From positions 54,384,321 to 54,448,320 of the forward strand of contig OY997640.1 of the NCBI GenBank assembly GCA_963921795.1: DNA of 64,000 bases, written 5' to 3'. Made by a program: the position numbers and the translations under genes. Positions within the stretch are counted from its first letter, which is position 1. The number at the start of each line of letters is the position of its first letter. Positions 1-64,000 of this stretch are shown piece after piece. The DNA comes from Nannobrachium achirus (Eukaryota; Chordata; Actinopteri; Myctophiformes; Myctophidae). A model generated the notes under the pieces. That model searched no databases. It saw only the letters and a program-made list of their open reading frames with translations, and had not been told where the DNA came from.

Positions 1-57
1 GCACAGACACAGACACATATGAACCCTAGCATCCTTACTCTGGGCTGAGCGTTCAGT

Positions 58-131
58 GAAAATAGCAGATCTACAACCTCACAACGGTGAGCTATTTTCT
101 ATGAATGTACGCGTTGTGAGCTTATGGATCA
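58..131. repeat. Hairpin module copy 1
   Basis: Left arm GAAAATAGCAGATCTACAAC and right arm GCGTTGTGAGCTTATGGATC, with a partly duplicated inner segment. Lies directly next to a LINE reverse-transcriptase fragment. Confidence 0.6.
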
Positions 132-310
132 ACTATATGTTCGGCAAACAATATTTTGTATAAAGGGATCAAAAGTAGAGGGCCTGGTATAGACCCCTGG
201 GGGACCCCAGTCAGCAATGTATATATTGTTAAATGCTTAACTATGCTACCTTTATGACAATGAATCTGATTTGCTTGCTGCCAATAGAGTGAACCCTGAC
301 TCCCAATGCC
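130..310 (-). mobile_element. LINE reverse-transcriptase fragment
   Basis: The minus strand reads LLTGVPQGSIPGPLLLIPLY, the conserved RT block (GVPQGSxLGPLLF) of non-LTR retrotransposons. Only this block is readable, so it is a decayed, truncated copy. Confidence 0.6.
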
Positions 311-1205
311 AGCAATGGGAGGATGTATTGTAGGTACGGTGGAAACAGAGCCAATGGACTTTTTAAGATTAAGGCTGGACAGTGGACACATCTGAATCAT
401 TTGCCCTGCTGCACCGCACCCAATCATGTTGGATCCTGCTGTTTGTCAAGGTGCTCATGCGTGAGTGCAGGCCTTTATTTCAGGTTTCCGCAAGTTTATT
501 TTCATGTCATACTGAAATTAATGACAACCGGTGGTGTCCTCAAAAATCTACTGTAGGCTTTGGAATACGGCCAACACTCGGCAGCAACACCAAGTATAGC
601 ATGAGTCATATTAGTCAATGGACTAAACATGCCAGAGCGTATGGTACTTTAATTAATTTCAACATGCTGTGGGTATTAGCCTGCCTAACACGTAGGGTTT
701 ATCAACTTCCCGCTTTTTCCTTAGATTATACTTAAAGATGGGGTGCCATGATTCTCCCCCCCCCCCCTCCCCAAAAAAAACATGATTATCAGGTATTGTG
801 ATTATACAGGAGGAAGGTTTTTTCCAAAAAAGTGTACAGAAAGAGTTAAAATTTGTTTTTTATGTGGCCACACCCACCAGTTCATTAAGTATGCCTGGTT
901 GTCATGGTGGGTGGTAACCCAGCTGAAGTTAGCCACACCCACAGTGTTGGGTGAATGGTAAAAGCGGAGGGGATGATTATATGATGTCACTCTATCTGTG
1001 TTTTTGGATCGGCACGTTTGACCCACAAGGTGGCAGCCTCGAGGAAGAAACCCAAAATACAAAGGGAATACATAATTGCTCATAACAACTACACCAGGGG
1101 GTCTAATGAAATACTGTCAACCTCCTAGACACATGAAAACCAGAAAAAGTACAAAACTACGGCACCACCTCTTCAAACAAACTTTGAATATGTTCAGTAA
1201 CCACT

Positions 1206-1615
1206 ATGTTCTGTTCATTTGAACACTTACACTGGCTTCCGGTTAAGATCTGCATCACCTACAATCTGCTCCTCCTCACCTGTAAAGCTCCATGCCCTGG
1301 CCCAGACCCACAGTACTTGTCTCAGACCTCCTCCATGATTACCCCAGCGCGGAACCTGAGGTCTTCTGACTTGTGGCTCCTCTCCATCCCTCACACCAAT
1401 AAGTGGACCTTCGGCGATAGAGCTTTCAGTGTAGCAAAAAACCGTTGGAACTCTCTCCCCATGTAAATTTGCCAAGCACCAACATTGGACTCTTTGAAGT
1501 CTGCACTGAAGAGACACAAATAGTTTATTTTTGTTGATGTAAAGCGTACTTAGGTTAGAAAGGCGATATATAAATTCAGCCTGCTAGTTACCTTACCTTT
1601 ACCAATATGTCATCA
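1206..1615 (+). mobile_element. L2/CR1-type LINE 3' end
   Basis: The plus strand reads HLHWLPVKICITYNLLLLT, then DLWLLS, GDRAFSVAKNRWNSLPM and a frameshifted LDSLKSALKRH. This is the C-terminal tail of the L2/CR1-group ORF2 protein. It is followed by a short 3' UTR with GCGATATATAAATT. A 5'-truncated, dead copy. Confidence 0.75.
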
Positions 1616-2399
1616 TCATCACAGTCCTTTCTCGATCAGTCAGCAGAGAAACCCTGGGAGTCTACTGAGCTCAGATAGAGAGAATCTAACCACCGTTCCC
1701 ATAAGCCTAGCTTGTTCCTGCTGCCATTGTGGGAATGGCTTGTACTCTGCAATTCCCTAGAATGAGTTATAGTGTATCACACAGACAGAACTTGCTTTTT
1801 GATCTCAGGCACTGTGGAGCATTGGAAGCCTCTAAAGAGACATTGTTATTCTAATTGCCTTTTAAATGTATGAATCAGACCATTATACTACCCATTTGAA
1901 AATAAAATAAAAATCTCTCTCTCCATTCCTCACCCCAATTCCCCATCTCATGTTGCAGATAATGTTTCAAGTGATCACCATGAGATTTGGTCTGAGGCAG
2001 CGGTGTTGGCAAAATCGTGAATTAGTCTCTGATTTTGACTTTGCCTGTGGTGGCTTTGGATGATATGTATTAAGCAGCCTAATTTATTCTTCGTCGCATG
2101 ATGGTTTCCCTCACAAAAAATAACTGTTGAGCGGTACCCTCATGTGATGAAGTTAAGATTAGACTTCAATAGCACAGCCAGACCTTTTATTAATCTCTTC
2201 AATCTATCGATCTATAATATTTTTGTACTTTTATTTTCTCAGGGGGACTGACAGGTCGGGAGGCGAAAATGCCGTTTTAACCTCTGTCTGTGTGTGTGGG
2301 TCCATCCGTCCGTCTGTCTAGCCATCTAACTCACGTTGTGAATCTTTTGTGTGGACTGGGCTTTAGACTGTCATGGAACTCTGGATCAATTAACAATTG
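1616..2399. other. No gene seen
   Basis: AT-rich unique-looking sequence with a short GTCC/GTCT-rich stretch near 2281-2325. No coding signal recognised. Confidence 0.5.
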
Positions 2400-2635
2400 A
2401 TCCCACTAAGCACGCCGTCTAAAAGTGTTCTAATAGTGGTATAGATTTGAAAGTTTTTTTGTTGTCTAAACTTAAACTAGACGACTAATAGACGTCTAAT
2501 AGTCGTCTAAATGCAGACCGTCTATATTTAGACGACTATTAGACGTCTATTAGTCGTCTAGTCTAAGTTTAGACGACAAAAAAACGTTCAAATCTATACC
2601 ACTATTAGTGGTATAGACGGCGTGCTTAGTGGGAT
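2400..2635. mobile_element. Palindromic foldback MITE
   Basis: The whole 236 bp folds on itself. It starts ATCCCACTAAGCACGCCGTC and ends with the complement. Both arms hold TCTAATAGTGGTATAGAT-type and TAGACGACTAATAGACGTCT segments, with the centre near 2517. No clear target duplication, so the superfamily is open. Confidence 0.75.
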
Positions 2636-3134
2636 GAGGCAATTGAGGTCGAGACAATATTCTCGGTGGTGCTTTAATGTACATGATATCATGGAGAGAA
2701 GTACAACACTCAGGTTGGTGGTACGGAAGTTCTGTCAGGAGCACGGCTCAGATCATAGTTATACTAGCTGCTTCAAGGACTAGCTGAACCATAACAAGAT
2801 AGGCAGTACCAAAACATTAGCTATCAGGCTTAGTGTAGACATCTAGGTACAAGATAACAAATATCATAATGTATTATCGATATTTATACAACCAGTAAGA
2901 CTCCTAAGGGCGAAACGGCCCATGTCTTTGATAAATATATTATTTGTAAACAACAACACCTTCTTATTCCCCTATGAGATACAATAATCCATCACAAAGA
3001 AATAAGACAGGAGAGTGATTCAGAGTGAGAATGGAATGTTTACTATGGAGAGAGAGGATTCAAGACAGGTACAGTACAGACATAATGGTTCAATGGTTCG
3101 TGCTCTCTCTGACAAATGATGTTTTAACATGAGT
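2636..3134. other. No gene seen
   Basis: Unique-looking AT-rich sequence. Nothing coding or structured recognised. Confidence 0.45.
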
Positions 3135-3138
3135 TTAA

Positions 3139-3320
3139 AGGAGGACTTCACCACTTTTCAACATATCTTCATATAATAGGTCTTTTGTTCATAATAAAAT
3201 AGTGCATTCTTTTTCTACTCGGTCCAAGTTTCCTATAGGAGAGCTGTGGGAAGTTCAGAATCCATCGTCTTGTGACATCATTTTCCACAAAAAAAATCAC
3301 ACTCGTGTGAACTGAGCGGT

Positions 3321-3379
<59 letters not shown>

Positions 3380-3792
3380 AACAGCGCCCCTCCCTTAACA
3401 TGTGTGGTCAGAAAAGGTTACTGCAGGCTACGGATACGGAGACAGACAGACAGACATACAGACATACAGACAGACAGACCCACACACGGCCACGTATAGG
3501 AGCGTTGTGACCACCGCTCAAAAATTAATCAATATTTTTGAAAAAAATATTTAGATTTTTATTATCGCGAGAACAATGGCTTCCACTTTAACATTGCAAC
3601 CTTTCAGGAATAGCAAGCCTGCAGTTTCTATTAGCTTGGATTCCCAATCGATGATGTCACAAGACGATTGGTTTCTGACCTGCCCACAGCCCTCCTCTGA
3701 GAAAATGAATAAATAAATAAATAAATAAAAAAGCTATTTTTTAGTGAGGACCAATTATATGAAGATAGGTTGAAAAGTGGTGAAGTCCTCCT
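3139..3792. mobile_element. Kolobok-like TTAA foldback element
   Basis: TTAA duplications at 3135-3138 and 3793-3796 flank perfect outer inverted repeats (AGGAGGACTTCACCACTTTT). An inner inverted pair (CGTCTTGTGACATCAT near 3267 and its complement near 3651) extends the foldback. TTAA plus AGG termini fits the Kolobok group. No transposase is present. A (GT)n and a GACA-rich tract sit inside. Confidence 0.8.
3319..3379. repeat. (GT)n microsatellite
   Basis: About 29 GT units, inside the TTAA element, followed by a CAGA-rich tract at 3439-3480. Confidence 0.95.
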
Positions 3793-3879
3793 TTAAGTAT
3801 GGTCATTTGGTCAGTCAATGGATGACGTTTCAACAGTTCATAGGATGTTTCTTATCCACAAGTGGGTTCCATATACGTG

Positions 3880-4299
3880 GCAAAGAGTTCATAAGTTCCT
3901 GAAGGGATGTCCTTCCCTGGTGTCTGCATGACACCAGGCTGAGGCTGAGCCTTATAAACCAAAACAATTCTCATTGTTTTAGGTACAGGCTCCATGGCAG
4001 TAGATAAGGCCTCATTTCAGAGACCTTGTGGGTATGGCACAGTCACAAGCTGTGCCTTAGGGTCAGGTGGTCAGTTGGTCATCAATAGGAATTGATAAAA
4101 AGATGATATAAACCACAACAAAGTACCTAACAGTCTTGGCCATCTTTCCAAAGGGATTTGTTTCCCCGGCCTCACAGGGATCTCCATAAATGGCAATAAA
4201 GGGGATTTGGTTCCCCTGACATCACAGTGATTATATATTGGCATTCACAGATATATGGGCTTAATATTGATGACAACAGGAATCTCCATGTGTTGTCAT

Positions 4300-4338
<39 letters not shown>

Positions 4339-4400
4339 TACGGTCAAGATGTGACGGTTTTGATAGTAAAATGCGACCTACGGTCGCAATAAGCGATGGA
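3880..4400. repeat. Helitron-like repeat R2 copy with (CAGA)n
   Basis: Shares GGGATCTCCATAAATGG, GGGCTTAATATTGATGACA and the end motif GCGACCTACGGTCGC with other R2 copies at 9.8, 15.1 and 36-37 kb. It contains (CAGA)n at 4301-4338. Classification is tentative. Confidence 0.45.
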
Positions 4401-4472
4401 TATAAAGGTTAGATATAAATAGAAAAAACTGAGTTTTGATATTCCTGTAAAAAACATTTTTAACGTAACCCT

Positions 4473-4494
4473 GTGAAAATAGCAGATCTACAAG

Positions 4495-4579
<85 letters not shown>

Positions 4580-4580
4580 G

Positions 4581-4611
<31 letters not shown>

Positions 4612-4613
4612 AT
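4473..4613. repeat. Hairpin arm running into (CA)n
   Basis: A single hairpin arm (AAATAGCAGATCTACAAGTT CACA) passes directly into about 58 CA units, interrupted by an alternating CG block at 4576-4589. The Z-DNA potential is high. Confidence 0.8.
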
Positions 4614-5164
4614 ATAGATTGACTATTTTCTTTAAGAATACAGGTGTGCCATGAGATTTTGACTTGGTCACAGAATGTTTGAAAACCAGTAGAGTAAAGG
4701 ACAAAGGAGTGGAGAGACTGATATATACTTACTGTTTCTGGATGAGACAAGAAGGATCATTATGGGCTTCAACATTTTACGAGGAGTGGAATGTTGCAAC
4801 AACACTTTTAAATATATGCTATATCCCTTCCAAAAATGCTAATTATTGAAATTGTGCTCAGATGCACTATATTTTCAATTAAATCCATCAAGACTTGGAA
4901 CAAGTGAACTGGAAAGCATTCAATGTTTCATTCAAGAACACTTTCACATGCAGGGCACTTGGGTGTTGTGAGATTTTAACCTGTGACCTTAGCCACTCTG
5001 CAACTATAGCAAAGTACCCATGTGTCAATTTAAACCTGAGAGTGTAAAGATTAAAAAAAAAAAAAAATACAGAGTCATTACTCTGTAATATATGATTTTA
5101 GCTTTTGGTCATTTTCAATTGAATGAAAAGCAGCTGACATAAAGACTTACTGAAACAGCAGAAC
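4614..5164. other. No gene seen
   Basis: AT-rich, with an A run at 5053-5066. No feature recognised. Confidence 0.45.
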
Positions 5165-5348
5165 TGGAATTATTTATTGATTTCTTTATTTTGGCATTTT
5201 ATGTTAAATTTCAGATAGGACAGCTGGGCCCTAGGGTAAAGAGACAGGAAACCAAAGGCCAGCGAGAGAAGAGAGACATGAAAGACAAGATGGGAGTCTG
5301 GTAAGAGCATGGTATGTGCACCTGATCTACCAGCCACCAGGCACCCCA
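5165..5348 (-). mobile_element. Old tRNA-derived SINE copy
   Basis: Matches the 47.3-kb SINE in layout: a T-rich side, GGCATTTTATG, GACAGGAAAC, then GCACCTGATCTACCAGCCAC and CCAGGCACCCC on the head side. A diverged copy. Confidence 0.45.
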
Positions 5349-5571
5349 CAGTTGAAATTATCAAGGCCAGCATGCAGCCTGTTGCTAATGATCTGCTACC
5401 TGTTCTACGTCCAGAATGCAGTTGCACACGTGGCCTTCAACCTCCCAGTCCCAATAATGTTCACGTCTCCCCTCTTGTAGTCCCTTCATTGGCTTCTGGT
5501 TGCTGTGAATGGTGAAAATGTTTATTATTTGACAATTTGGCCAATGTATGACCAGTTTTTATAGTATAGTT

Positions 5572-5573
5572 TT

Positions 5574-5637
<64 letters not shown>

Positions 5638-5639
5638 TC
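5572..5639. repeat. (TTTC)n microsatellite
   Basis: About 16 uninterrupted tetranucleotide units. Confidence 0.95.
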
Positions 5640-5689
5640 GCTTAATCTTTTTTATAAAAGTTCTTAAATTGTCACTTTAACTGTCATCT

Positions 5690-6110
5690 ATTAGGGACCA
5701 ATCTGCATGAAACTGCATGTGCAGATTGTGCACGCACACTCCCTGGAGGCCAAATAAAAACCTCTGCCCCAATTGGCCTATTATAGCGCCACCATGGTGG
5801 CTGATTTTTGCAAAATAACTTTTTTGTTAACATCAGCAAATTGGTACACATTATCTCAATATATGTGATCAAGAATGCAGCCCAATTTGTCATATTCCAT
5901 CCTGTGTGGCTAAGATAGGCAGGTTTGCAGGAGTGACCTATTTTAAACAAAACTTTGCACAAACATTTCCACCATTTTCCCACTCCCAAATAAGCCAGAT
6001 TGGTGCACCATACCGTATCTCTGTATGTGATCAAGATGCATAGTCTGTTTTCAATGACTGAATTCAAACATTTCTGGACCACAATAACCTACCTGGCCAG
6101 GTGGAGACCT
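5690..6110. repeat. Interspersed repeat R1 copy
   Basis: Shares TGCACGCACACTCCCTGGAG, TATAGCGCCACCATG and GTGATCAAG-type segments with copies at 10.7-11.7 and 56.6-57.6 kb. No coding capacity seen. Class unknown. Confidence 0.55.
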
Positions 6111-6571
<461 letters not shown>

Positions 6572-6936
6572 TTCATAAAGTCAGCAGACCTCCATGATGG
6601 CTCTGTCCTGCTCCCTAATGACAGAAATGGATTGAAGAGCTTTTTCATGTCTCCTGAACAGCTCAGTCCTCTTATTATGGCTCATAGTAGCCTCACATCA
6701 AATAACCTCATTATTCTCAACAAGGGAAGGAAAGCGCAAGGTGTGAGACAGACGGATACTGCAGAGTACAAATGCAAACGGAACTTTGTGGGATTGATAT
6801 GTGAGCGAAATACAGAGGCCAAAAAGACCACTAAGACAACCACTAGGTTCCAAGTGTGGGTCAGCTTTGTTTAGTCTTTTTGCAAACAAACTGGAAAATG
6901 AAACATTCACTGACTGCACATATAATGTATACACTT

Positions 6937-6937
<1 letters not shown>

Positions 6938-7024
<87 letters not shown>

Positions 7025-7055
7025 GTGAGTGCGCGGACACACACACACACGCACG

Positions 7056-7152
<97 letters not shown>
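6938..7152. repeat. Compound (CA)n array
   Basis: Two long CA runs separated by a CG-bearing block (7021-7060). Over 200 bp of alternating purine-pyrimidine sequence. Confidence 0.95.
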
Positions 7153-7154
<2 letters not shown>

Positions 7155-7199
7155 TGTAAAAGTGTAAATCTTTGTACAGTAATATATTAAACACACTCA

Positions 7200-7325
7200 T
7201 CAACATGGATCTGTCCCATTTCCAATATTCCCTCCTGATTGCCTATGATTGCCTTCTAGAGTTTGTGTATGTGACGTGACGGTCGCTTATCTCCCGATTA
7301 GGGAGTCTTACTGGTACCGGTATAT
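7200..7325. repeat. R1 repeat end fragment
   Basis: CATCAACATGGATCTGTCCC and GGTCGCTTATCTCCCGATTA, then GGGAGTCTTACTGG, repeat the 3' end of the copy near 57.5 kb. Confidence 0.55.
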
Positions 7326-7434
7326 TAAATCACACTTTTGATGATACAATGTTATTGTAGCTAATCATTATCACATGAATATGTAAACAACCCCTATTGG
7401 TATTCATGGATTTCAAATGGCATGATTCGCATTC

Positions 7435-7573
7435 ATGGATTTCAAATGTATTGCTACACCGGCCATGTTGAGGACCAACACATGTTTCAATTACTAATGT
7501 TCCCATGTCAATCAAAACACATGTGTTGGTCCTCAATATGGCCGGTGTATAGGACTACATTTGAAACCCGTGG
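7435..7573. repeat. Long inverted repeat (hairpin)
   Basis: Arms of about 53-60 nt around a roughly 25-nt loop. The left arm contains ACACCGGCCATGTTGAGGAC, the right arm its near-complement. A few mismatches. No target duplication recognised. Confidence 0.7.
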
Positions 7574-7596
7574 ATATAGTCAAATACACAAATTAG

Positions 7597-8940
7597 TCAG
7601 ACAGACAGACAGACAGACACAATCCCTCAACCTCATGCTTCGTGCTTAATGTCTATTGTCTAGTAATTTTGTCATAACATAGTCAACATTGTCTGCACCT
7701 GCCAAGCGAAGAGCTAAAGATATTCTACAGTAAAATCCATGACCTCTGGTGAGTGAGTGATCATCAAAGCCGAGTAATACGTTTTAATGTCACCATCATA
7801 TCAGCTCTCAGACTAATTACAACTGTGTAAAGTTTCCCGTCATTTATATAAAAGCTTCTATGTATAACTTAATTGACTAACAGGAGACATCCATTTTGAC
7901 AAGGCTAGGTCAAAGGAGGGTTGAGGTAACTGACGCACGAACAATGCCTGTTAATTGTATTTACATGCAAATGCATGCAAACACCCCTGTAGCTTGTTGT
8001 CATACCTACAGTGAAAACCCCCCAAATAAGTTGCAGTGAAAATCACAAGGGCCATACTTGATAAGACATACTCTTGTTACTATGGCAACATCCATGGCTG
8101 AAGCTAAGAATGTGGAGATGTGGAGCGTTGACATTTGTTGTGTGTTACACGGGGCTTTGCTACAAGAACCATGCGCGGTTATAGAGGGAGATTAATGGGG
8201 TCACAATTAGTAATTTTTCACAGTGGTGTTCAGTTAAATAGCTGTTTTGAATTGTCAGTACACACAAAGAGCCACTAGCTCTGCCCATTGAATGAGATAA
8301 ATGTACTTGGTGCACTGTAACCTGCACAGATACAGTATGAATTGTGCTGCAATGAATAAGTCTAATAGTATACCATCATTTTTGCGAATGACGTGTTGTT
8401 TAAACGTGTTCTATCATACATGAGCATGCAGACTATTCTTATTTTATGGCAGAACTGAGTTAGCATGATGCAAAACGTAACTCTGATTACAGAAAGTAAC
8501 TTTTACTCTTCGAATAAGTCAAAAGATAGTGTTATGATACAAGCAATTCCTCCTGGGTTGCCAAATTGAAATGGCAGTAGCAAATATGCCGTAGAATGTG
8601 GGACTATAATGATTAATCATCTGTTACTTCAACACATAAATCTGTACAGTAATGTGATTCTCATACTAGTACCTTTAGCTGGACTAGAAATAAATGGGAA
8701 AATAACCAGAGGGTTTATGGATGAGTTTCATTGGTATGCACTGCAGTGAATGTGATTTTCAGCCTTTAGCCTATAATTCATCACATTCCATCCACTTAAT
8801 GGGTATAATTGGCTCTTGAGGTAATAGATGGATATGGGCCGTGCCCGTGTTACTGTTTGTGTAGTTGTTTAGTTGTTTTGCTAACTCTGCAAACAAACTG
8901 GAAATTAAGTGAAACAATCACAGACTGCAAGTATAATGTA
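7597..8940. other. (CAGA)n, then no gene seen
   Basis: A short (CAGA)n at 7597-7619, then AT-rich sequence without coding, repeat or structural signal that I recognise. Confidence 0.4.
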
Positions 8941-8944
8941 CTGT

Positions 8945-8983
8945 ACACACACATACACACACATGCACGCACTTGTGTGCTCA

Positions 8984-9073
<90 letters not shown>
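8945..9073. repeat. Compound (CA)n/(ACGC)n array
   Basis: CA units, then about ten ACGC units (8983-9026), then CA units to 9073. Confidence 0.95.
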
Positions 9074-9078
<5 letters not shown>

Positions 9079-9094
9079 AAAAGAATTGTGCCTT

Positions 9095-9325
9095 TAGCAC
9101 CTTTATCCAAGGCGCTTTACAGATATTGTGCATTACATTCACCCATTCATACACCAATGGCGGAGGAAACGACGGAAGGCACCAACCTGCTCACCGGGAG
9201 CAAATATGGTTCAGAGTCTTGCTCAAGGACTCTTCAACACTAACCCGGGATTGAACTGGGAACCCTTTGGGAGCCCTCCGTGTTCTAAGACGTCAACTCT
9301 ACCGCTGAGCCACTGCCACTGCCAC
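9095..9325 (-). mobile_element. tRNA-derived SINE with LINE-like tail
   Basis: On the minus strand it begins GCAGTGGCTCAGCGGTAGAG (tRNA A-box-like) with GGTTCAATCCCGGGTT (B-box-like) downstream. It ends AAAGCGCCTTGGATAAAGG, the tail typical of L2-mobilised SINEs. Related copies lie at 51.5 and 54.0 kb. Confidence 0.7.
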
Positions 9326-9346
9326 ACACACGTGCACACACACACA

Positions 9347-9402
<56 letters not shown>

Positions 9403-9407
9403 CACAA
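9326..9407. repeat. Compound (CA)n/(ACGC)n array
   Basis: CA and ACGC units directly behind the SINE head, similar to the array on its other side. Confidence 0.9.
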
Positions 9408-9824
9408 CGTAGGCCTATTGAACTTCCTGTCTCACACCCGTTGCAAATTTGGGACGGATTTGACATTTGACACAATGGGACGTGATGTTGACAAGGACAT
9501 GATTATTTACCATTCTCTGTTGATCGGTCTGAAACTGGAACAGCACTGAATCGGTAGAAGTGGACTTCGCACCGCTCGCCCTCGCCAGTCGCCACGGCCA
9601 CTCGCTCACCTAACGGCTCACTCGGGGAGCACTTCCAAATTCCAGTGTGGGTGGGATTACCGGGAGAATTGTAGAATGACTATGAATTTGTGTGTGGCCT
9701 TATCTTGGTTGCACATTCATTTTTCTGGGTTCTTTCCAAGTAGCTGGCCTACTTTGGCTTTGTTCAGTCTCTTCCTACCAGTGACAATTTAATTGAGCAT
9801 TTATAATTAGCAAGACGTCCTGTT
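9408..9824. other. No gene seen
   Basis: Unique-looking sequence. Nothing recognised. Confidence 0.4.
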
Positions 9825-10330
9825 AGATATGGGCTTAATATTGATGACATCAGGGATCTCCATATATGGGCATAAAAGGGATTCTGTTAGAGTGGTTACC
9901 ATGACAACATAACATACAATATCTTTTATGCCCATACATGGAGATCCATGTCTGAACCAGCCACACAGATATGGGCCATGTCTTGGCCATCTGGCCAGTG
10001 ATACAGTATATATCGATGACATCAGGGATCTTCATATATGGGCATAAAAGGGATTCCCGGGAATACCCATAAGGACTTTTACATAGGTGATGTCACCTGT
10101 GATATCACCTGTGATGTCACAATGATGTGTCAAGGGAACCACAGTGTCAGGCGTGACCTTCAGAGATACACGGATACCTGGACAAGATGTCCCGGACATC
10201 ACAGTGACATCAGTCAGAGTGTCAGAGTGGCAAACCCATAGACCGTAAAAATGTTTTACGGTCTATGGGTTTGCAATGTGTATACGTCTACACGCGGACA
10301 AGCTGTGACGTTTCTCATAGTAAACTTTCG
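9825..10330. repeat. Repeat R2 copy (TATGCCCATATATGG family)
   Basis: ATGGGCTTAATATTGATGAC, CAGGGATCTCCATATATGGG and its inverted form occur several times, with a CArG-like box at 9860-9869. Shared with 3.9-4.4, 15.1-15.5 and 36-37 kb. Confidence 0.5.
10230..10274. repeat. Perfect 21-bp hairpin
   Basis: GCAAACCCATAGACCGTAAA A at 10230-10250 is followed by a 3-nt loop (ATG) and its exact complement at 10254-10274. Confidence 0.9.
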
Positions 10331-10689
10331 CAATAAATATATTTTATATTTTTGTCAGCTCACATAATAGTGCAACTTACAATGTGTGACTGGATAGAAG
10401 TTCAGTCTTACTTCGAGGATTCCAAAAAGGACACAATTCTTAAAGGATAGTTCATGGACACATAGCTCTTCCAAGCATAGGCGGATAATCAGACAATGGG
10501 TCCCTGAGTACAGATAGTAAAAGGAAGGAACACTCAAAGCCAACTAAACAAGAACTAGAAACAACATGGACGGAGCTTCTATGTTTTGCACTTGATCTTT
10601 GGATTTCTCCCTGAAGGGTCAATATTGAGTGGAGTTCTCAGTCCCTCTAAAGTCCTTTAGATAAACCAGGGGATAAGCACTCTTTGTCT

Positions 10690-11745
10690 CCGCCAGGCCA
10701 AAGGCAGGGGGAGACTATGTTTTGCACCCTGTCTGTCCGTCCGTCCGTCCGTCCGTCCTTCCGTCCGTCTGTTCGTTTGTGTGTCCGTCCGTCCGCCCGT
10801 CTGTTAACCAGCTAATCTCCGGGGCCATTGGCCCGGTCGCTGCCAAACTGTGCACACACACTCCCTGGATGCCAATTCAGAACCTCTGCCCCACATTTTC
10901 ACATGGGCCTGTTCTAGTGCCACCATGAGGCGTATTTGTTTGACAGTACTCCTACAGATTTTGTCCAAAAATCACGCAAAGACAGTATCTCTAGTCATGT
11001 GATCGACATGGATCTGTCCGATTTTACAAAATGCCTCAAATCATGAACGCAGCGTGCAATTTTGGTGAAATTGTGCACGCACATTCCCATTAGGCAGAGG
11101 AAGAAATGGCACTTTCTCAAATCAGCCTCATGGTGGCGCTATAACAGGCCAATTTGTGTTTTTACCTATAACTCCACTGATCAGTGTAAAACTTTGTATA
11201 TGCGCACTCCCTAGAGGCCAAGGAAAAACCTTTGCCCTGCATTTTTCACATCAGCCTTTTATAGCGCCACCAGGAGGCCAACTTATGTAAAACAAATTCT
11301 TTGATATTATTCCTTCAGATTTTATCCATTTTATATTTTATATTTTATCCACGCAAATCGGTACCCATGTATCTCTATATGTGATCAAGGCGGATCTGTC
11401 TGATATTTCATATTCCATCCTAATTGGCTAACATTGGTTTACAAAGTTTGCAGGATTGGTCCACCTTGAACAAAATGCCTCAACTCATGAACGCAGCTTG
11501 ATTTCCAAGAAATTCTGCACACATGGACATTCCCACAAGGTCATGGAACAGATGCCACCCTTTTCACATTGGCCTGTTATAGCGCCACCAGCAGGTCGAC
11601 TTTTGCTAAACACATTTTTGGCACAAAATTCCTCAAATCATGCATGCAGTGTCTGATCGCTGTGAAAGGCAGAAGAAGACATGGCACCCTTTTCACTTTG
11701 GCCTTGTAGCGCCACCAGGGGGGCACAATTACATACCTGACCTGT
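10690..11745. repeat. Interspersed repeat R1, long copy
   Basis: Begins near a (GTCC)n tract (10732-10800). It then repeats blocks such as CACACACTCCCTGGATGCC, ATAGCGCCACCAGGAGGCC and ATCCACGCAAATCGGTACCC. Several internally repeated units. No coding frame. Confidence 0.6.
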
Positions 11746-13254
11746 GTGGCCTAAACGCAAAGAAGTCCAGAAAGAAATTATGACTACAACAAACTACAAC
11801 ACGACGTAACTTTATTTTTCGTAAAATAATGCGAATCAATTAGTACATTCTCGCTAGTCATGGGACGAGTTTAAAAGATGAACATAACAAATGATTATTA
11901 TACCAAAAGAAATGAAACAATTATACCAATTTAAACCAATTTCACACATTTGGTTTTCCGGTTTGGAAACCGCCTGATGACTTAGGTGTAGGTTATTTCC
12001 ACTCCCGACCGGATCAGAAACCCGAAAATGGTACTGACCCCAGGCTAGTCTTTCTCCAGGCCCACTTAAAGCCCAGTTTTAGCCATTGAATGCCCATTAT
12101 TCTATTTCAGAGAGATACTGTTCTGTACAATAGAGCTATGCACACTCCTGTTGATTTCTGCAACACAATGTCATACATGTCAGATATTTCATTGAGGTAT
12201 TACTTAGTTTTGATCATTCATTAGGCATGTCATGTATCTCAAGGTAATTGTTATTTAGCCTATATGCTAAGCTTCCTTTCCTGGAATATTACTGGTGCCC
12301 CCTGCTGTTCAGAAGTACAACTGTATGTCATGGCCCTTACTGCATACTAGGCTATTCACAAAATAAGCCTGGGTTTCCGAGGCTACACAGCTGCAGCTTC
12401 ATCTTGATTAGTGTTTTTAAGAATATTGTGTGTGACATGACCTATTGAACTGACCTACTGAACTGATATTGGTCATCATTACATAGTAATATATGGTCGC
12501 ACCGCACGTGATAATTAGGCACGTGATAATTAGGCGATTAGCCTTACCAAGTTGACATCTTTGCTTGATCACCATGGCATGGCTACCTGTTGTTTTCCGC
12601 ATAGGCATTTTAGTTTATCATATTCAGAACCGACATCATCATTCTAGACGAGAGTCAACAGTCTTTCAATTGACATCATCAGCATGCTTCATATTGTCGA
12701 GCTTCAGACAGGCGAATAAAAGAGGCTGCCCCTTGCTGCCTCTTGTCTTTCCATTCAACGCTCTCTACAGTAGCTTACATCGTTGTACATCCTCGTGGCC
12801 AAAAACTAAAATAAACTCTTGGCAAATTGTTTCCCTGTGGCGAGAAAAAAAGTCCAACATGTGTTATGGTTGCTAAGCAAACGTGACTAATAATATCCTC
12901 GCGGGAAGGTTTGCATGAGCCCAGCAAAGCGGAGCACAGCACGTTTCAATCTCCACCAATCTGTAGAACAAAAGAACTTCACCACTGTAATTATGCCCAC
13001 AATGGCTATGTCAGTCTCTTCTCATAAATATGGAAACGGAGGGATGGACGAAGGTGTTCAATCTAAAATTATAACGGTTTTTGAGAACTGCACAGCATCA
13101 CTTATTCTATCAAACTCTGTTGAAGGGGTGGAGTTTTCTAAATCTTTTGTAGGCATTATGTCAATCTTTTTCTTGACATGTCTGGATGAATTGTAGAATG
13201 TTAGAGCCTTTTAAATGTCAAATTAAATAGCCTAGGGCATTAGGCCTTATTTTA
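11746..13254. other. No gene seen
   Basis: AT-rich sequence with no recognised exon, repeat or strong structure. A short direct repeat (GCACGTGATAATTAG twice) lies near 12502-12535. Confidence 0.4.
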
Positions 13255-13258
13255 TTAA

Positions 13259-13593
13259 AGGACAACTTTGTTTGTTACAACAAGGTTTCGTATTTTAGAT
13301 TGTAATAAGAGAAAAGAAAAGATGAGTGTTGAAATGTTTTCATTTAGGTTACTTCTTTCTATCGTTTTATCCATTTTGGTGTTTGATTTAAGTGGGTAAA
13401 TATGTGTTTTTACTTTTTAGACACATTGAGCCGACAAATTGTTTAGCCCCCATAAGTCACACCGAAAGATTGCGGTGCATGTTGGGAATGGGCTTATTGT
13501 GTCTAAAAAGACATATCATCTTTTTTTTTTTTTTTTTTATCTCTAATTACAATCTAAAATATGAACCCTTGTTGTAAAAACGAAAGTTGTCCT
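13259..13593. mobile_element. Kolobok-like TTAA MITE
   Basis: TTAA at 13255-13258 and 13594-13597 flank inverted repeats AGGACAACTTTSKTT and TTTTAGATTGTAATWAGAGA. 335 bp, no transposase, poly-T inside. Confidence 0.8.
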
Positions 13594-13597
13594 TTAA

Positions 13598-14790
13598 AGA
13601 AATTCTAAGTTATTCCACTAGGCCTATATGTTGAAAGCATGTTGAGAGCACTTAGGCTATCCATAGAGGCTATTAGGGCATAGGCTACCGTGTTTAGACG
13701 GACTATATGTGAATATGATCAGTCAAACCACCAAAGGGAATTGGGTTGAAGTTATTGCATGCTTTCTTAATATATAGCATTACAAAATTAAGTTTCCTCA
13801 CATTTCTGTCTCAATATTTCGGTGATGAAAATGGGATGGGATTGGCATTGGTTGTATCTCTCCATAGAGTCATTTAGTGCCTATAGGTTTAATTTAGCCT
13901 ATATGTGAACTAACAGTCATTAATAGTAAAAAAAAAAAAAAAAAAAAAAAAATCATATTGAATTTAACAAACCACTATTTAGGCCTATTCAATATCATGT
14001 AATAATCCCAAATGAACAGGTTTGTGGCACATAAGCCTACAGTCACTGTATGTCTGGGATTTCCATGTAGCTATAAGCTACTAAATATCCATATAATCTT
14101 AATTGTTCTTCACAACTTAACTTGGGCGATGTACCATAAACCTATTCTCAAATATTGAAGGTATGCATGGTGTACCTCCCCACTTTGACCACTAAGTGGT
14201 GCACCAGCGACACTAATGAACACAGGAGGGCTCGCTCGCTCGCACGCACGCACACACGAGGCTGCCATCTCCCCTCATTATTATCGTTACTAGGAAAGTT
14301 GAGAGGGTCAGAGAATGAGAGGCAGGTTATAGTGGAACACACATAGTTATAGGCTAGTATTGCCAATACGGAACAACAGAAGGTCAGGATGACCAAAGTA
14401 TCATAGTGTAAACAGCATGCGTCATGCTTGTTCAATCCCATGCATGTTCCTTCAATCCCTATCAGATTTTTTTTTTAAATAAACAAAACAATACAGAAAA
14501 CATCCAAATTAGGCCCCATGTTCCCTTAGCATCACAGAAGGTCGTTTTCCATAATGTGCTCCCCTCTCCCTGAAGGCAGGGAACCAAAGAACAAGGCCGG
14601 ACTTCAGTGCCATAAGCAACTACTCTTGTGTGCCTCATTAACTCATTAGTAATAATATAAATTATTTATAATAATAAATAGTTGCTGCAGAAAATAAATA
14701 CCGATCATCTTGCGGTCAGATAAATTATTACACAAGAATTACACATATAAATCATAATCATAAATCATATAGCCTACATAACTAATAATA
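13598..14790. other. No gene seen
   Basis: AT-rich. An A run at 13929-13952 and a short GCTC/GCAC tract near 14230-14255. Nothing else recognised. Confidence 0.4.
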
Positions 14791-14791
14791 A

Positions 14792-15655
14792 TAATCTATC
14801 TATAAATGCGAGAAGTCTCTGCGTGTCTGTCTGTCTGTCTGTGTGTCTGTAATCCGCGTATCTCGAGAACCGTTCGTCCCACCGGCTTCAGATTCGGCAC
14901 GCGCGTTCCCCGCCACGGCACGGAGTGCAGTGCCGGGTCTCGACCCGACCCGACGCGCGGTTTTCCCGAACCGGCCCGAAACGTTCGGAATCTCCTTATG
15001 CGGGGTTGATTGTTGACATCAGGCTGTTCCGGAGGAAATCGGCGAAAGCTCTAACTCATTGTGACATCACTTCATAAAAGGCTCTGACATCACGTACGCC
15101 ACATGAGTCAACAAAAAATCTCTGAATATCTCCATATATAGCATATATGGGCATAAAATGGACGCAGAATCACAAAGATCTCCATATACGGGCATAAAGG
15201 GACACAGACAGACGGATACAGAGATCTCCATAAATGGGCATAAAATGGACGCAAATGGCATATATGGGCATAAAATTTACGCAGAATCACAAAGATCTCC
15301 ATATACGGGCATAAAGGGACACAGACAGACAGATACAGAGATCTCCATATATGGGCATGAAATGGACGCAAATAGACAGATATCTCCATATATGGGCATA
15401 TGGGCATAAAATGGACCCAGAACTATATCTGCAGTGATCTCCATATATGGACATAAAATGGACGCTGACAGACAGACAGATAACAGATATCTCCATATAT
15501 GGGCATAAATGGACACAGGCAAACAGATGGTCAAAACGGGTCCTATGACAACAGGTATAATGGGGTTTGCATTAAAGGGCGGGGCATTCATTCCCTATTT
15601 ACATCGTTCCCGAGTTGGCCAGGTCGCCGACTAGACGCTGGGCCGCCCAAGTATT
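14792..15655. mobile_element. Helitron-like unit carrying R2 array
   Basis: Opens TCTATCTATAAATGCGAGAA with a (TGTC)n tract and GTATCTCGAGAACCGTTCGT. It ends GACTAGACGCTGGGCCGCCC in an ATT-rich flank. The TC start, A/T-rich target and GC-rich 3' end suggest a decayed Helitron, but no clear CTRR end is seen. Confidence 0.3.
15120..15510 (+). promoter_or_regulatory. Array of CArG-like boxes in repeat R2
   Basis: Five perfect CC(A/T)6GG boxes, the SRF consensus: 15228-15237, 15345-15354, 15386-15395, 15441-15450 and 15493-15502. The spacing is irregular (about 40-120 bp). Near-matches lie between. They are part of the repeat unit, so binding is only a possibility. Confidence 0.4.
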
Positions 15656-16051
15656 ATTAATAATAATAATACACCAATTTAGCTGTGACTCACGAAGGGT
15701 TATCATACCAAAATATTATCTACAGATATAGAGCTTCTCAAAAATTATAAGTAACCTTTGCCACCTTTCCGATAGCGATGCACATGGACTATGATAGATT
15801 TATCAAAAACACTCTTTTTTCTGGTGACTTATACTAACCTCCTCATAAGTGAGCTGGCCATGTTTTTTCGATAACTTTTTTCATTTATTTTTAATATCTT
15901 TTTTTATTGTGTAAATTTTTTACATTTTCCCCCCAAAATATTAAAAATATATGAAAAAACACAGCCATGCTCACGTATTAGGAGGTAAAGTGTGCTGTGC
16001 CTGCCATGCAATGGCAAAACACCGGCCGGGAATGGTGTGCTATTACTTTTT

Positions 16052-16427
16052 AGACGGCCAATGGGGATGAGCTCTAATTGCTGAAGCCCTCACTGTCTTC
16101 CTATTGGCTGGGCTTTAAACATCCATAACTCCAGTTTGCAGCATGGTACCGTCTCGAAACTTGGTGTCTGGACTTAGACGGCCGATAGGAACGAGCTGTA
16201 ATTGTTGAAGCCCGCCCCCTCTGTTTTCCCATTGGCTGGACTTTAAGCATCCATAACTCAAGTTTGCAGCATGACACCGTCTCGAAACTCTGTTACTAGA
16301 CTTAGACCACCAATAGGGACAAGCTGTATTGCTGAAACCCCGCCCCCGCCCCCTCTGTCTTCCTATTGGCTGGGCTTTAAACATCCATAACTCCAGTTCC
16401 CAACATGTTACTGGTCTCAAACTTGGT
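16052..16427. repeat. Three-copy 124-128-bp tandem repeat with GC and CCAAT boxes
   Basis: Units start at 16052, 16176 and 16304 (AGACGGCCRATRGG or variant). Each holds CTGTCTTCCTATTGGCTGG-type sequence (inverted CCAAT) and CATCCATAACTCCAGTTTGC. Units 2 and 3 carry a GC box (GCCCGCCCCC). Confidence 0.75.
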
Positions 16428-16439
16428 GGGTGGTCCCAC

Positions 16440-16800
16440 AGACCCAACCGCTAACCTCTAATGCTAATGATAATGCTAACCCTAAAGCTAACTGCTACCG
16501 TTAACCGCTAATGCTAATGTGTAAAAAATGCTAATGCTAAAGTAAAAAATGCTAATGCTAAAATGTGGAAAATCGCACTCTTTCGAACGACCATCATTTC
16601 GACCGGAGGGTTAGGGTTAGAGTCGGGTGTCGAAAAGATGACATGTAGTAACAGCGACACGCTCCCGCTAAAATGTTAATGCTAAAAATGTTAATGCTAA
16701 TGCTAATACTAAAAATGTTAATGCAAAAAATGCTAATGTTAAAAATGTTAATGTTAATACTAATGCTAAAATAGCTAATGCTAAAGCGAATATATGTCTA
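16440..16800. repeat. (GCTAAT)n-like low-complexity tract split by a MITE
   Basis: Irregular GCTAATGCTAAAATG units on both sides of the telomere-repeat MITE at 16562-16669. Confidence 0.75.
16562..16669 (-). mobile_element. Telomere-repeat MITE, short copy
   Basis: Minus strand GGGAGCGTGTCGCTGTTACT, then ATCTTTTCGACACCCGACTC, CTAACCCTAACCC and GAAAGAGTGCGATTTTCC. Same family as 23437-23588 and 30541-33122. Confidence 0.65.
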
Positions 16801-17934
16801 AAACTTATCTTGCAAAAAACATCTGATATCTGATCTGAAGAGAACACACATGGGGTCGAGCCTGGGAACATTCTGAGCCACATAAAATCCAAAGGTCTTA
16901 CAATTTGTCTAAAGAAGCTCACCTGGAGATACAGTAGATACAGTAGATAGATCTGGTCCCAAGAGGAGCTATTTCCATATCAGGCGGTGATAGCTCCAGT
17001 CAGAATGCTCTGTGTAGCAGACTCAGAGAACCAGGATTTCAGGCTGTCTGAGGTGGTAAAGAAAGACACTGGCTAGCCTTCCTCAATCGATTCGTCACAA
17101 CAGTGTGTGCATTTTCCAAGTCCTCAGTGATATGCACACCAAAGTAAACTGCTCACCCTTTATATTGGTGTGTTGAACATAAGGAGTTGTAGGCTATGGT
17201 TGTAGGCCTTCTGCTGTTGCGTAACATGCACAACCAACTCCTTTTAGCCGGGGGCGTTAGGGATATTTCGCGCTAATCAGTCTAAAAGTGCCAAATTTTG
17301 CACAGATAGCTCAGGGCATGCTCTAATGATTCAGCTAGGGCACCCGAGTCGGCGACCTTCGGTGTCGCCACAGCGGCCAAATCAAGTTGGGCGCCAAAAC
17401 TTGACAGAAACAAAGAAGATAATCCAAGCTTTCTGTAGAGTTTCACGTTGTTGTACAACAGGTCAGGAAACGTCTCTGTTCAGATGAATGGGCTGTCAAG
17501 GGTTGGTATTGCAAGTCTAGATGCCAGAGAGCATTATAGCGTCTCTAAGAGTTGCTTGCAGCTATAGCTCTGCACGCAACCCTGCAGGCTCTGATGTTGT
17601 TTGGTGGCCGAGTTTCTTCATGTTCAAGGTTGTTTGTTTTTGTTTATAAAACTGACCTAAAAACATGGCTGTCCTCAAATTATAATTGGACTTAGTTCAT
17701 CTTATTCCCTACTATTTTGCCCCCAGATTGTCAAACAACACACTCCACCCTCACCCACCCCCTATTTTCCTGCAAATCTGTTATATTGCATTTAGTGTTG
17801 TTGCTGATATCTAATGTATTGTAGGCCTATGTCTTGATGATCAATTGAGCACAATGGATGACAATTGAAACTAGAGATACTGTTCCTACGAAACAGTGTG
17901 GGCTCGCTTGTAAAAAATATATATTTTAAAAACA
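16801..17934. other. No gene seen
   Basis: Mixed sequence without recognised exon. 17270-17420 (GCCAAATTTTGCACAGATAG) resembles fragments of other dispersed repeats. Confidence 0.35.
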
Positions 17935-18240
17935 ATTGTCCCTCCAATTGTCTCATCGAAATATTAGGAATATGTGGCAAAAATATACGGCAGAACTCAT
18001 TAAATATTCCCCCCCAAAGGTGACGTGTCAATTGTCAACCAATAACCCAGCTAACACCACTCCCAGATTTTCCACACCTTACACCTCATTGGCTAAGGGC
18101 CCTGCCTTTATACTGTCTGCGATGGAACTCAAATACAACCATGCCACCTCATTGGCTAGTGGCTCTGCCTTTCTACTGTCTGCGGCGGAAAATGCCAACT
18201 GTCTGCGGCGTGTTCTCGCCTTCGGCGAGCCCACAACAAG
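17935..18240. promoter_or_regulatory. CCAAT-box cluster in a short tandem duplication
   Basis: CCTCATTGGCTARKGGCYCT occurs twice about 65 bp apart (18085, 18149), with ACCAATAACCC at 18040. The second unit is followed by CTGTCTGCGGCGG. Could be promoter sequence or a repeat. Confidence 0.3.
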
Positions 18241-18574
18241 GTTTTTTTTTATATTAGCATATTTTGTATCTGTACTATTTTCCAAACTTAACCTAGAGTA
18301 GGCTATTAGCCTGAAATCTCCAAATTTGGGCACAAATGTGACATTTGCTGTTTGTTGCAGTAGCATGCAAATATCTCAAACCTTTACACATTTTCTGTCA
18401 AATCATTGGTGTGTCCCTTAAAGGCAAATGTTGTTGAAAATGTAGGTAAATGTGTTATTATATGTGTATCAATAATTGTGTTACAATGAAGACACACACG
18501 TTAAGATGTTAGTGGTTGAGTGATTGACAGCTGATTGGATGTTAAAGAAAGAAAGGATGAGAGGGAATGGGATG

Positions 18575-18904
<330 letters not shown>

Positions 18905-19214
18905 TCGTTGAACATTGTCTGAAAGACCCCCGCCCCCTCCCCCGGGTAGCCTCACTCTCGGGCCTCATATCCAACAGCACCGACAAATCCTGTCTCTGGA
19001 GCAAAGAGGTTACTTTGGTGTCAGTGTCCCTCTCTCTCTCTGCCTGTCTGTCATCCATCCATCGCTCTGCTCTGTCCCTGTCCCTGTCCGTGCTGCACGG
19101 TACTGCAGGCCTACACTGGCTCATTCTGCTGCAGAGTGGGGCGCGTGACGTCAACGGAGTGCTGCTGGAGCGGTTCCTTGGGCTTGAGCGAAAAAATGGG
19201 GAGAAGATTGCGAG
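18905..19214 (+). promoter_or_regulatory. Candidate promoter and first non-coding exon (CRE)
   Basis: GC- and CpG-rich block after a long CT array. It contains a perfect CRE, TGACGTCA, at 19146-19153 and ends in a good donor-like site (GAG|GTGAGA, exon end 19214). A non-coding first exon of fbxo41 would fit here: same strand, upstream, CRE as expected for a neuronal gene. The 24.6-kb distance to the coding exon and the lack of transcript data make this an inference. Its open frame is not conserved coding that I recognise. Confidence 0.3.
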
Positions 19215-20218
19215 GTGAGACAAGGCTTTTTTTTCTCCCACCCTTTGATACATTGCACATGTAACACAGCTCACAAATGCGCGCGTGTTTTTGCGTATGT
19301 GTCATTGTGGGGTGTGTTACATGTGCGTGCGTAGAATTGCCATTTCGTGGACACTGCCCACTCTGCGGTTCATGCAGAGGGGTTTTTAAATAACGCGGAA
19401 CGTGGATGCGAGCGACAGGGCAAATTCTGGACGTTCAATTCGTCTTTGAGCCAATATGCAGGATATGGGCGTCCGTAATAAATGTTATAAACGTTGTGAT
19501 TAGGCTCGTTATTATTAAGCTAGCCTGCTACATTTTTGTATCCATTGATTGATGTTCGGCATGCTGCTCGTCCACACCCACATCATTCATGTGTTGAATG
19601 TGATTGATCGCGGGTGCAGGGCAAATATGAATACTAATAGTAATAACCCATAGCCATAGCAATTATACTGTCAGTTGGCATTGATGCCTGGCTCTGCGTT
19701 TTATAGATGCAAGGGACCTTGACTGGCCTTTTCCCTGTAATATAAGCGCGCGTGGATGATCCAGATTTAGGTGAAATGCGCCTTTGATACATTTTCTTTG
19801 AATTCTACGACTAACATGATTTCATACATAAAGTTCGCCAAAGATAATCACGACCATATAGCCTAGCCCTGCGGTCATTTTATACGTCGGTCGGGCAGTG
19901 AGTGAGAGTAGGCCTAGTTTGGCAATTTGCCCCGCGCACGTTGTGAGCCTGCCTGAGGGGTAGGTCTTGAAGGATGCTCCCCTGGGAGAGTTCAAACTGA
20001 GGTATACTGTGGTTAGGCCTAGCCTATCTTCTCAGACAGAGTCAGCTCGTAACGTTGCCAAATTTGACAGAACTGCAGTGTGACCAATGACCATGCACAC
20101 CGCATGCCAAATTATGACTGATTTGTTGCTGGGCCTGATTGAACTATACACAAAAGCACAAAACATGCATAGGCATGATCACATGCATCGTGCATGGATA
20201 TTATGCACTTGCAGCAAA
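19215..20218. other. No gene seen
   Basis: Moderately CpG-rich to about 19.45 kb, then ordinary sequence. No further exon recognised. Confidence 0.4.
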
Positions 20219-20220
20219 CT

Positions 20221-20290
<70 letters not shown>

Positions 20291-20351
20291 CGGTGCGCCG
20301 TGCGTGCGTGCGTGCGTGCGTGCCAGCGTGCGTGCGTGTGTCTCTCTCTCT
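20219..20351. repeat. Compound (CT)n(GT)n(GTGC)n array
   Basis: CT units, then GT units, then GTGC-type units and a short CT tail. Confidence 0.95.
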
Positions 20352-21100
20352 CATTCCTGTGTGCTTTGCTCTGGCAGTATAAGATGTGACAAAAGGCAGA
20401 CCATTCAAGCTGAAGTGAGACACTTTGCCAGCCAATAACTCACCCAGCAGACGCTTGGAAGGATAATAGCGGTCACATATGGTTTGTTTCTGGAGAATGG
20501 GATCAAATTCTGCTGCCTGCAGCCAGGTTGACCATTCAAACAGATGTTGGACGTTCTTGTCAAGTGGCAAAAGTCCTCTGTACTGTAACGGGATGCAACT
20601 GAGACTCATTCACGCAGACCGTAGTCTCAAGTAGTCAGACAAATGGAGATCTCCGCCTACCGAAACGTCTGGTGACATTTAAATCCAATTTGGGGCCTTA
20701 GAACAGCAACGTAACAAACCTACGCCTACTGCTTTGGTAACCAATCTCCTTAGAGCTGCTAGCCCTTTGGGGCCCTAGGCAAACATGTATTTTAGCTGGT
20801 TCCCACAGCATATTCTTGATGACTGCATGGCTTTATGGTCAGATGAAATCCTGGTGTTATTCCCATGGGCATCACTCACTCTAGTATCTGGGCACTGATC
20901 CCCTGCGTATCTGAAAGACCAGACCCATTGAGAGACTACTTCTACCTTGAGCCAACCCAGACTAGCTGGGAGAAGGTGATTCCTGGGGAGAGGCCTAGTA
21001 GTAGTCTTATTAGTTTGTTTTGAGAGGTCTGCAGTTTTGATTTTAGTGACATTGAGATGTCATTGAGAGTTAGTGAACCATGAGGTGCAACCATTAGCGA
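20352..21100. other. No gene seen
   Basis: Unique-looking sequence with no recognised feature. Confidence 0.4.
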
Positions 21101-21370
21101 CTTTAAGCAAATGACGGCTACGGCAACGGTAACCGGAAATGATCAGCGCTTAATAGATCAACCTGCCGCCATCGCAGCCGTCTGTACTACGCCAGAAGCT
21201 CCCTTTCCATGTTGCGCCTTAAAACGTCTGCTGTATAGACGCGTTGCCATGGGAACCAAGGCGTTCAGTAAAAGTGGTGGGACCCCGTCGCCAACGGCTG
21301 TTGCTTAACGTTGACTGCTGCGACGATTACGTCATAGCAGCCGTACTCCGCCTGGCGTTTCCGTCCTGAA
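21101..21370 (+). promoter_or_regulatory. CpG-rich block with RFX-like X-box and CRE-like site
   Basis: GTTGCCATGGGAAC at 21243-21256 is close to the RFX X-box consensus GTYNCCATRGYAAC. TTACGTCA at 21327-21334 is CRE-like. CpG dinucleotides are far denser than in the flanks. Enhancer or alternative promoter is an inference. Confidence 0.35.
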
Positions 21371-22380
21371 AATCGTCAAGCTTAAACTGCCTAATGTCAA
21401 AATGACATTGAATGAGGGCTCCAGCTAGGGTCTTCGTTGCACTCGTGCTTTTATGTCAGCTCCACTTGGATCTCAGAAACAATTTCACACGTGTCTCCCG
21501 GTTCGGGTCCGCCATTTGAAAAGAATCTCGGAACAATTTCAAGGGCTCATTAGGGTACTAAGAACCTAGCGTCACCTGGGGTCAATCCCCTTTTAATCAG
21601 GGTATATCCATATACGAGCAGCCCCTGCGTCTCTGACTAATCACATCACGATTGGCTCACAGTTTCAGGAAGGCTGCCAGCCAGCCACAGTGCACAGAAT
21701 CTCTGACTGTGTATCTGTCCTCCACTAAAGAACCATTTGAACGATTGACTAACTTGGCGTTTGTATTGACAAGGATCTTTGGGTGTGATGTGCGATCATG
21801 TGCCGAGTAGCAATTCAGTTGGACCAGGGGTTGTCCAGAACCATGTATGGAGATACCTAATGACAATGTTATGGACTTAAAAGAGTCTAGAATATCTTGA
21901 CTAGACCTTTAACCACCAAATTGCACCTCTCTCTGTAGGTCATCCTATGATGACATCTCAATCCTGCATACATCTGGCCAGCTCACCAGTACTATCCGCC
22001 AGTGTTGATTTTGACAATATAACATACAAAGGTAACCGGTCTACTCGTCTACGAAAATTTTTCGTCAGTTTTATTTAACAAAATCAACAATGCTTTCCAC
22101 CCCTGCATCTTTCTTTAGTATGTCCACTTAGGTAGGTGTTGGACTCCCTTGCAGTCAATGCCAGTGTTGGCTCCCATAACACAAGCTTGCTGGCTGGGAG
22201 CTTCCAGTGTCTGTGGCTGTGACCGATCAGCCTCATTTCCCAGGCTGATATCCTCTCACTCACTCTCACTCCCCCCATACAGATGCTTGTTGGTAACATG
22301 TTCCTTCTGGTTGATGTTTAGTACTGCACACAGCATGGTGGTCTTGCACCTATCCAGGGACTTCTGTAGGGCAGGCTTCA
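21371..22380. other. No gene seen
   Basis: Possible small inverted fragment near 21990-22092 (CAGTGTTGATTTTGAC and AAAATCAACA). Nothing coding. Confidence 0.35.
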
Positions 22381-22384
22381 GAAT

Positions 22385-22570
22385 TCAGCATTCACAATCA
22401 TATCCCAGTGAAGAAGCTGAGCTTGATATGTACAGTACTTTGTTGACCGGGGTCACCCAGGGGTCTATACTTGGTCCCAAGCCTTTTCCCTTTACACCAA
22501 TGTCTTTGCCGGAAATAGACGATCTACAAGCTTGTGTTGAGTGCTTAGAGATTAGCTATTTTCCCCTAAT
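22385..22570 (+). mobile_element. LINE reverse-transcriptase fragment with hairpin-like copy
   Basis: Reads YSTLLTGVTQGSILGPKPF, the RT block of non-LTR elements. About 45 nt on, 22511-22565 (GAAATAGACGATCTACAAGC ... AGATTAGCTATTTTCC) resembles a diverged hairpin module, at the same relative place as in the fragment at 130-310. Confidence 0.5.
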
Positions 22571-22913
22571 GTTTGCCTGTAATGTCATGTCCAGAAAAGG
22601 GATGCCCCGGTCCATTTGGTTAAGGCAGTGGGCAATATTGCGTATTAACTTACATTTCCACTTCCAGCAACTTCTTCAGGGACTCAAACCGGTGACTTTC
22701 TGGTCACAAGCCTGCTTCTCGGTAGCATGCCCTTCACTGTTCCAACCACAAATGTCATTAAATAAATGACATTGGTCGCAGAGGAAATTCCCTTGAGTTA
22801 TTGTGAGGCAGCAGTGGCATTTGAAAGGATAGTTCACAGGACTGCACGTCCTATTGAATATTTTATTGCTTTTTGTACTATCTTTAGTGTCAAGTGTTCC
22901 CAAACTTCCCAGT

Positions 22914-23017
<104 letters not shown>

Positions 23018-23436
23018 CTCATCAACAATGAATACACAGCAGGCAGACAGCCATGTGCTCTGCCAAAGAATCTCTGAACCTCTTTCTGCGCTTTGGATGT
23101 CATTTTGATGACTTCTAAAGATTTTCTGTTTTATACTGTACTGGAGTGAGACAGGAAAGAAAGGTACTGTAGGGTGACATGTGTGATGGTTAATTCACAC
23201 TGCAAGAACAATTAGTGCCTTGTTGATTTTTGCTCTAAAACGAAAATCAAAAAGATTTGTTATTTGATTTTCCATTCCTAGTTCCTACCCAACAAATCAA
23301 ATTATACTAAGATCCCCAGAGCTAGACGTGACATTTTAGCTTGAAGCGATATTTGCGCTTTGTAGGTAGACTAACTTGGGTAGGTGAAATTAACTTTATG
23401 GTGCTTTTGGAAAGAAATCAACAACAGACAAAACCC

Positions 23437-23588
23437 TGGGAGCGTTTCGCTGTTACTACTGTACGTGTCATCTTTTCGACAGCCAACTCTAACCCTTACC
23501 CTAAACCTAACCTCCGCGGGGTGAGTCGCTAACCCTCTCGACGCTCCTTTGTCGAAATGACGGGCATTCGAAAGAGCGAGATTTCCCC
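23437..23588 (+). mobile_element. Telomere-repeat MITE (hAT-like)
   Basis: 8-bp duplications CAAAACCC at 23429-23436 and 23589-23596 flank TGGGAGCGTTTCGCTGTTAC ... GAAAGAGCGAGATTTCCCC. The centre holds CTAACCCTTACCCTAAACCT. 152 bp. Confidence 0.75.
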
Positions 23589-23742
23589 CAAAACCCCTAC
23601 CACCTGACTACTCAAGAATCTCTGTTGACTCTCTGACCTTACATTTTCAGGGTGCAGATCTACTACCAGGGTTGTCCCCAAAGCTATTTATTAGGGTTTT
23701 GGAGATTCAGGTTTTGTTCAAACCTTGAAGCTTTGAATTTAT

Positions 23743-23779
23743 TTAGGGGCAGTAAGTGAATATCACTTACTGCCCCTAA
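23743..23779. repeat. 17-bp hairpin
   Basis: TTAGGGGCAGTAAGTGA (23743-23759), loop ATA, then the exact complement (23763-23779). Confidence 0.85.
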
Positions 23780-24690
23780 GTAAATATCACTATTGTTCAT
23801 TTTGTTATATATAATGTTTTGTTCAGTCTCTCCAGCTCTTTTGTAAATAAACATTATCCAATCAGGAGGGAGAACTTGGAAGTGAGCAGACAAAACTCTA
23901 ACTGGAACCTGTACACAGAGACATTAATTGGTTGAGCCACTAGACACCCACTGCTCAATCAATTACATTCTATCTATGGATATCAGATGGTATCAGCTAT
24001 TCATGTTTGAAAATGCAAAAAAGTCAGATAGAGCTCGTAGTGAAACATGTTGTTGACTGTCCATTTCGCTGATCTGTGTAATAATGAGTGTCAGTGTTCG
24101 CTAGCATGGCATTTTTATTGTTCATTGGCTACTCTCACTTGACTGACCTTTGCTGCGTTGGTGCAGATAAGACAGAGACATTCATCGATGCAGTCACCGC
24201 CTCCTGGGATGTTTGTTCTTCATATCGCCTATTATGGAGATAGCTTTTCGCACCACTTTTCGCACCATTGTCCCCAGCCCCAGGAAGGTATTAGACCTAC
24301 CATTCCCCCACAATGCAGTTTTCATGTTGTGTTTGTACGCTGGCTCTGTGCTTCCCTCACCCTGGCCTGTAGACATGATGTCAGGCTTAAATCTACATGT
24401 CAGAAAGAGAGTAGCAACAGGACTGGACATATGTCTAGACAGGAACTAATGAGTGATCCGTCTCTCTGGAGGTGGGCTTTAGAGAAGGGGTGAGTGCACC
24501 AAGGCAGGAGGAGGAGAATCTCAATAGAGCAGACATCATACTGCTGCCAGGAGGTTGGCGAGTCACGGTCTGTCTGTCTGTCTGTCTGACCGACAAAAAT
24601 ACTCCCCTTGAAATGTAGTCTGTCGGGATTCCTCCAACATGTGTGTCTTTACATCAGTTCACGTTGACGTGCAAGGTGCCATGTTATGTT
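23780..24690. other. No gene seen
   Basis: Ordinary sequence with a short (TGTC)n at 24569-24588. Confidence 0.4.
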
Positions 24691-24695
24691 AATTA

Positions 24696-25081
24696 TAGGG
24701 ATGGGACATGAAAATTATATGAAATTTGATATCACGATTATTGTGACAAAAGAAATCGCGATTTAGGTTATTATCGTGATAATCAAAATCCATTTTCCTG
24801 GGGCGGAACATTTGCCAAAAAATTGCCGATCGGCTATTTTTTGGGCAGACATTTGATAGAGTTTGGAAAAAAAGACTGTCAAGTACGTACCGTATATAAA
24901 GTACCTTTTAACAATAGAGGGTTTAAGTGGTACCGGATATGCAGCTCTGCAAATAAAAGGTCAATTGATCCCAGTGCATGACGGAGGACGATTATCACGA
25001 TAAATTAAATCTCCACGATACGATTAATGTGAGAGTTTTTTATCACGATAAACGACAATATCACTTATCATCCCGTCTCTA
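24696..25081. mobile_element. hAT-like MITE, family D
   Basis: 8-bp duplications GTTAATTA (24688-24695, 25082-25089) flank TAGGGATGGGACATG ... CATCCCGTCTCTA. The interior holds ATTATCGTGATAATC and a collapsed hairpin core (GCCGATCGGCTATTTTTT, near 24823-24842). Sister copy at 50275-50656. Confidence 0.85.
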
Positions 25082-25089
25082 GTTAATTA

Positions 25090-27138
25090 GTAGACTTTTA
25101 TTCATGTTAGCCCCCAGTATTATTTATCTTGGTGTATATTTAATTGATTAATACAAAGGGACTCCCACAGGTGTTGTCCCAATATCAGCAGCTGTATATA
25201 GTAAACACACATCTGTAATGTGGAAGAAGCTTTGTAAAATGGTGGTGATGCCCAAAGACAGACAGTGGTGTGGAAGACCTTTGCCCTAGTACACACCAAC
25301 GGGTATTACGGGCAGTGATGATGATGATTGTAAAATGGCAGCCATGGTCTGTCCAAATAAACTACATCGATCTTAGGCCTGTTACAGTATGTAGTAAAAG
25401 ACGAAGGAGCCAGTGTTCCTGAGCGTTTCGTAGAAATCTTCTGCAAATGTGTATGTAGTGTGTGATGATGATTCATGGGTAATGGTGGATAATTGCTTCT
25501 GTGAACAGCTCCATGGATCAATAGGAGGCAGTGGAGAGGCAGGGAAATGGGCTCGCTCCCAGGCCAACATTTGTCATCTCATTCACTATTCCATCTTGAT
25601 CCTGGCCAGAGTCATACTAGTCATGGACATTCTGGGTCACTGCATTCAGAGATGTGCTAGCCTTAATAGCCTTATTATTCTACTGTGTTCATTGGTTGTT
25701 GTTGTGATGTCATGCCATTAATATAGTTTATTTCATTAAGTCATTTTCTAGTTTATCTATGACCATTTCTTCATATACAATAACATATAACTTCACTAGT
25801 TTAGACTTTGTTTAAAATCATGCTTGCCAACAATATACATTTTACATTGTTTACCCCTCAACATGCGGTTCCAGTGTGGGTTTGATTAAATGTTGTGTTC
25901 ATGATATATGGCATTCTTTGTAAGAAATTACAGACAGTATCAAAACCCTGTTTGAAACACATTGCCACACGACTTCCGAGATAATTTGTACTTAATTTGG
26001 AGAAAGAAAAAAAGAAAACGTTTCTACAACAAACAGTGACATTTACTGCTCCTGTGAGGCAATTTGTGACAATAACTGGCATTCTTTATAAAATAGATCC
26101 CACCAGCACATTTTGGAAGGCTATTATAGCCAATCAGAATAGATTTAAATCCTCACCTACCTGGAAAATTTACCACCCCATATGATTGACCACGTGTAGT
26201 ATGCCTTTCCCCACCCCTTTAATAATAATATTCTTAATAATATTATATATTACCACGAAAAGTGCCACAATGGCAAAGACGGTATCTCTCTCTCTCAAAA
26301 AATAAAAAGAACACATTTTTCTTTTCAACAATTTATTATTATTTTTGTATTGTTTTGTTTTTAGTTCTGTATGTCAAGTCAATTTAATTTATTTCATGAT
26401 TTGAATTTTTATTTTTCCCTACTTTTAAGTGTATGTTACATGTATGTCAATGTTTACTATGTGTACTGTTTGTATATTGTCTTCTGTGTTTGTGTGTCAA
26501 AAAATGGAAAAAACCCCAAAAAAAAAATATAAAAAAAAAAAAAAAAAGAATAGATTTAAATCTAAAACGACCTGGTATAGCAGGTATATACAATCTGGTA
26601 AAGTAAAATTAACGCTGAGGCGTTGTGTGCTTGTAGATCTGCTGTTTACACTACTTTTGTGCGACGGCCTTGTACGATGAAGCAGGGCTTTACTTTGCGA
26701 AAGAACATACAAATTTGAAACTTGGAGATTCAAGGTTTCCACCTGACAACGACGATATGTGAAAAGGACATGCATTGTGTGCTGGCTTTTTCCTCACTTT
26801 CATGACATTATTGAGCCGTGCACCTTAAAACTTGAGTGTTGCTGTCCTTCTGCTTTGCAGTCATTTCTCTTAAAAGTAAATTGTTACCTTGTGTTTACCA
26901 GTGATAAAATCCGACCTTCTCATATGGTTTGAAAATAAGATGTGAACTGACCTACTGAGGAATTTGTTCGGTGAAAGTTCAGAGAAATTAGTGTATTTAA
27001 TTCTAAACATATTTGGATGGAGTGTATTCCTTGGCCTACTGTGCATGAAAAGGTTGCTGATCTGTCCAGCAGTTTCCAAGATTAGCTGACAGACAGACAG
27101 ACACACAGACACAGGTACAATGGCGAAAACATCTAAAC
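25090..27138. other. No gene seen
   Basis: AT-rich, with an A run at 26519-26547. No exon, repeat family or strong hairpin recognised. Confidence 0.4.
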
Positions 27139-27290
27139 CAGGGGTCTTCAACAGGGGGTCCGGGACCCCTAGGGGTCCTCAGAGTTACTACATGGGGGCC
27201 GCCAAATCTTTATGTGATAGGATAATTATTTTAAATTAACAACTTTAACCCTCGCATCCCTAATCTGAGAGATCTGCTATTTTCAAACAT
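27139..27290 (+). mobile_element. hAT-like MITE family A, left part only
   Basis: CAGGGGTCTTCAACAGGGGG and GACCCCTAGGGGTCCTCAGA, then a hairpin half-arm (AGATCTGCTATTTTC) at 27270-27286. It is cut short by the next element. Confidence 0.75.
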
Positions 27291-27459
27291 TTAGTACTTT
27301 TACTTTTGGAACTTTAAGTACATTTTGATGCCAATAATTTCATACTTTTACTCAAGTACATTTTGAATTCTGGACATTTACTTGTAATGGAGTACATCTA
27401 CAGTGCAGTATTGATACTTTTACTTAAGTACAAAATGTGAGTACTTTTTACACCTCTGC
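27290..27459 (+). mobile_element. hAT-like fragment (TAAGTAC-rich)
   Basis: Repeated ACTTTTACT/AAGTACATTTTG units ending GTACTTTTTACACCTCTG, the right end of a common teleost element type. The left end is absent. Confidence 0.45.
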
Positions 27460-27773
27460 CTGTTGGAGATATAAATCCACCAAACCATTTCATCCTGTGA
27501 GCTGTTGTCAAGTATTCCATACCACTGTTACCCATTGGGATGAAAGTTGTAGTTGTCTGTCATAAGGGAACGTGCCCTGAATGCTGTTCAGCGTGAGTAG
27601 TTTTGGACCGCCCTCTACTGTCAGGTGAGAGACCTTGAGGTTGTATGCTCGGGCTGTCATGGGAGTCCCCTAGCTTACTCAGGACTAACACACTTTGACA
27701 TGGCCATGGAGAAGCTTAGCAGGCCTGGGGAGATTTCACTAAAACTCTCTTCAAGTTTACAGAGGAATCTGTA

Positions 27774-27822
27774 CTGTACTGTACTGTACTGTACTGTACT
27801 GTACTGTACTGTACTGTACTCA
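27774..27822. repeat. (GTACT)n minisatellite
   Basis: About nine uninterrupted 5-bp units. Confidence 0.95.
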
Positions 27823-27904
27823 GAGGCGTCACAAGGGAGGGGTGGGGGGGAGGGACTGAGTTACTAGGGCCCAAGGTGGAGGGGCCTTAATTATTTTATA
27901 CTTT

Positions 27905-28372
27905 TGCTATTGAAAAATAGCAGATATACAAGCTCACAGAGTGCCGCGCTGCAAGCTTGTAGATCTGCTATTTTTGAAGTCGTGAAAGTTTGTGCAAATC
28001 TTTGAAAATATGTATTTTTTTTAAGCAAACATTTGTAACTAAAATTTTGCTTCTGGGGCGTCCGTGGAACTAAATATTTTGAGATGGGGGTCCGTGGTGA
28101 AATACATATCATTTTGGGGGTCCTTCACATGAAAAGGTTTGAGCACCACTGACATAGAAACATAGGTTTTTCAAAAAACCTTAGAAGGGTTTTAAATATT
28201 CAAAGACTTGCACAAATGTTCACGATTTTTCAAAAATAGCAGATCTATAAGCTCACATCATTTCATATCTCTCATTGTGTAGCAGGTGAAATAATAGTGA
28301 ATTTAAACTGGACATCCGGAACCCTCTGAAGGACCCCTGGGGGTCCCTGGACCCACTTTGAGAACCACTGCA
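27905..28372. mobile_element. hAT-like family C remnants with hairpin
   Basis: The hairpin at 27910-27978 is intact (TAGCAGATATACAAGCTCAC ... CAAGCTTGTAGATCTGCTAT). Two right ends (GTTTGAGCACCACTG at 28150, TTTGAGAACCACTG at 28372) bracket TTGCACAAATGTTCACG and a lone hairpin arm at 28228-28257. Rearranged copies. Confidence 0.65.
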
Positions 28373-29695
28373 TTATAACATATCCGTACAGGAAAATACT
28401 ATTTAGAAGTGTAAAATCTGACCTAATTTGTACATTCTTCTCACTAATGTTAAATGATGACTGAGAATGTTAAGTTGTACTGTAACTGCATTAGACTGGC
28501 TCCAGGGCTAGTTGATGGATGTGTTGTACTTTGTGCATAGTAATGGAATTCTATTGGAAAGACTGCACCGCGGAGTTGTTAGAAGGTTAGCGTACAGGTC
28601 TCTGGTAAAGATGCACTGATAGTAATTCTTATTCACGGCACTAACACCCTGAATTCATTAAAAAGAGAAACATGCTTCAGGCTCTAAGTAATATTTCACA
28701 TATTGGAACTCTCTTGCTGTGGTCTTCTCTCAATATGGCCTGGCTTATTCAATCCACTGATGCTGTCTAATGTATATTACTATTCAGCAATATCTGGTTA
28801 TCATATTCTTGACAATGATTCATTAAAAGATAACGACAGAAAAGGTTCAAGAAATGTTGTATATAAGATTTAAAAAAAGAAACATGTATCTGATTTTGAA
28901 TTAAGGGTCTCCCTTACTGTTAATATACAAAATAATAATGCTTCTGTTTGAGATGGGGTGTTACCGTGTAGTAGGAGTAGGAATGCAAATTTGTAATTTT
29001 TTTCCTGTCTGATTGCCGACTCTCATAAACCAATTGAGAACCTCTAACACGACTAGAATAAAATGTGCTAATTAGAACTTCAATCTTATATAGTTGTCGT
29101 GCATAGCACTTCATTGCATCAGTCATCAAACTACACAATTCGCGATTGATGCAGGGCTAAAATATCGATTCAGATCATAATTTGATTGCTTTTGTAATGA
29201 AAGTCCTACAGCAGTTGCAGCTTGTCAATACTGAACCTCCTTTTTCTTCCTTAATTGTGCAAGGTTCCAGTTGTTTCAGTCTTGTCTATACCGGTATGTC
29301 AGTAATCTGCCATCCGGGCTGCCTCCAAGGGTTACGTTAAGGACAGAAATTACTGTATCCAATTAAAGCTAAAAGCAGCATGGATGATGGCCTTAACCCT
29401 TGGCGCATACTTCCATTGAGCGTTACTCAAGTTACCCTTGTTTTACCTGTTTGAAACAAAGTATTTATTTGCTCAGGTTAGGCAAAACATAGCGTATTCT
29501 CACATTTCTCAGTAAAACAAACATGTGTGGTTGCACAGGTGAACTTGTCCCCAGGATGGTATACTATAGCCTATTTTTATTCGACCATGCAACAAAGACA
29601 TGTTTTTGCATTAGTAAATCAGTTACTGTTTAACTGAATTCATTGATCAAAATTCCAAATGTTGGTTAATTATCAAACGTAAAATTATTATTATC
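28373..29695. other. No gene seen
   Basis: Ordinary AT-rich sequence. Nothing recognised. Confidence 0.4.
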
Positions 29696-29699
29696 CCTA

Positions 29700-30090
29700 A
29701 TTATTGACCTGGGAGTTCCAATAGGACGCAAGCTGTCTATGTTGAAACACATGACCAACACCTCCATCAGGGTTGGTCAGAATCTGGGAACACTGAGGAG
29801 AATGGCAGCAGTGTCAATATGCCTCGCTGAGCTGTATGAGTATTCCACCTACTCATCTCAGCCTGCTTGACAACATTCAGAAAAAGGCCTTGAAAATAGA
29901 TGGAGTGGACCATGTACAAAACATGTACAAAACGTGCCATCCCCAGCCTTAGTCACAGTTGACAATCTTATACAAAATGCACACCCATCACTTCCCCATG
30001 GACCTCCAAGATATGCTCCCTCCACCGTATATCAGACATCACACCACCGCCTATGCACAGCCACACCAGACCATGTTTTCTCAATCTACT
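29700..30090 (+). mobile_element. LINE ORF2 fragment downstream of the RT core
   Basis: Plus strand reads LGVPIGRKLSMLKHMTNTS and VGQNLGTLRRMA, then NIQKKALKIDGV after a stop. This is the layout seen after the RT active site in jockey/I-type LINEs. Stops and frameshifts show decay. Confidence 0.5.
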
Positions 30091-30101
30091 AGGCTCTAGA
30101 A

Positions 30102-30514
30102 CAGGGGTCTTCAACAGGGGGTCCGGGACCCCTAGGGGGTCCTCAGTGTTACTACAGGGGGGCCGCCAAATCCTTGTGTGATAGGATAATTATTTTAAAT
30201 GAACAACTTGAACCCTCGCATCCCTATGAGGAGAACTTATGCCCAAAATAGCAGATTAGAACGGCTATTTTTGGCAAATAGGTTTGGTGTAGAGGTAAAC
30301 AAGAGCAGACCAAGTATAGAGTGAAAGGTCAAGTTTACTAAGTATCGACGATTTAAGATTCTAAGTGGTTAAGTGTCAAACAAGTCTGTGAATCTATCTA
30401 TGAAATCGATGAGAATCTCCATCACACATTTATACAATATGTAGAGGGGTCCCTCCCTGCTTCATCTCCCTCTCAGCTAAGGGGTCCTTGGCCTGAAAAT
30501 GTTGAAGACCCCTG
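30102..30514 (+). mobile_element. hAT-like MITE, family A
   Basis: Perfect 8-bp duplications CTCTAGAA (30094-30101, 30515-30522) flank CAGGGGTCTTCAACAGGGGG ... GTTGAAGACCCCTG. The hairpin module is collapsed to AAAATAGCAGAT...GGCTATTTTT at 30243-30272. 413 bp, non-coding. Confidence 0.9.
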
Positions 30515-31161
30515 CTCTAGAACACGGTCCTTGGACAGAATGGGAGCGTGTCGCTGTTATAGCTAAGCAGATTAATGGGTGATTTCAAAAGAATCGTTCA
30601 CTTTGTGATGCAAGCATGAAACTTGGTACATATACACTTCGAATCCCACTCTTTTAAAAAATAGCGGTAGCCAAGCAAAATTTCAAGATGGCGGCCCCCG
30701 AAATCCAAGATGTCCATCCAAAAATTTAGTTTTTCCTTTATAACTCAAATTGCATTGATTTTAATACCCATAAATGTATTGAAGTTGAATATAAAGATGG
30801 GCATTGTGGATGTTTTGGTACCAAGTACATGTCTGTATCTATTACGGATCTTGAGATACAGCATATAGTCGGAGTAGATTAATAGCTAATTTCATAAGAA
30901 TCGTTCACTTTGTGATGCAAGCATGACATTTGCCACAAATGCTCTCTAAGGGACCCTCTTATGGAAAAAGGCACTGGCCACTCAAAATTCCAAGATGGCG
31001 ACCGTTTTCTTCAAGATGGCCGCCACCTTAGCGGAGCAGATAGTGAAATGATCTATCAGGACGTCATACAAGCATGAAAAGTGCCATGAACCGTATCCAT
31101 ACCTCACTCAGACACATGAAATGTGAAGATGTTCCCAAGATGTGTGTTTTGCCAAATAGTT

Positions 31162-32185
31162 TTAATCGCATTTGCAACTGCACAGTGCTGTGCAGACAAA
31201 ACCCAATTTGAAACATTTGCACCTTCCGCTGCACCCTGATTTGCAGCCACATTTGGTGAGTTCTTGGCAACTCTCTGCAAGTGGTGAATTGGCTGTCCAG
31301 AAGATCTGCCATCCTTCACCAAACCAGTCCCAGTCAGCTGAACTCTCTGATTCTGGCTGACGCTGGGTGGACTGACCCCATATGCTGCCTGCCTGATACG
31401 CAGCACGTTTAGTGTGTTGAAGCAGAGCTGCTCTTGTTGGAGGTTCGGGCAAACATGTCCAGTCTAGCTTCATCCACACTAACAGCTGTGCTTGATCGAT
31501 CATACATAAGGACCACAAACCGCTCCAGTGTCTTCAGGTCAACTTCATTAAGTTCAATGGGATATTGGCTGAGTTTGGTGAAGATGGGAGAAACCTCTGA
31601 GCAAATATCCCATGTTTGCCAGGCATACTTTTTGCCTTTATTGCGAAAGGTGGATACCGTATCGCAACCAGTAAAGGCATGAAAGAACAGTATGCCTTTT
31701 GTCTTTTCTGGTCCAATACAGCGGTACAGTTCATGTACACCAATCCACCTTAGACTCTGACCATGACCAAATGCAACCCACAGCTGCTGGAGACCAAGGA
31801 CCTGAAGTGAGGGAAAGATGCTTAATCCTATGACGAGAATGTCAGTATCATTGGCCTTGATCAGGATGGCTTTGCTACCCTCCTCTGTGGCATGCCTGGC
31901 ATTACAAAGATCTGTGTATCAGCTACTTCATGGAAACATTTGTTTAGACTAACTGGTTCCAGAGGTGCTCAAGACATCTGGTCCCTTGGTTACAACAACC
32001 ATGTTTGGCACAGTTATTTGTGCAATCTTGTCAGCCAGAAAGTGGAAGAGGTCTGTCTTGTTATCATTATGTCTGAGAAAATTGTGCCAATTTGAAGGAA
32101 CTTTATTTTTGTTTGTCACTTGGCGTCGACCTCCCTGGCCTTGTTTCCATTTTGAGGCTTGATGGACTGTACACATCAAAGACAA
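31162..32185 (-). pseudogene. Broken XPG/FEN-like nuclease plus CXC-domain protein
   Basis: Three readable blocks on the minus strand. 32185-31949 has VPSNWHNFLRHNDNKTDLFH and ADKI. About 31910-31412 has HATEEGSKAILIKANDTDIL, VAFGHGQSLRWI, then FFHAFTGCDTVSTFRNKGKK and TLERFVVLMYDRSS. 31450-31162 has AALLQHTKRAAYQAGSIWGQ and the cysteine-rich end CQELTKCGCKSGCSGRCKC...CTALCSCKCD. EVADT, NDTD and FTGCDTVS...GKGKK resemble the acidic metal-binding positions and helical motif of FEN1/XPG (PIN-like) nucleases. The Cys-rich end resembles CXC (tesmin/TSO1) modules. I know this block order from uncharacterised repeat-encoded animal proteins. Stops near 31949 and 31930 and a frame change near 31450 make it non-functional. 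Confidence 0.65.
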
Positions 32186-32249
32186 TGTGTGTAATCTTAT
32201 ATTTCATGGCATAAGCATGTATTGTAGGTAGAACACCAAGCTCTGCGTC

Positions 32250-32455
32250 AGCCAGAATCACAGAGTCCAGCTGACTGGGGATGGAAGAGGTTTGGTGAAG
32301 AATGGCAAATCTTCTGGACAGCCAATTCACCACTTGCAGAGAGTTGCCAAGAACTCAACAAATGTGGCTGCAAATCAGGGTGCAGCGGAAGGTGCAAATG
32401 TTTCAAATTGGGTTTTGTCTGCACAGCACTGTGCAGTTGCAAATCGTCACATTTC
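32250..32455 (+). pseudogene. Inverted duplicate of the CXC-domain coding end
   Basis: Within the right arm, the plus strand reads FGEEWQIFWTANSPLAESCQ, then ELNKCGCKSGCSGRCKC and CTALCSCK. It duplicates the 3' end of the pseudogene on the other strand, as expected for a foldback derivative. Confidence 0.65.
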
Positions 32456-33130
32456 ATGTGTCTGAGTGAGGTATGGATACGGTTCATGGCACTTTTCATG
32501 CTTGTATGACGTCCTGATAGATCATATCACTATCTGCTCCGCTAAGGTGGCGGCCATCTTGAAGAAAACAGTCGCCATCTTGGAATTTTTAGTGGCCAGT
32601 GCCTTTTTCCATAAGAGGGTCCCTTAGAGAGCATTTGTGGCAAATGTCATGATTGCATCACAAAGTGAACGATTCTTATGAAATTAGCTATTAATCTACT
32701 CCGACTATATGCTGTATCTCAAGATCCGTAATAGATACAGACATGTACTTGGTACCAACACATCCGCAATGCCCATCTTTATATTCAACTTCAATACATT
32801 TATGGGTCTTAAAATCAATGCAATTTGAGTTATAAAGGAAAAACAACATTTTTGGACGGACATCTTGGATTTCGGGGGCCGCCATCTTGAAATTTTGCTG
32901 GCTACCGCTATTTTTTAAAAGAGTGGGATTCGAAGTGTATATGTACCAAGTTTCATGCTTGCATCACAAAGTGAACGATTCCCTCATTATCCTGCTTAGC
33001 TATTACTACATGTCATCTTTTCGACACCCGACTCTAACCCTCACCCTAACCCTAACCTCAGTGGAGTGAGTCGCTAACCCTCCGGTCAAAATGATGGTCG
33101 TTCGAAAGAGCGCGATTTTGCCGGACAGAA

Positions 33131-33957
33131 TCTTACACACTGCTGTCTAATGAAATAGCTAGCCTCCAAGCACAGGTTATTGGACTGATTACAAAAGATG
33201 GTCTGGTGTTGGAGTACACAGTTCGGTACCTGTTACCACAATACTAATAACATTAGATATTACAATCAACAGGTATAATGTAAACGGGCACCGGCCTACT
33301 CGAGAACGATGCCAGTCAGGAACGATGAAAGTTGGGAATGCATACTCCACCCATTTATGAAATACCCAGAGTACCCTGTGCACTACCACTACCATGCAAG
33401 CAATCTTTTGCTCATACGGCGTTACAAACCAATTGTTTTAAACTTGAGCAGTATACTATGTATCGGAAAACATAGGAGGTGCGAAATAAGCAGTTAAGTA
33501 ACAAACTTTAAACAGCACTGCATTGTTGCTGTGTGCTGACTGACGCCTGTCGTTACATCCCATAGGCCGAGGGAGCGGGGCGTTTGGCTTAGACACACCC
33601 AGCCCCTCTTTCACTAGAAATATGCCATGATATGGTAAAAAGCCATTTCAGCTGGTCTTTAAAGAAGGCCTACTACTATCGATGTCCCCTTTACTCTTAA
33701 AGCTGCTACTGATAAATAAGGGGTATAAGGGTTATTATTATCACTTTGAAAACAAGTGTTTCAAAATAAGCTCTCTCCCTCCTCTGCTGCTGTTCCCACT
33801 GAATCCCCCTTCGCATAGCTATCAAAACATCTTACTTGCACCCAGCAGACTATAACAGCCAAAGGGAGCAGTCTGTTTCCGTTTCAAGTCAAGAGTTTGT
33901 ATCTATCTATCTATTTATGTATTTATTTATTTATTATGTCTGTCTGATTCAAACCCT
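33131..33957. other. No gene seen
   Basis: Ordinary sequence. A TATC/TTAT-rich tract at 33900-33938 is the only simple repeat. Confidence 0.4.
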
Positions 33958-33960
33958 TTA

Positions 33961-34268
33961 AGCCTGTTTCAGATTTGGCAACATGTAATTGCAGAAAAGG
34001 GTATTTAAGACTTGCTGAGTGGTCTTGGCAGCTGTCGCAGATTTCAGTCTTTGAGCGATAATAACTACACGACTCTGACTTTGAGTCGGCTGATAAAATC
34101 AAACATTGATTTTGTGGCGGACCTGGAGTGGACGGTTGGTTTGTTTTGCAAAATCGTGGATTTGAGCTCTTTCACATTAGAGGATAATTAATGGGCTTCG
34201 GTCACAGATCTGACTGCTGAAACCAGGCTTAAAATCGTGGGAATTCGTGCCAATTGCGAAAACAGGCT
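33961..34268. mobile_element. MITE with TTA duplication (Harbinger-like?)
   Basis: TTA at 33958-33960 and 34269-34271 flank inverted ends AGCCTGTTTCAGATTTGGCA and its approximate complement. 308 bp. The 3-bp TTA suggests PIF/Harbinger, but the termini are not typical. Confidence 0.6.
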
Positions 34269-34422
34269 TTACTGTAATGCAGGGGTCTTCAACAGGGGGT
34301 CCGGGACCCCTAGGGGGTCTTCAGAGTTACTACAGGGGGTCCTCCAAATCTTTCAGTGATAGAAAAAAAAAAATCTACTTTTTTATAACCACTTGAACCC
34401 TAGCCAAAGAGAACTTTAGACA

Positions 34423-34493
34423 AAAATAGCCGATCTACAAGCTCACAACGCCTCGCGCTGCGAGGCGTTGTGAGCTTGTAGATCGGCTATTTT
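34423..34493. repeat. Hairpin module, perfect reference copy
   Basis: 34-nt arms with no mismatch (34423-34456 and 34460-34493) and a 3-nt loop. The arm begins AAAATAGCCGATCTACAAGC, continues TCACAACG and ends CCTCGC. Confidence 0.95.
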
Positions 34494-34563
34494 CAGCAAA
34501 GAGCTTTGGTGTATAGGGTAAAAAGAGCAGACTAAGTACAGAGTGAGAGGTCAAGTTTATTAA

Positions 34564-35241
34564 CTCATCTGGTGCCGATCCCGAACTAGTTCGGCTTTAT
34601 TTCAATCCAATACAATCTTTTTTTTATTAATTCACTTACCCCGAGCTGCTTGTAGAGTCGTGGGTGGTCCTGGCTCGCTAGCCGCTAGCCAGTTAGCCAT
34701 TCTACTCTGTCCGACGATATATTCCATTAAAAATGGTTTAAAATACATTTTTGAGCTCCCCAATGTTCACCCGATGTTCGGCGCCGCTTCCGATGAGTAC
34801 ACGAGTGTGCCGATCCCGAAGTAGTTCGGCTTTATTTAATTAAATGAATAAAATGATAAGAGGCCTTCTGAAGCCTGGCTTGATTTTTGTAGCTACTAGC
34901 CGAAAGCTAACAACGTCCCGGCCGGCCGTAATTTGCGAACGCAATCGCCAATCTCCGCCTAATCCAATGAAGGACCGCATCTTTAAAGGCTTATATCTCT
35001 TTTTTGTGTTTTTGGAAAGCGGCACGAGGTTTATTTACGGCGAAATCGCCCAAAAATGATCTTTTAGATGACAAAATGGGAATAGCCATTCTGTTAGCAT
35101 CTTCATCCGGGACATTTCCATGCAGTGCATCAACGTGAGCACGTCAGGTCCTGGAAGCTGAAGTCCTGGAAGCTAAAGCGCTCGCCTATGAGAGATGCGC
35201 TGGCATTCTTTGGCCCCTAGAGGGCGCTGGCACGCAAAGAG
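34564..35241. mobile_element. piggyBac-like TTAA element nested in hAT MITE
   Basis: TTAA at 34560-34563 and 35242-35245 with ends CTCATCTGGTGCCGATCC and, reversed, CTCTTTGCGTGCCAGCGCC. The uninterrupted sister hAT copy at 30102 shows the host sequence without it. No transposase recognised. Confidence 0.65.
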
Positions 35242-35423
35242 TTAAGCATTAACAGTTCAAGTGGTTAAATATATTAAAACACAAATTGACATGAATCCAA
35301 AATACACTGATGATTGTGCTGTCAAACGATTAAACTATGAAAAGGTTGTGGGGGTCCCTGCTTCATCTCTCTCTCAACTAAGGGGTCCTTGGCCTGAAAA
35401 CGTTGAAGACCCCTGCTGTAATG

Positions 35424-36098
35424 AACCAGTGCCAGATAGAATCCCTTACTGCTGTGAGCCCTCTTACAGCACGTACACTTTATGGAGCTGTCATTAAGGT
35501 CTCCATTGACTCTCTGAAAGCTGCTACAGCAGCAGCAGACAATACAAGAGAGGTTATTAGAGTTGGTCATTGAGGGGTCTTTAAAAACTAGGTCCTCCAT
35601 TCAAAGACTGTTCCAGAGAGATTCACTCTAATGCTACACACAGTCCTTCATGAAAAGGGGAACAATGCAGCTAATTAGGGGGATGTTATCGGGCATTGTG
35701 AGCCATGATAAATACAGTCATGAACACTACACAGCATTAGGGCTAATCTTTGTTGTGCCACCATGTTGCCTAAATAACTGATGAAGTGAAAAAAGACTTC
35801 CAAATCTTTCCAGTCGGTTGTTTTCTTTGTCAAAGCTGGGTGATCTTGATGGCTCTGTCGGTACAGTATGTCTGTACTGTATGGTACAGTATGTAGTTGT
35901 CATTGTTGGTTTCATGAGTTCAAATACGGCTGACGACCCATGTCTTGCATGTCACCACATTTCCTCAATTTCCCATGTGGTCTTTTAGTGCAGCCGTCAT
36001 CGGTCTCCACCATTTCTACATTAGGAATGGCACTAATGGACAGTTTTGCAATTGGTTAGCCGACATCATTTAGTTAATTAAAAAAAAGGTCCTGTGCC
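35424..36098. other. No gene seen
   Basis: Ordinary sequence up to the G run. No recognised feature. Confidence 0.4.
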
Positions 36099-36124
36099 GG
36101 GGGGGGGGGGGGGGGGGGGGGGGG
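36099..36124. repeat. Poly-G run
   Basis: About 25 uninterrupted G. Possible quadruplex, and prone to assembly error. Confidence 0.9.
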
Positions 36125-36262
36125 TGCACAGTATCTGAGGGATTGAATGTAGGAGTCTCAGAAGTAATGTTGGAGTTATGCCCATATATGGTGTTCCATG
36201 TTGGAGTGCCCGTTGGGAAGATCTTTATGCCCATATATGGTGTTCCATGTTGCAGATCTTTA

Positions 36263-37035
36263 GAGAGAGGGCGAGATCATTTAGCGACCTACAACCGGGT
36301 CGCGACGTGGTCGGTAGTTTTCAGCGACCGGGTCGCTAACTCGACCGACTGGGACGGTAAAACCACCGACCGGGAAGCTAGAACCACCGACCGGGACGCT
36401 AAAACCACCGACCGGGTCGCTAAATCGACCGACCGGGACGCTAAAACCACCGACCGGGACGCTAAAACCACCGACCGGGAAGCTAATTCCACCGACCGGG
36501 ACGCTAATTCCACCGACCGGGACGCTAATCCAGCGACCGGGTAGGTAAATCCACCGACCGGTGGTCGCTTCCACCGACCACCGGGCTACTAACCCTAACC
36601 CTAACCCTAACCCTAACCCTAACCCTAAACCTAACCTCAGTAACCTTACCTCAGTTAGGCTAACCTGCCACGCAACCTCCCGACCGGGTCGCTAAATCAC
36701 CGACCGGGTCGCTAAATCACCGACCGCGTCGCTAAATCACCGACCGCGCCGCTAAAGCGAGCGACCGGGTCGCTAAATCGACCGACTGGGGCGCAAAATC
36801 TTCCGACCGGGTCACTAGATGTACCAACCGGGTCGCTAAATCTACCGACCTAAAACTGCAGGCAGGTCGGTAGATTTAGCGACCGGGTCGGTCGATTTAG
36901 CGGCGCGGTCGGTGATTTAGCGACCCGGTCGCTCGATTTAGCGACCCGGTCGCTCGATTTAGCGACCCGGTCGCTGAAAACTACCGACCACTTCGTGATC
37001 CGGTTGTAGGTCGCTAAATGATCTCGCTCCTACTG
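36263..37035. mobile_element. Foldback element filled with minisatellite and telomere-like DNA
   Basis: Inverted ends of at least 60 bp (GCGAGATCATTTAGCGACCT, then ACAACCGGRTCRCGAMGTGG) flanked by GATCTTTA at 36255-36262 and 37036-37043. That 8-bp duplication restores the R2 unit. Inside are tens of ACCGACCGGGACGCTAA-type units in both orientations and (CCCTAA)n at 36589-36632. hAT-like by duplication length. No coding capacity. Confidence 0.75.
36589..36632. repeat. Interstitial telomere-like repeat
   Basis: About six CCCTAA units between the two halves of the foldback element. Confidence 0.9.
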
Positions 37036-37309
37036 GATCTTTATGCCCATATATGGTGTTCCATGTTGGAGTGCCCGTTGGGCAGATCTTTATGCCCATA
37101 TATGGTGTTCCATGTTGGAGTGCCCGTTGGGCAGATCTTTATGCCTATACATGGTGTTCCGTGTCCAGGCCAGTCTGTGACGTGATGTCAGCATGCAGAC
37201 AAACGGATATCATGGCGGCGAAACTGTGTAGTATCAGTGATGTCAGCATGCAGATGGTCAGACAGACATTCGCTAAATTAAAAGTTAGATATACATATAA
37301 TAATAATTA

Positions 37310-38875
37310 ACGTGTAGCCTAAGGCTGAATTACAGTTATCACCTGACACCTACATACCCAACCCGAAATGAAACATGCATGCATACAGAATTAACGTTTA
37401 TCAGAATAGTAGACATTTAATAGGCTCCTTTATTGAGTCCTTATCTATGCAGCTCAAATGCGGTAGGCAACCTACACAGCTTGATCCAACCTGGGCTACT
37501 GGCTGCTTGTAGGTTACATATTTTTATTATGGTAGATTAACAGGTCAATGTTTTTTGGTATCAATCTCTGTGCACTGTGGTCTGTTGTTCACTCCGATGG
37601 CACAGCCATGGACATTCCTGGTGCTCACAGAATGGCTAGGGTAGCCGGTCTCAGACAATAAACAATAATAAGGATTAAGATCACAGAGGCTGTTAACGTT
37701 CCTCCATTTTAATGGAATCATTTCCAGGGGAGGGAAACCTCTTTTAAGTAACTACGTTGTTTACTGTCCCATTTTCTTTTAGAGTAACGTATTATGTCCG
37801 AGGAGCACTGCATCACATTAGCATGATGTTGCTCGTGCACCTGTTGTATTTGAGCACAATTTTGCAAAGTTTATTTGTCAACTTTGTCATCGTCCCTCTT
37901 CGTGAAATTGTCCCAAACCGAGCAACAACTTGTGCATTTCATTTTCTCTTTCCCTCTCTCTTTCCCTCTCTCTTTCTCTCTGAACTAGTAGAACAGTGAA
38001 GAAATGTATTATTATGCAAATCAATCAATAAGCTGATAAGGATATTTGGCTATTTTAAATAAACGGCTAACCAGCTAATCGCATAACTGTTGACTAGCCT
38101 GGCTTGGCCAGACTATACTTATGCAGCGAACTGCAGTATAGCATCCCCACCTTGTTTTAACATGGGTGGATTGTCTAGCTGTGCTAGGCAAACTGTTGAC
38201 ATCCCTTATACAGTATAGGTTCAGAAATATTATTGTAACAAATAGAACAAAGATTATTTTAACTAATGCAAAAGTGTGAGCACATGGTTCTTCCCTGCAG
38301 GATCCTGTAGCCAGTGTTTAAGGACCCCGTTATCTAAATCTAATCACTGCCACCTGCAAATGCAATGTCCAATTGTCCATTTAGATGGTTTGTTAACCTA
38401 ACCAGTGACATAGGGCTTAAAGACTGTAGGTTATATCACCTTAGTAGAGTTAAAGAAAGGAACATTGCACTTGCCATGGGGATGTACCTATTATATAATG
38501 TTGGCCTATGTGTGTTTGTCAGTGTCTGTTTCTTTTAACTTGAGCCTATAGTGTTTTATACCATGTGCCCGTGTGTGCACGCATCTCTGTACTTGTTTCT
38601 CGGTTTGTTTTTGTGTCTGTCTGTCGGTACGCAGCAGTCCTATCTGCCTGTCTATATTGAGACATTAAAGTCGGTCCTCTGGGACACCACAGCTGCATTC
38701 CATTGGCAGGCTATGACACGTGGCCACCAAGCCGCCTTACTTCCTTCCTGGTGCCCAATTAAATCCCTCAGTTAGCCATGTAAAGCAGATGGAAAATCCT
38801 GCTGTCTACAGTGCACCGACTGTGACTGAAATCCCTCTGCTTTAATAAGTGGGTGTGCCTTGCTAACCCACTGCC
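37310..38875. other. No gene seen
   Basis: AT-rich unique-looking sequence, with a short CTCTTTCC-type tract near 37945-37980. Confidence 0.4.
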
Positions 38876-39960
38876 AGTGGTGCACAGTAACAAAGTACAT
38901 TTACTTGAGAATTGCGCTAAAGCGTTCGTATTTTGTTATACTTTCTCTCTACTACATTTCAAATATTGTAAAAGAAAGAATATATATATTTCATTTGTTT
39001 AATGATTTTCCTTTTCAGACTCTGTATACAGTAACTATTTCATGATACCGTATATGTCTCCGGTTGTACATAGACCAAAGGATGACCTTTTAAGAGCACA
39101 CGGTGTGTTTCCTGTATAATTAAAATACAGTGTGTGGAACTGCTGTGCAATTAGCCTGGGATCAATACCTTTTTCGGGTTTCTAATCCAGTCTGGACTTT
39201 ACACCATCAGGCGACCGGAACCTCCTGTGCCTCGCTCTTCCAAAATGATTCCTTGGTTCGTTTCTTTTGGTGTAACAATCGGTTCGCATGTCCATTTTTA
39301 TTCTAACTCGTATACTAGCAGCAAGTAGCAAGAATAACAAGACTAAACTAATTAATCCTCCACGGTGGAAATCCTGGTGACGCAAGGTTACTGTGCGTTA
39401 GTGTGCTCACATTCTATTTCTTGAATTTCTGTTCAGCTTCCATGTACCAGTACCAGTGTGCAGTACATGTATTCCCATGGGGGGCCGCTCTGCATTCCGT
39501 CATGCTGCCATTCAGACATTGACTTCTAATTGTCTGAATGGTGACACTTCCATAGAGGTTAGGGTTAGGGTTAGTGTCTGAATGGGGGGATGTCCTTTCT
39601 CATGTTCCTTAGTTGCGTCACAGCAACACGAGTTCTTGTACCACTTTCACCAAGACTGTAATTACTGTACAGCTAATGCACTTGGTGAATAAATCAACTG
39701 ATTCTAGAGGTAACAGTCTAACATACTGAAATGTGCAGGCATAGTCTATTGATACTGCTTCTTTTCTCACAGCTGCCACTGTTACTAGTATCCAGGAAAT
39801 AGTTTGTGTGCAGTGTTTGGCAAGTTACTGAACTTTCAAAATGTAAGAATAATTGATATGACATATTACTAGTTATTTTAATTTAATAAATTAAATTAAA
39901 GTAATATGTTACTTTACAGTATTACTGTCTGTGTAGAGTAATATATTACTTATTACAGGG
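38876..39960. other. Scattered hAT-like end fragments
   Basis: CAGTGGTGCACAGTAACAAA at 38876 and CAGTGTTTGGCAAGTTACT at 39812 resemble common teleost hAT-like termini. Matching right ends were not found. GGTTAGGGTTAGGGTTAG (39557-39574) is telomere-like. Confidence 0.3.
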
Positions 39961-40844
39961 TACATTTAGCATAATTTCACCAAAATAACTACAAAAGGGG
40001 ACCATACCTACCTGTATGTTCCCCAGGTTCTATGTTCCCCACTTCTCACCTAAACTTAACCTAAACCTAAGGAAAGATCTCACTCTTTCTCTCTCCCCTC
40101 TCTCTCAGCAGTTTTCTGTTATAGACTAATATACCGGTAAGGCTAGCTGTACATAGATACCCTGGCCCTGTTACAGATATTGTCCAAAAATCATGCAGAT
40201 CGGTACACAGTATCTCTATAGCCATTAAATGAAACAGGTATTTCTTACATTGATGTTCCTACATATTATCATGCAAGCACCAGTTAAAGTTACTTTCCAT
40301 CCCTCATATACTGTGTGCACAGTGCACACCCCATAACCCACACACTGCACATCATTTCGGAGCTCATATCTTTGAACGGGTAAGGGCTAGTATGTGTAAA
40401 TGTTGTTTTACTTTTATTGACATTGAGAGTGGCAACACGGATTGGTCTCCCCAAGGGTCATGGCATGGTCCAGCGACTGTGGCACATGCTCCATTCCCAC
40501 CTTGAACACTGAAAGGAAAAAGCCAGGGAGGGACAGCAGTCACTGCTAGTCAATCACCATGCTGAATTAATTGTATTCTTCAAACCAGGGGCATCTGTGG
40601 CTGGCTAATTGGCTGACAGCAGTTATTCTATTTTCCTCGCTGTGGTGGTCACTGTTCACGCTCAGTGTCTAAGGTGTTATTGGCAGATGGAAAATATGAT
40701 TTTAATGGACCTGCCATAATATGTTGAATGCAAATGTCTAGCTTGCTCTTGAGAGTAGAGTTTCACCAGTGTTTGAGAGCTATACAGTATTCAGCGGGGG
40801 GAGATGGGGAAGATAACGGACATATTTTGTTAGCCTCTGTTTAA

Positions 40845-41883
40845 AGTTATACCATGTAACTTTTTTTATAAAACAAATCTTAAAATTGTCCTAACTGTTA
40901 AATCGCTAAAGTTTTAGAACACCCACTCTGTTATTTTCAGCTTCTGAAGCCTTCTCTTTATATGTTTTCTTCTTAGCAGTGACAGGGGCGGGATTTCCCG
41001 GCAAAATGACGTAATCTGCATCATCTGTATACGTTGTGTATACGTTGGCCGATCAGATCGCAGATCATACACACATGATACACTACCGGCCAATAACCGA
41101 CTCTTCAGGAAGTAGCTTCCCTCAGCAACCAGTGTTTACGATGGTGAAGGATTCTTAACCTCTTTTTCCCCAAATCCTGCTCAGAAAATTACGTTCTAGG
41201 GGGGCACGGTGGCGCAGTCAATAGTGCTGTCGCCTCACAGCTAGAAGGTCCTGGGTTCGATTCCCGCCGGGGGACACTGTGGGTGCTGGGGGCGTGTTCC
41301 CTCCTCCGCGTCATCAGTGCCCACACCCTAGGTGGGGTTGGCAAAAGGGCCTTTCTGTGTGGAGTTTGCATGTTCTCCCCGTGTCTCCTAGGGTAGATAC
41401 CCTCACAAAAACATGCAGTAATCCTGGTCTCTATAATGCCTCCCCCTGGCCAGCCGGGGCGCCTGATGGAGGGGAATGGAACTGGTTGGGATAACGTGTT
41501 CCTTCCACGCGCTACGTCCAACCGGGGAAACTCCCCCTGTCAGGTGATAAGAAGCGGCCTGCTCACTCCTCATGTATTGAAGGAAGCATGAGCTCAGTTC
41601 GGGGCCCTCCCCAGGTTGGCAGAGGGAGAGTAGAGCCCAGGATTACAGCTTAGGCAATTGGCACCGGGTGAAAAAATGGGTTACAAAAATCGTGGGATAA
41701 AAAAAAAGAAAAAAAAAGAAGAAAATTACATTCTACCACTCCATGGATTCGTATCGGTTGCGGTGGTTTGCGGCGCCGCTCCGGTGGTCCGCGGCGGTGG
41801 TCCGCGGTGACTCCGTGCGAAAAACGGACGAAAAAAGCAATACCGCGACTGACCACTAGTTTAGCAACTTACACAGTATAGCT
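40845..41883. mobile_element. Kolobok-like TTAA element with SINE insertion
   Basis: TTAA at 40841-40844 and 41884-41887. Ends AGTTATACCATGTAACTT and, reversed, AGCTATACTGTGTAAGTTGC. A SINE (41199-41720) sits inside. Sister copy in the fbxo41 intron at 44756. Confidence 0.8.
41199..41720 (+). mobile_element. tRNA-derived SINE, 522 bp
   Basis: 15-bp target duplications GAAAATTACRTTCTA (41184-41198, 41721-41735) differ at one base. The head GGCACGGTGGCGCAGTCAAT is A-box-like and GGGTTCGATTCCC is a perfect B box. GTGTGGAGTTTGCATGTTCT is the teleost SINE body, and the end is A-rich. Long for a SINE. The tRNA-like head is not a functional tRNA gene. Confidence 0.85.
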
Positions 41884-42428
41884 TTAAGTATTTAATGCAT
41901 TCATTGAACATCTTTTATTCAACTACGATTTGATTCTGACTTGTTTATTATGTAGCATGTCCTCGTTGAGTAACTAAAGTTATTGCTGTGCAGAATGCAT
42001 ACTGTATATGCACTCACAAGCAGAATTGATGCTCTAACACAGCAAAATAGAGCACCAGAATGAAGTGTTCATTTTGACACTTTGTGTTGCGGTGGTTTGC
42101 GGCGCCGCTCCGGTGGTCCGCGGCGGTGGTCCGCGGTGACTCCGGGCGAAAAACGTGCGAAAAACGGACGAAAAAAGCAATACCGCGACTGACCACTAGT
42201 TTAGCAACTTACACAGTAGAGCTTTAAGTATTTAATGCATTCATTGAACATCTTTTATTCAACTACGATTTGATTCTGACTTGTTTATTATGTAGCATGT
42301 CCTCGTTGAGTAACTAAAGTTATTGCTGTGCAGAATGCATACTGTATATGCACTCACAAGCAGAATTGATGCTCTAACACAGCAAAATAGAGCACCAGAA
42401 TGAAGTGTTCATTTTGACACTTTGTGTT
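41757..42428. repeat. Tandem duplication of about 330-340 bp
   Basis: Unit 1 41757-42088 and unit 2 42086-42428 are almost identical, from GTTGCGGTGGTTTGCGGCGC to TTTTGACACTTTGTGTT. They cover the right end of the TTAA element plus its flank. Unit 2 has 11 extra bases (a repeated CGAAAAACG). GTT is shared at the junction. Confidence 0.85.
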
Positions 42429-43789
42429 AAATGAACACTCCAGATTTGACTGTTTATGCACTGGTATGGTATGTGGAATTTTGAAAAAGTTCTTCAGTTA
42501 TTGTGAAGTTTAAATTGTCATGTTTTGTGACCAGTGATTGTAGATTTGCAATGAATGAAGGTTCATTAACTGGTCTACTAGGGGAACTCGTGTCTATACT
42601 GACATCTCATTAACTTTAATCTCTGAGATCTTGGAATATTGACAACTTTTTAATAGCCACTACGCCAATGTCATTTTAGGACTAGATTAGGGAGAACTGT
42701 TTTCTCAGCAGTAATTCTAAACTTCAACAGTCTGTTGACCTGGTTGCACTCATACATTTCTAAAAATAAGATCTGCCCCTCCTTTATCCCCCTGAAGAAG
42801 AAGCTTTGCCTTGCCCTTTACTGTACATTATGCTGCATGTTAGTCCTCTGCATCAGATGCCTTCAATGTGACATCCAGACAAGTTTATTTTCTTAATTTC
42901 GATTGCATTGACTTTGTTGCATTATCAGGAGAATAGTTTAATTTGCCCTCGAGTTGTTTGTGAGATGAATAAATAAAACAAACCCTATCCTTTAACTGAG
43001 TATATAATACTTTGTATTGAAAGATGAAGCTGTAGCTCCCTCTAATAACTTTCTTGTAGTATTATTACAAGAAAGTCGGGTGACTGAAAAAAAAATCACT
43101 TCCACTCTGACTGCATTTATCAGTCAAATTGACAGGTAAATTATCTCCCTTTTGGCCCAGGAGAGCAACACCTCCTCCCCTGCTGCCAGCGGGGGTTCTA
43201 TTGTCTTCCAAATGTGAATTAGCATTTCAATTGACCTCTCAAATGGGGAGCACAAAAGGTGTGAAATTCTCTCCTTGCTCCTGGGAGGGGGAGGAATGGG
43301 TGAGACCTGTCTTTATGACCGATAACTAACAGTCGGAGTGGTATAATGGTATATCATAGGAAAAGTTTCAGAAGGGGAAAAAAATTAGAACATATGTCTT
43401 GAGTATTTAGGAAAAGTCATGGAAGGGGAAATTTCTTAGACCTTCACAGGGAGAGTTATTGCACTTTGCGATCTCAAAGTCGGTCAAAATTACCTGTTAG
43501 TCACCCGTGTGTTAAATAGTCACGGCATGTAAAAGTAAAATTTAACTCTTATTTCAAACTTTGTCCTTGATGTAAGACAGCTTATGTAAGGTGCTCATCT
43601 GAAATCGGATTGATTTCATGTTGCGACTATAACGTATCATGCAAGGTAGGTAGCAGTTGTTCTCCTGCTAAAAAGCACACAATCATAGCCTATATTGTAG
43701 TGTAAACCAACAGCTCTGATATGACCCTTTAAGCCAAAGTACAATTCGGCATCATTAATGATTTCTCTGTCATTTGCTCTGTTCTTCAG
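42429..43789. other. No gene seen
   Basis: Ordinary sequence leading to the fbxo41 leader acceptor. No exon recognised. Confidence 0.4.
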
Positions 43790-44119
43790 GATCTCAGGCA
43801 AAGGAACCGGAGGGAAAGGGGCAGAAGTAAGAAGAAAAGAGCCTTTTCAGAAGAGAAGGATCATGGGCGACCGTGGTGTTTGCAGCTATGTGTGACTACA
43901 TGATCAGGTGGGACTCTTCCATCTTGCCTCTGGGTCCCAGCAACTTCCCCTAAACACTGCCTTATCTGCTGACCTCCCCTCTCCTTTTCTCATCATGAGA
44001 AGATGTACCTGGTGCTGGGTGGGCAGTGAGCCCTCATACCGGTGCTGTCTCTGTGCTGCGTGAGAGCCCGCCTCCAACGCGCACTCCTCCTTCTCCCGGG
44101 CGGTCGGTTTTGGCCCAGA
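43790..44119 (+). promoter_or_regulatory. fbxo41 5' leader with four upstream ORFs
   Basis: A plausible acceptor (TTCTTCAG, ending 43789) precedes a purine-rich stretch that runs without an obvious boundary into the start codon at 44120. Four short upstream ORFs are visible: 43863-43895 (10 codons plus stop), 43900-43950, 43995-44063 and 44003-44029. All end before the main ATG. If all of this is in the mature leader, re-initiation or leaky scanning would be needed to reach the main start. A possible internal donor (CAG|GTGGGA near 43907) could shorten it. Exon boundaries are inferred. Confidence 0.5.
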
Positions 44120-44689
44120 ATGGCCTCTTTGGACCTGCCCTACCGCTGTCCTCGCTGCGGGGAGCACAAGCGCTTCCGGAGCCTGTCGTCCCTGCGTGCC
44201 CACCTGGAGTACAACCACACCTACGAGACACTCTACGTCCTCTCCAAGTCCAACAGCGTGTGTGACGCTGCCGCCCTGCTGCCTGCTTTAGTGGCTGAGG
44301 GAGCCGCCCTCCTCACCTCCCCGGCCGCCATTGGCAATAACAACGACCCGTTTGAGCCCCTGCGACCTTCCGCCACTTCGTTTTCTCGCTTTCCCTGCCG
44401 CGAGCTTCCCTGTCCGGACGAGCTGTGCTTGAACCCGGCAAACACCAACGCCGCTGCCCGGTACCTCCCCAACCTGGAGTTTCCCCTGGGGGAGATTCTA
44501 ATGAAGAAAGCAATGACGTCCACGGACCCCGGTCAAGCCGGTAACCCCAGCAGCACTGCCGTGGCGGTGGCTGCCAACGTAGCGGCCAGCGCGGTCGAGG
44601 CAGCTTATGAGGAAGGACTTGCCAGGCTGAAGGCAAGGGCGTTTGAACGCCTGGAGCTGGACGAGAGACTGGAGAAACTGTCCGAAGAG
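44120..44689 (+). CDS. fbxo41: F-box only protein 41, first coding exon
   Basis: Encodes residues 1-190. Residues 1-40 (MASLDLPYRCPRCGEHKRF...) match the FBXO41 N terminus and carry a C2H2 zinc finger with C10, C13, H28 and H33. The paralogue ZNF365 shares the finger but not this start. Residues about 45-165 are an Ala/Pro-rich linker, which is poorly conserved in the family. From about residue 170 (AYEEGLARLKARAFERLELD) the coiled coil begins. The start ATG is the first in frame and has A at -3 and G at +4. The exon ends after codon GAG at a weak donor (GTGATT, 44690), phase 0. Known for the family: a neuronal F-box protein acting as an SCF ubiquitin-ligase substrate receptor. The F-box itself is not in this window. 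A TTAA-flanked MITE begins 66 bp past the donor. Confidence 0.94.
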
Positions 44690-44755
44690 GTGATTATTTT
44701 ATTATGTTTAGTGGAAATGCCTTTCAGCTGTAAATACATCTTTACCTTATCTTAA

Positions 44756-45245
44756 AGTTATACCATGTAACTTTTTTTATAAAACAAATCTTAAAATGGT
44801 CCTAACTGTTAAATCGCTAAAGTTTTAGAACCCCCACTCCGTTATTTTCAGCTTCAAAAGCCTTCTCTTTATATGTTTTCTATGAGCCGTGAGGGGGGGA
44901 GAATTTCGCGGCAAAATGACGTCATCATACTACCGGCCAATCACAGCGAGGGTTATACACTGCCGGCCAATCACAGCGCATCTTGGAGTGGGGTCGCTAG
45001 GGCGGCCATATTTGTAGTCTCCCGTGTGTCTCTATACTCGGGTGCACGGTGAAGCATGGGTGAAGGAGTGTATCTCCGGAATGGCTGAACGCACAGGAAC
45101 CAGGGACCCCTCAAAAGATAGATCTCGGCGAGGTGGAGGCAGACGCGGGGGTGTGAGAACCGAAAAACGGCCGAAAGACGCGGACGCGACCGAGGTTTGC
45201 TATAGAGCTACTGACCACAAGTTGAGCAACTTACACAGTATAGAT
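44756..45245. mobile_element. Kolobok-like TTAA MITE in fbxo41 intron
   Basis: TTAA at 44752-44755 and 45246-45249. Ends AGTTATACCATGTAACTT and, reversed, ATCTATACTGTGTAAGTTGC. 490 bp. GCCGGCCAATCACAGCG is duplicated inside. Starts 66 bp after the exon donor. Confidence 0.8.
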
Positions 45246-45649
45246 TTAAAAGTATTTGAAGCAGATGGTGCAAATGACTGGTTACTAAATGCAGTGACAT
45301 CTTTATTATATTTTGGACATCATTGCAATTACCTTTCTGCGTCAGCAGAAGGAGACAAGGACATAAATTCATTGATTCTAGCCTTAAAGCCACTATAAAC
45401 TGATATTGTTATTCTGTGTGTTCAATTCTAATTTCAAACTTGTTTTCAGTAAAATGGAGCTGCTCAGTGGCACTGGCAGTATAGTGACTTAGCATGATTT
45501 TAAATGTTTTTATTTCTCCAAAAATGATGCTTTAGCTAATTCAACATAAAAGAGGCGGAACCAGGGCGGGACAAGCCTGCTGGTTGGTCAGTCAGGGACC
45601 AACCAGAAGGCTAACAAAGGATGAATTGAAACTTGTTCCGTTTCAGTTT

Positions 45650-46060
45650 AGTTACAGTTTAGGCATTTAGCAGACGCTTTTAATCCAAAGCGATTTACAA
45701 TAAGCAGATAATACATCACTATAATAAACAAGATAACATGTCAGAACATCAACAACAATATAAGAAATGCATATGAATTTCAATCTAAAAAAACAATATA
45801 ATCAGTAAAGAAAAAAGGATTCTAAAAAACCTAAAAACAAATGCTAGCTAGCTTCATGTAATGGTCATTGAGTGTTTCTGTAGTGCTATGGGTTTAGGTG
45901 GAGTCTGAAAAGGTGAGTCTTCAGTCCACGGCGAAAGCTAGCGAGTGAGTCCGTTGTTCTAAGTGCGACAGGGAGTTTATTCCACTGCTTGGGGGCCAGG
46001 AGGGCAAACTGTCTCGTACGAGTGGATTTTTGTCCTGGGGCTTTTAGCGAGGGTTCTGTG
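45650..46060 (-). mobile_element. L2-type LINE 3' end in fbxo41 intron
   Basis: Minus strand reads RTRQFALLAPKQWNKLPVAL and SLASFRRGLKTHLFRLHLNP, the C-terminal end of L2 ORF2. It then has the tail TTGGATTAAAAGCGTCTGCT AAATGCC. Ends about 50 bp before the second coding exon. Confidence 0.75.
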
Positions 46061-46108
46061 TCCGTTATGTTATTCCGCCAGTATATTCTGCTTGTTTGCG
46101 TGTTGCAG

Positions 46109-46338
46109 GTGGAGCAGAAGATTGCAGCGCGCGTGGGTCGCCTGCAGGTGGAGCTGGAGAGGAAGAGCTCGGAGCTGGAGCGGGCCAAGCACGAGAGCGA
46201 CCGTCTCAGCCAGGAGAAACAGGAGCTGGAGGACAAGGCAGGGGAGCTGTCCCGACAGGTGGACGTCTCCGTGGAGATGCTGGCCAGCCTCAAGCAGGAC
46301 CTGGTCAGCAAGGAGGAGGAGCTGAACCACAAGCAGCA
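46109..46338 (+). CDS. fbxo41: F-box only protein 41, second coding exon (coiled coil)
   Basis: Acceptor TTGCAG at 46103-46108. The exon opens with VEQKIAARVGRLQVELERK and ends with EEELNHKQ plus two bases of a split Gln codon, phase 2. The donor GTGAGT at 46339 is strong. 230 bp. The segment is charged and heptad-rich throughout (ELERAKHESDRLSQEKQEL, then RQVDVSVEMLASLKQDLVS), matching the central coiled coil shared by FBXO41 and ZNF365 and likely used for protein-protein contacts. The preceding intron is 1.4 kb, holding a MITE and an L2 tail. The following intron is about 14.2 kb. A hAT-like MITE is inserted 26 bp after the donor. Confidence 0.93.
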
Positions 46339-46364
46339 GTGAGTGCTTTTCACATCATTTACAT

Positions 46365-46813
46365 CAGTGGTTCTCAACCTTTTCAGGCCGCGACCCCCAA
46401 AATAATCATATTTTAACTGGGGACCCCCCCCCCACACACACCCTGACGAGCACTATGAATTGAGGCATTACATTTTGTATGACACGGTTATGTGAAAATA
46501 GCAAATCTACTTGCTCACAACGCCTCGCGTTGCGTAGCGTTGTGTGCATGTTTATGGGCTATTTTCACAATTTCAGCCTCTGATATTTTACAATTTGGCC
46601 AATGTTTGATTTGTCATTTTAGAGGTATTAAAAAGTCCTTAAATTGTCACTTTAGAAATGTGCAGATACCCTCTATACACTTAAACTTGTTGTTGGTTTG
46701 TTTACTGTTGAGTGAGAAAACAATGTTGCACATTGAGTTAATCATCTGGGGACCCCCCAAAATAATTTGGCGACCCCCCCTGAGGGTCCCGACTCACAAA
46801 TTGAGAACCACTG
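46365..46813 (+). mobile_element. hAT-like MITE family B, behind exon 2
   Basis: Perfect 8-bp duplications ATTTACAT (46357-46364, 46814-46821). Ends CAGTGGTTCTCAACCTTTTC and AAATTGAGAACCACTG. Carries a hairpin copy at 46492-46568. Confidence 0.9.
46492..46568. repeat. Hairpin module copy
   Basis: GTGAAAATAGCAAATCTACT ... TATGGGCTATTTTCAC with core CGCCTCGCGTTGCGTAGCG. A few arm mismatches. Confidence 0.85.
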
Positions 46814-47259
46814 ATTTACATGTAGCGGCCCTCATTTGGTTTCATTCCAGGGTCCTACAAGAAAGTGAAAACCCGACTGGAATTCATTCATGATGTTCTT
46901 TGTACAAAACATCCCTTGACCCAAACCGCTGGTTGAGAAAGACTTGGGATGCAAGATTATGTTACGTGATATTATGTTTCTGTGTGCATGTTTGGATGGT
47001 TTGTTAGTTCAAAAAGGAAGAAGATAGCCTACCAAAAGCATCTCTCGGGGTAACATCCATCATTTAAATTTCAGCCAAGCAATCTGGTTGTCAAAGTCAT
47101 CATGAACAGAAGTCAAATGTTCTGAACTGTAGATCCTGTTCAACTGTTCATGAAGGTAACCAGTAGAGTTGCCGGAAAGAAACTCACCAGGATTTTTATT
47201 CTTGTATTTGTTTTAATGAGAATCACGATAGAAATAACTTTAGGATCACGCATATCCTT

Positions 47260-47470
47260 TTTTTCTTTTTTTTTTTCTTTTTTAAGGTCTGTTTTTGGGC
47301 TTTTTATGCCTGCTATTTGATAGGATAGTAGACTGACAGGAAACGGGGAGAGAGATGGGGAATGACATGTGTCAAAGGTCGTCCGGATCGGGAATCGAAC
47401 CGGCGACGCCAGCAGGCATCATAGCCTAGTATGTAGTACGCGCCTTGACCACCAGGCCAGCGGGCGCCCC
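47260..47470 (-). mobile_element. tRNA-derived SINE
   Basis: Minus strand: GGGCGCCCGCTGGCCTGGTG head, CGGTTCGATTCCC (perfect B box), body with GTTTCCTGTCAGTCTA, and an A-rich tail. Flanked by ACGCATATCC and ACGCATACCT, a likely diverged target duplication. Confidence 0.75.
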
Positions 47471-49033
47471 ACGCATACCTTTCTGAGGTTAAGATTAGGA
47501 ATAGGGTTAGGTTTTGGCACCGTTTTACTGAGGTTAAGGTTAGGAATAAGGTTAGGTTTAACCGTATTAGGCATAGTTTGCAGAGGTATATAAGGATATT
47601 AAGGATCTAAATGGAAAATAACAAATAAGCCTTGCCTTACCTGAACTGTACTGTCATGAAACTGTACCTTTTCCTATCCAAAACTTCTAATAAATACCTT
47701 AATCATTAAATCAAAAGGCATAAACCATCAGCCCAGGCGAGTTTCTTTCTGGCGACTCTTCTTGTATTCTTCATGAAACACTGACCTGGCTCCAGTCTCT
47801 GAATCTGGATTAGGATCTCAGGGGTTTGGTGTTGTTTGGTGTTGTTTTCTCAGCTGGAATACCAACTGGGCCAATCAGCGTCCTTAGAATGCGATGATGG
47901 AATGTAACGGCGCAAGACAGTTTAAAACAACAGTGGCAGTGAAACAGAATGGAAATTAATTCTGATGAAACGCACATCTCGGCACAAATACACACAATCA
48001 CACATCACGCTAAGCAACATTGGCAGGTGTCATCACCACGCCAGCTTGTTATGGACATTTTCCTCAAAATGCATTTTGCTACAGACATGAGGGGTCAATA
48101 TTACCACATAGTGTGCTACACATAACGTGCTATACATTTTGAAATTATAAATACATCCAAGTTATATTACGCTTTTCTAGTTACGATAGTATTTCTGCAT
48201 TAATTTAATCAGTGTTCTACCTAAAACCTGGAGACTGGAAAGTCTGCCACTGTACTCTACACTACAGCATGGGATTTCAATAATTTGGTCTTTCATTGCA
48301 CATTACTTGAACAAAATAAGAACATAATGAAAAAAGAAATGTTTTTTTTCCTCAAAATCAAGAATTTGCCAAAGACATTGGACAAGTCTTGCCACGACAC
48401 ATTTGACCATGTGCAGACCGTGTTGATGACCACTGAATACTGGGCATTTATGACGCGCACACGTGTAAATACACGCTCACAAAATAGTTAGACATGATAG
48501 CATCATTTACTACCTTCCTCCTACTGGCTAACTTCACCTGATGTTGGCATTGTTGGCCTGCCAGATGTTAGCTGCATCTGCCCGTCTGTTCCTTCCCAGT
48601 ATCTGTATGCCCTAAGAGGGATGTCTGCCTGCTCAAGCTGCTCAAGCTGCTCAGGACTCTCTGCCTTCAGCATTCAGCATAACTCTGAGAGTGTACAAAC
48701 GGAACCAAATGGACCTGTATGGGTCCATCCATGCACACTCACAGTGATACATTTATACTGAGGATTTCACTGTGCAGCTGGATCCACAGCTTCTCACAGA
48801 TAAATCTCTCTCTCTCTCTCTGTCTCTCTCTCTGTGAAGATGCCTTGTTGCTTCATGTGTGAATAGCACTATAGATTGGAGGTTATTTATGTACGGGTTA
48901 TGCTCAGAATGGTCTTGTTGTGTTAAGATAAAGTGTTTTTTACACGCACCCGCTGTCACACGTGCACGCACGCACACACACACACAGTGGGGGTGGCGGA
49001 AACACGTTCAGCGGACTGCCCCGCCAAATGTTT
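47471..49033. other. No gene seen
   Basis: Intron sequence with short TTAGGAATARGGTTAGGTTT repeats near 47490-47560 and a small CT tract at 48805-48835. No exon recognised. Confidence 0.4.
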
Positions 49034-49041
49034 GCCTATTA

Positions 49042-49315
49042 CAGTGGTTCTCAACCTTTTCAGACTGTGACCCCCAAAATAATCATATTTTAACTGGGGA
49101 CCCCCCCCCCCCCATCCTGACGAGTACTAAGAGTTGAGGAATAAAATGTTGTATAACACGGTTCAATTGTGAAAAATGGCCGATCTACATGCTCACAACG
49201 CCTCGCGTTGCGAGTGAGAAAACAATGTTGCACATTAAGTTAATCATCTGGGGACCCCCCAAAATAATTTGGTGACCCCCCCTGGGGGTCCCGACCCACA
49301 GGTTGAGAACCACTG
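49042..49315 (+). mobile_element. hAT-like MITE family B
   Basis: 8-bp duplications GCCTATTA and GCCTGTTA (49034-49041, 49316-49323; one mismatch). Ends CAGTGGTTCTCAACCTTTTC and GGTTGAGAACCACTG. Hairpin left arm and core remain at 49169-49215. The right arm is deleted. Confidence 0.85.
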
Positions 49316-49577
49316 GCCTGTTATGACATGCTCAGGATGGGGATGCTAGGGTTCAGGTTAATCTTTGATGAGGCCAGCCTTCCTCTTCCCTCTGGTTTTC
49401 TTCTATTTTCTTATACTATTTCAGTTTGTTATCAGGGCTAAACGTCATCACCAGCCCACAGACAGTCAGACACTCCTCAGGGCACAGCTTCTAATCACAA
49501 ATCAACCACAACCACTGACACAGAGCACAGTACTGCACACACTCTCCACTGTACTGTACAGTGTACAATGTCTCCCT

Positions 49578-49579
<2 letters not shown>

Positions 49580-49640
<61 letters not shown>

Positions 49641-49672
49641 TGTGTGTGTGCGTGCGTGCGTGCGTGCGTTAA
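49580..49672. repeat. (GT)n(GTGC)n array
   Basis: About 35 GT units, one T interruption, then five GTGC-type units. Confidence 0.95.
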
Positions 49673-49918
49673 TGAACGCCACATCTACAACAGTAAGTGT
49701 TGGATAATTTAGAATACCATCGGGAGACTTTAGCCCATTTGTTGTGGGAAGTGTTGGCGTGCCATCTACCCTATTTTACTGTCCTCATTCTGTGTCCCTG
49801 AGAACAGTGACAATGAGAGCAGTGCTGTGTATGTCTCACCTGCAGTAGATACACACATGTAGGGTACAGATAAATACCATTGATGCAATGCCATCCCCTC
49901 CCTGTATTGTTCATTATT
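49673..49918. other. No gene seen
   Basis: Short ordinary intron sequence between the array and the next MITE. Confidence 0.4.
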
Positions 49919-49922
49919 TTAA

Positions 49923-50055
49923 CCCATTTAGACCGGGTATGCATTATTGTGTATTATTATTTGATGCTTTAACTATTAAAAAAATAGCAGATATACAAGC
50001 TCACAGTGCGGCACTCATAGTTAAATCATTAAATAATTCTAGGCCTAAATGGATT
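49923..50055. mobile_element. Small TTAA MITE (piggyBac-like)
   Basis: TTAA at 49919-49922 and 50056-50059 with ends CCCATTTAGACC and, reversed, AATCCATTTAGGCC. Contains a hairpin left arm (49978-50017) in the family C context TTTGATGCTTTAACTATT. Confidence 0.55.
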
Positions 50056-50274
50056 TTAAAGGTTCAATAATGCTAATATTATAATAGTAGGAATTAACAG
50101 TTACAGATCATAGACTGCTTCCAAGTAACGCCCGAAGCCCCAGTTTGTGTCTGCGTCTGAGTCTCTAAAGGAAAGCTGGCAGCTGAACAGTGAGCTCATT
50201 CAGACTGCAATAGAGAGAGTCTCACAGATGGAAAAAGACCATCATGGATGCTGAATGTTCAGCAGCCTTTGCTG

Positions 50275-50656
50275 TAGGGATGGGACGATATGAACATCAC
50301 GATTATTGCGATATACGATATTATCGCAATAATCAAAATCCATTATCTTGGGGCGGAACATAAAAAAAAAAAAAAAGCTGATTGCGACGCATTGTGAGCT
50401 TGTAGATCGGCTATTTTTTGGCAAAGACATTTGATAGAGAGTGAAAAAGAACTGTATCAAGTACGTATATTAGGTACTTTTTACCAATTATAGAGGGTTT
50501 AAGTGGTACCGGATATGCAGCTCGGCAAATAAAAGGTGAATTGATCCCTGTGCATGACGGAGGACGATATCACGATAAATTCAATCTCCACGATACGATT
50601 ATTGTGAGTGTTTTTTATCACGATAAACGATAATATCGCGTATCGTCCCATCCCTA
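50275..50656. mobile_element. hAT-like MITE, family D
   Basis: Perfect 8-bp duplications CTTTGCTG (50267-50274, 50657-50664). Ends TAGGGATGGGACGATATGAA and ATCGTCCCATCCCTA. A hairpin right arm (TTGTGAGCTTGTAGATCGGC) is kept at 50384-50420. The left arm is replaced by an A run. Confidence 0.9.
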
Positions 50657-50664
50657 CTTTGCTG

Positions 50665-51400
50665 TATGAATTGGGTTTGAGCCCTGCTGTTTCACTACTG
50701 TGTGCAGCTTGGATAGTAGCATGAAATGCAAAAAGGGACTTAACAAGAGCCTTACAGTTGAAGGGTGCTGTCCAATACTTATTTTGAAGAAGTATTTGTT
50801 GGCTGACAAACAAGTATGTAATCCATGATAAGCTGCGAGCAGCTTTTGATTTGCACCAGAACTGATTCTGGACAGACTGAGCAGCGGACAGACCGACAGA
50901 GCGGTACTTTATACTACCTGCAAGGTCTCAGCCAAAGGCACAGAATTACAACATTCTCTAAAATGGTCCTGTTTCATGACCAAAAGTTATAACCTTCAGT
51001 AGCAGTTCTTCAGTATTATTATATTATATATTCATATTATTTGGTGCTGCACATCTTATTCTGGAATTAATTTGAGTCTGTTTTCTAAAGTGGAAGCACA
51101 TGCAGAGGTTTCACTACTACTCCTACTGAGGCTACCATGGAAACAACCCCATTTCTCATTGAGATAGTGTTCCAGAATACAAAGTGATGCTGTCAAGCCA
51201 GAGAGAGAGAGACCGAGAGTTGGCCTCATTAACAGCAGTGATCGAGGGAAAGGGGATCAGAGGGAGTTAGTATGGACTGTGCAGCATTAGCATATCAATA
51301 GCCACGGTTGATGCTGCTGTACTGACGAGGCAGAATGAGCTAAGCAAAATGTGACCCGCGTTAACCACATGAACCCGTGCCTTCCTATTTTGGGAATACT
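50665..51400. other. No gene seen
   Basis: Ordinary intron sequence. Nothing recognised. Confidence 0.4.
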
Positions 51401-51410
51401 AAGAAAGGAA

Positions 51411-51474
51411 CTGATCTACAAGCTCACAACCCTGTTGCCTTGCAACACGCTGTGAGCTTTTAGATATGCTATTA
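51411..51474. repeat. Hairpin module copy in unknown context
   Basis: CTGATCTACAAGCTCACAAC ... GCTGTGAGCTTTTAGATATG CTATTA, with core CTTGCAAC. The flanking element was not identified. Confidence 0.75.
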
Positions 51475-51540
51475 TCTGTATGTTTGAAAATAGATGTTTT
51501 TGTTATCAGTTAAATAAAAATAAATAAACTGTAAATGTAC

Positions 51541-51697
51541 AATTCGCATTAAATTCACCCATTCACACACATTCATACACCAACGGCAGAGGAAACCATG
51601 CAAGGCGAGGCACCAATGTGCTCGTCGGGAGCAATTAGGGTTTCAGTGTCTTGCTCAAGGCTGCTCTATACTGTACCTCCTGAGCCACTGCCGCCCC
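51541..51697 (-). mobile_element. tRNA-derived SINE copy
   Basis: Minus strand starts GGCGGCAGTGGCTCAGGAGG (A-box-like). The body matches the copies at 9.1 and 54.0 kb. Confidence 0.6.
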
Positions 51698-52338
51698 AAT
51701 TGATTAGTTTGATGAACTGTTGTACCCCTAGCCTGCAATCCTGACTGAAGGAAAGACCATGGTTTTCATTTGGTCAAAGCAGACGTAAAGAGTCACTTCA
51801 ACAACATGCCTGCAAGCAGCCGGGTTCGTCCATGCGGCTTTGTTCACGCACACCTACAGTAGTAATGTAATATAGCTGCATGTCTGGTTTATTTACACTA
51901 TAAATTACACTATTCCTTTGCCACCACATGCTTCTCTCCAGTGCAACCTAATACAAGTGGGCTGATAGTGGTTCAGTATTTTGTTCAGTGACACTTGGAC
52001 AGGACGCATGGCTGTTGTAATAATCAAACCTGTGACCTTTTTTTTCTCTCTTCTTCTTTTTAATTTTTTATAGAACTAGAAAGTCGCGCCGCAAGCGGCG
52101 CTCCTGTCTATCCCCCCTCGCCACGTTGTTAACAGGAAAAGCTCTGTGAATGCATAGCAGGATCCAGGCAGAGGTGGAACATAATTCGACGGGTAACCAA
52201 ATGTTGTGTAACTGGCTTCACGTTCGGTGGAAAACACGACACACCTCCCTCTGTTGTAATTCAATACACTGCCCTCCGCTCACTCTCTCTACTCTCTCTA
52301 CTCTCCACCCCCCCATCCTCCCCTCACTGACTGTGCCT
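51698..52338. other. No gene seen
   Basis: Ordinary intron sequence. From 52.08 kb CpG content rises toward the next block. Confidence 0.4.
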
Positions 52339-52339
52339 G

Positions 52340-52352
52340 TGAGGGGCACGTG

Positions 52353-52424
<72 letters not shown>

Positions 52425-52640
52425 CACGCGCGCTTCTGCACTCTCGGAGGGGCTGCGCTCTCTTGGGGCTGTGTGTGTGTGTGTGTGTGTGTGCGTGCGT
52501 GCGTGTGTGCGTGTGTGTGTGTGTGTGTGGCTACGCCCCCCTCTGTTGAAATTGGATCCGCCGGTCCCATAGCTGGGAATGAGCCAATGGAGGGCTGTCA
52601 CCATGGCGACGGGGGGCGAATGATAGCGCTAGGGGCGGTA
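52340..52640 (+). promoter_or_regulatory. CpG-rich block with E-box, CCAAT and RFX X-box
   Basis: GGCACGTGCC (CACGTG at 52347-52352), (CT)n 52351-52425, (GT)n 52470-52529, a GC box (GCTACGCCCCC), ATTGG near 52550, CCAAT at 52584-52588 and GTCACCATGGCGAC at 52597-52610, a close match to the RFX X-box. No downstream donor-like site was seen, so an intronic enhancer is as likely as an alternative promoter. Confidence 0.4.
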
Positions 52641-53054
52641 TTCCTTACGTCCTAGACGACTACCTATGAGTTGAAGTCGATGTAAACGGGGCGTGAATGG
52701 GCTTGGAAGTGGGATGCGGCAATAGGAGGAATGTATATATAAGATGGTCAGTACATTTTATTTTACAACTGTAATGGATTTTGTCCCTTAACTTTTGACT
52801 TTAAGTTCATACATCAAAAATCAAATACATCATGTCATTTTCTAACAGTTGCATCGCATAAATAGTACATTTGTGCCATTTAGGCGATGCAATTTGAGCA
52901 TTGAAGCACAAAATGCTTGCACCGTGGCTATATTCATAAAGTTTGATTTGGAATCCTAATTACAGTGGGAAAAAGATTATATAACACAAAACTAAATATT
53001 GTAAAGGGAAAAAAGAAAGAAAGAAAGATGTTTTGTTACACAAATCAAGGAGGC

Positions 53055-53058
<4 letters not shown>
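52641..53058. other. No gene seen
   Basis: AT-rich intron sequence. Confidence 0.4.
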
Positions 53059-53119
<61 letters not shown>

Positions 53120-53150
53120 CAGAGACAGAGAGCGAGAGAGAGAGAGAGAA
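53059..53150. repeat. (GA)n/(GACA)n array
   Basis: GA units, a GACAGA block at 53100-53130, then GA units. Confidence 0.95.
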
Positions 53151-53319
53151 TGTCAACCATCACTCTATGACATACAGTATTTACTCTTCCCTGATTGATT
53201 GGAGCAAATACCTGGACTAGTGGCTCCTTGGGAAGCCAGTCACGAACGTCAGCCCTGGACAGCTTTGGGAATGGAGGTCAATGAATGCATCACTATGTTT
53301 TTCTTCTTTTCATCTATTA

Positions 53320-53530
53320 AATATGTGTGTTTCCTAAACCCACCAGGCTTGAGCTAAGACCCGCCTCGCGGAAACGCCTCTCTCAATAATCTTAAGTATG
53401 AAAGTGTACCGGTATATAGTGCTCTTAGTGCAAAGCAATACTATACCTACTACCTACTGATCCATTACAATAATACACGCAGCATAATATGCGTGTTTCC
53501 TAAACCCACCAGGCTTGAGCTAAGACCCGG
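53320..53530. repeat. Short direct repeat, 160 bp apart
   Basis: GTGTTTCCTAAACCCACCAG / GCTTGAGCTAAGACCCG occurs at 53328-53365 and 53490-53529. Local duplication. Confidence 0.7.
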
Positions 53531-53574
53531 CACGTTGCTGTGTCCCTGCATCCTGTCCTCCTGTACTGAGCAGA

Positions 53575-53665
53575 TATAATAATAATAATAATAATAATAC
53601 AACTTTATTTGTATAGCACCATTCATGACCTGAAATGCAGCTCAAAGCGCTGCATATATATGATT
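53575..53665 (-). mobile_element. LINE 3' end fragment
   Basis: (AAT)n beside ACAACTTTATTTGTATAGCA and GCAGCTCAAAGCGCTGC. In reverse this is the usual tail (AGCGCT ... ACAAATAAAGT, then ATT units) of teleost non-LTR elements. Confidence 0.5.
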
Positions 53666-53967
53666 CTATGCATTGTACATGAGCTACATGTGTACATGAT
53701 ATTGACATCCTTTCATTGTGCATGATGTACATGTGTACAAACATGATATTGACATCCTTTCTGCACCATGCTGCAAATAGTTTCCTGGGCATGAGGCAGT
53801 AACACCAAATTAGTATAATTAATATAAGTAACTCTACAGTCCCTCCATCAACTTGTTATGAGACATAACATGAATTCTCCAAACCAATCTAATCATAATT
53901 AGCACCTAATTAAAGTGCTGAAAATGTCACTTACAAGTTCTGTTATAATAAGTGATAATGGAATAAC

Positions 53968-54130
53968 ACAACGGGCAGCAGTAGCAGAGTTAGTGTCAAA
54001 GTGTCCTTGAGCATGACACTGAACCCCTAATTGGTGCCTTACATGGTTTCCTCTGCTATCGGTGTATGAATGTGTGTGTGAATTGGTGAATGTAATGCAC
54101 AATCATTGTAAAGTGCGTTGGATAAAGATA
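53968..54130 (+). mobile_element. tRNA-derived SINE copy with LINE-like tail
   Basis: GGGCAGCAGTAGCAGAGTTA head, GTGTATGAATGTGTGTGTGA body and AAAGTGCGTTGGATAAAGAT tail. Same family as 9.1 and 51.5 kb. Confidence 0.6.
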
Positions 54131-56639
54131 CAGTATACTGTAAATGGACAATTTACCATTTACACAACACCCATTCACAGATTTGGATCACCTTTGTAGC
54201 GCCTGGATCGTCTTGCCAAATCAAGATGGTTACTAATTGCAAACAATGGCGCTCCTCACATAAAAGCCTTTCTAGCAATCAGCTCCATTCTGATGAATAG
54301 TAATATTTGGGAATCATTTTGAATTAATAGTCAGTGACGATGACAAAGCTGAGAGGAAACTGAACCAACGATCCAAATGAACACTTAGATGTGCATTACT
54401 CATTATGCCTTTTATCGCTGTGAAGTTTGAGTGTGCTGAAATGCCCTTGCCTGTCAAGTGACAGTGAAAGTGAAATTAGCTTGGTTATACTGTTATCCCA
54501 TACTGTATGTGACTGCAGTAGCCAATATGTAGCTTGCACCATTGCTGTATACACAGTATGTATTTATGTTATTTCCATTTATGGAATAATGACATGGCAA
54601 GATGGATTGTGCAGCTTTGATTACTCGATAACTTCTGTATAAATATGTCATTTTTAAAATGATTCTACTGTACCTCAAGTCGATGGTGTAGTATAGTCCA
54701 CACCACAACTATAATGACGACAGTGGTGAACGATCATTTCATCACATCACTCATGTTAATCATGTTTACCATTATCGTGCCTCGCTATGGATGCTCACAT
54801 CATTATCATTATAGTTATCATTCTTGGTGTGTGGACGACCATTAACTTCATATACAGCCATGCAGGGAAAGCTTTACCTCACATTTTTCCCTCATTGGCT
54901 GTGTTTCTAAACGCACCATCAGCTTGTGATTGACTGCATTTTAAATACGCAGAGACCAACTGGCCATGAAAATAACTGTCACATTACAGTATGTATTCTT
55001 ATGCATATACATATGCACGCATGCAGGCAGGCAGGCAGGCAGGCAGACAGTCAGTCACATGCTTGGGTGCATTCACAGACACATGCATGTGCCTAAGCAT
55101 TTGTTCATGTTAGAAAAATGAGATAATATCATAGATGTGAAAATGTTGTCATGTATTCGTATTTGCGCAACTTAAACAACATATAAAACGGTGTGACAAC
55201 CCCAAGGGCTTGTCTGGGTAAACGTGCACACTATTGTCACCTCCTGGCTCAACTGTGTTTGTCCAAGGTGTTGGTGGGGAACCATGTGAGTGATGCGCTG
55301 AGACGGAGGTGTGCTTTTGTAACAGGATCATCACACAGAACGATCGCCTTCTCCTGTCTGTCACTTCCTTTGTCTGTCTGTCTATCCTCTTTCACAGTGT
55401 CTGTTCTGATTTTCACTTCCTCTGGCCTAGCGTCAGATCTTTCTCTGGACACGTCGTCTTCCTTGATCTGACGGTAGAGTCTTTCTATTTTCGTCTTTCT
55501 CCCCCCCCCCCCGTTCTTCCTCACTACTTCCGTCTCTCTACTCTGGTTTCCCTTCTCTCTGAGAGATAGTTCAGTTTTCATGTTGCCTTACTGCCAGGCA
55601 TTAACATGGTGCAGCGTCCCCCTATGGGAATGAAAACAACAGTCTGACTCTGTTACACTTTTAAATCAGTTAAAGTTTTTAGTTTAGTTTAGTTTAGGTT
55701 AGTGTATTTGATCACTCACATTTTTACAAGTCATACATCCACTTAGTCATTGTTACATGTGATCAAAAGGAATAGGCTGAAGCTGAAAGCTTGTAGAAGC
55801 CTATCCTACTTATTCATGAATTAAGACATTGATTAGTTATAAGAGTTTTGTTGGAAGTGAGTATACCTGTGTTTATCCAAATCTGCATTGTAGGATTTAG
55901 TAAAATATATACCCCTTGTAGTATAAATAATAAGATAGTATAAGTCAAGATATACTATATTATTATTACAGATAGCTCTGTGATTATGGCTAAAATTATA
56001 AATGTGTCCTGAACACAAATTGTTCATTGTGATCATTCTCACTGATTTTTGAAAGCATCATTATTTAATTGTGCACATTGTTAAACTGTATGACAATACA
56101 TTCACTATGTCCCATGAACTATTACAGCGCGCATAAAGTACATTCTAAGGAAAACTAAGGGCCCTGTTTTGGGGCGACTGTATTCCTGAGCCGCAGTGGT
56201 GCCAGCGTGTTCGGTCTTTTGGCGACTCACAGTGTGCCGATGTGGGAGGAAAGGCTCAGTGTGTCGTTTGCAAATCACAGCGCACTGCAAATTTGGGTGT
56301 CAATGACCACAGCACACCGCCTGACCGCTTGTACCAGGGCAATTGCCAAATAGTGAGCCGACTGCTCATGACTCACTATTTTAGTTGGCAGAGGCGCAGC
56401 CAGATAGATGTCCAAAATCACTTTATGTTATGTTTGTCTGTTTCACTTTGGTATGAATCCCTCAAGCTGTAGTGTAACAAACATTTTATGTGTTTTTCTT
56501 GCTTTCTCTCACACAGTGGTGGTAACAATGGTTAAATGCTTGCATCCCATAAAATAACTGTTGCACGTCATGACAGATTATTGAAGGCACCGACACAAAA
56601 AAGAACTGCTCCGTGGCAGTGGTTTTTATACTACCAAAA
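54131..56639. other. No gene seen
   Basis: Ordinary intron sequence with a (CAGG)n at 55020-55047 and a 12-C run at 55501-55512. No exon recognised. Confidence 0.4.
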
Positions 56640-57610
56640 CCTCCACCGGCTGTCCGTCCGTCAGTCAGTGAGTGAGTCACACGTCACACGTCACACTTTT
56701 GCCCTGCTCATATCTCCACAACCGTTGCCCCCATCCATGCCAAATTTTGCACACACACTCCTTACCTGCCAAACTACAACCTCCAAGGACCCCCGGAGCT
56801 CCAGGGACCCCCAGGTCCCTGGGGGACCCCCAGGTGTAAAAAAATGTCCGTCCGTGAGTCACGTCACACGTCACACTTTTGCCCTGCTCATATCTCCACA
56901 ACCGTTGCCCCCATCCATGCCACATTTTGCACGCACACTCCTTACCTGCCAAACTACAACCTCCAAGGACCCCCGGAGCTACAGGTCCCTGGGGGACCCC
57001 CAGATGTAAAAAATGACCAAATGTGCAAAAATGACCAAATGACCACTCCAACGGGGCTGCTCACGGGGAATTCCCGGGGACCACCGACTCCTGGTGCTCC
57101 AGAACGGATGCAAAAGTGGTGGCGCCCCCAGTGGAGGACCCCCTACACTGCAGCTCACATAAAATGCCGTAACTCCGGCTAGGAGCGACCGGGAGAGCCG
57201 GGGCCGGTACCTATTCGTCCGCCTCGGCGGCGTGGAGACCCCACCCCTCATTTCTCACATGGCCCTCTTCTAGCGCCACCATGAGGCCGATTCTTGCAAA
57301 ACACATTTTTGGACACTGCTCCTAAAAATGTTGCCCTAAAATCACGCAAATCGGTACACAGTATGTCTACACTCATCCCATCAACATGAATCTGTCCCAT
57401 ATAGCGCCACCTTCAGGCCGATTTTTAAAAACACATTTTTGGACACTGCTCCTACAGATTTTGCCCTAAAATCACGAAAATCACTACACAGTATGTCTAC
57501 ACTCATGTCATCAACATGGATCAGGAAGATTTTGGAAAAACAAATTTTTGCCCTATTTGTGGAGATAAGCGACCTACGGTCGCTTATCTCCCGATTAGGG
57601 AGTCTTACTG
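56640..57610. repeat. Interspersed repeat R1 with internal tandem units
   Basis: Two tandem units of about 170-180 bp (56664-56846, 56847-57010) share CACTTTTGCCCTGCTCATAT and CCGGAGCT-CAGG segments. Then come two AGCGCCACC-type blocks. The 3' end holds a palindrome, GATAAGCGACCTACGGTCGC TTATC (57563-57587). Confidence 0.65.
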
Positions 57611-58366
57611 GTTTATGTATGGACTGAGGAACCGCAAATTAATATGTATTTGGCTGTGGGCCTCCATCAGAAAATATTTTGTGCCAGCCCCACAGTAGCA
57701 TGATAGGTATAAATGTATGTGAAATGTGCAACAGCTGCTCATTTTGTTTAAATCACTGTGGCAGTTGGACCCGGCATGCCGTTGTATCACAAGCAGCTCT
57801 GCTACACCCAGTGATTCGTGTACTGCATGTTCAATTTACTGTTGAACACCATAGTACTACAAGCTACCTCATCTGTAATTCAAGACTGACAAGGTCCACA
57901 ATCCTTCCTGGAAAGCAAAGAAAGCAGTAGTTATTCTTGGGATCCCCTTGTGCTGATAGAATTGTCAATGGTAACCCCTGATTCTTTCTTTCTGAAAACC
58001 CATAATCCTATATGGGGGGGTAATAGTCATAAATGCAGCAGGAGTGGCATTAAGAAGACGGGGCTCTAGTGGGAGCCAATTGAAGGGTGAATAAACGAGC
58101 ATGCACGATCACATGCACGCACGCACACACGCACACACACACGCCTGCGAGCGCACACACACACAATCATAGAGAGAGAGAGGCCAGAGCATGTTTGACT
58201 GAGAGAATGAGGAAACTCCTCACAGCCTAACAATGTCAAACCTGTCATAAATCCCTTATCATAATGTATAGTTACAGAGACAGACAGGCACTATAAGGCA
58301 TCGCATACCGTACAGTAGGATCACACAAAGCCACTTACAGACGTCCCCAACTCCATCTGATTACCT
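57611..58366. other. No gene seen
   Basis: Ordinary intron sequence. A short CA/CG-rich tract near 58110-58165. Confidence 0.4.
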
Positions 58367-58402
<36 letters not shown>

Positions 58403-58450
58403 GCGTGTGTGTGCCCGTGTGTTTGTGTGCCTGTGTGTGCTTGTGCGCAC
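58367..58450. repeat. (GT)n microsatellite, interrupted
   Basis: GT units with GTGC and TTGT interruptions. Confidence 0.9.
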
Positions 58451-59743
58451 GTGGGTGCTTTTGGCAGCAAATGTATATTTCACCTTTAATCAACCACTTC
58501 TTAATTGTTTTAAAGAGATCTGTGCTTGAAGACAGGAAAGGAACTCTTGACCAAACTATTTCTAGCCCATTTCTGATCTTCCATGGTGCGAACACTCACA
58601 ATATTTACAGTAGCGAACTGCAGCATTGACAAATGGGCAAGATGTACAGTAATGGCACTTTGTGCAATACTATAATAGAACTGAAGCAAAGTGATGAATG
58701 TACAGTGAGATATTATTTTCCACTGAAACATAGGAAATAAACAAATAATGGGCACAGGTGAGATGACTATAAGTAGCAAAAAGCCACCAACAAAAGAATC
58801 TCACCAGATGTCGATGTTGAGGAAACCACTTCAGGCTGTTAGGACACCGCTTCAGTTTTCTCACATTAAAACAAATTCACATCCATTACTTTATTGTCCC
58901 TAGTGGGAGATGTGGTTTGCAGCAAGCCATCAAACACAATCCATATTCACACTGGAAAATATACAGAAAACATAAGACGCATTAAGACGAGTAATCCACT
59001 TGGACGTTTGAGTTAGGGTTGTTGTTTGTTTTACTTAAAGGAAAAACTAGGAGAAACATTTAAGAGAAGAAATCTATGACATGAGCTTGTTAAAACCAAC
59101 AAAAGAGATGCCTCTATTCTTCTCTCTACCCTATTATCTGTCTGCATACTGTACTGTACCTTACTGATGTCCAGAGTCTTTTGTCTTGAAAGCTGACCTT
59201 GTAGCCATTCCTCTCTGGCTCTCTTCAGCCGACACGACGTCACAAGACCTTATTAAGCATTCCTGACTACATTGCTTAGACAGCTAGGAGGCCTGCCCAC
59301 TGTCTATAAGGACACAGAAAACACTTGAAAACAGAGATAAAGGAGACAATGACAGACTCTCTGGAAGACTCTGGCCTTCTGGGAATTCTGGAATGTGGTC
59401 CCACTTTAACGAGCATGAGGGGGAAAGACATCCAAAGGAGGATGAGACGTACAGCTAGCGATCTGTTTAGATTGGGTGGGGAGAAAAGAATGATGTACAG
59501 GAAGATTGTGTGTGTGTGGGGGTAGAAATACACTATCACTATACAGTAGGAACTTCAGTGATCTTAAATCGTATCTGCAGTGCCTACAGACTACTAACAT
59601 TTTGCATGAGAAATAGAGATTTCTATAACAGCACTGACAGAAAGATCACGACAGAAAGAATCTGGTGGGATTTGGTTATATAACACATCAGCTGTATATA
59701 AATATCCAGTTGTGGTGGCCTGGCAGCTCAACCAGTTACCACC
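58451..59743. other. No gene seen
   Basis: Ordinary intron sequence. Nothing recognised. Confidence 0.4.
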
Positions 59744-60141
59744 TACACAGTAAAATGCTCAGGGTTCATTTAACTCCGAGGGCCAGATTTAAGAGCATCA
59801 AAGGCACAGTGCAAATTGTGTTGGTAAGATGTGTGGAATTAACATCAAATTCACCAAGGTAGCTGTTACAGTAATTAAGCAATCAGTGAATGGAACTGCC
59901 CTCTAGACGCGTTCTGCATTTGAAGCAGATGCAGTGGATTGGTGGAAATTCAAGAATAGATGGCAAGACTAAATTCATTGATGCTGAAATTGATTAATTT
60001 ATGTAATAGAACATCAAACTATTTTGGAGGGACGCTATATCAAAACTCCAACTGAGAGACATTTAATTTGGGTAACAATTGCTCATGAAATAAATGCATT
60101 AGTAGTCACACAACTCCTGAAAGCAGTTGTTTCGTTGTATG

Positions 60142-60206
60142 GAAACAAGATACATCTGATACATACATTTGATACTATCAAATGTATCAGATGTATCTTG
60201 TTTCCA
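60142..60206. repeat. 30-bp hairpin
   Basis: GGAAACAAGATACATCTGAT ACAT ... with its complement ending 60206. The left arm carries one extra ACAT. Confidence 0.85.
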
Positions 60207-60251
60207 GCAGAATGCAGAATCTCTTCACGTTTACACAAGGTGACAAGCAAA

Positions 60252-60294
60252 TATATCAAATATACTTGTATCAGTTACAAGCATATTTGATATA
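60252..60294. repeat. 19-bp hairpin
   Basis: TATATCAAATATACTTGTA (60252-60270) pairs with 60276-60294, one mismatch, 5-nt loop. Confidence 0.85.
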
Positions 60295-60530
60295 GGTGCA
60301 GAATGTGTCTGAAATGAAATGTGTAAAAGCGTGGTCAAATGTAAAGTGTAAAATTGTAATCAAATGGACCTGTAAGTGTACATTTTTATACACAAAGGAT
60401 TTTACTGTGTAACCTATGGGCTTCTTGTTGCAAGCGATGTGTTTTCACTTTGTGGCGAGGAGCAGAAATGCCACAAAAAGCGTATTCATCCCTACTAATA
60501 TCAGCGTTTTTTTTGTCTTTTCGTGCTCAG

Positions 60531-60741
60531 AGAAGTGGCCCAGATTGACCAGTTCCTGCAGGAGACGGCTGCGCGCGAGGCCAACGCCAAGGTGCGTCTG
60601 CAGCAGTTCATTGAGGAGCTACTGGACAGGGCGGACCGCGCTGAGAAGCAGCTCCAGATCATCAGCAGCTGTGGGACCACACCTAACGGCAGCCTGGGAC
60701 GCTGCAGCCTGCAAGGGTCAAAGGGCAACAATGGACGCCAG
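60531..60741 (+). CDS. fbxo41: F-box only protein 41, third coding exon (end of coiled coil)
   Basis: Acceptor GTGCTCAG at 60523-60530 after a T-rich tract. The first base completes the split Gln codon, then EVAQIDQFLQETAAREANAK, VRLQQFIEELLDRADRAEKQ and LQIISSCGTTPNGSLGR follow, ending NNGRQ. 211 bp, phase 0, with donor GTGAAG at 60742. The three exons together give 1011 nt, exactly 337 codons, with no internal stop. This matches the FBXO41 order: coiled coil, then a Ser/Gly-rich linker. The F-box and C-terminal repeats of the family should be encoded by exons past the window. A hAT-like MITE starts 31 bp past the donor. Confidence 0.93.
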
Positions 60742-60772
60742 GTGAAGAGAAGGGCTGTGAGAGGTCTTAACG

Positions 60773-61086
60773 CAGTGGTTCTCAACCTGGGGGGGGGGGG
60801 GGGGGGGGGTGTGCAACACTGTTTAAGTGTATAGAGGGTATCTGCACATTTCTAAAGTGACAATTTAAGGACTTTTTAATACCTAACCCATATATAATAG
60901 AGGCAGAAATTGTGAAAATAGCCAATCTACATGCTCACAACGCCTCGCAACACATGTAGATCTGCTATTTTCACAATAGAACCATATACAAAATGTAATG
61001 CCTCAACTTTTAGTGCTCGTCAGGGTGGGGACCCCCCAAATATGAATATTCTGGGGGTCTCAGTCTGAAAAGGTTGAGAACCACTG
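60773..61086 (-). mobile_element. hAT-like MITE family B, behind exon 3
   Basis: Perfect 8-bp duplications TCTTAACG (60765-60772, 61087-61094). Ends CAGTGGTTCTCAACC and GGTTGAGAACCACTG. Orientation opposite to the copy behind exon 2. A G run at 60790-60808. Hairpin copy at 60912-60974. Confidence 0.9.
60912..60974. repeat. Hairpin module copy
   Basis: GTGAAAATAGCCAATCTACA ... GTAGATCTGCTATTTTCAC, core shortened to CGCCTCGCAACA. Confidence 0.85.
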
Positions 61087-61095
61087 TCTTAACGG

Positions 61096-61151
61096 ATTCC
61101 TAAGCCAATAATTTGGTGACTCGCCGGTTATCAAATTATTGGTTTAGGAAT
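61096..61151. repeat. 20-bp hairpin
   Basis: ATTCCTAAGCCAATAATTTG (61096-61115) pairs with 61132-61151, one mismatch. Confidence 0.8.
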
Positions 61152-61394
61152 GTGACAAAAACAATAAAACGTCCATGAATTCAAAGCTTCATGGGGTGTG
61201 TAATTGATAGAACATACACCTTTTTTTGGGTGAACTACGTACTCCTTTAAGGAGGTTGGTGGGGGTGTATTTATTTTCATTTTGTTTAGTTTATTGTTTG
61301 TTTGTTATATTCAAAAGTTGAGAGGCAGATCTGGTGAAAGGCAGGCACATGAGGAAGGTGCTGGCAGAATTACATTCTAGGACTGTGATCTTAA

Positions 61395-61560
61395 CCAAAT
61401 GAACCCTAGGGCCACTATACTAGAGGGAACATTAGGCAAAAATAGCAACTCTCCAAGCATGCGATGCGATGTGAGTTCGTAGACTGGCTAAGAAATTAGT
61501 GTAGAGGGGAAAAAAAGAGTGGACCAAGTATAGAGTTAAGTGGTGGAGCACTCCACCTTC
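61395..61560 (+). mobile_element. hAT-like family A internal fragment with hairpin
   Basis: GAACCCTAGGGCC, ATTAGGCAAAAATAGCAACT and GGACCAAGTATAGAGTTAAG match the interior of 34280-34560. Diverged hairpin at 61437-61490. The termini are missing. Confidence 0.55.
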
Positions 61561-61738
61561 AACAGGCATGTACTGTGTGTTACCAAGCGTGTTTGTGGTT
61601 TGAACCAGTCCAAGAGGAAAGTGCTGAATGTATTTTACCTGCCAGTGGCAGAAACTTGTATCTCCATGTTTCAAATTGCTTTGTTCTCTTTGTAAATGCA
61701 TGCCCTACTTCATCATACAAGAGTTTTACACTAAAGTA

Positions 61739-61807
61739 GTGAAAATAGCAGCTCTACAAGCTCATAACATATCATGATGCGACACGTTGTGAGCTTGTAG
61801 TTTTCAC
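61739..61807. repeat. Hairpin module copy in unknown context
   Basis: GTGAAAATAGCAGCTCTACA ... TTGTGAGCTTGTAGTTTTCAC, with core ACATATCATGATGCGACACG. Confidence 0.8.
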
Positions 61808-62289
61808 CATTTTCTTTTTTAATAATAATAAATAGGAACAGTTTACAACATACATGTCGAGGATTTACAGTTCATTATATCTTCCTCTTTCTCTTTATAT
61901 GCTTTGATTTAAAGAGAGTGGCCACTCCACTACGCTCTTCATAAACAGTGTTTTTGTCTTGTTGAGAAAGACGATGAGAGCAGAAAACAATGAGACAGAT
62001 TGCTCAGGTAACGTAGAGGGGAAAATACTTCATTGACTAGATTGGGTCCTAGGGAGCGGTGCATGAACACTTGGACACATAATGACAATGCTCCTTGAAC
62101 TGAAACTTTCAGGGCAGTTAATAGATCAAGAAGCTGTTCAAAGTAGCAATGCGTTTTGAATAATGCATCAGCATTGATTGTATAGAGTAACATGCCTCTG
62201 TAGTCCATCACCATACCAGAGCATAATGGACTTAATGAGACAACAGTTTTAATGGTAATGACGATATGTCAACCTTCAGAAACTAGTGT

Positions 62290-62605
62290 CAGGGCTGGAT
62301 TAACCATTGGGCCGGTGGGGTCGTTGCCAGTGGCCCTTGGCTCTCAGGGGCCCTTGGGGGAACTGGGCCACGTGGTCATTGACAATTTACATTAAATGTA
62401 TACGTTAATTCAAAATCAAATGTGTGGGCCCCTCCTCTGTTGTCTTCAGGTGCTTTCTTGGCCAACAGATGATAATCATGGCTTAAAATCCGAGCTGGGT
62501 AGTGCGTATCCGGAGGGAGGGGGGGTTATGGTGGAGGGGGGGGGGGGGGGGGGGGGGGGGAGGCTAAAATAATATCGTCCAGGGGCCCTCGCGGGGGTTA
62601 ATTCA
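62290..62605. mobile_element. hAT-like fragment with poly-G
   Basis: CAGGGCTGGATTAACCATTG GGC left end and CAGGGGCCCTCGCGGGGGTT right part resemble a common teleost element. A G run at 62537-62560 interrupts it. Target duplication not resolved. Confidence 0.4.
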
Positions 62606-62759
62606 TGGTCGGACATGGCAAGACGAGCATGTGTTCTAACCGTGCTAATGTACCTGAACTGCTGATTTTCAGCTGAAGGTAACAAATACCTAATCGCTTT
62701 GCAGATTTTCTGTTTCTTTTCTCAGTTTTCTTTAGTTGTTATGTCAATTCCCAATTCCC

Positions 62760-62850
62760 CCATGTAGTTCAAGTCAATTTCAATTCAATTCAAAGGAGCT
62801 TTATGAGAAAACATACCGGTATATTGCCAAAGCAAGTTTCGAAATATAAT
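62760..62850 (-). mobile_element. LINE 3' tail fragment
   Basis: CAATTCAATTCAAAGGAGCT TTATGAG and TATTGCCAAAGCAAG match the teleost L2-type tail, reversed. Confidence 0.5.
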
Positions 62851-62989
62851 AAAACTGTTGAAAATGGGGGATGTATACAGTTGTAAAAATATAGTAGATA
62901 AAGGAATCTTGTCTTCAACAACATTGTCTAAAAAAAACATGTGTCTATATTCAACATGGAGACGCAGTCAGGCTACACTAACTCAAATC

Positions 62990-63260
62990 TTTGCTACTGG
63001 GGGTCCCTGGAACAACGTATTTTGAGATGGCGGTCCGTGACCAAATATCTATAATTTTGGGGGTCAAGTTTGAGAACCACTGATGACAGAAACATGAATC
63101 TTTCAAAAAACCTTTAGAAGACATTTATAGAATCGGGTCAATATATTCAAAGACTTGCACAAATTGTCATGATTTTTCAAAAATAGCAGATCTACAATAT
63201 CAGATCTATGGCACTCTGTGCCACGCTGTGAGCTTGTATATCTGCTATTTTTCACTAGTT
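62990..63260. mobile_element. hAT-like family C remnant with hairpin
   Basis: GGGGGTCCCTGGAAC, GATGGCGGTCCGTGACC and TTTGAGAACCACTG (63084), then CTTGCACAAATTGTCATG and a hairpin at 63176-63255 (ATAGCAGATCTACAATATCA ... TGTATATCTGCTATTTTTC). Context shared with 27.9-28.3 kb. Confidence 0.6.
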
Positions 63261-64000
63261 AAAGCATAAAATAATGGTTACAGCAGTTAAAATCTAACGT
63301 GACACAAATGAGTTCCAGGTCTAAATTTACGAGAACTTCATGAATGAAAAGTGCTTTATAAATATAATGCATACACAATTAAACACCTTACACAACAGTA
63401 TTGTGCGCGAGTTGCCCCACTACTGGTGTACAAATACACAGCGCATGGAGCATTCTCGAGGGGCCATTCTGATAGCGTATCATGTAAAGATAAGATACAA
63501 TAGCACCGTGAGGAGGGCAACGTGTTGGGAGCTCTGCATTGAGCACTCCCAACCTACGTTTTTCACAGTGAATCAGTTTTTCACTCGTACATCTACAGTA
63601 TGTGACAATACCGGTACATCTCTTGAATCATAAACACAAATTGTTGCTTATTGAGCCATACAAGCCAGGCATAAAAAGAAAGCAGGTTGTCAGTTGCGAT
63701 ACAGTGCACACGTCGCTCTACATGCATTGATAGCTTACTGGTTCAGCACCACTGCCGATGGACAGCGACAGGCCATGTGAGCTGTGAACCAACACCACAT
63801 GGGGATAAAACAAACCAAAGAGAGCAAAGCAGCATACAGAGCCACCACCTGAAGTACAGTAGATACACTGCTATATGCTATATTATAACATCTCTATTCA
63901 GAGATAGGGACAGGCGTACAGCTGCACATAAACCGATAAAATAAGCTCTCAGATTGTCTCCAGGATAACAATGAAATTATTCATGCATTTTGCCACGTTT
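63261..64000. other. No gene seen
   Basis: Presumed fbxo41 intron. No further exon is recognised before the window ends. Confidence 0.4.

What the first reader, a model, noticed from the sequence alone, without database searches (positions are those of the whole stretch)
34423..34493. A dispersed palindromic hairpin module inside unrelated transposon families
A hairpin with arms AAATAGCMGATCTACAAGCT CACA and a variable GC-rich core occurs about 18 times in 64 kb: near 58, 4473, 22511, 24823, 27270, 27910, 28228, 30243, 34423, 46492, 49169, 49978, 50384, 51411, 60912, 61437, 61739 and 63176. It lies in hAT families A, B, C and D, which differ in termini and interior, beside two LINE RT fragments, and in two places with no recognised host. 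Arms are kept as mirror images in several copies (34 bp perfect here), and others have lost one arm, as expected for an unstable palindrome. Either it is a minimal mobile palindrome (two inverted ends with almost nothing between) or a captured module that helps its hosts, for example through cruciform formation, folded RNA or replication. I know no named element with this sequence.
Basis: partly seen in the sequence, partly recalled or inferred. Interest (0 to 1): 0.8.

Follow-up and report, generated by a model that had tools for sequence, protein, structure and literature searches.

The report
Palindrome shared by unrelated hAT transposons
A 69-base palindrome, present in very large numbers in this vertebrate genome, sits with sharp edges inside several otherwise unrelated short cut-and-paste transposons, so it may have been passed among them rather than inherited with them, and its two halves have tended to change together.

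Summary
The perfect hairpin is at 34423-34493 (34-bp arms, 3-nt apex). The arm 24-mer occurs 90,515 times exactly in the window's own 1.66-Gb genome (reversed control 0); sampling suggests roughly 0.6 million copies. The shared unit is 69 bp. Identity between host families is mostly 0.82-0.94 in its 24-bp arms, lower in the core, and 0.24-0.33 beyond 3 bp outside. Hosts are non-autonomous hAT elements with 8-bp duplications and several terminus types; families A, A2, B and F share more than the hairpin.

A self-mobile palindrome is not supported: no target duplication was detected across families, its outermost bases vary, and no clean empty site was proven. Instead, flanking bases are mirrored in most families (not D), many family differences hit both arms, and one family shows its apex in both orientations and 180 collapsed against 6,489 full copies. 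This fits slow arm homogenisation and loss by template switching, on a domain captured by several hAT lineages. Recent copies show no mirrored changes. How it was captured, and whether it helps its hosts, is not shown. Common ancestry with strong constraint remains the main rival. New variant of a known kind.

The parts
34423..34493 (.). intact hairpin: 34-bp perfect arms, 3-nt apex
34280..35415 (+). host hAT element, family A; TIR CAGGGGTCTTCAAC; duplication CTGTAATG at 34272-34279 and 35416-35423
30102..30514 (+). family A element with degenerate hairpin at about 30243-30272; duplication CTCTAGAA
27139..27458 (+). chimera: family A left part (27132-27262 is 93% identical to 30095-30226), then a right half-arm (27270-27285) and a family G right flank (27270-27458, 88% to C1:143806-143999)
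24696..25081 (+). family B hAT element, collapsed hairpin 24815-24844; TIR TAGGGATGGGAC; duplication GTTAATTA
   Evidence: found by eye; the scan did not list it
50275..50656 (+). family B hAT element, one arm left at 50384-50418; duplication CTTTGCTG
46365..46813 (+). family C hAT element with full hairpin 46492-46568; TIR CAGTGGTTCTCAAC; duplication ATTTACAT
49042..49315 (+). family C element, left arm only (49173-49206); duplication GCCTATTA/GCCTGTTA
60773..61086 (-). family C element with shortened hairpin 60912-60974; duplication TCTTAACG
27911..27976 (.). family D hairpin (shortened core)
28231..28258 (+). family D single arm
49980..50016 (+). family D single arm
63178..63252 (.). family D hairpin
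61739..61812 (.). family E hairpin, decayed right arm
56..136 (.). decayed hairpin with A/B-like right flank
22513..22563 (.). decayed hairpin with A/B-like flank
4473..4630 (.). hairpin ends with a (CA)n microsatellite where the core would be
51403..51476 (.). hairpin with A-type left flank and an unmatched right flank
61437..61492 (.). decayed hairpin (ends approximate); flanks A-type on both sides by eye, left flank weakly by alignment

Best explanation
It is a 69-bp palindromic domain (24-bp outer arm, 9-bp inner arm, 3-nt apex, mirrored) carried inside several separate lineages of non-autonomous hAT transposons. SHOWN: hosts have hAT-type termini and 8-bp duplications; the domain is shared with sharp edges between hosts whose flanks do not align; no target duplication of its own was detected; its arms, and in most families the few bases outside them, carry mirrored family-specific changes; it collapses to arm stubs in place; two copies join different host halves at the hairpin. 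INFERRED: (1) it entered hosts by DNA-repair or replication template switching at the hairpin, as a fragment or by swapping element halves, not by transposition of its own; (2) it multiplied as a passenger of hAT cut-and-paste; (3) intrastrand template switching slowly homogenised the arms, extended them a few bases outwards and inverted the apex, while hairpin processing and slippage between short direct repeats deleted its centre.
For: Abundance. hAT hosts: 13 of 123 hairpin units (in 12 elements) lie inside an element with matching TIRs and 8-bp duplications, against 1 of 123 random positions; terminus types CAGGGGTCTTCAAC, CAGGGGTTTTCAAA, CAGSGCTACTCAAC, CAGTGGTTCTCAAC, TAGGGATGGGACGA and CAGGGACGTGCTGG. 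Sharp edges: in 13 flank families identity is mostly 0.82-0.94 in the 24-bp arms and 0.24-0.33 from 4 bp outside on. Unrelated flanks: of 190 cluster pairs three exceed the null maximum, A-right/B-right, B-right/the 58-22511 cluster and E-a/E2-a; profiles agree. Mirrored flanks: 3.03 mismatches in 8 between the two sides of a copy against 5.20 between families, 0 of 2000 derangements; inner 9 bp 1.87 against 3.09 in 13 families. Apex of family E in both orientations, 51 GGT and 11 ACC of 67 in register. Collapsed E copies 180 against 6,489 filled. Joins at the hairpin: window 27139-27458 and C1:442761. Template switching is known to homogenise inverted-repeat arms and invert spacers in yeast (PMC8604942: abstract and one results section) and to create and maintain hairpins (PMC8794818: abstract and start of the introduction).
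Against: In 67 in-register family E copies 58 arm changes (25 of the 33 pairs examined) were one-sided and 0 two-sided (0.46 expected), so homogenisation is not seen in recent single copies. Arm position 8 differs on one side in 7 of 13 families, which homogenisation should erase. Family D flanks are not mirrored. The two apex orientations could be two founders. Only two joins were seen; one could be a deletion between neighbouring elements, and in the other both halves are right flanks of related families. A sharply bounded constraint on an inherited hairpin would look similar to capture. No capture event was caught in the act. Arms were chosen by at most 5 mismatches, which inflates identity inside the block (not outside).
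Confidence: 0.5

Rival explanations
1. Common descent with constraint: all hosts come from one old hAT element that held the hairpin; flanks and termini diverged beyond recognition while the hairpin was kept, because pairing or sequence is needed.
For: A, A2, B and F share sequence beside the hairpin (partly by eye). A, A2, C, D and F termini look by eye like variants of one hAT type, and C-left and D-a profiles match weakly at their distal part (E 0.3, best shuffled 3.7). Arms are more alike than flanks even within a family (A 0.93 against 0.76, with a selection bias).
Against: B (TAGGGATGGGACGA) and E (CAGGGACGTGC) have different termini; flanks of A/B, C, D and E next to the hairpin do not align. 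Arm similarity does not follow host relationship: E and E2 share flanks (0.68) but their arms are 0.76 alike, while A and D share no flank (0.25) and are 0.89 alike (E2 is only 2 arms and may be decayed).
Confidence: 0.27
2. A self-mobile minimal palindrome (a very short terminal-inverted-repeat element) that inserted independently in each host.
For: Sharp edges. Several families with GTG...CAC ends are flanked by TA: 6 of 15 such flank clusters, not independent. Family D is flanked by TTCAA on both sides, and 39 of 100 listed collapsed D copies have the length of a join at that repeat (letters were not shown).
Against: No direct repeat stands out in 24 flank families (42 tests, largest z 2.2). 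The outermost bases vary (TCAC, TTGG, TCAA, TCGA and others), unlike transposase-bound ends. Flanks are mirrored instead in most families. The TTCAA, TAGT/AGT and ATT joins are equally expected from deletion between short direct repeats.
Confidence: 0.1
3. The hairpin is kept because it helps its hosts multiply or escape silencing (folded RNA, small RNAs, cruciform at replication), whatever its origin.
For: Of 25 repeat seeds with at least 5 copies in window plus random stretches, eight have an arm within 300 bp in more than half of their copies (12/12, 9/9, 7/8, 6/8, 6/7, 4/5, 4/5, 3/5), several of them from one family; random positions 0.186. In the same 25 pairs, 18 of 58 differences between 13 families are mirrored (my sum of the table: 18 mirrored, 37 one-sided, 3 other) against 0 of 58 within E, as if source copies were symmetrical.
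Against: The most frequent seed, 13 copies, has an arm near 1 of 13. In the random stretches alone only 1 of 5 complete hAT-like elements carries it. Slow homogenisation explains the contrast without selection. Rfam has no match in the window at gathering thresholds. No expression data.
Confidence: 0.13

Closest known systems
Angel, palindromic short inverted-repeat elements of zebrafish and other fish (Izsvak et al. 1999, recalled; described in PMC3636048, passages seen)
   Same: High-copy palindromic fish repeat with long inverted repeats that can form a stem-loop.
   Different: As recalled, Angel has other terminal sequences and is itself the element; here the palindrome is an interior domain of hAT elements, 69 bp, with no duplication of its own detected. 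The Angel consensus was not compared by any tool.
Non-autonomous hAT elements (MITE-like)
   Same: Hosts: TIRs, 8-bp duplications, mostly a few hundred bp.
   Different: Different families share one palindromic domain with sharp edges.
Highly conserved domains of SINEs, such as V, also found in the MITE MER6 (PMC6887750, abstract seen)
   Same: A short conserved domain shared by otherwise different non-autonomous elements and present in a DNA transposon.
   Different: Here the domain is a palindrome and the carriers found are DNA transposons.
Template-switch homogenisation of inverted repeats (PMC8604942, PMC8794818)
   Same: Mirrored changes in both arms, inverted short spacers.
   Different: Those reports concern yeast genes and RNA genes; here a repeat at very high copy number is concerned, and no recent mirrored change was seen in 67 copies.

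Membership tests
Non-autonomous hAT element (the hosts) | 8-bp target duplication next to matching TIRs | tested here: met
   Families A, A2, B, C, E, F; random control 1 of 123. Family D: hAT-like end TTTGAGAACCACTG seen, no complete copy found.
Non-autonomous hAT element (the hosts) | No transposase gene inside | tested here: inconclusive
   10 of the 12 complete hairpin-bearing elements are 274-706 bp, too short for a transposase; those of 1136 and 1332 bp were not scanned.
Self-mobile TIR element (the hairpin) | Fixed-length target duplication at the edges | tested here: not met
   42 combinations of length (2-5, 8, 9) and offset (0-6) in 24 flank families, none stands out.
Self-mobile TIR element (the hairpin) | Constant terminal bases | tested here: not met
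   Outermost bases differ between families.
Self-mobile TIR element (the hairpin) | Empty sites in hosts | tested here: inconclusive
   Collapsed copies mostly keep arm stubs or join at short direct repeats.
Angel | Sequence similarity to the Angel consensus | not tested
Known structured RNA family | Rfam match | tested here: not met
   0 matches in the window at gathering scores.
Template-switch-maintained inverted repeat | Arms of one copy more alike than arms of different families | tested here: met
   Outer 8 bp, 24-bp arm and inner 9 bp, each 0 of 2000 derangements at or below the observed mean.
Template-switch-maintained inverted repeat | Mirrored changes in recent single copies | tested here: not met
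   0 two-sided of 58 changes in 67 E copies, 25 pairs examined.

The most novel reading that the evidence does not exclude
The palindrome is a transferable amplification domain of hAT elements: a hairpin that moves between families by template switching at its own arms, works as a crossover point that re-pairs element halves into new families, and is kept symmetrical in source copies because symmetrical hairpins are the ones that multiply.
Probability: 0.12. Interest if true: 0.85.

Novelty: new variant of a known kind. Interest (0 to 1): 0.6.

Why it matters
How non-autonomous transposons acquire and exchange their interiors is, to my knowledge, poorly understood. A sharply bounded palindrome shared by several hAT lineages at very high copy number gives a natural experiment on domain capture, on concerted evolution of palindrome arms and on palindrome loss in a vertebrate, with thousands of comparable copies in at least one family.

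Tried and rejected
Self-insertion with a duplication: tested at 42 length-offset combinations, not found; TA-flanked termini looked promising but hold for 6 of 15 non-independent clusters. Clean empty sites: 55 joined flanks against the pool gave 10 junction-spanning hits, none a convincing empty site; the three E-family hits fall on one place that keeps a 13-bp remnant. An RNA family: none. Relatives elsewhere: exact 22-mer pattern in viral contigs and in prokaryote genomes, 0 hits; six 14-16-mers in the paper library, 0 papers. Topic searches of papers listed none that I recognised, from titles and abstract starts, as describing this palindrome; subscription papers and repeat libraries were not searchable. 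No other fish genome was available. The singleton flank clusters (26 of 123 units) were first taken as possible solo hairpins; at least one lies beside a repeat related to family D. The genome-wide test of mirrored against crossed outer ends is incomplete: mirrored GTG...CAC 11,081 places, control 0; the crossed and the GCC...GGC patterns and the exact D join did not complete.

Rows dropped: duplicate loci C1:81337 and the second C1:131698 copy were left out and of the identity profile, and C1:81337; still contain them. 25 of 92 pasted E strings were out of register and dropped.

Full report
What was checked. Arms at 34423-34456 and 34460-34493 are perfect over 34 bp around a 3-nt apex, and the strand folds at -44.5 kcal/mol (z -15.7). 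The window also has an unlisted copy at 26617-26651.

Scale. The window is part of a 1.66-Gb assembly. The 24-mer arm occurs exactly 45,676 + 44,839 = 90,515 times; the reversed pattern 0 times. In 20 arbitrarily placed 10-kb stretches (14,398 of 200,000 bases masked) there are 66 hairpin units, single or paired arms with at most 5 mismatches, in 185,602 readable bases; this extrapolates to about 590,000 units (bootstrap over stretches 402,000-806,000). The same sample holds 9 exact arms, which predicts 80,000, close to the count. Both 16-bp arm segments are exact and 0-30 bp apart at 22,608 places, control 0.

Anatomy. I pooled the window, the 20 stretches and the merged 30 loci (337,394 bases; the last part was chosen by the 24-mer). 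It holds 179 arms in 123 units, 56 of them paired; the reversed arm gave 0. The inner distance is exactly 21 bp in 25 of the 56 (my count from the list), so the canonical unit is 24 + 9 + 3 + 9 + 24 = 69 bp.

Hosts. A scan for matching 14-bp ends and 8-bp duplications places 13 of 123 units, in 12 elements, inside hAT-like elements, against 1 of 123 random positions. Terminus types are listed in the evidence. Of 17 such elements in the pool 12 carry arms; in window plus random stretches 6 of 11 (7 with the degenerate copy in 30102-30514), but in the random stretches alone 1 of 5. Family E: L011:6641-7198; F: C1:520522-521853, with two hairpins in inverted arrangement; A2: L025:1272-1699.

Are the hosts related? 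Flanks fall into 63 clusters. Profile searches find A-right and B-right homologous (best E 3e-6) and E-a with E2-a (best E 1e-9); the distal parts of E-a and E-b match each other; C-left and D-a match weakly in their distal part (E 0.3, best shuffled 3.7); other major family pairs do not clearly exceed shuffled controls. In anchored alignments of 20 cluster consensus flanks three of 190 pairs exceed the null maximum. A2 falls with A-right and F with A-left. By eye the left flanks of A, A2, B and F also correspond, but the A-left/B-left profile match is not significant (best E 0.8). Thus A, A2, B and F share a core of roughly 170 bp with different ends, whereas C, D, E and the A/B/F group share only the hairpin at this sensitivity. 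Identity between 13 flank families is mostly 0.82-0.94 in the 24-bp arms (0.67 around position 8), 0.53-0.76 in the inner arms, 0.28 at the apex, about 0.5 in the first 3 bp outside and 0.24-0.33 beyond.

Does it move by itself? Direct repeats at the edges do not stand out and the terminal bases vary. In E, anchors 0-30 bp apart give 98 + 82 = 180 copies against 3,290 + 3,199 = 6,489 at 67-97 bp, controls 0. Most listed collapsed copies keep stubs of the arms; 8 join at TAGT and 6 at AGT, direct repeats present on both sides. C has 140 and D 115 such copies; from coordinates, 39 of 100 listed D copies share one length, that of a join at TTCAA, and 11 of 100 C copies that of a join at ATT (the letters were withheld). 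These are products expected from slippage or end joining at an unstable palindrome; they equally resemble precise excision of an insertion, so polarity is not decided.

Arms change together. Within a copy the 8 bp outside the two arms differ at 3.03 positions, between families at 5.20; 24-bp arms 3.25 against 4.16; inner 9 bp 1.87 against 3.09; none of 2000 derangements reached the observed mean (one random copy per flank family; 24 families, 13 for the inner part, some of them single copies). The mirror effect is clearest at outside positions 2-5. Examples: ACATGC in both arms of C copies, AAACAGC and AGCACACA in both of E, GCGCGGCAC inner arms in D, CTCCAAGC-like changes in both of one H copy. 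D is an exception outside the arms (TTCAA on both sides as a direct repeat). Summing the table gives 21 mirrored, 54 one-sided and 3 other differences, or 18, 37 and 3 in pairs 9-33. In those pairs 67 in-register E copies show 58 one-sided and no two-sided change. So homogenisation acts slowly, or symmetrical copies found families. The E apex is GGT in 51 and ACC in 11 of 67, a spacer inversion or two founders.

Joins at the hairpin. Window 27132-27262 matches family A at 93% and, from 27270, the half-arm and right flank of family G at 88%; C1:442761 carries an A-right flank on one side (97% to another A copy) and an A2-type right flank on the other (87% to L025). The first may be a deletion between neighbours; the second is an inverted pairing of two related right halves.

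Arms against flanks. Arm identity is 0.88 between A-right and B-right (flanks 0.62), 0.89 between A-right and D-a (flanks 0.25), 0.76 between E-a and E2-a (flanks 0.68). It does not follow host relationship, but arms were selected by at most 5 mismatches and E2 has two arms only.

Verdict. A palindromic domain captured by, or exchanged among, several hAT lineages is the best-supported reading; capture itself is inferred. Literature: PMC8604942 (abstract and one section), PMC8794818 (abstract and start of the introduction), PMC6887750 (abstract), PMC3636048 (passages on Angel). The Angel paper of 1999 and its consensus are recalled only.

Noticed in passing
window 44030-44752 (+): Open frame with an FBXO41-type C2H2 zinc finger (PF23165, E 8e-21), so the window probably holds part of an fbxo41-like gene.
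   Followed up: no
window 4473-4630: A (CA)n microsatellite of over 100 bp lies where the hairpin core would be, as if the palindrome centre had seeded it.
   Followed up: no
L015 (C9:10000001-10010000): Ten hairpin units in 10 kb, several of them family D.
   Followed up: no
L039 (C1:442761-445784): TAACCC-like telomeric repeats close beside an element with two right halves joined at a hairpin.
   Followed up: no
window 57241-57360: The most frequent repeat seed found in window plus random stretches (13 copies) is not hairpin-associated: 1 of 13 near an arm.
   Followed up: no
window 36325-36975: 21-bp minisatellite blocks (CGACCGGGACGCTAAAACCAC, CCGACCGGGTCGCTAAATCGA and GGTCGGTCGATTTAGCGACCC), apparently in opposite orientations.
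   Followed up: no
C1:520522-521853 (L044/L045): A 1332-bp hAT-like element (F) whose two halves, each with a hairpin, are in inverted arrangement.
   Followed up: partly
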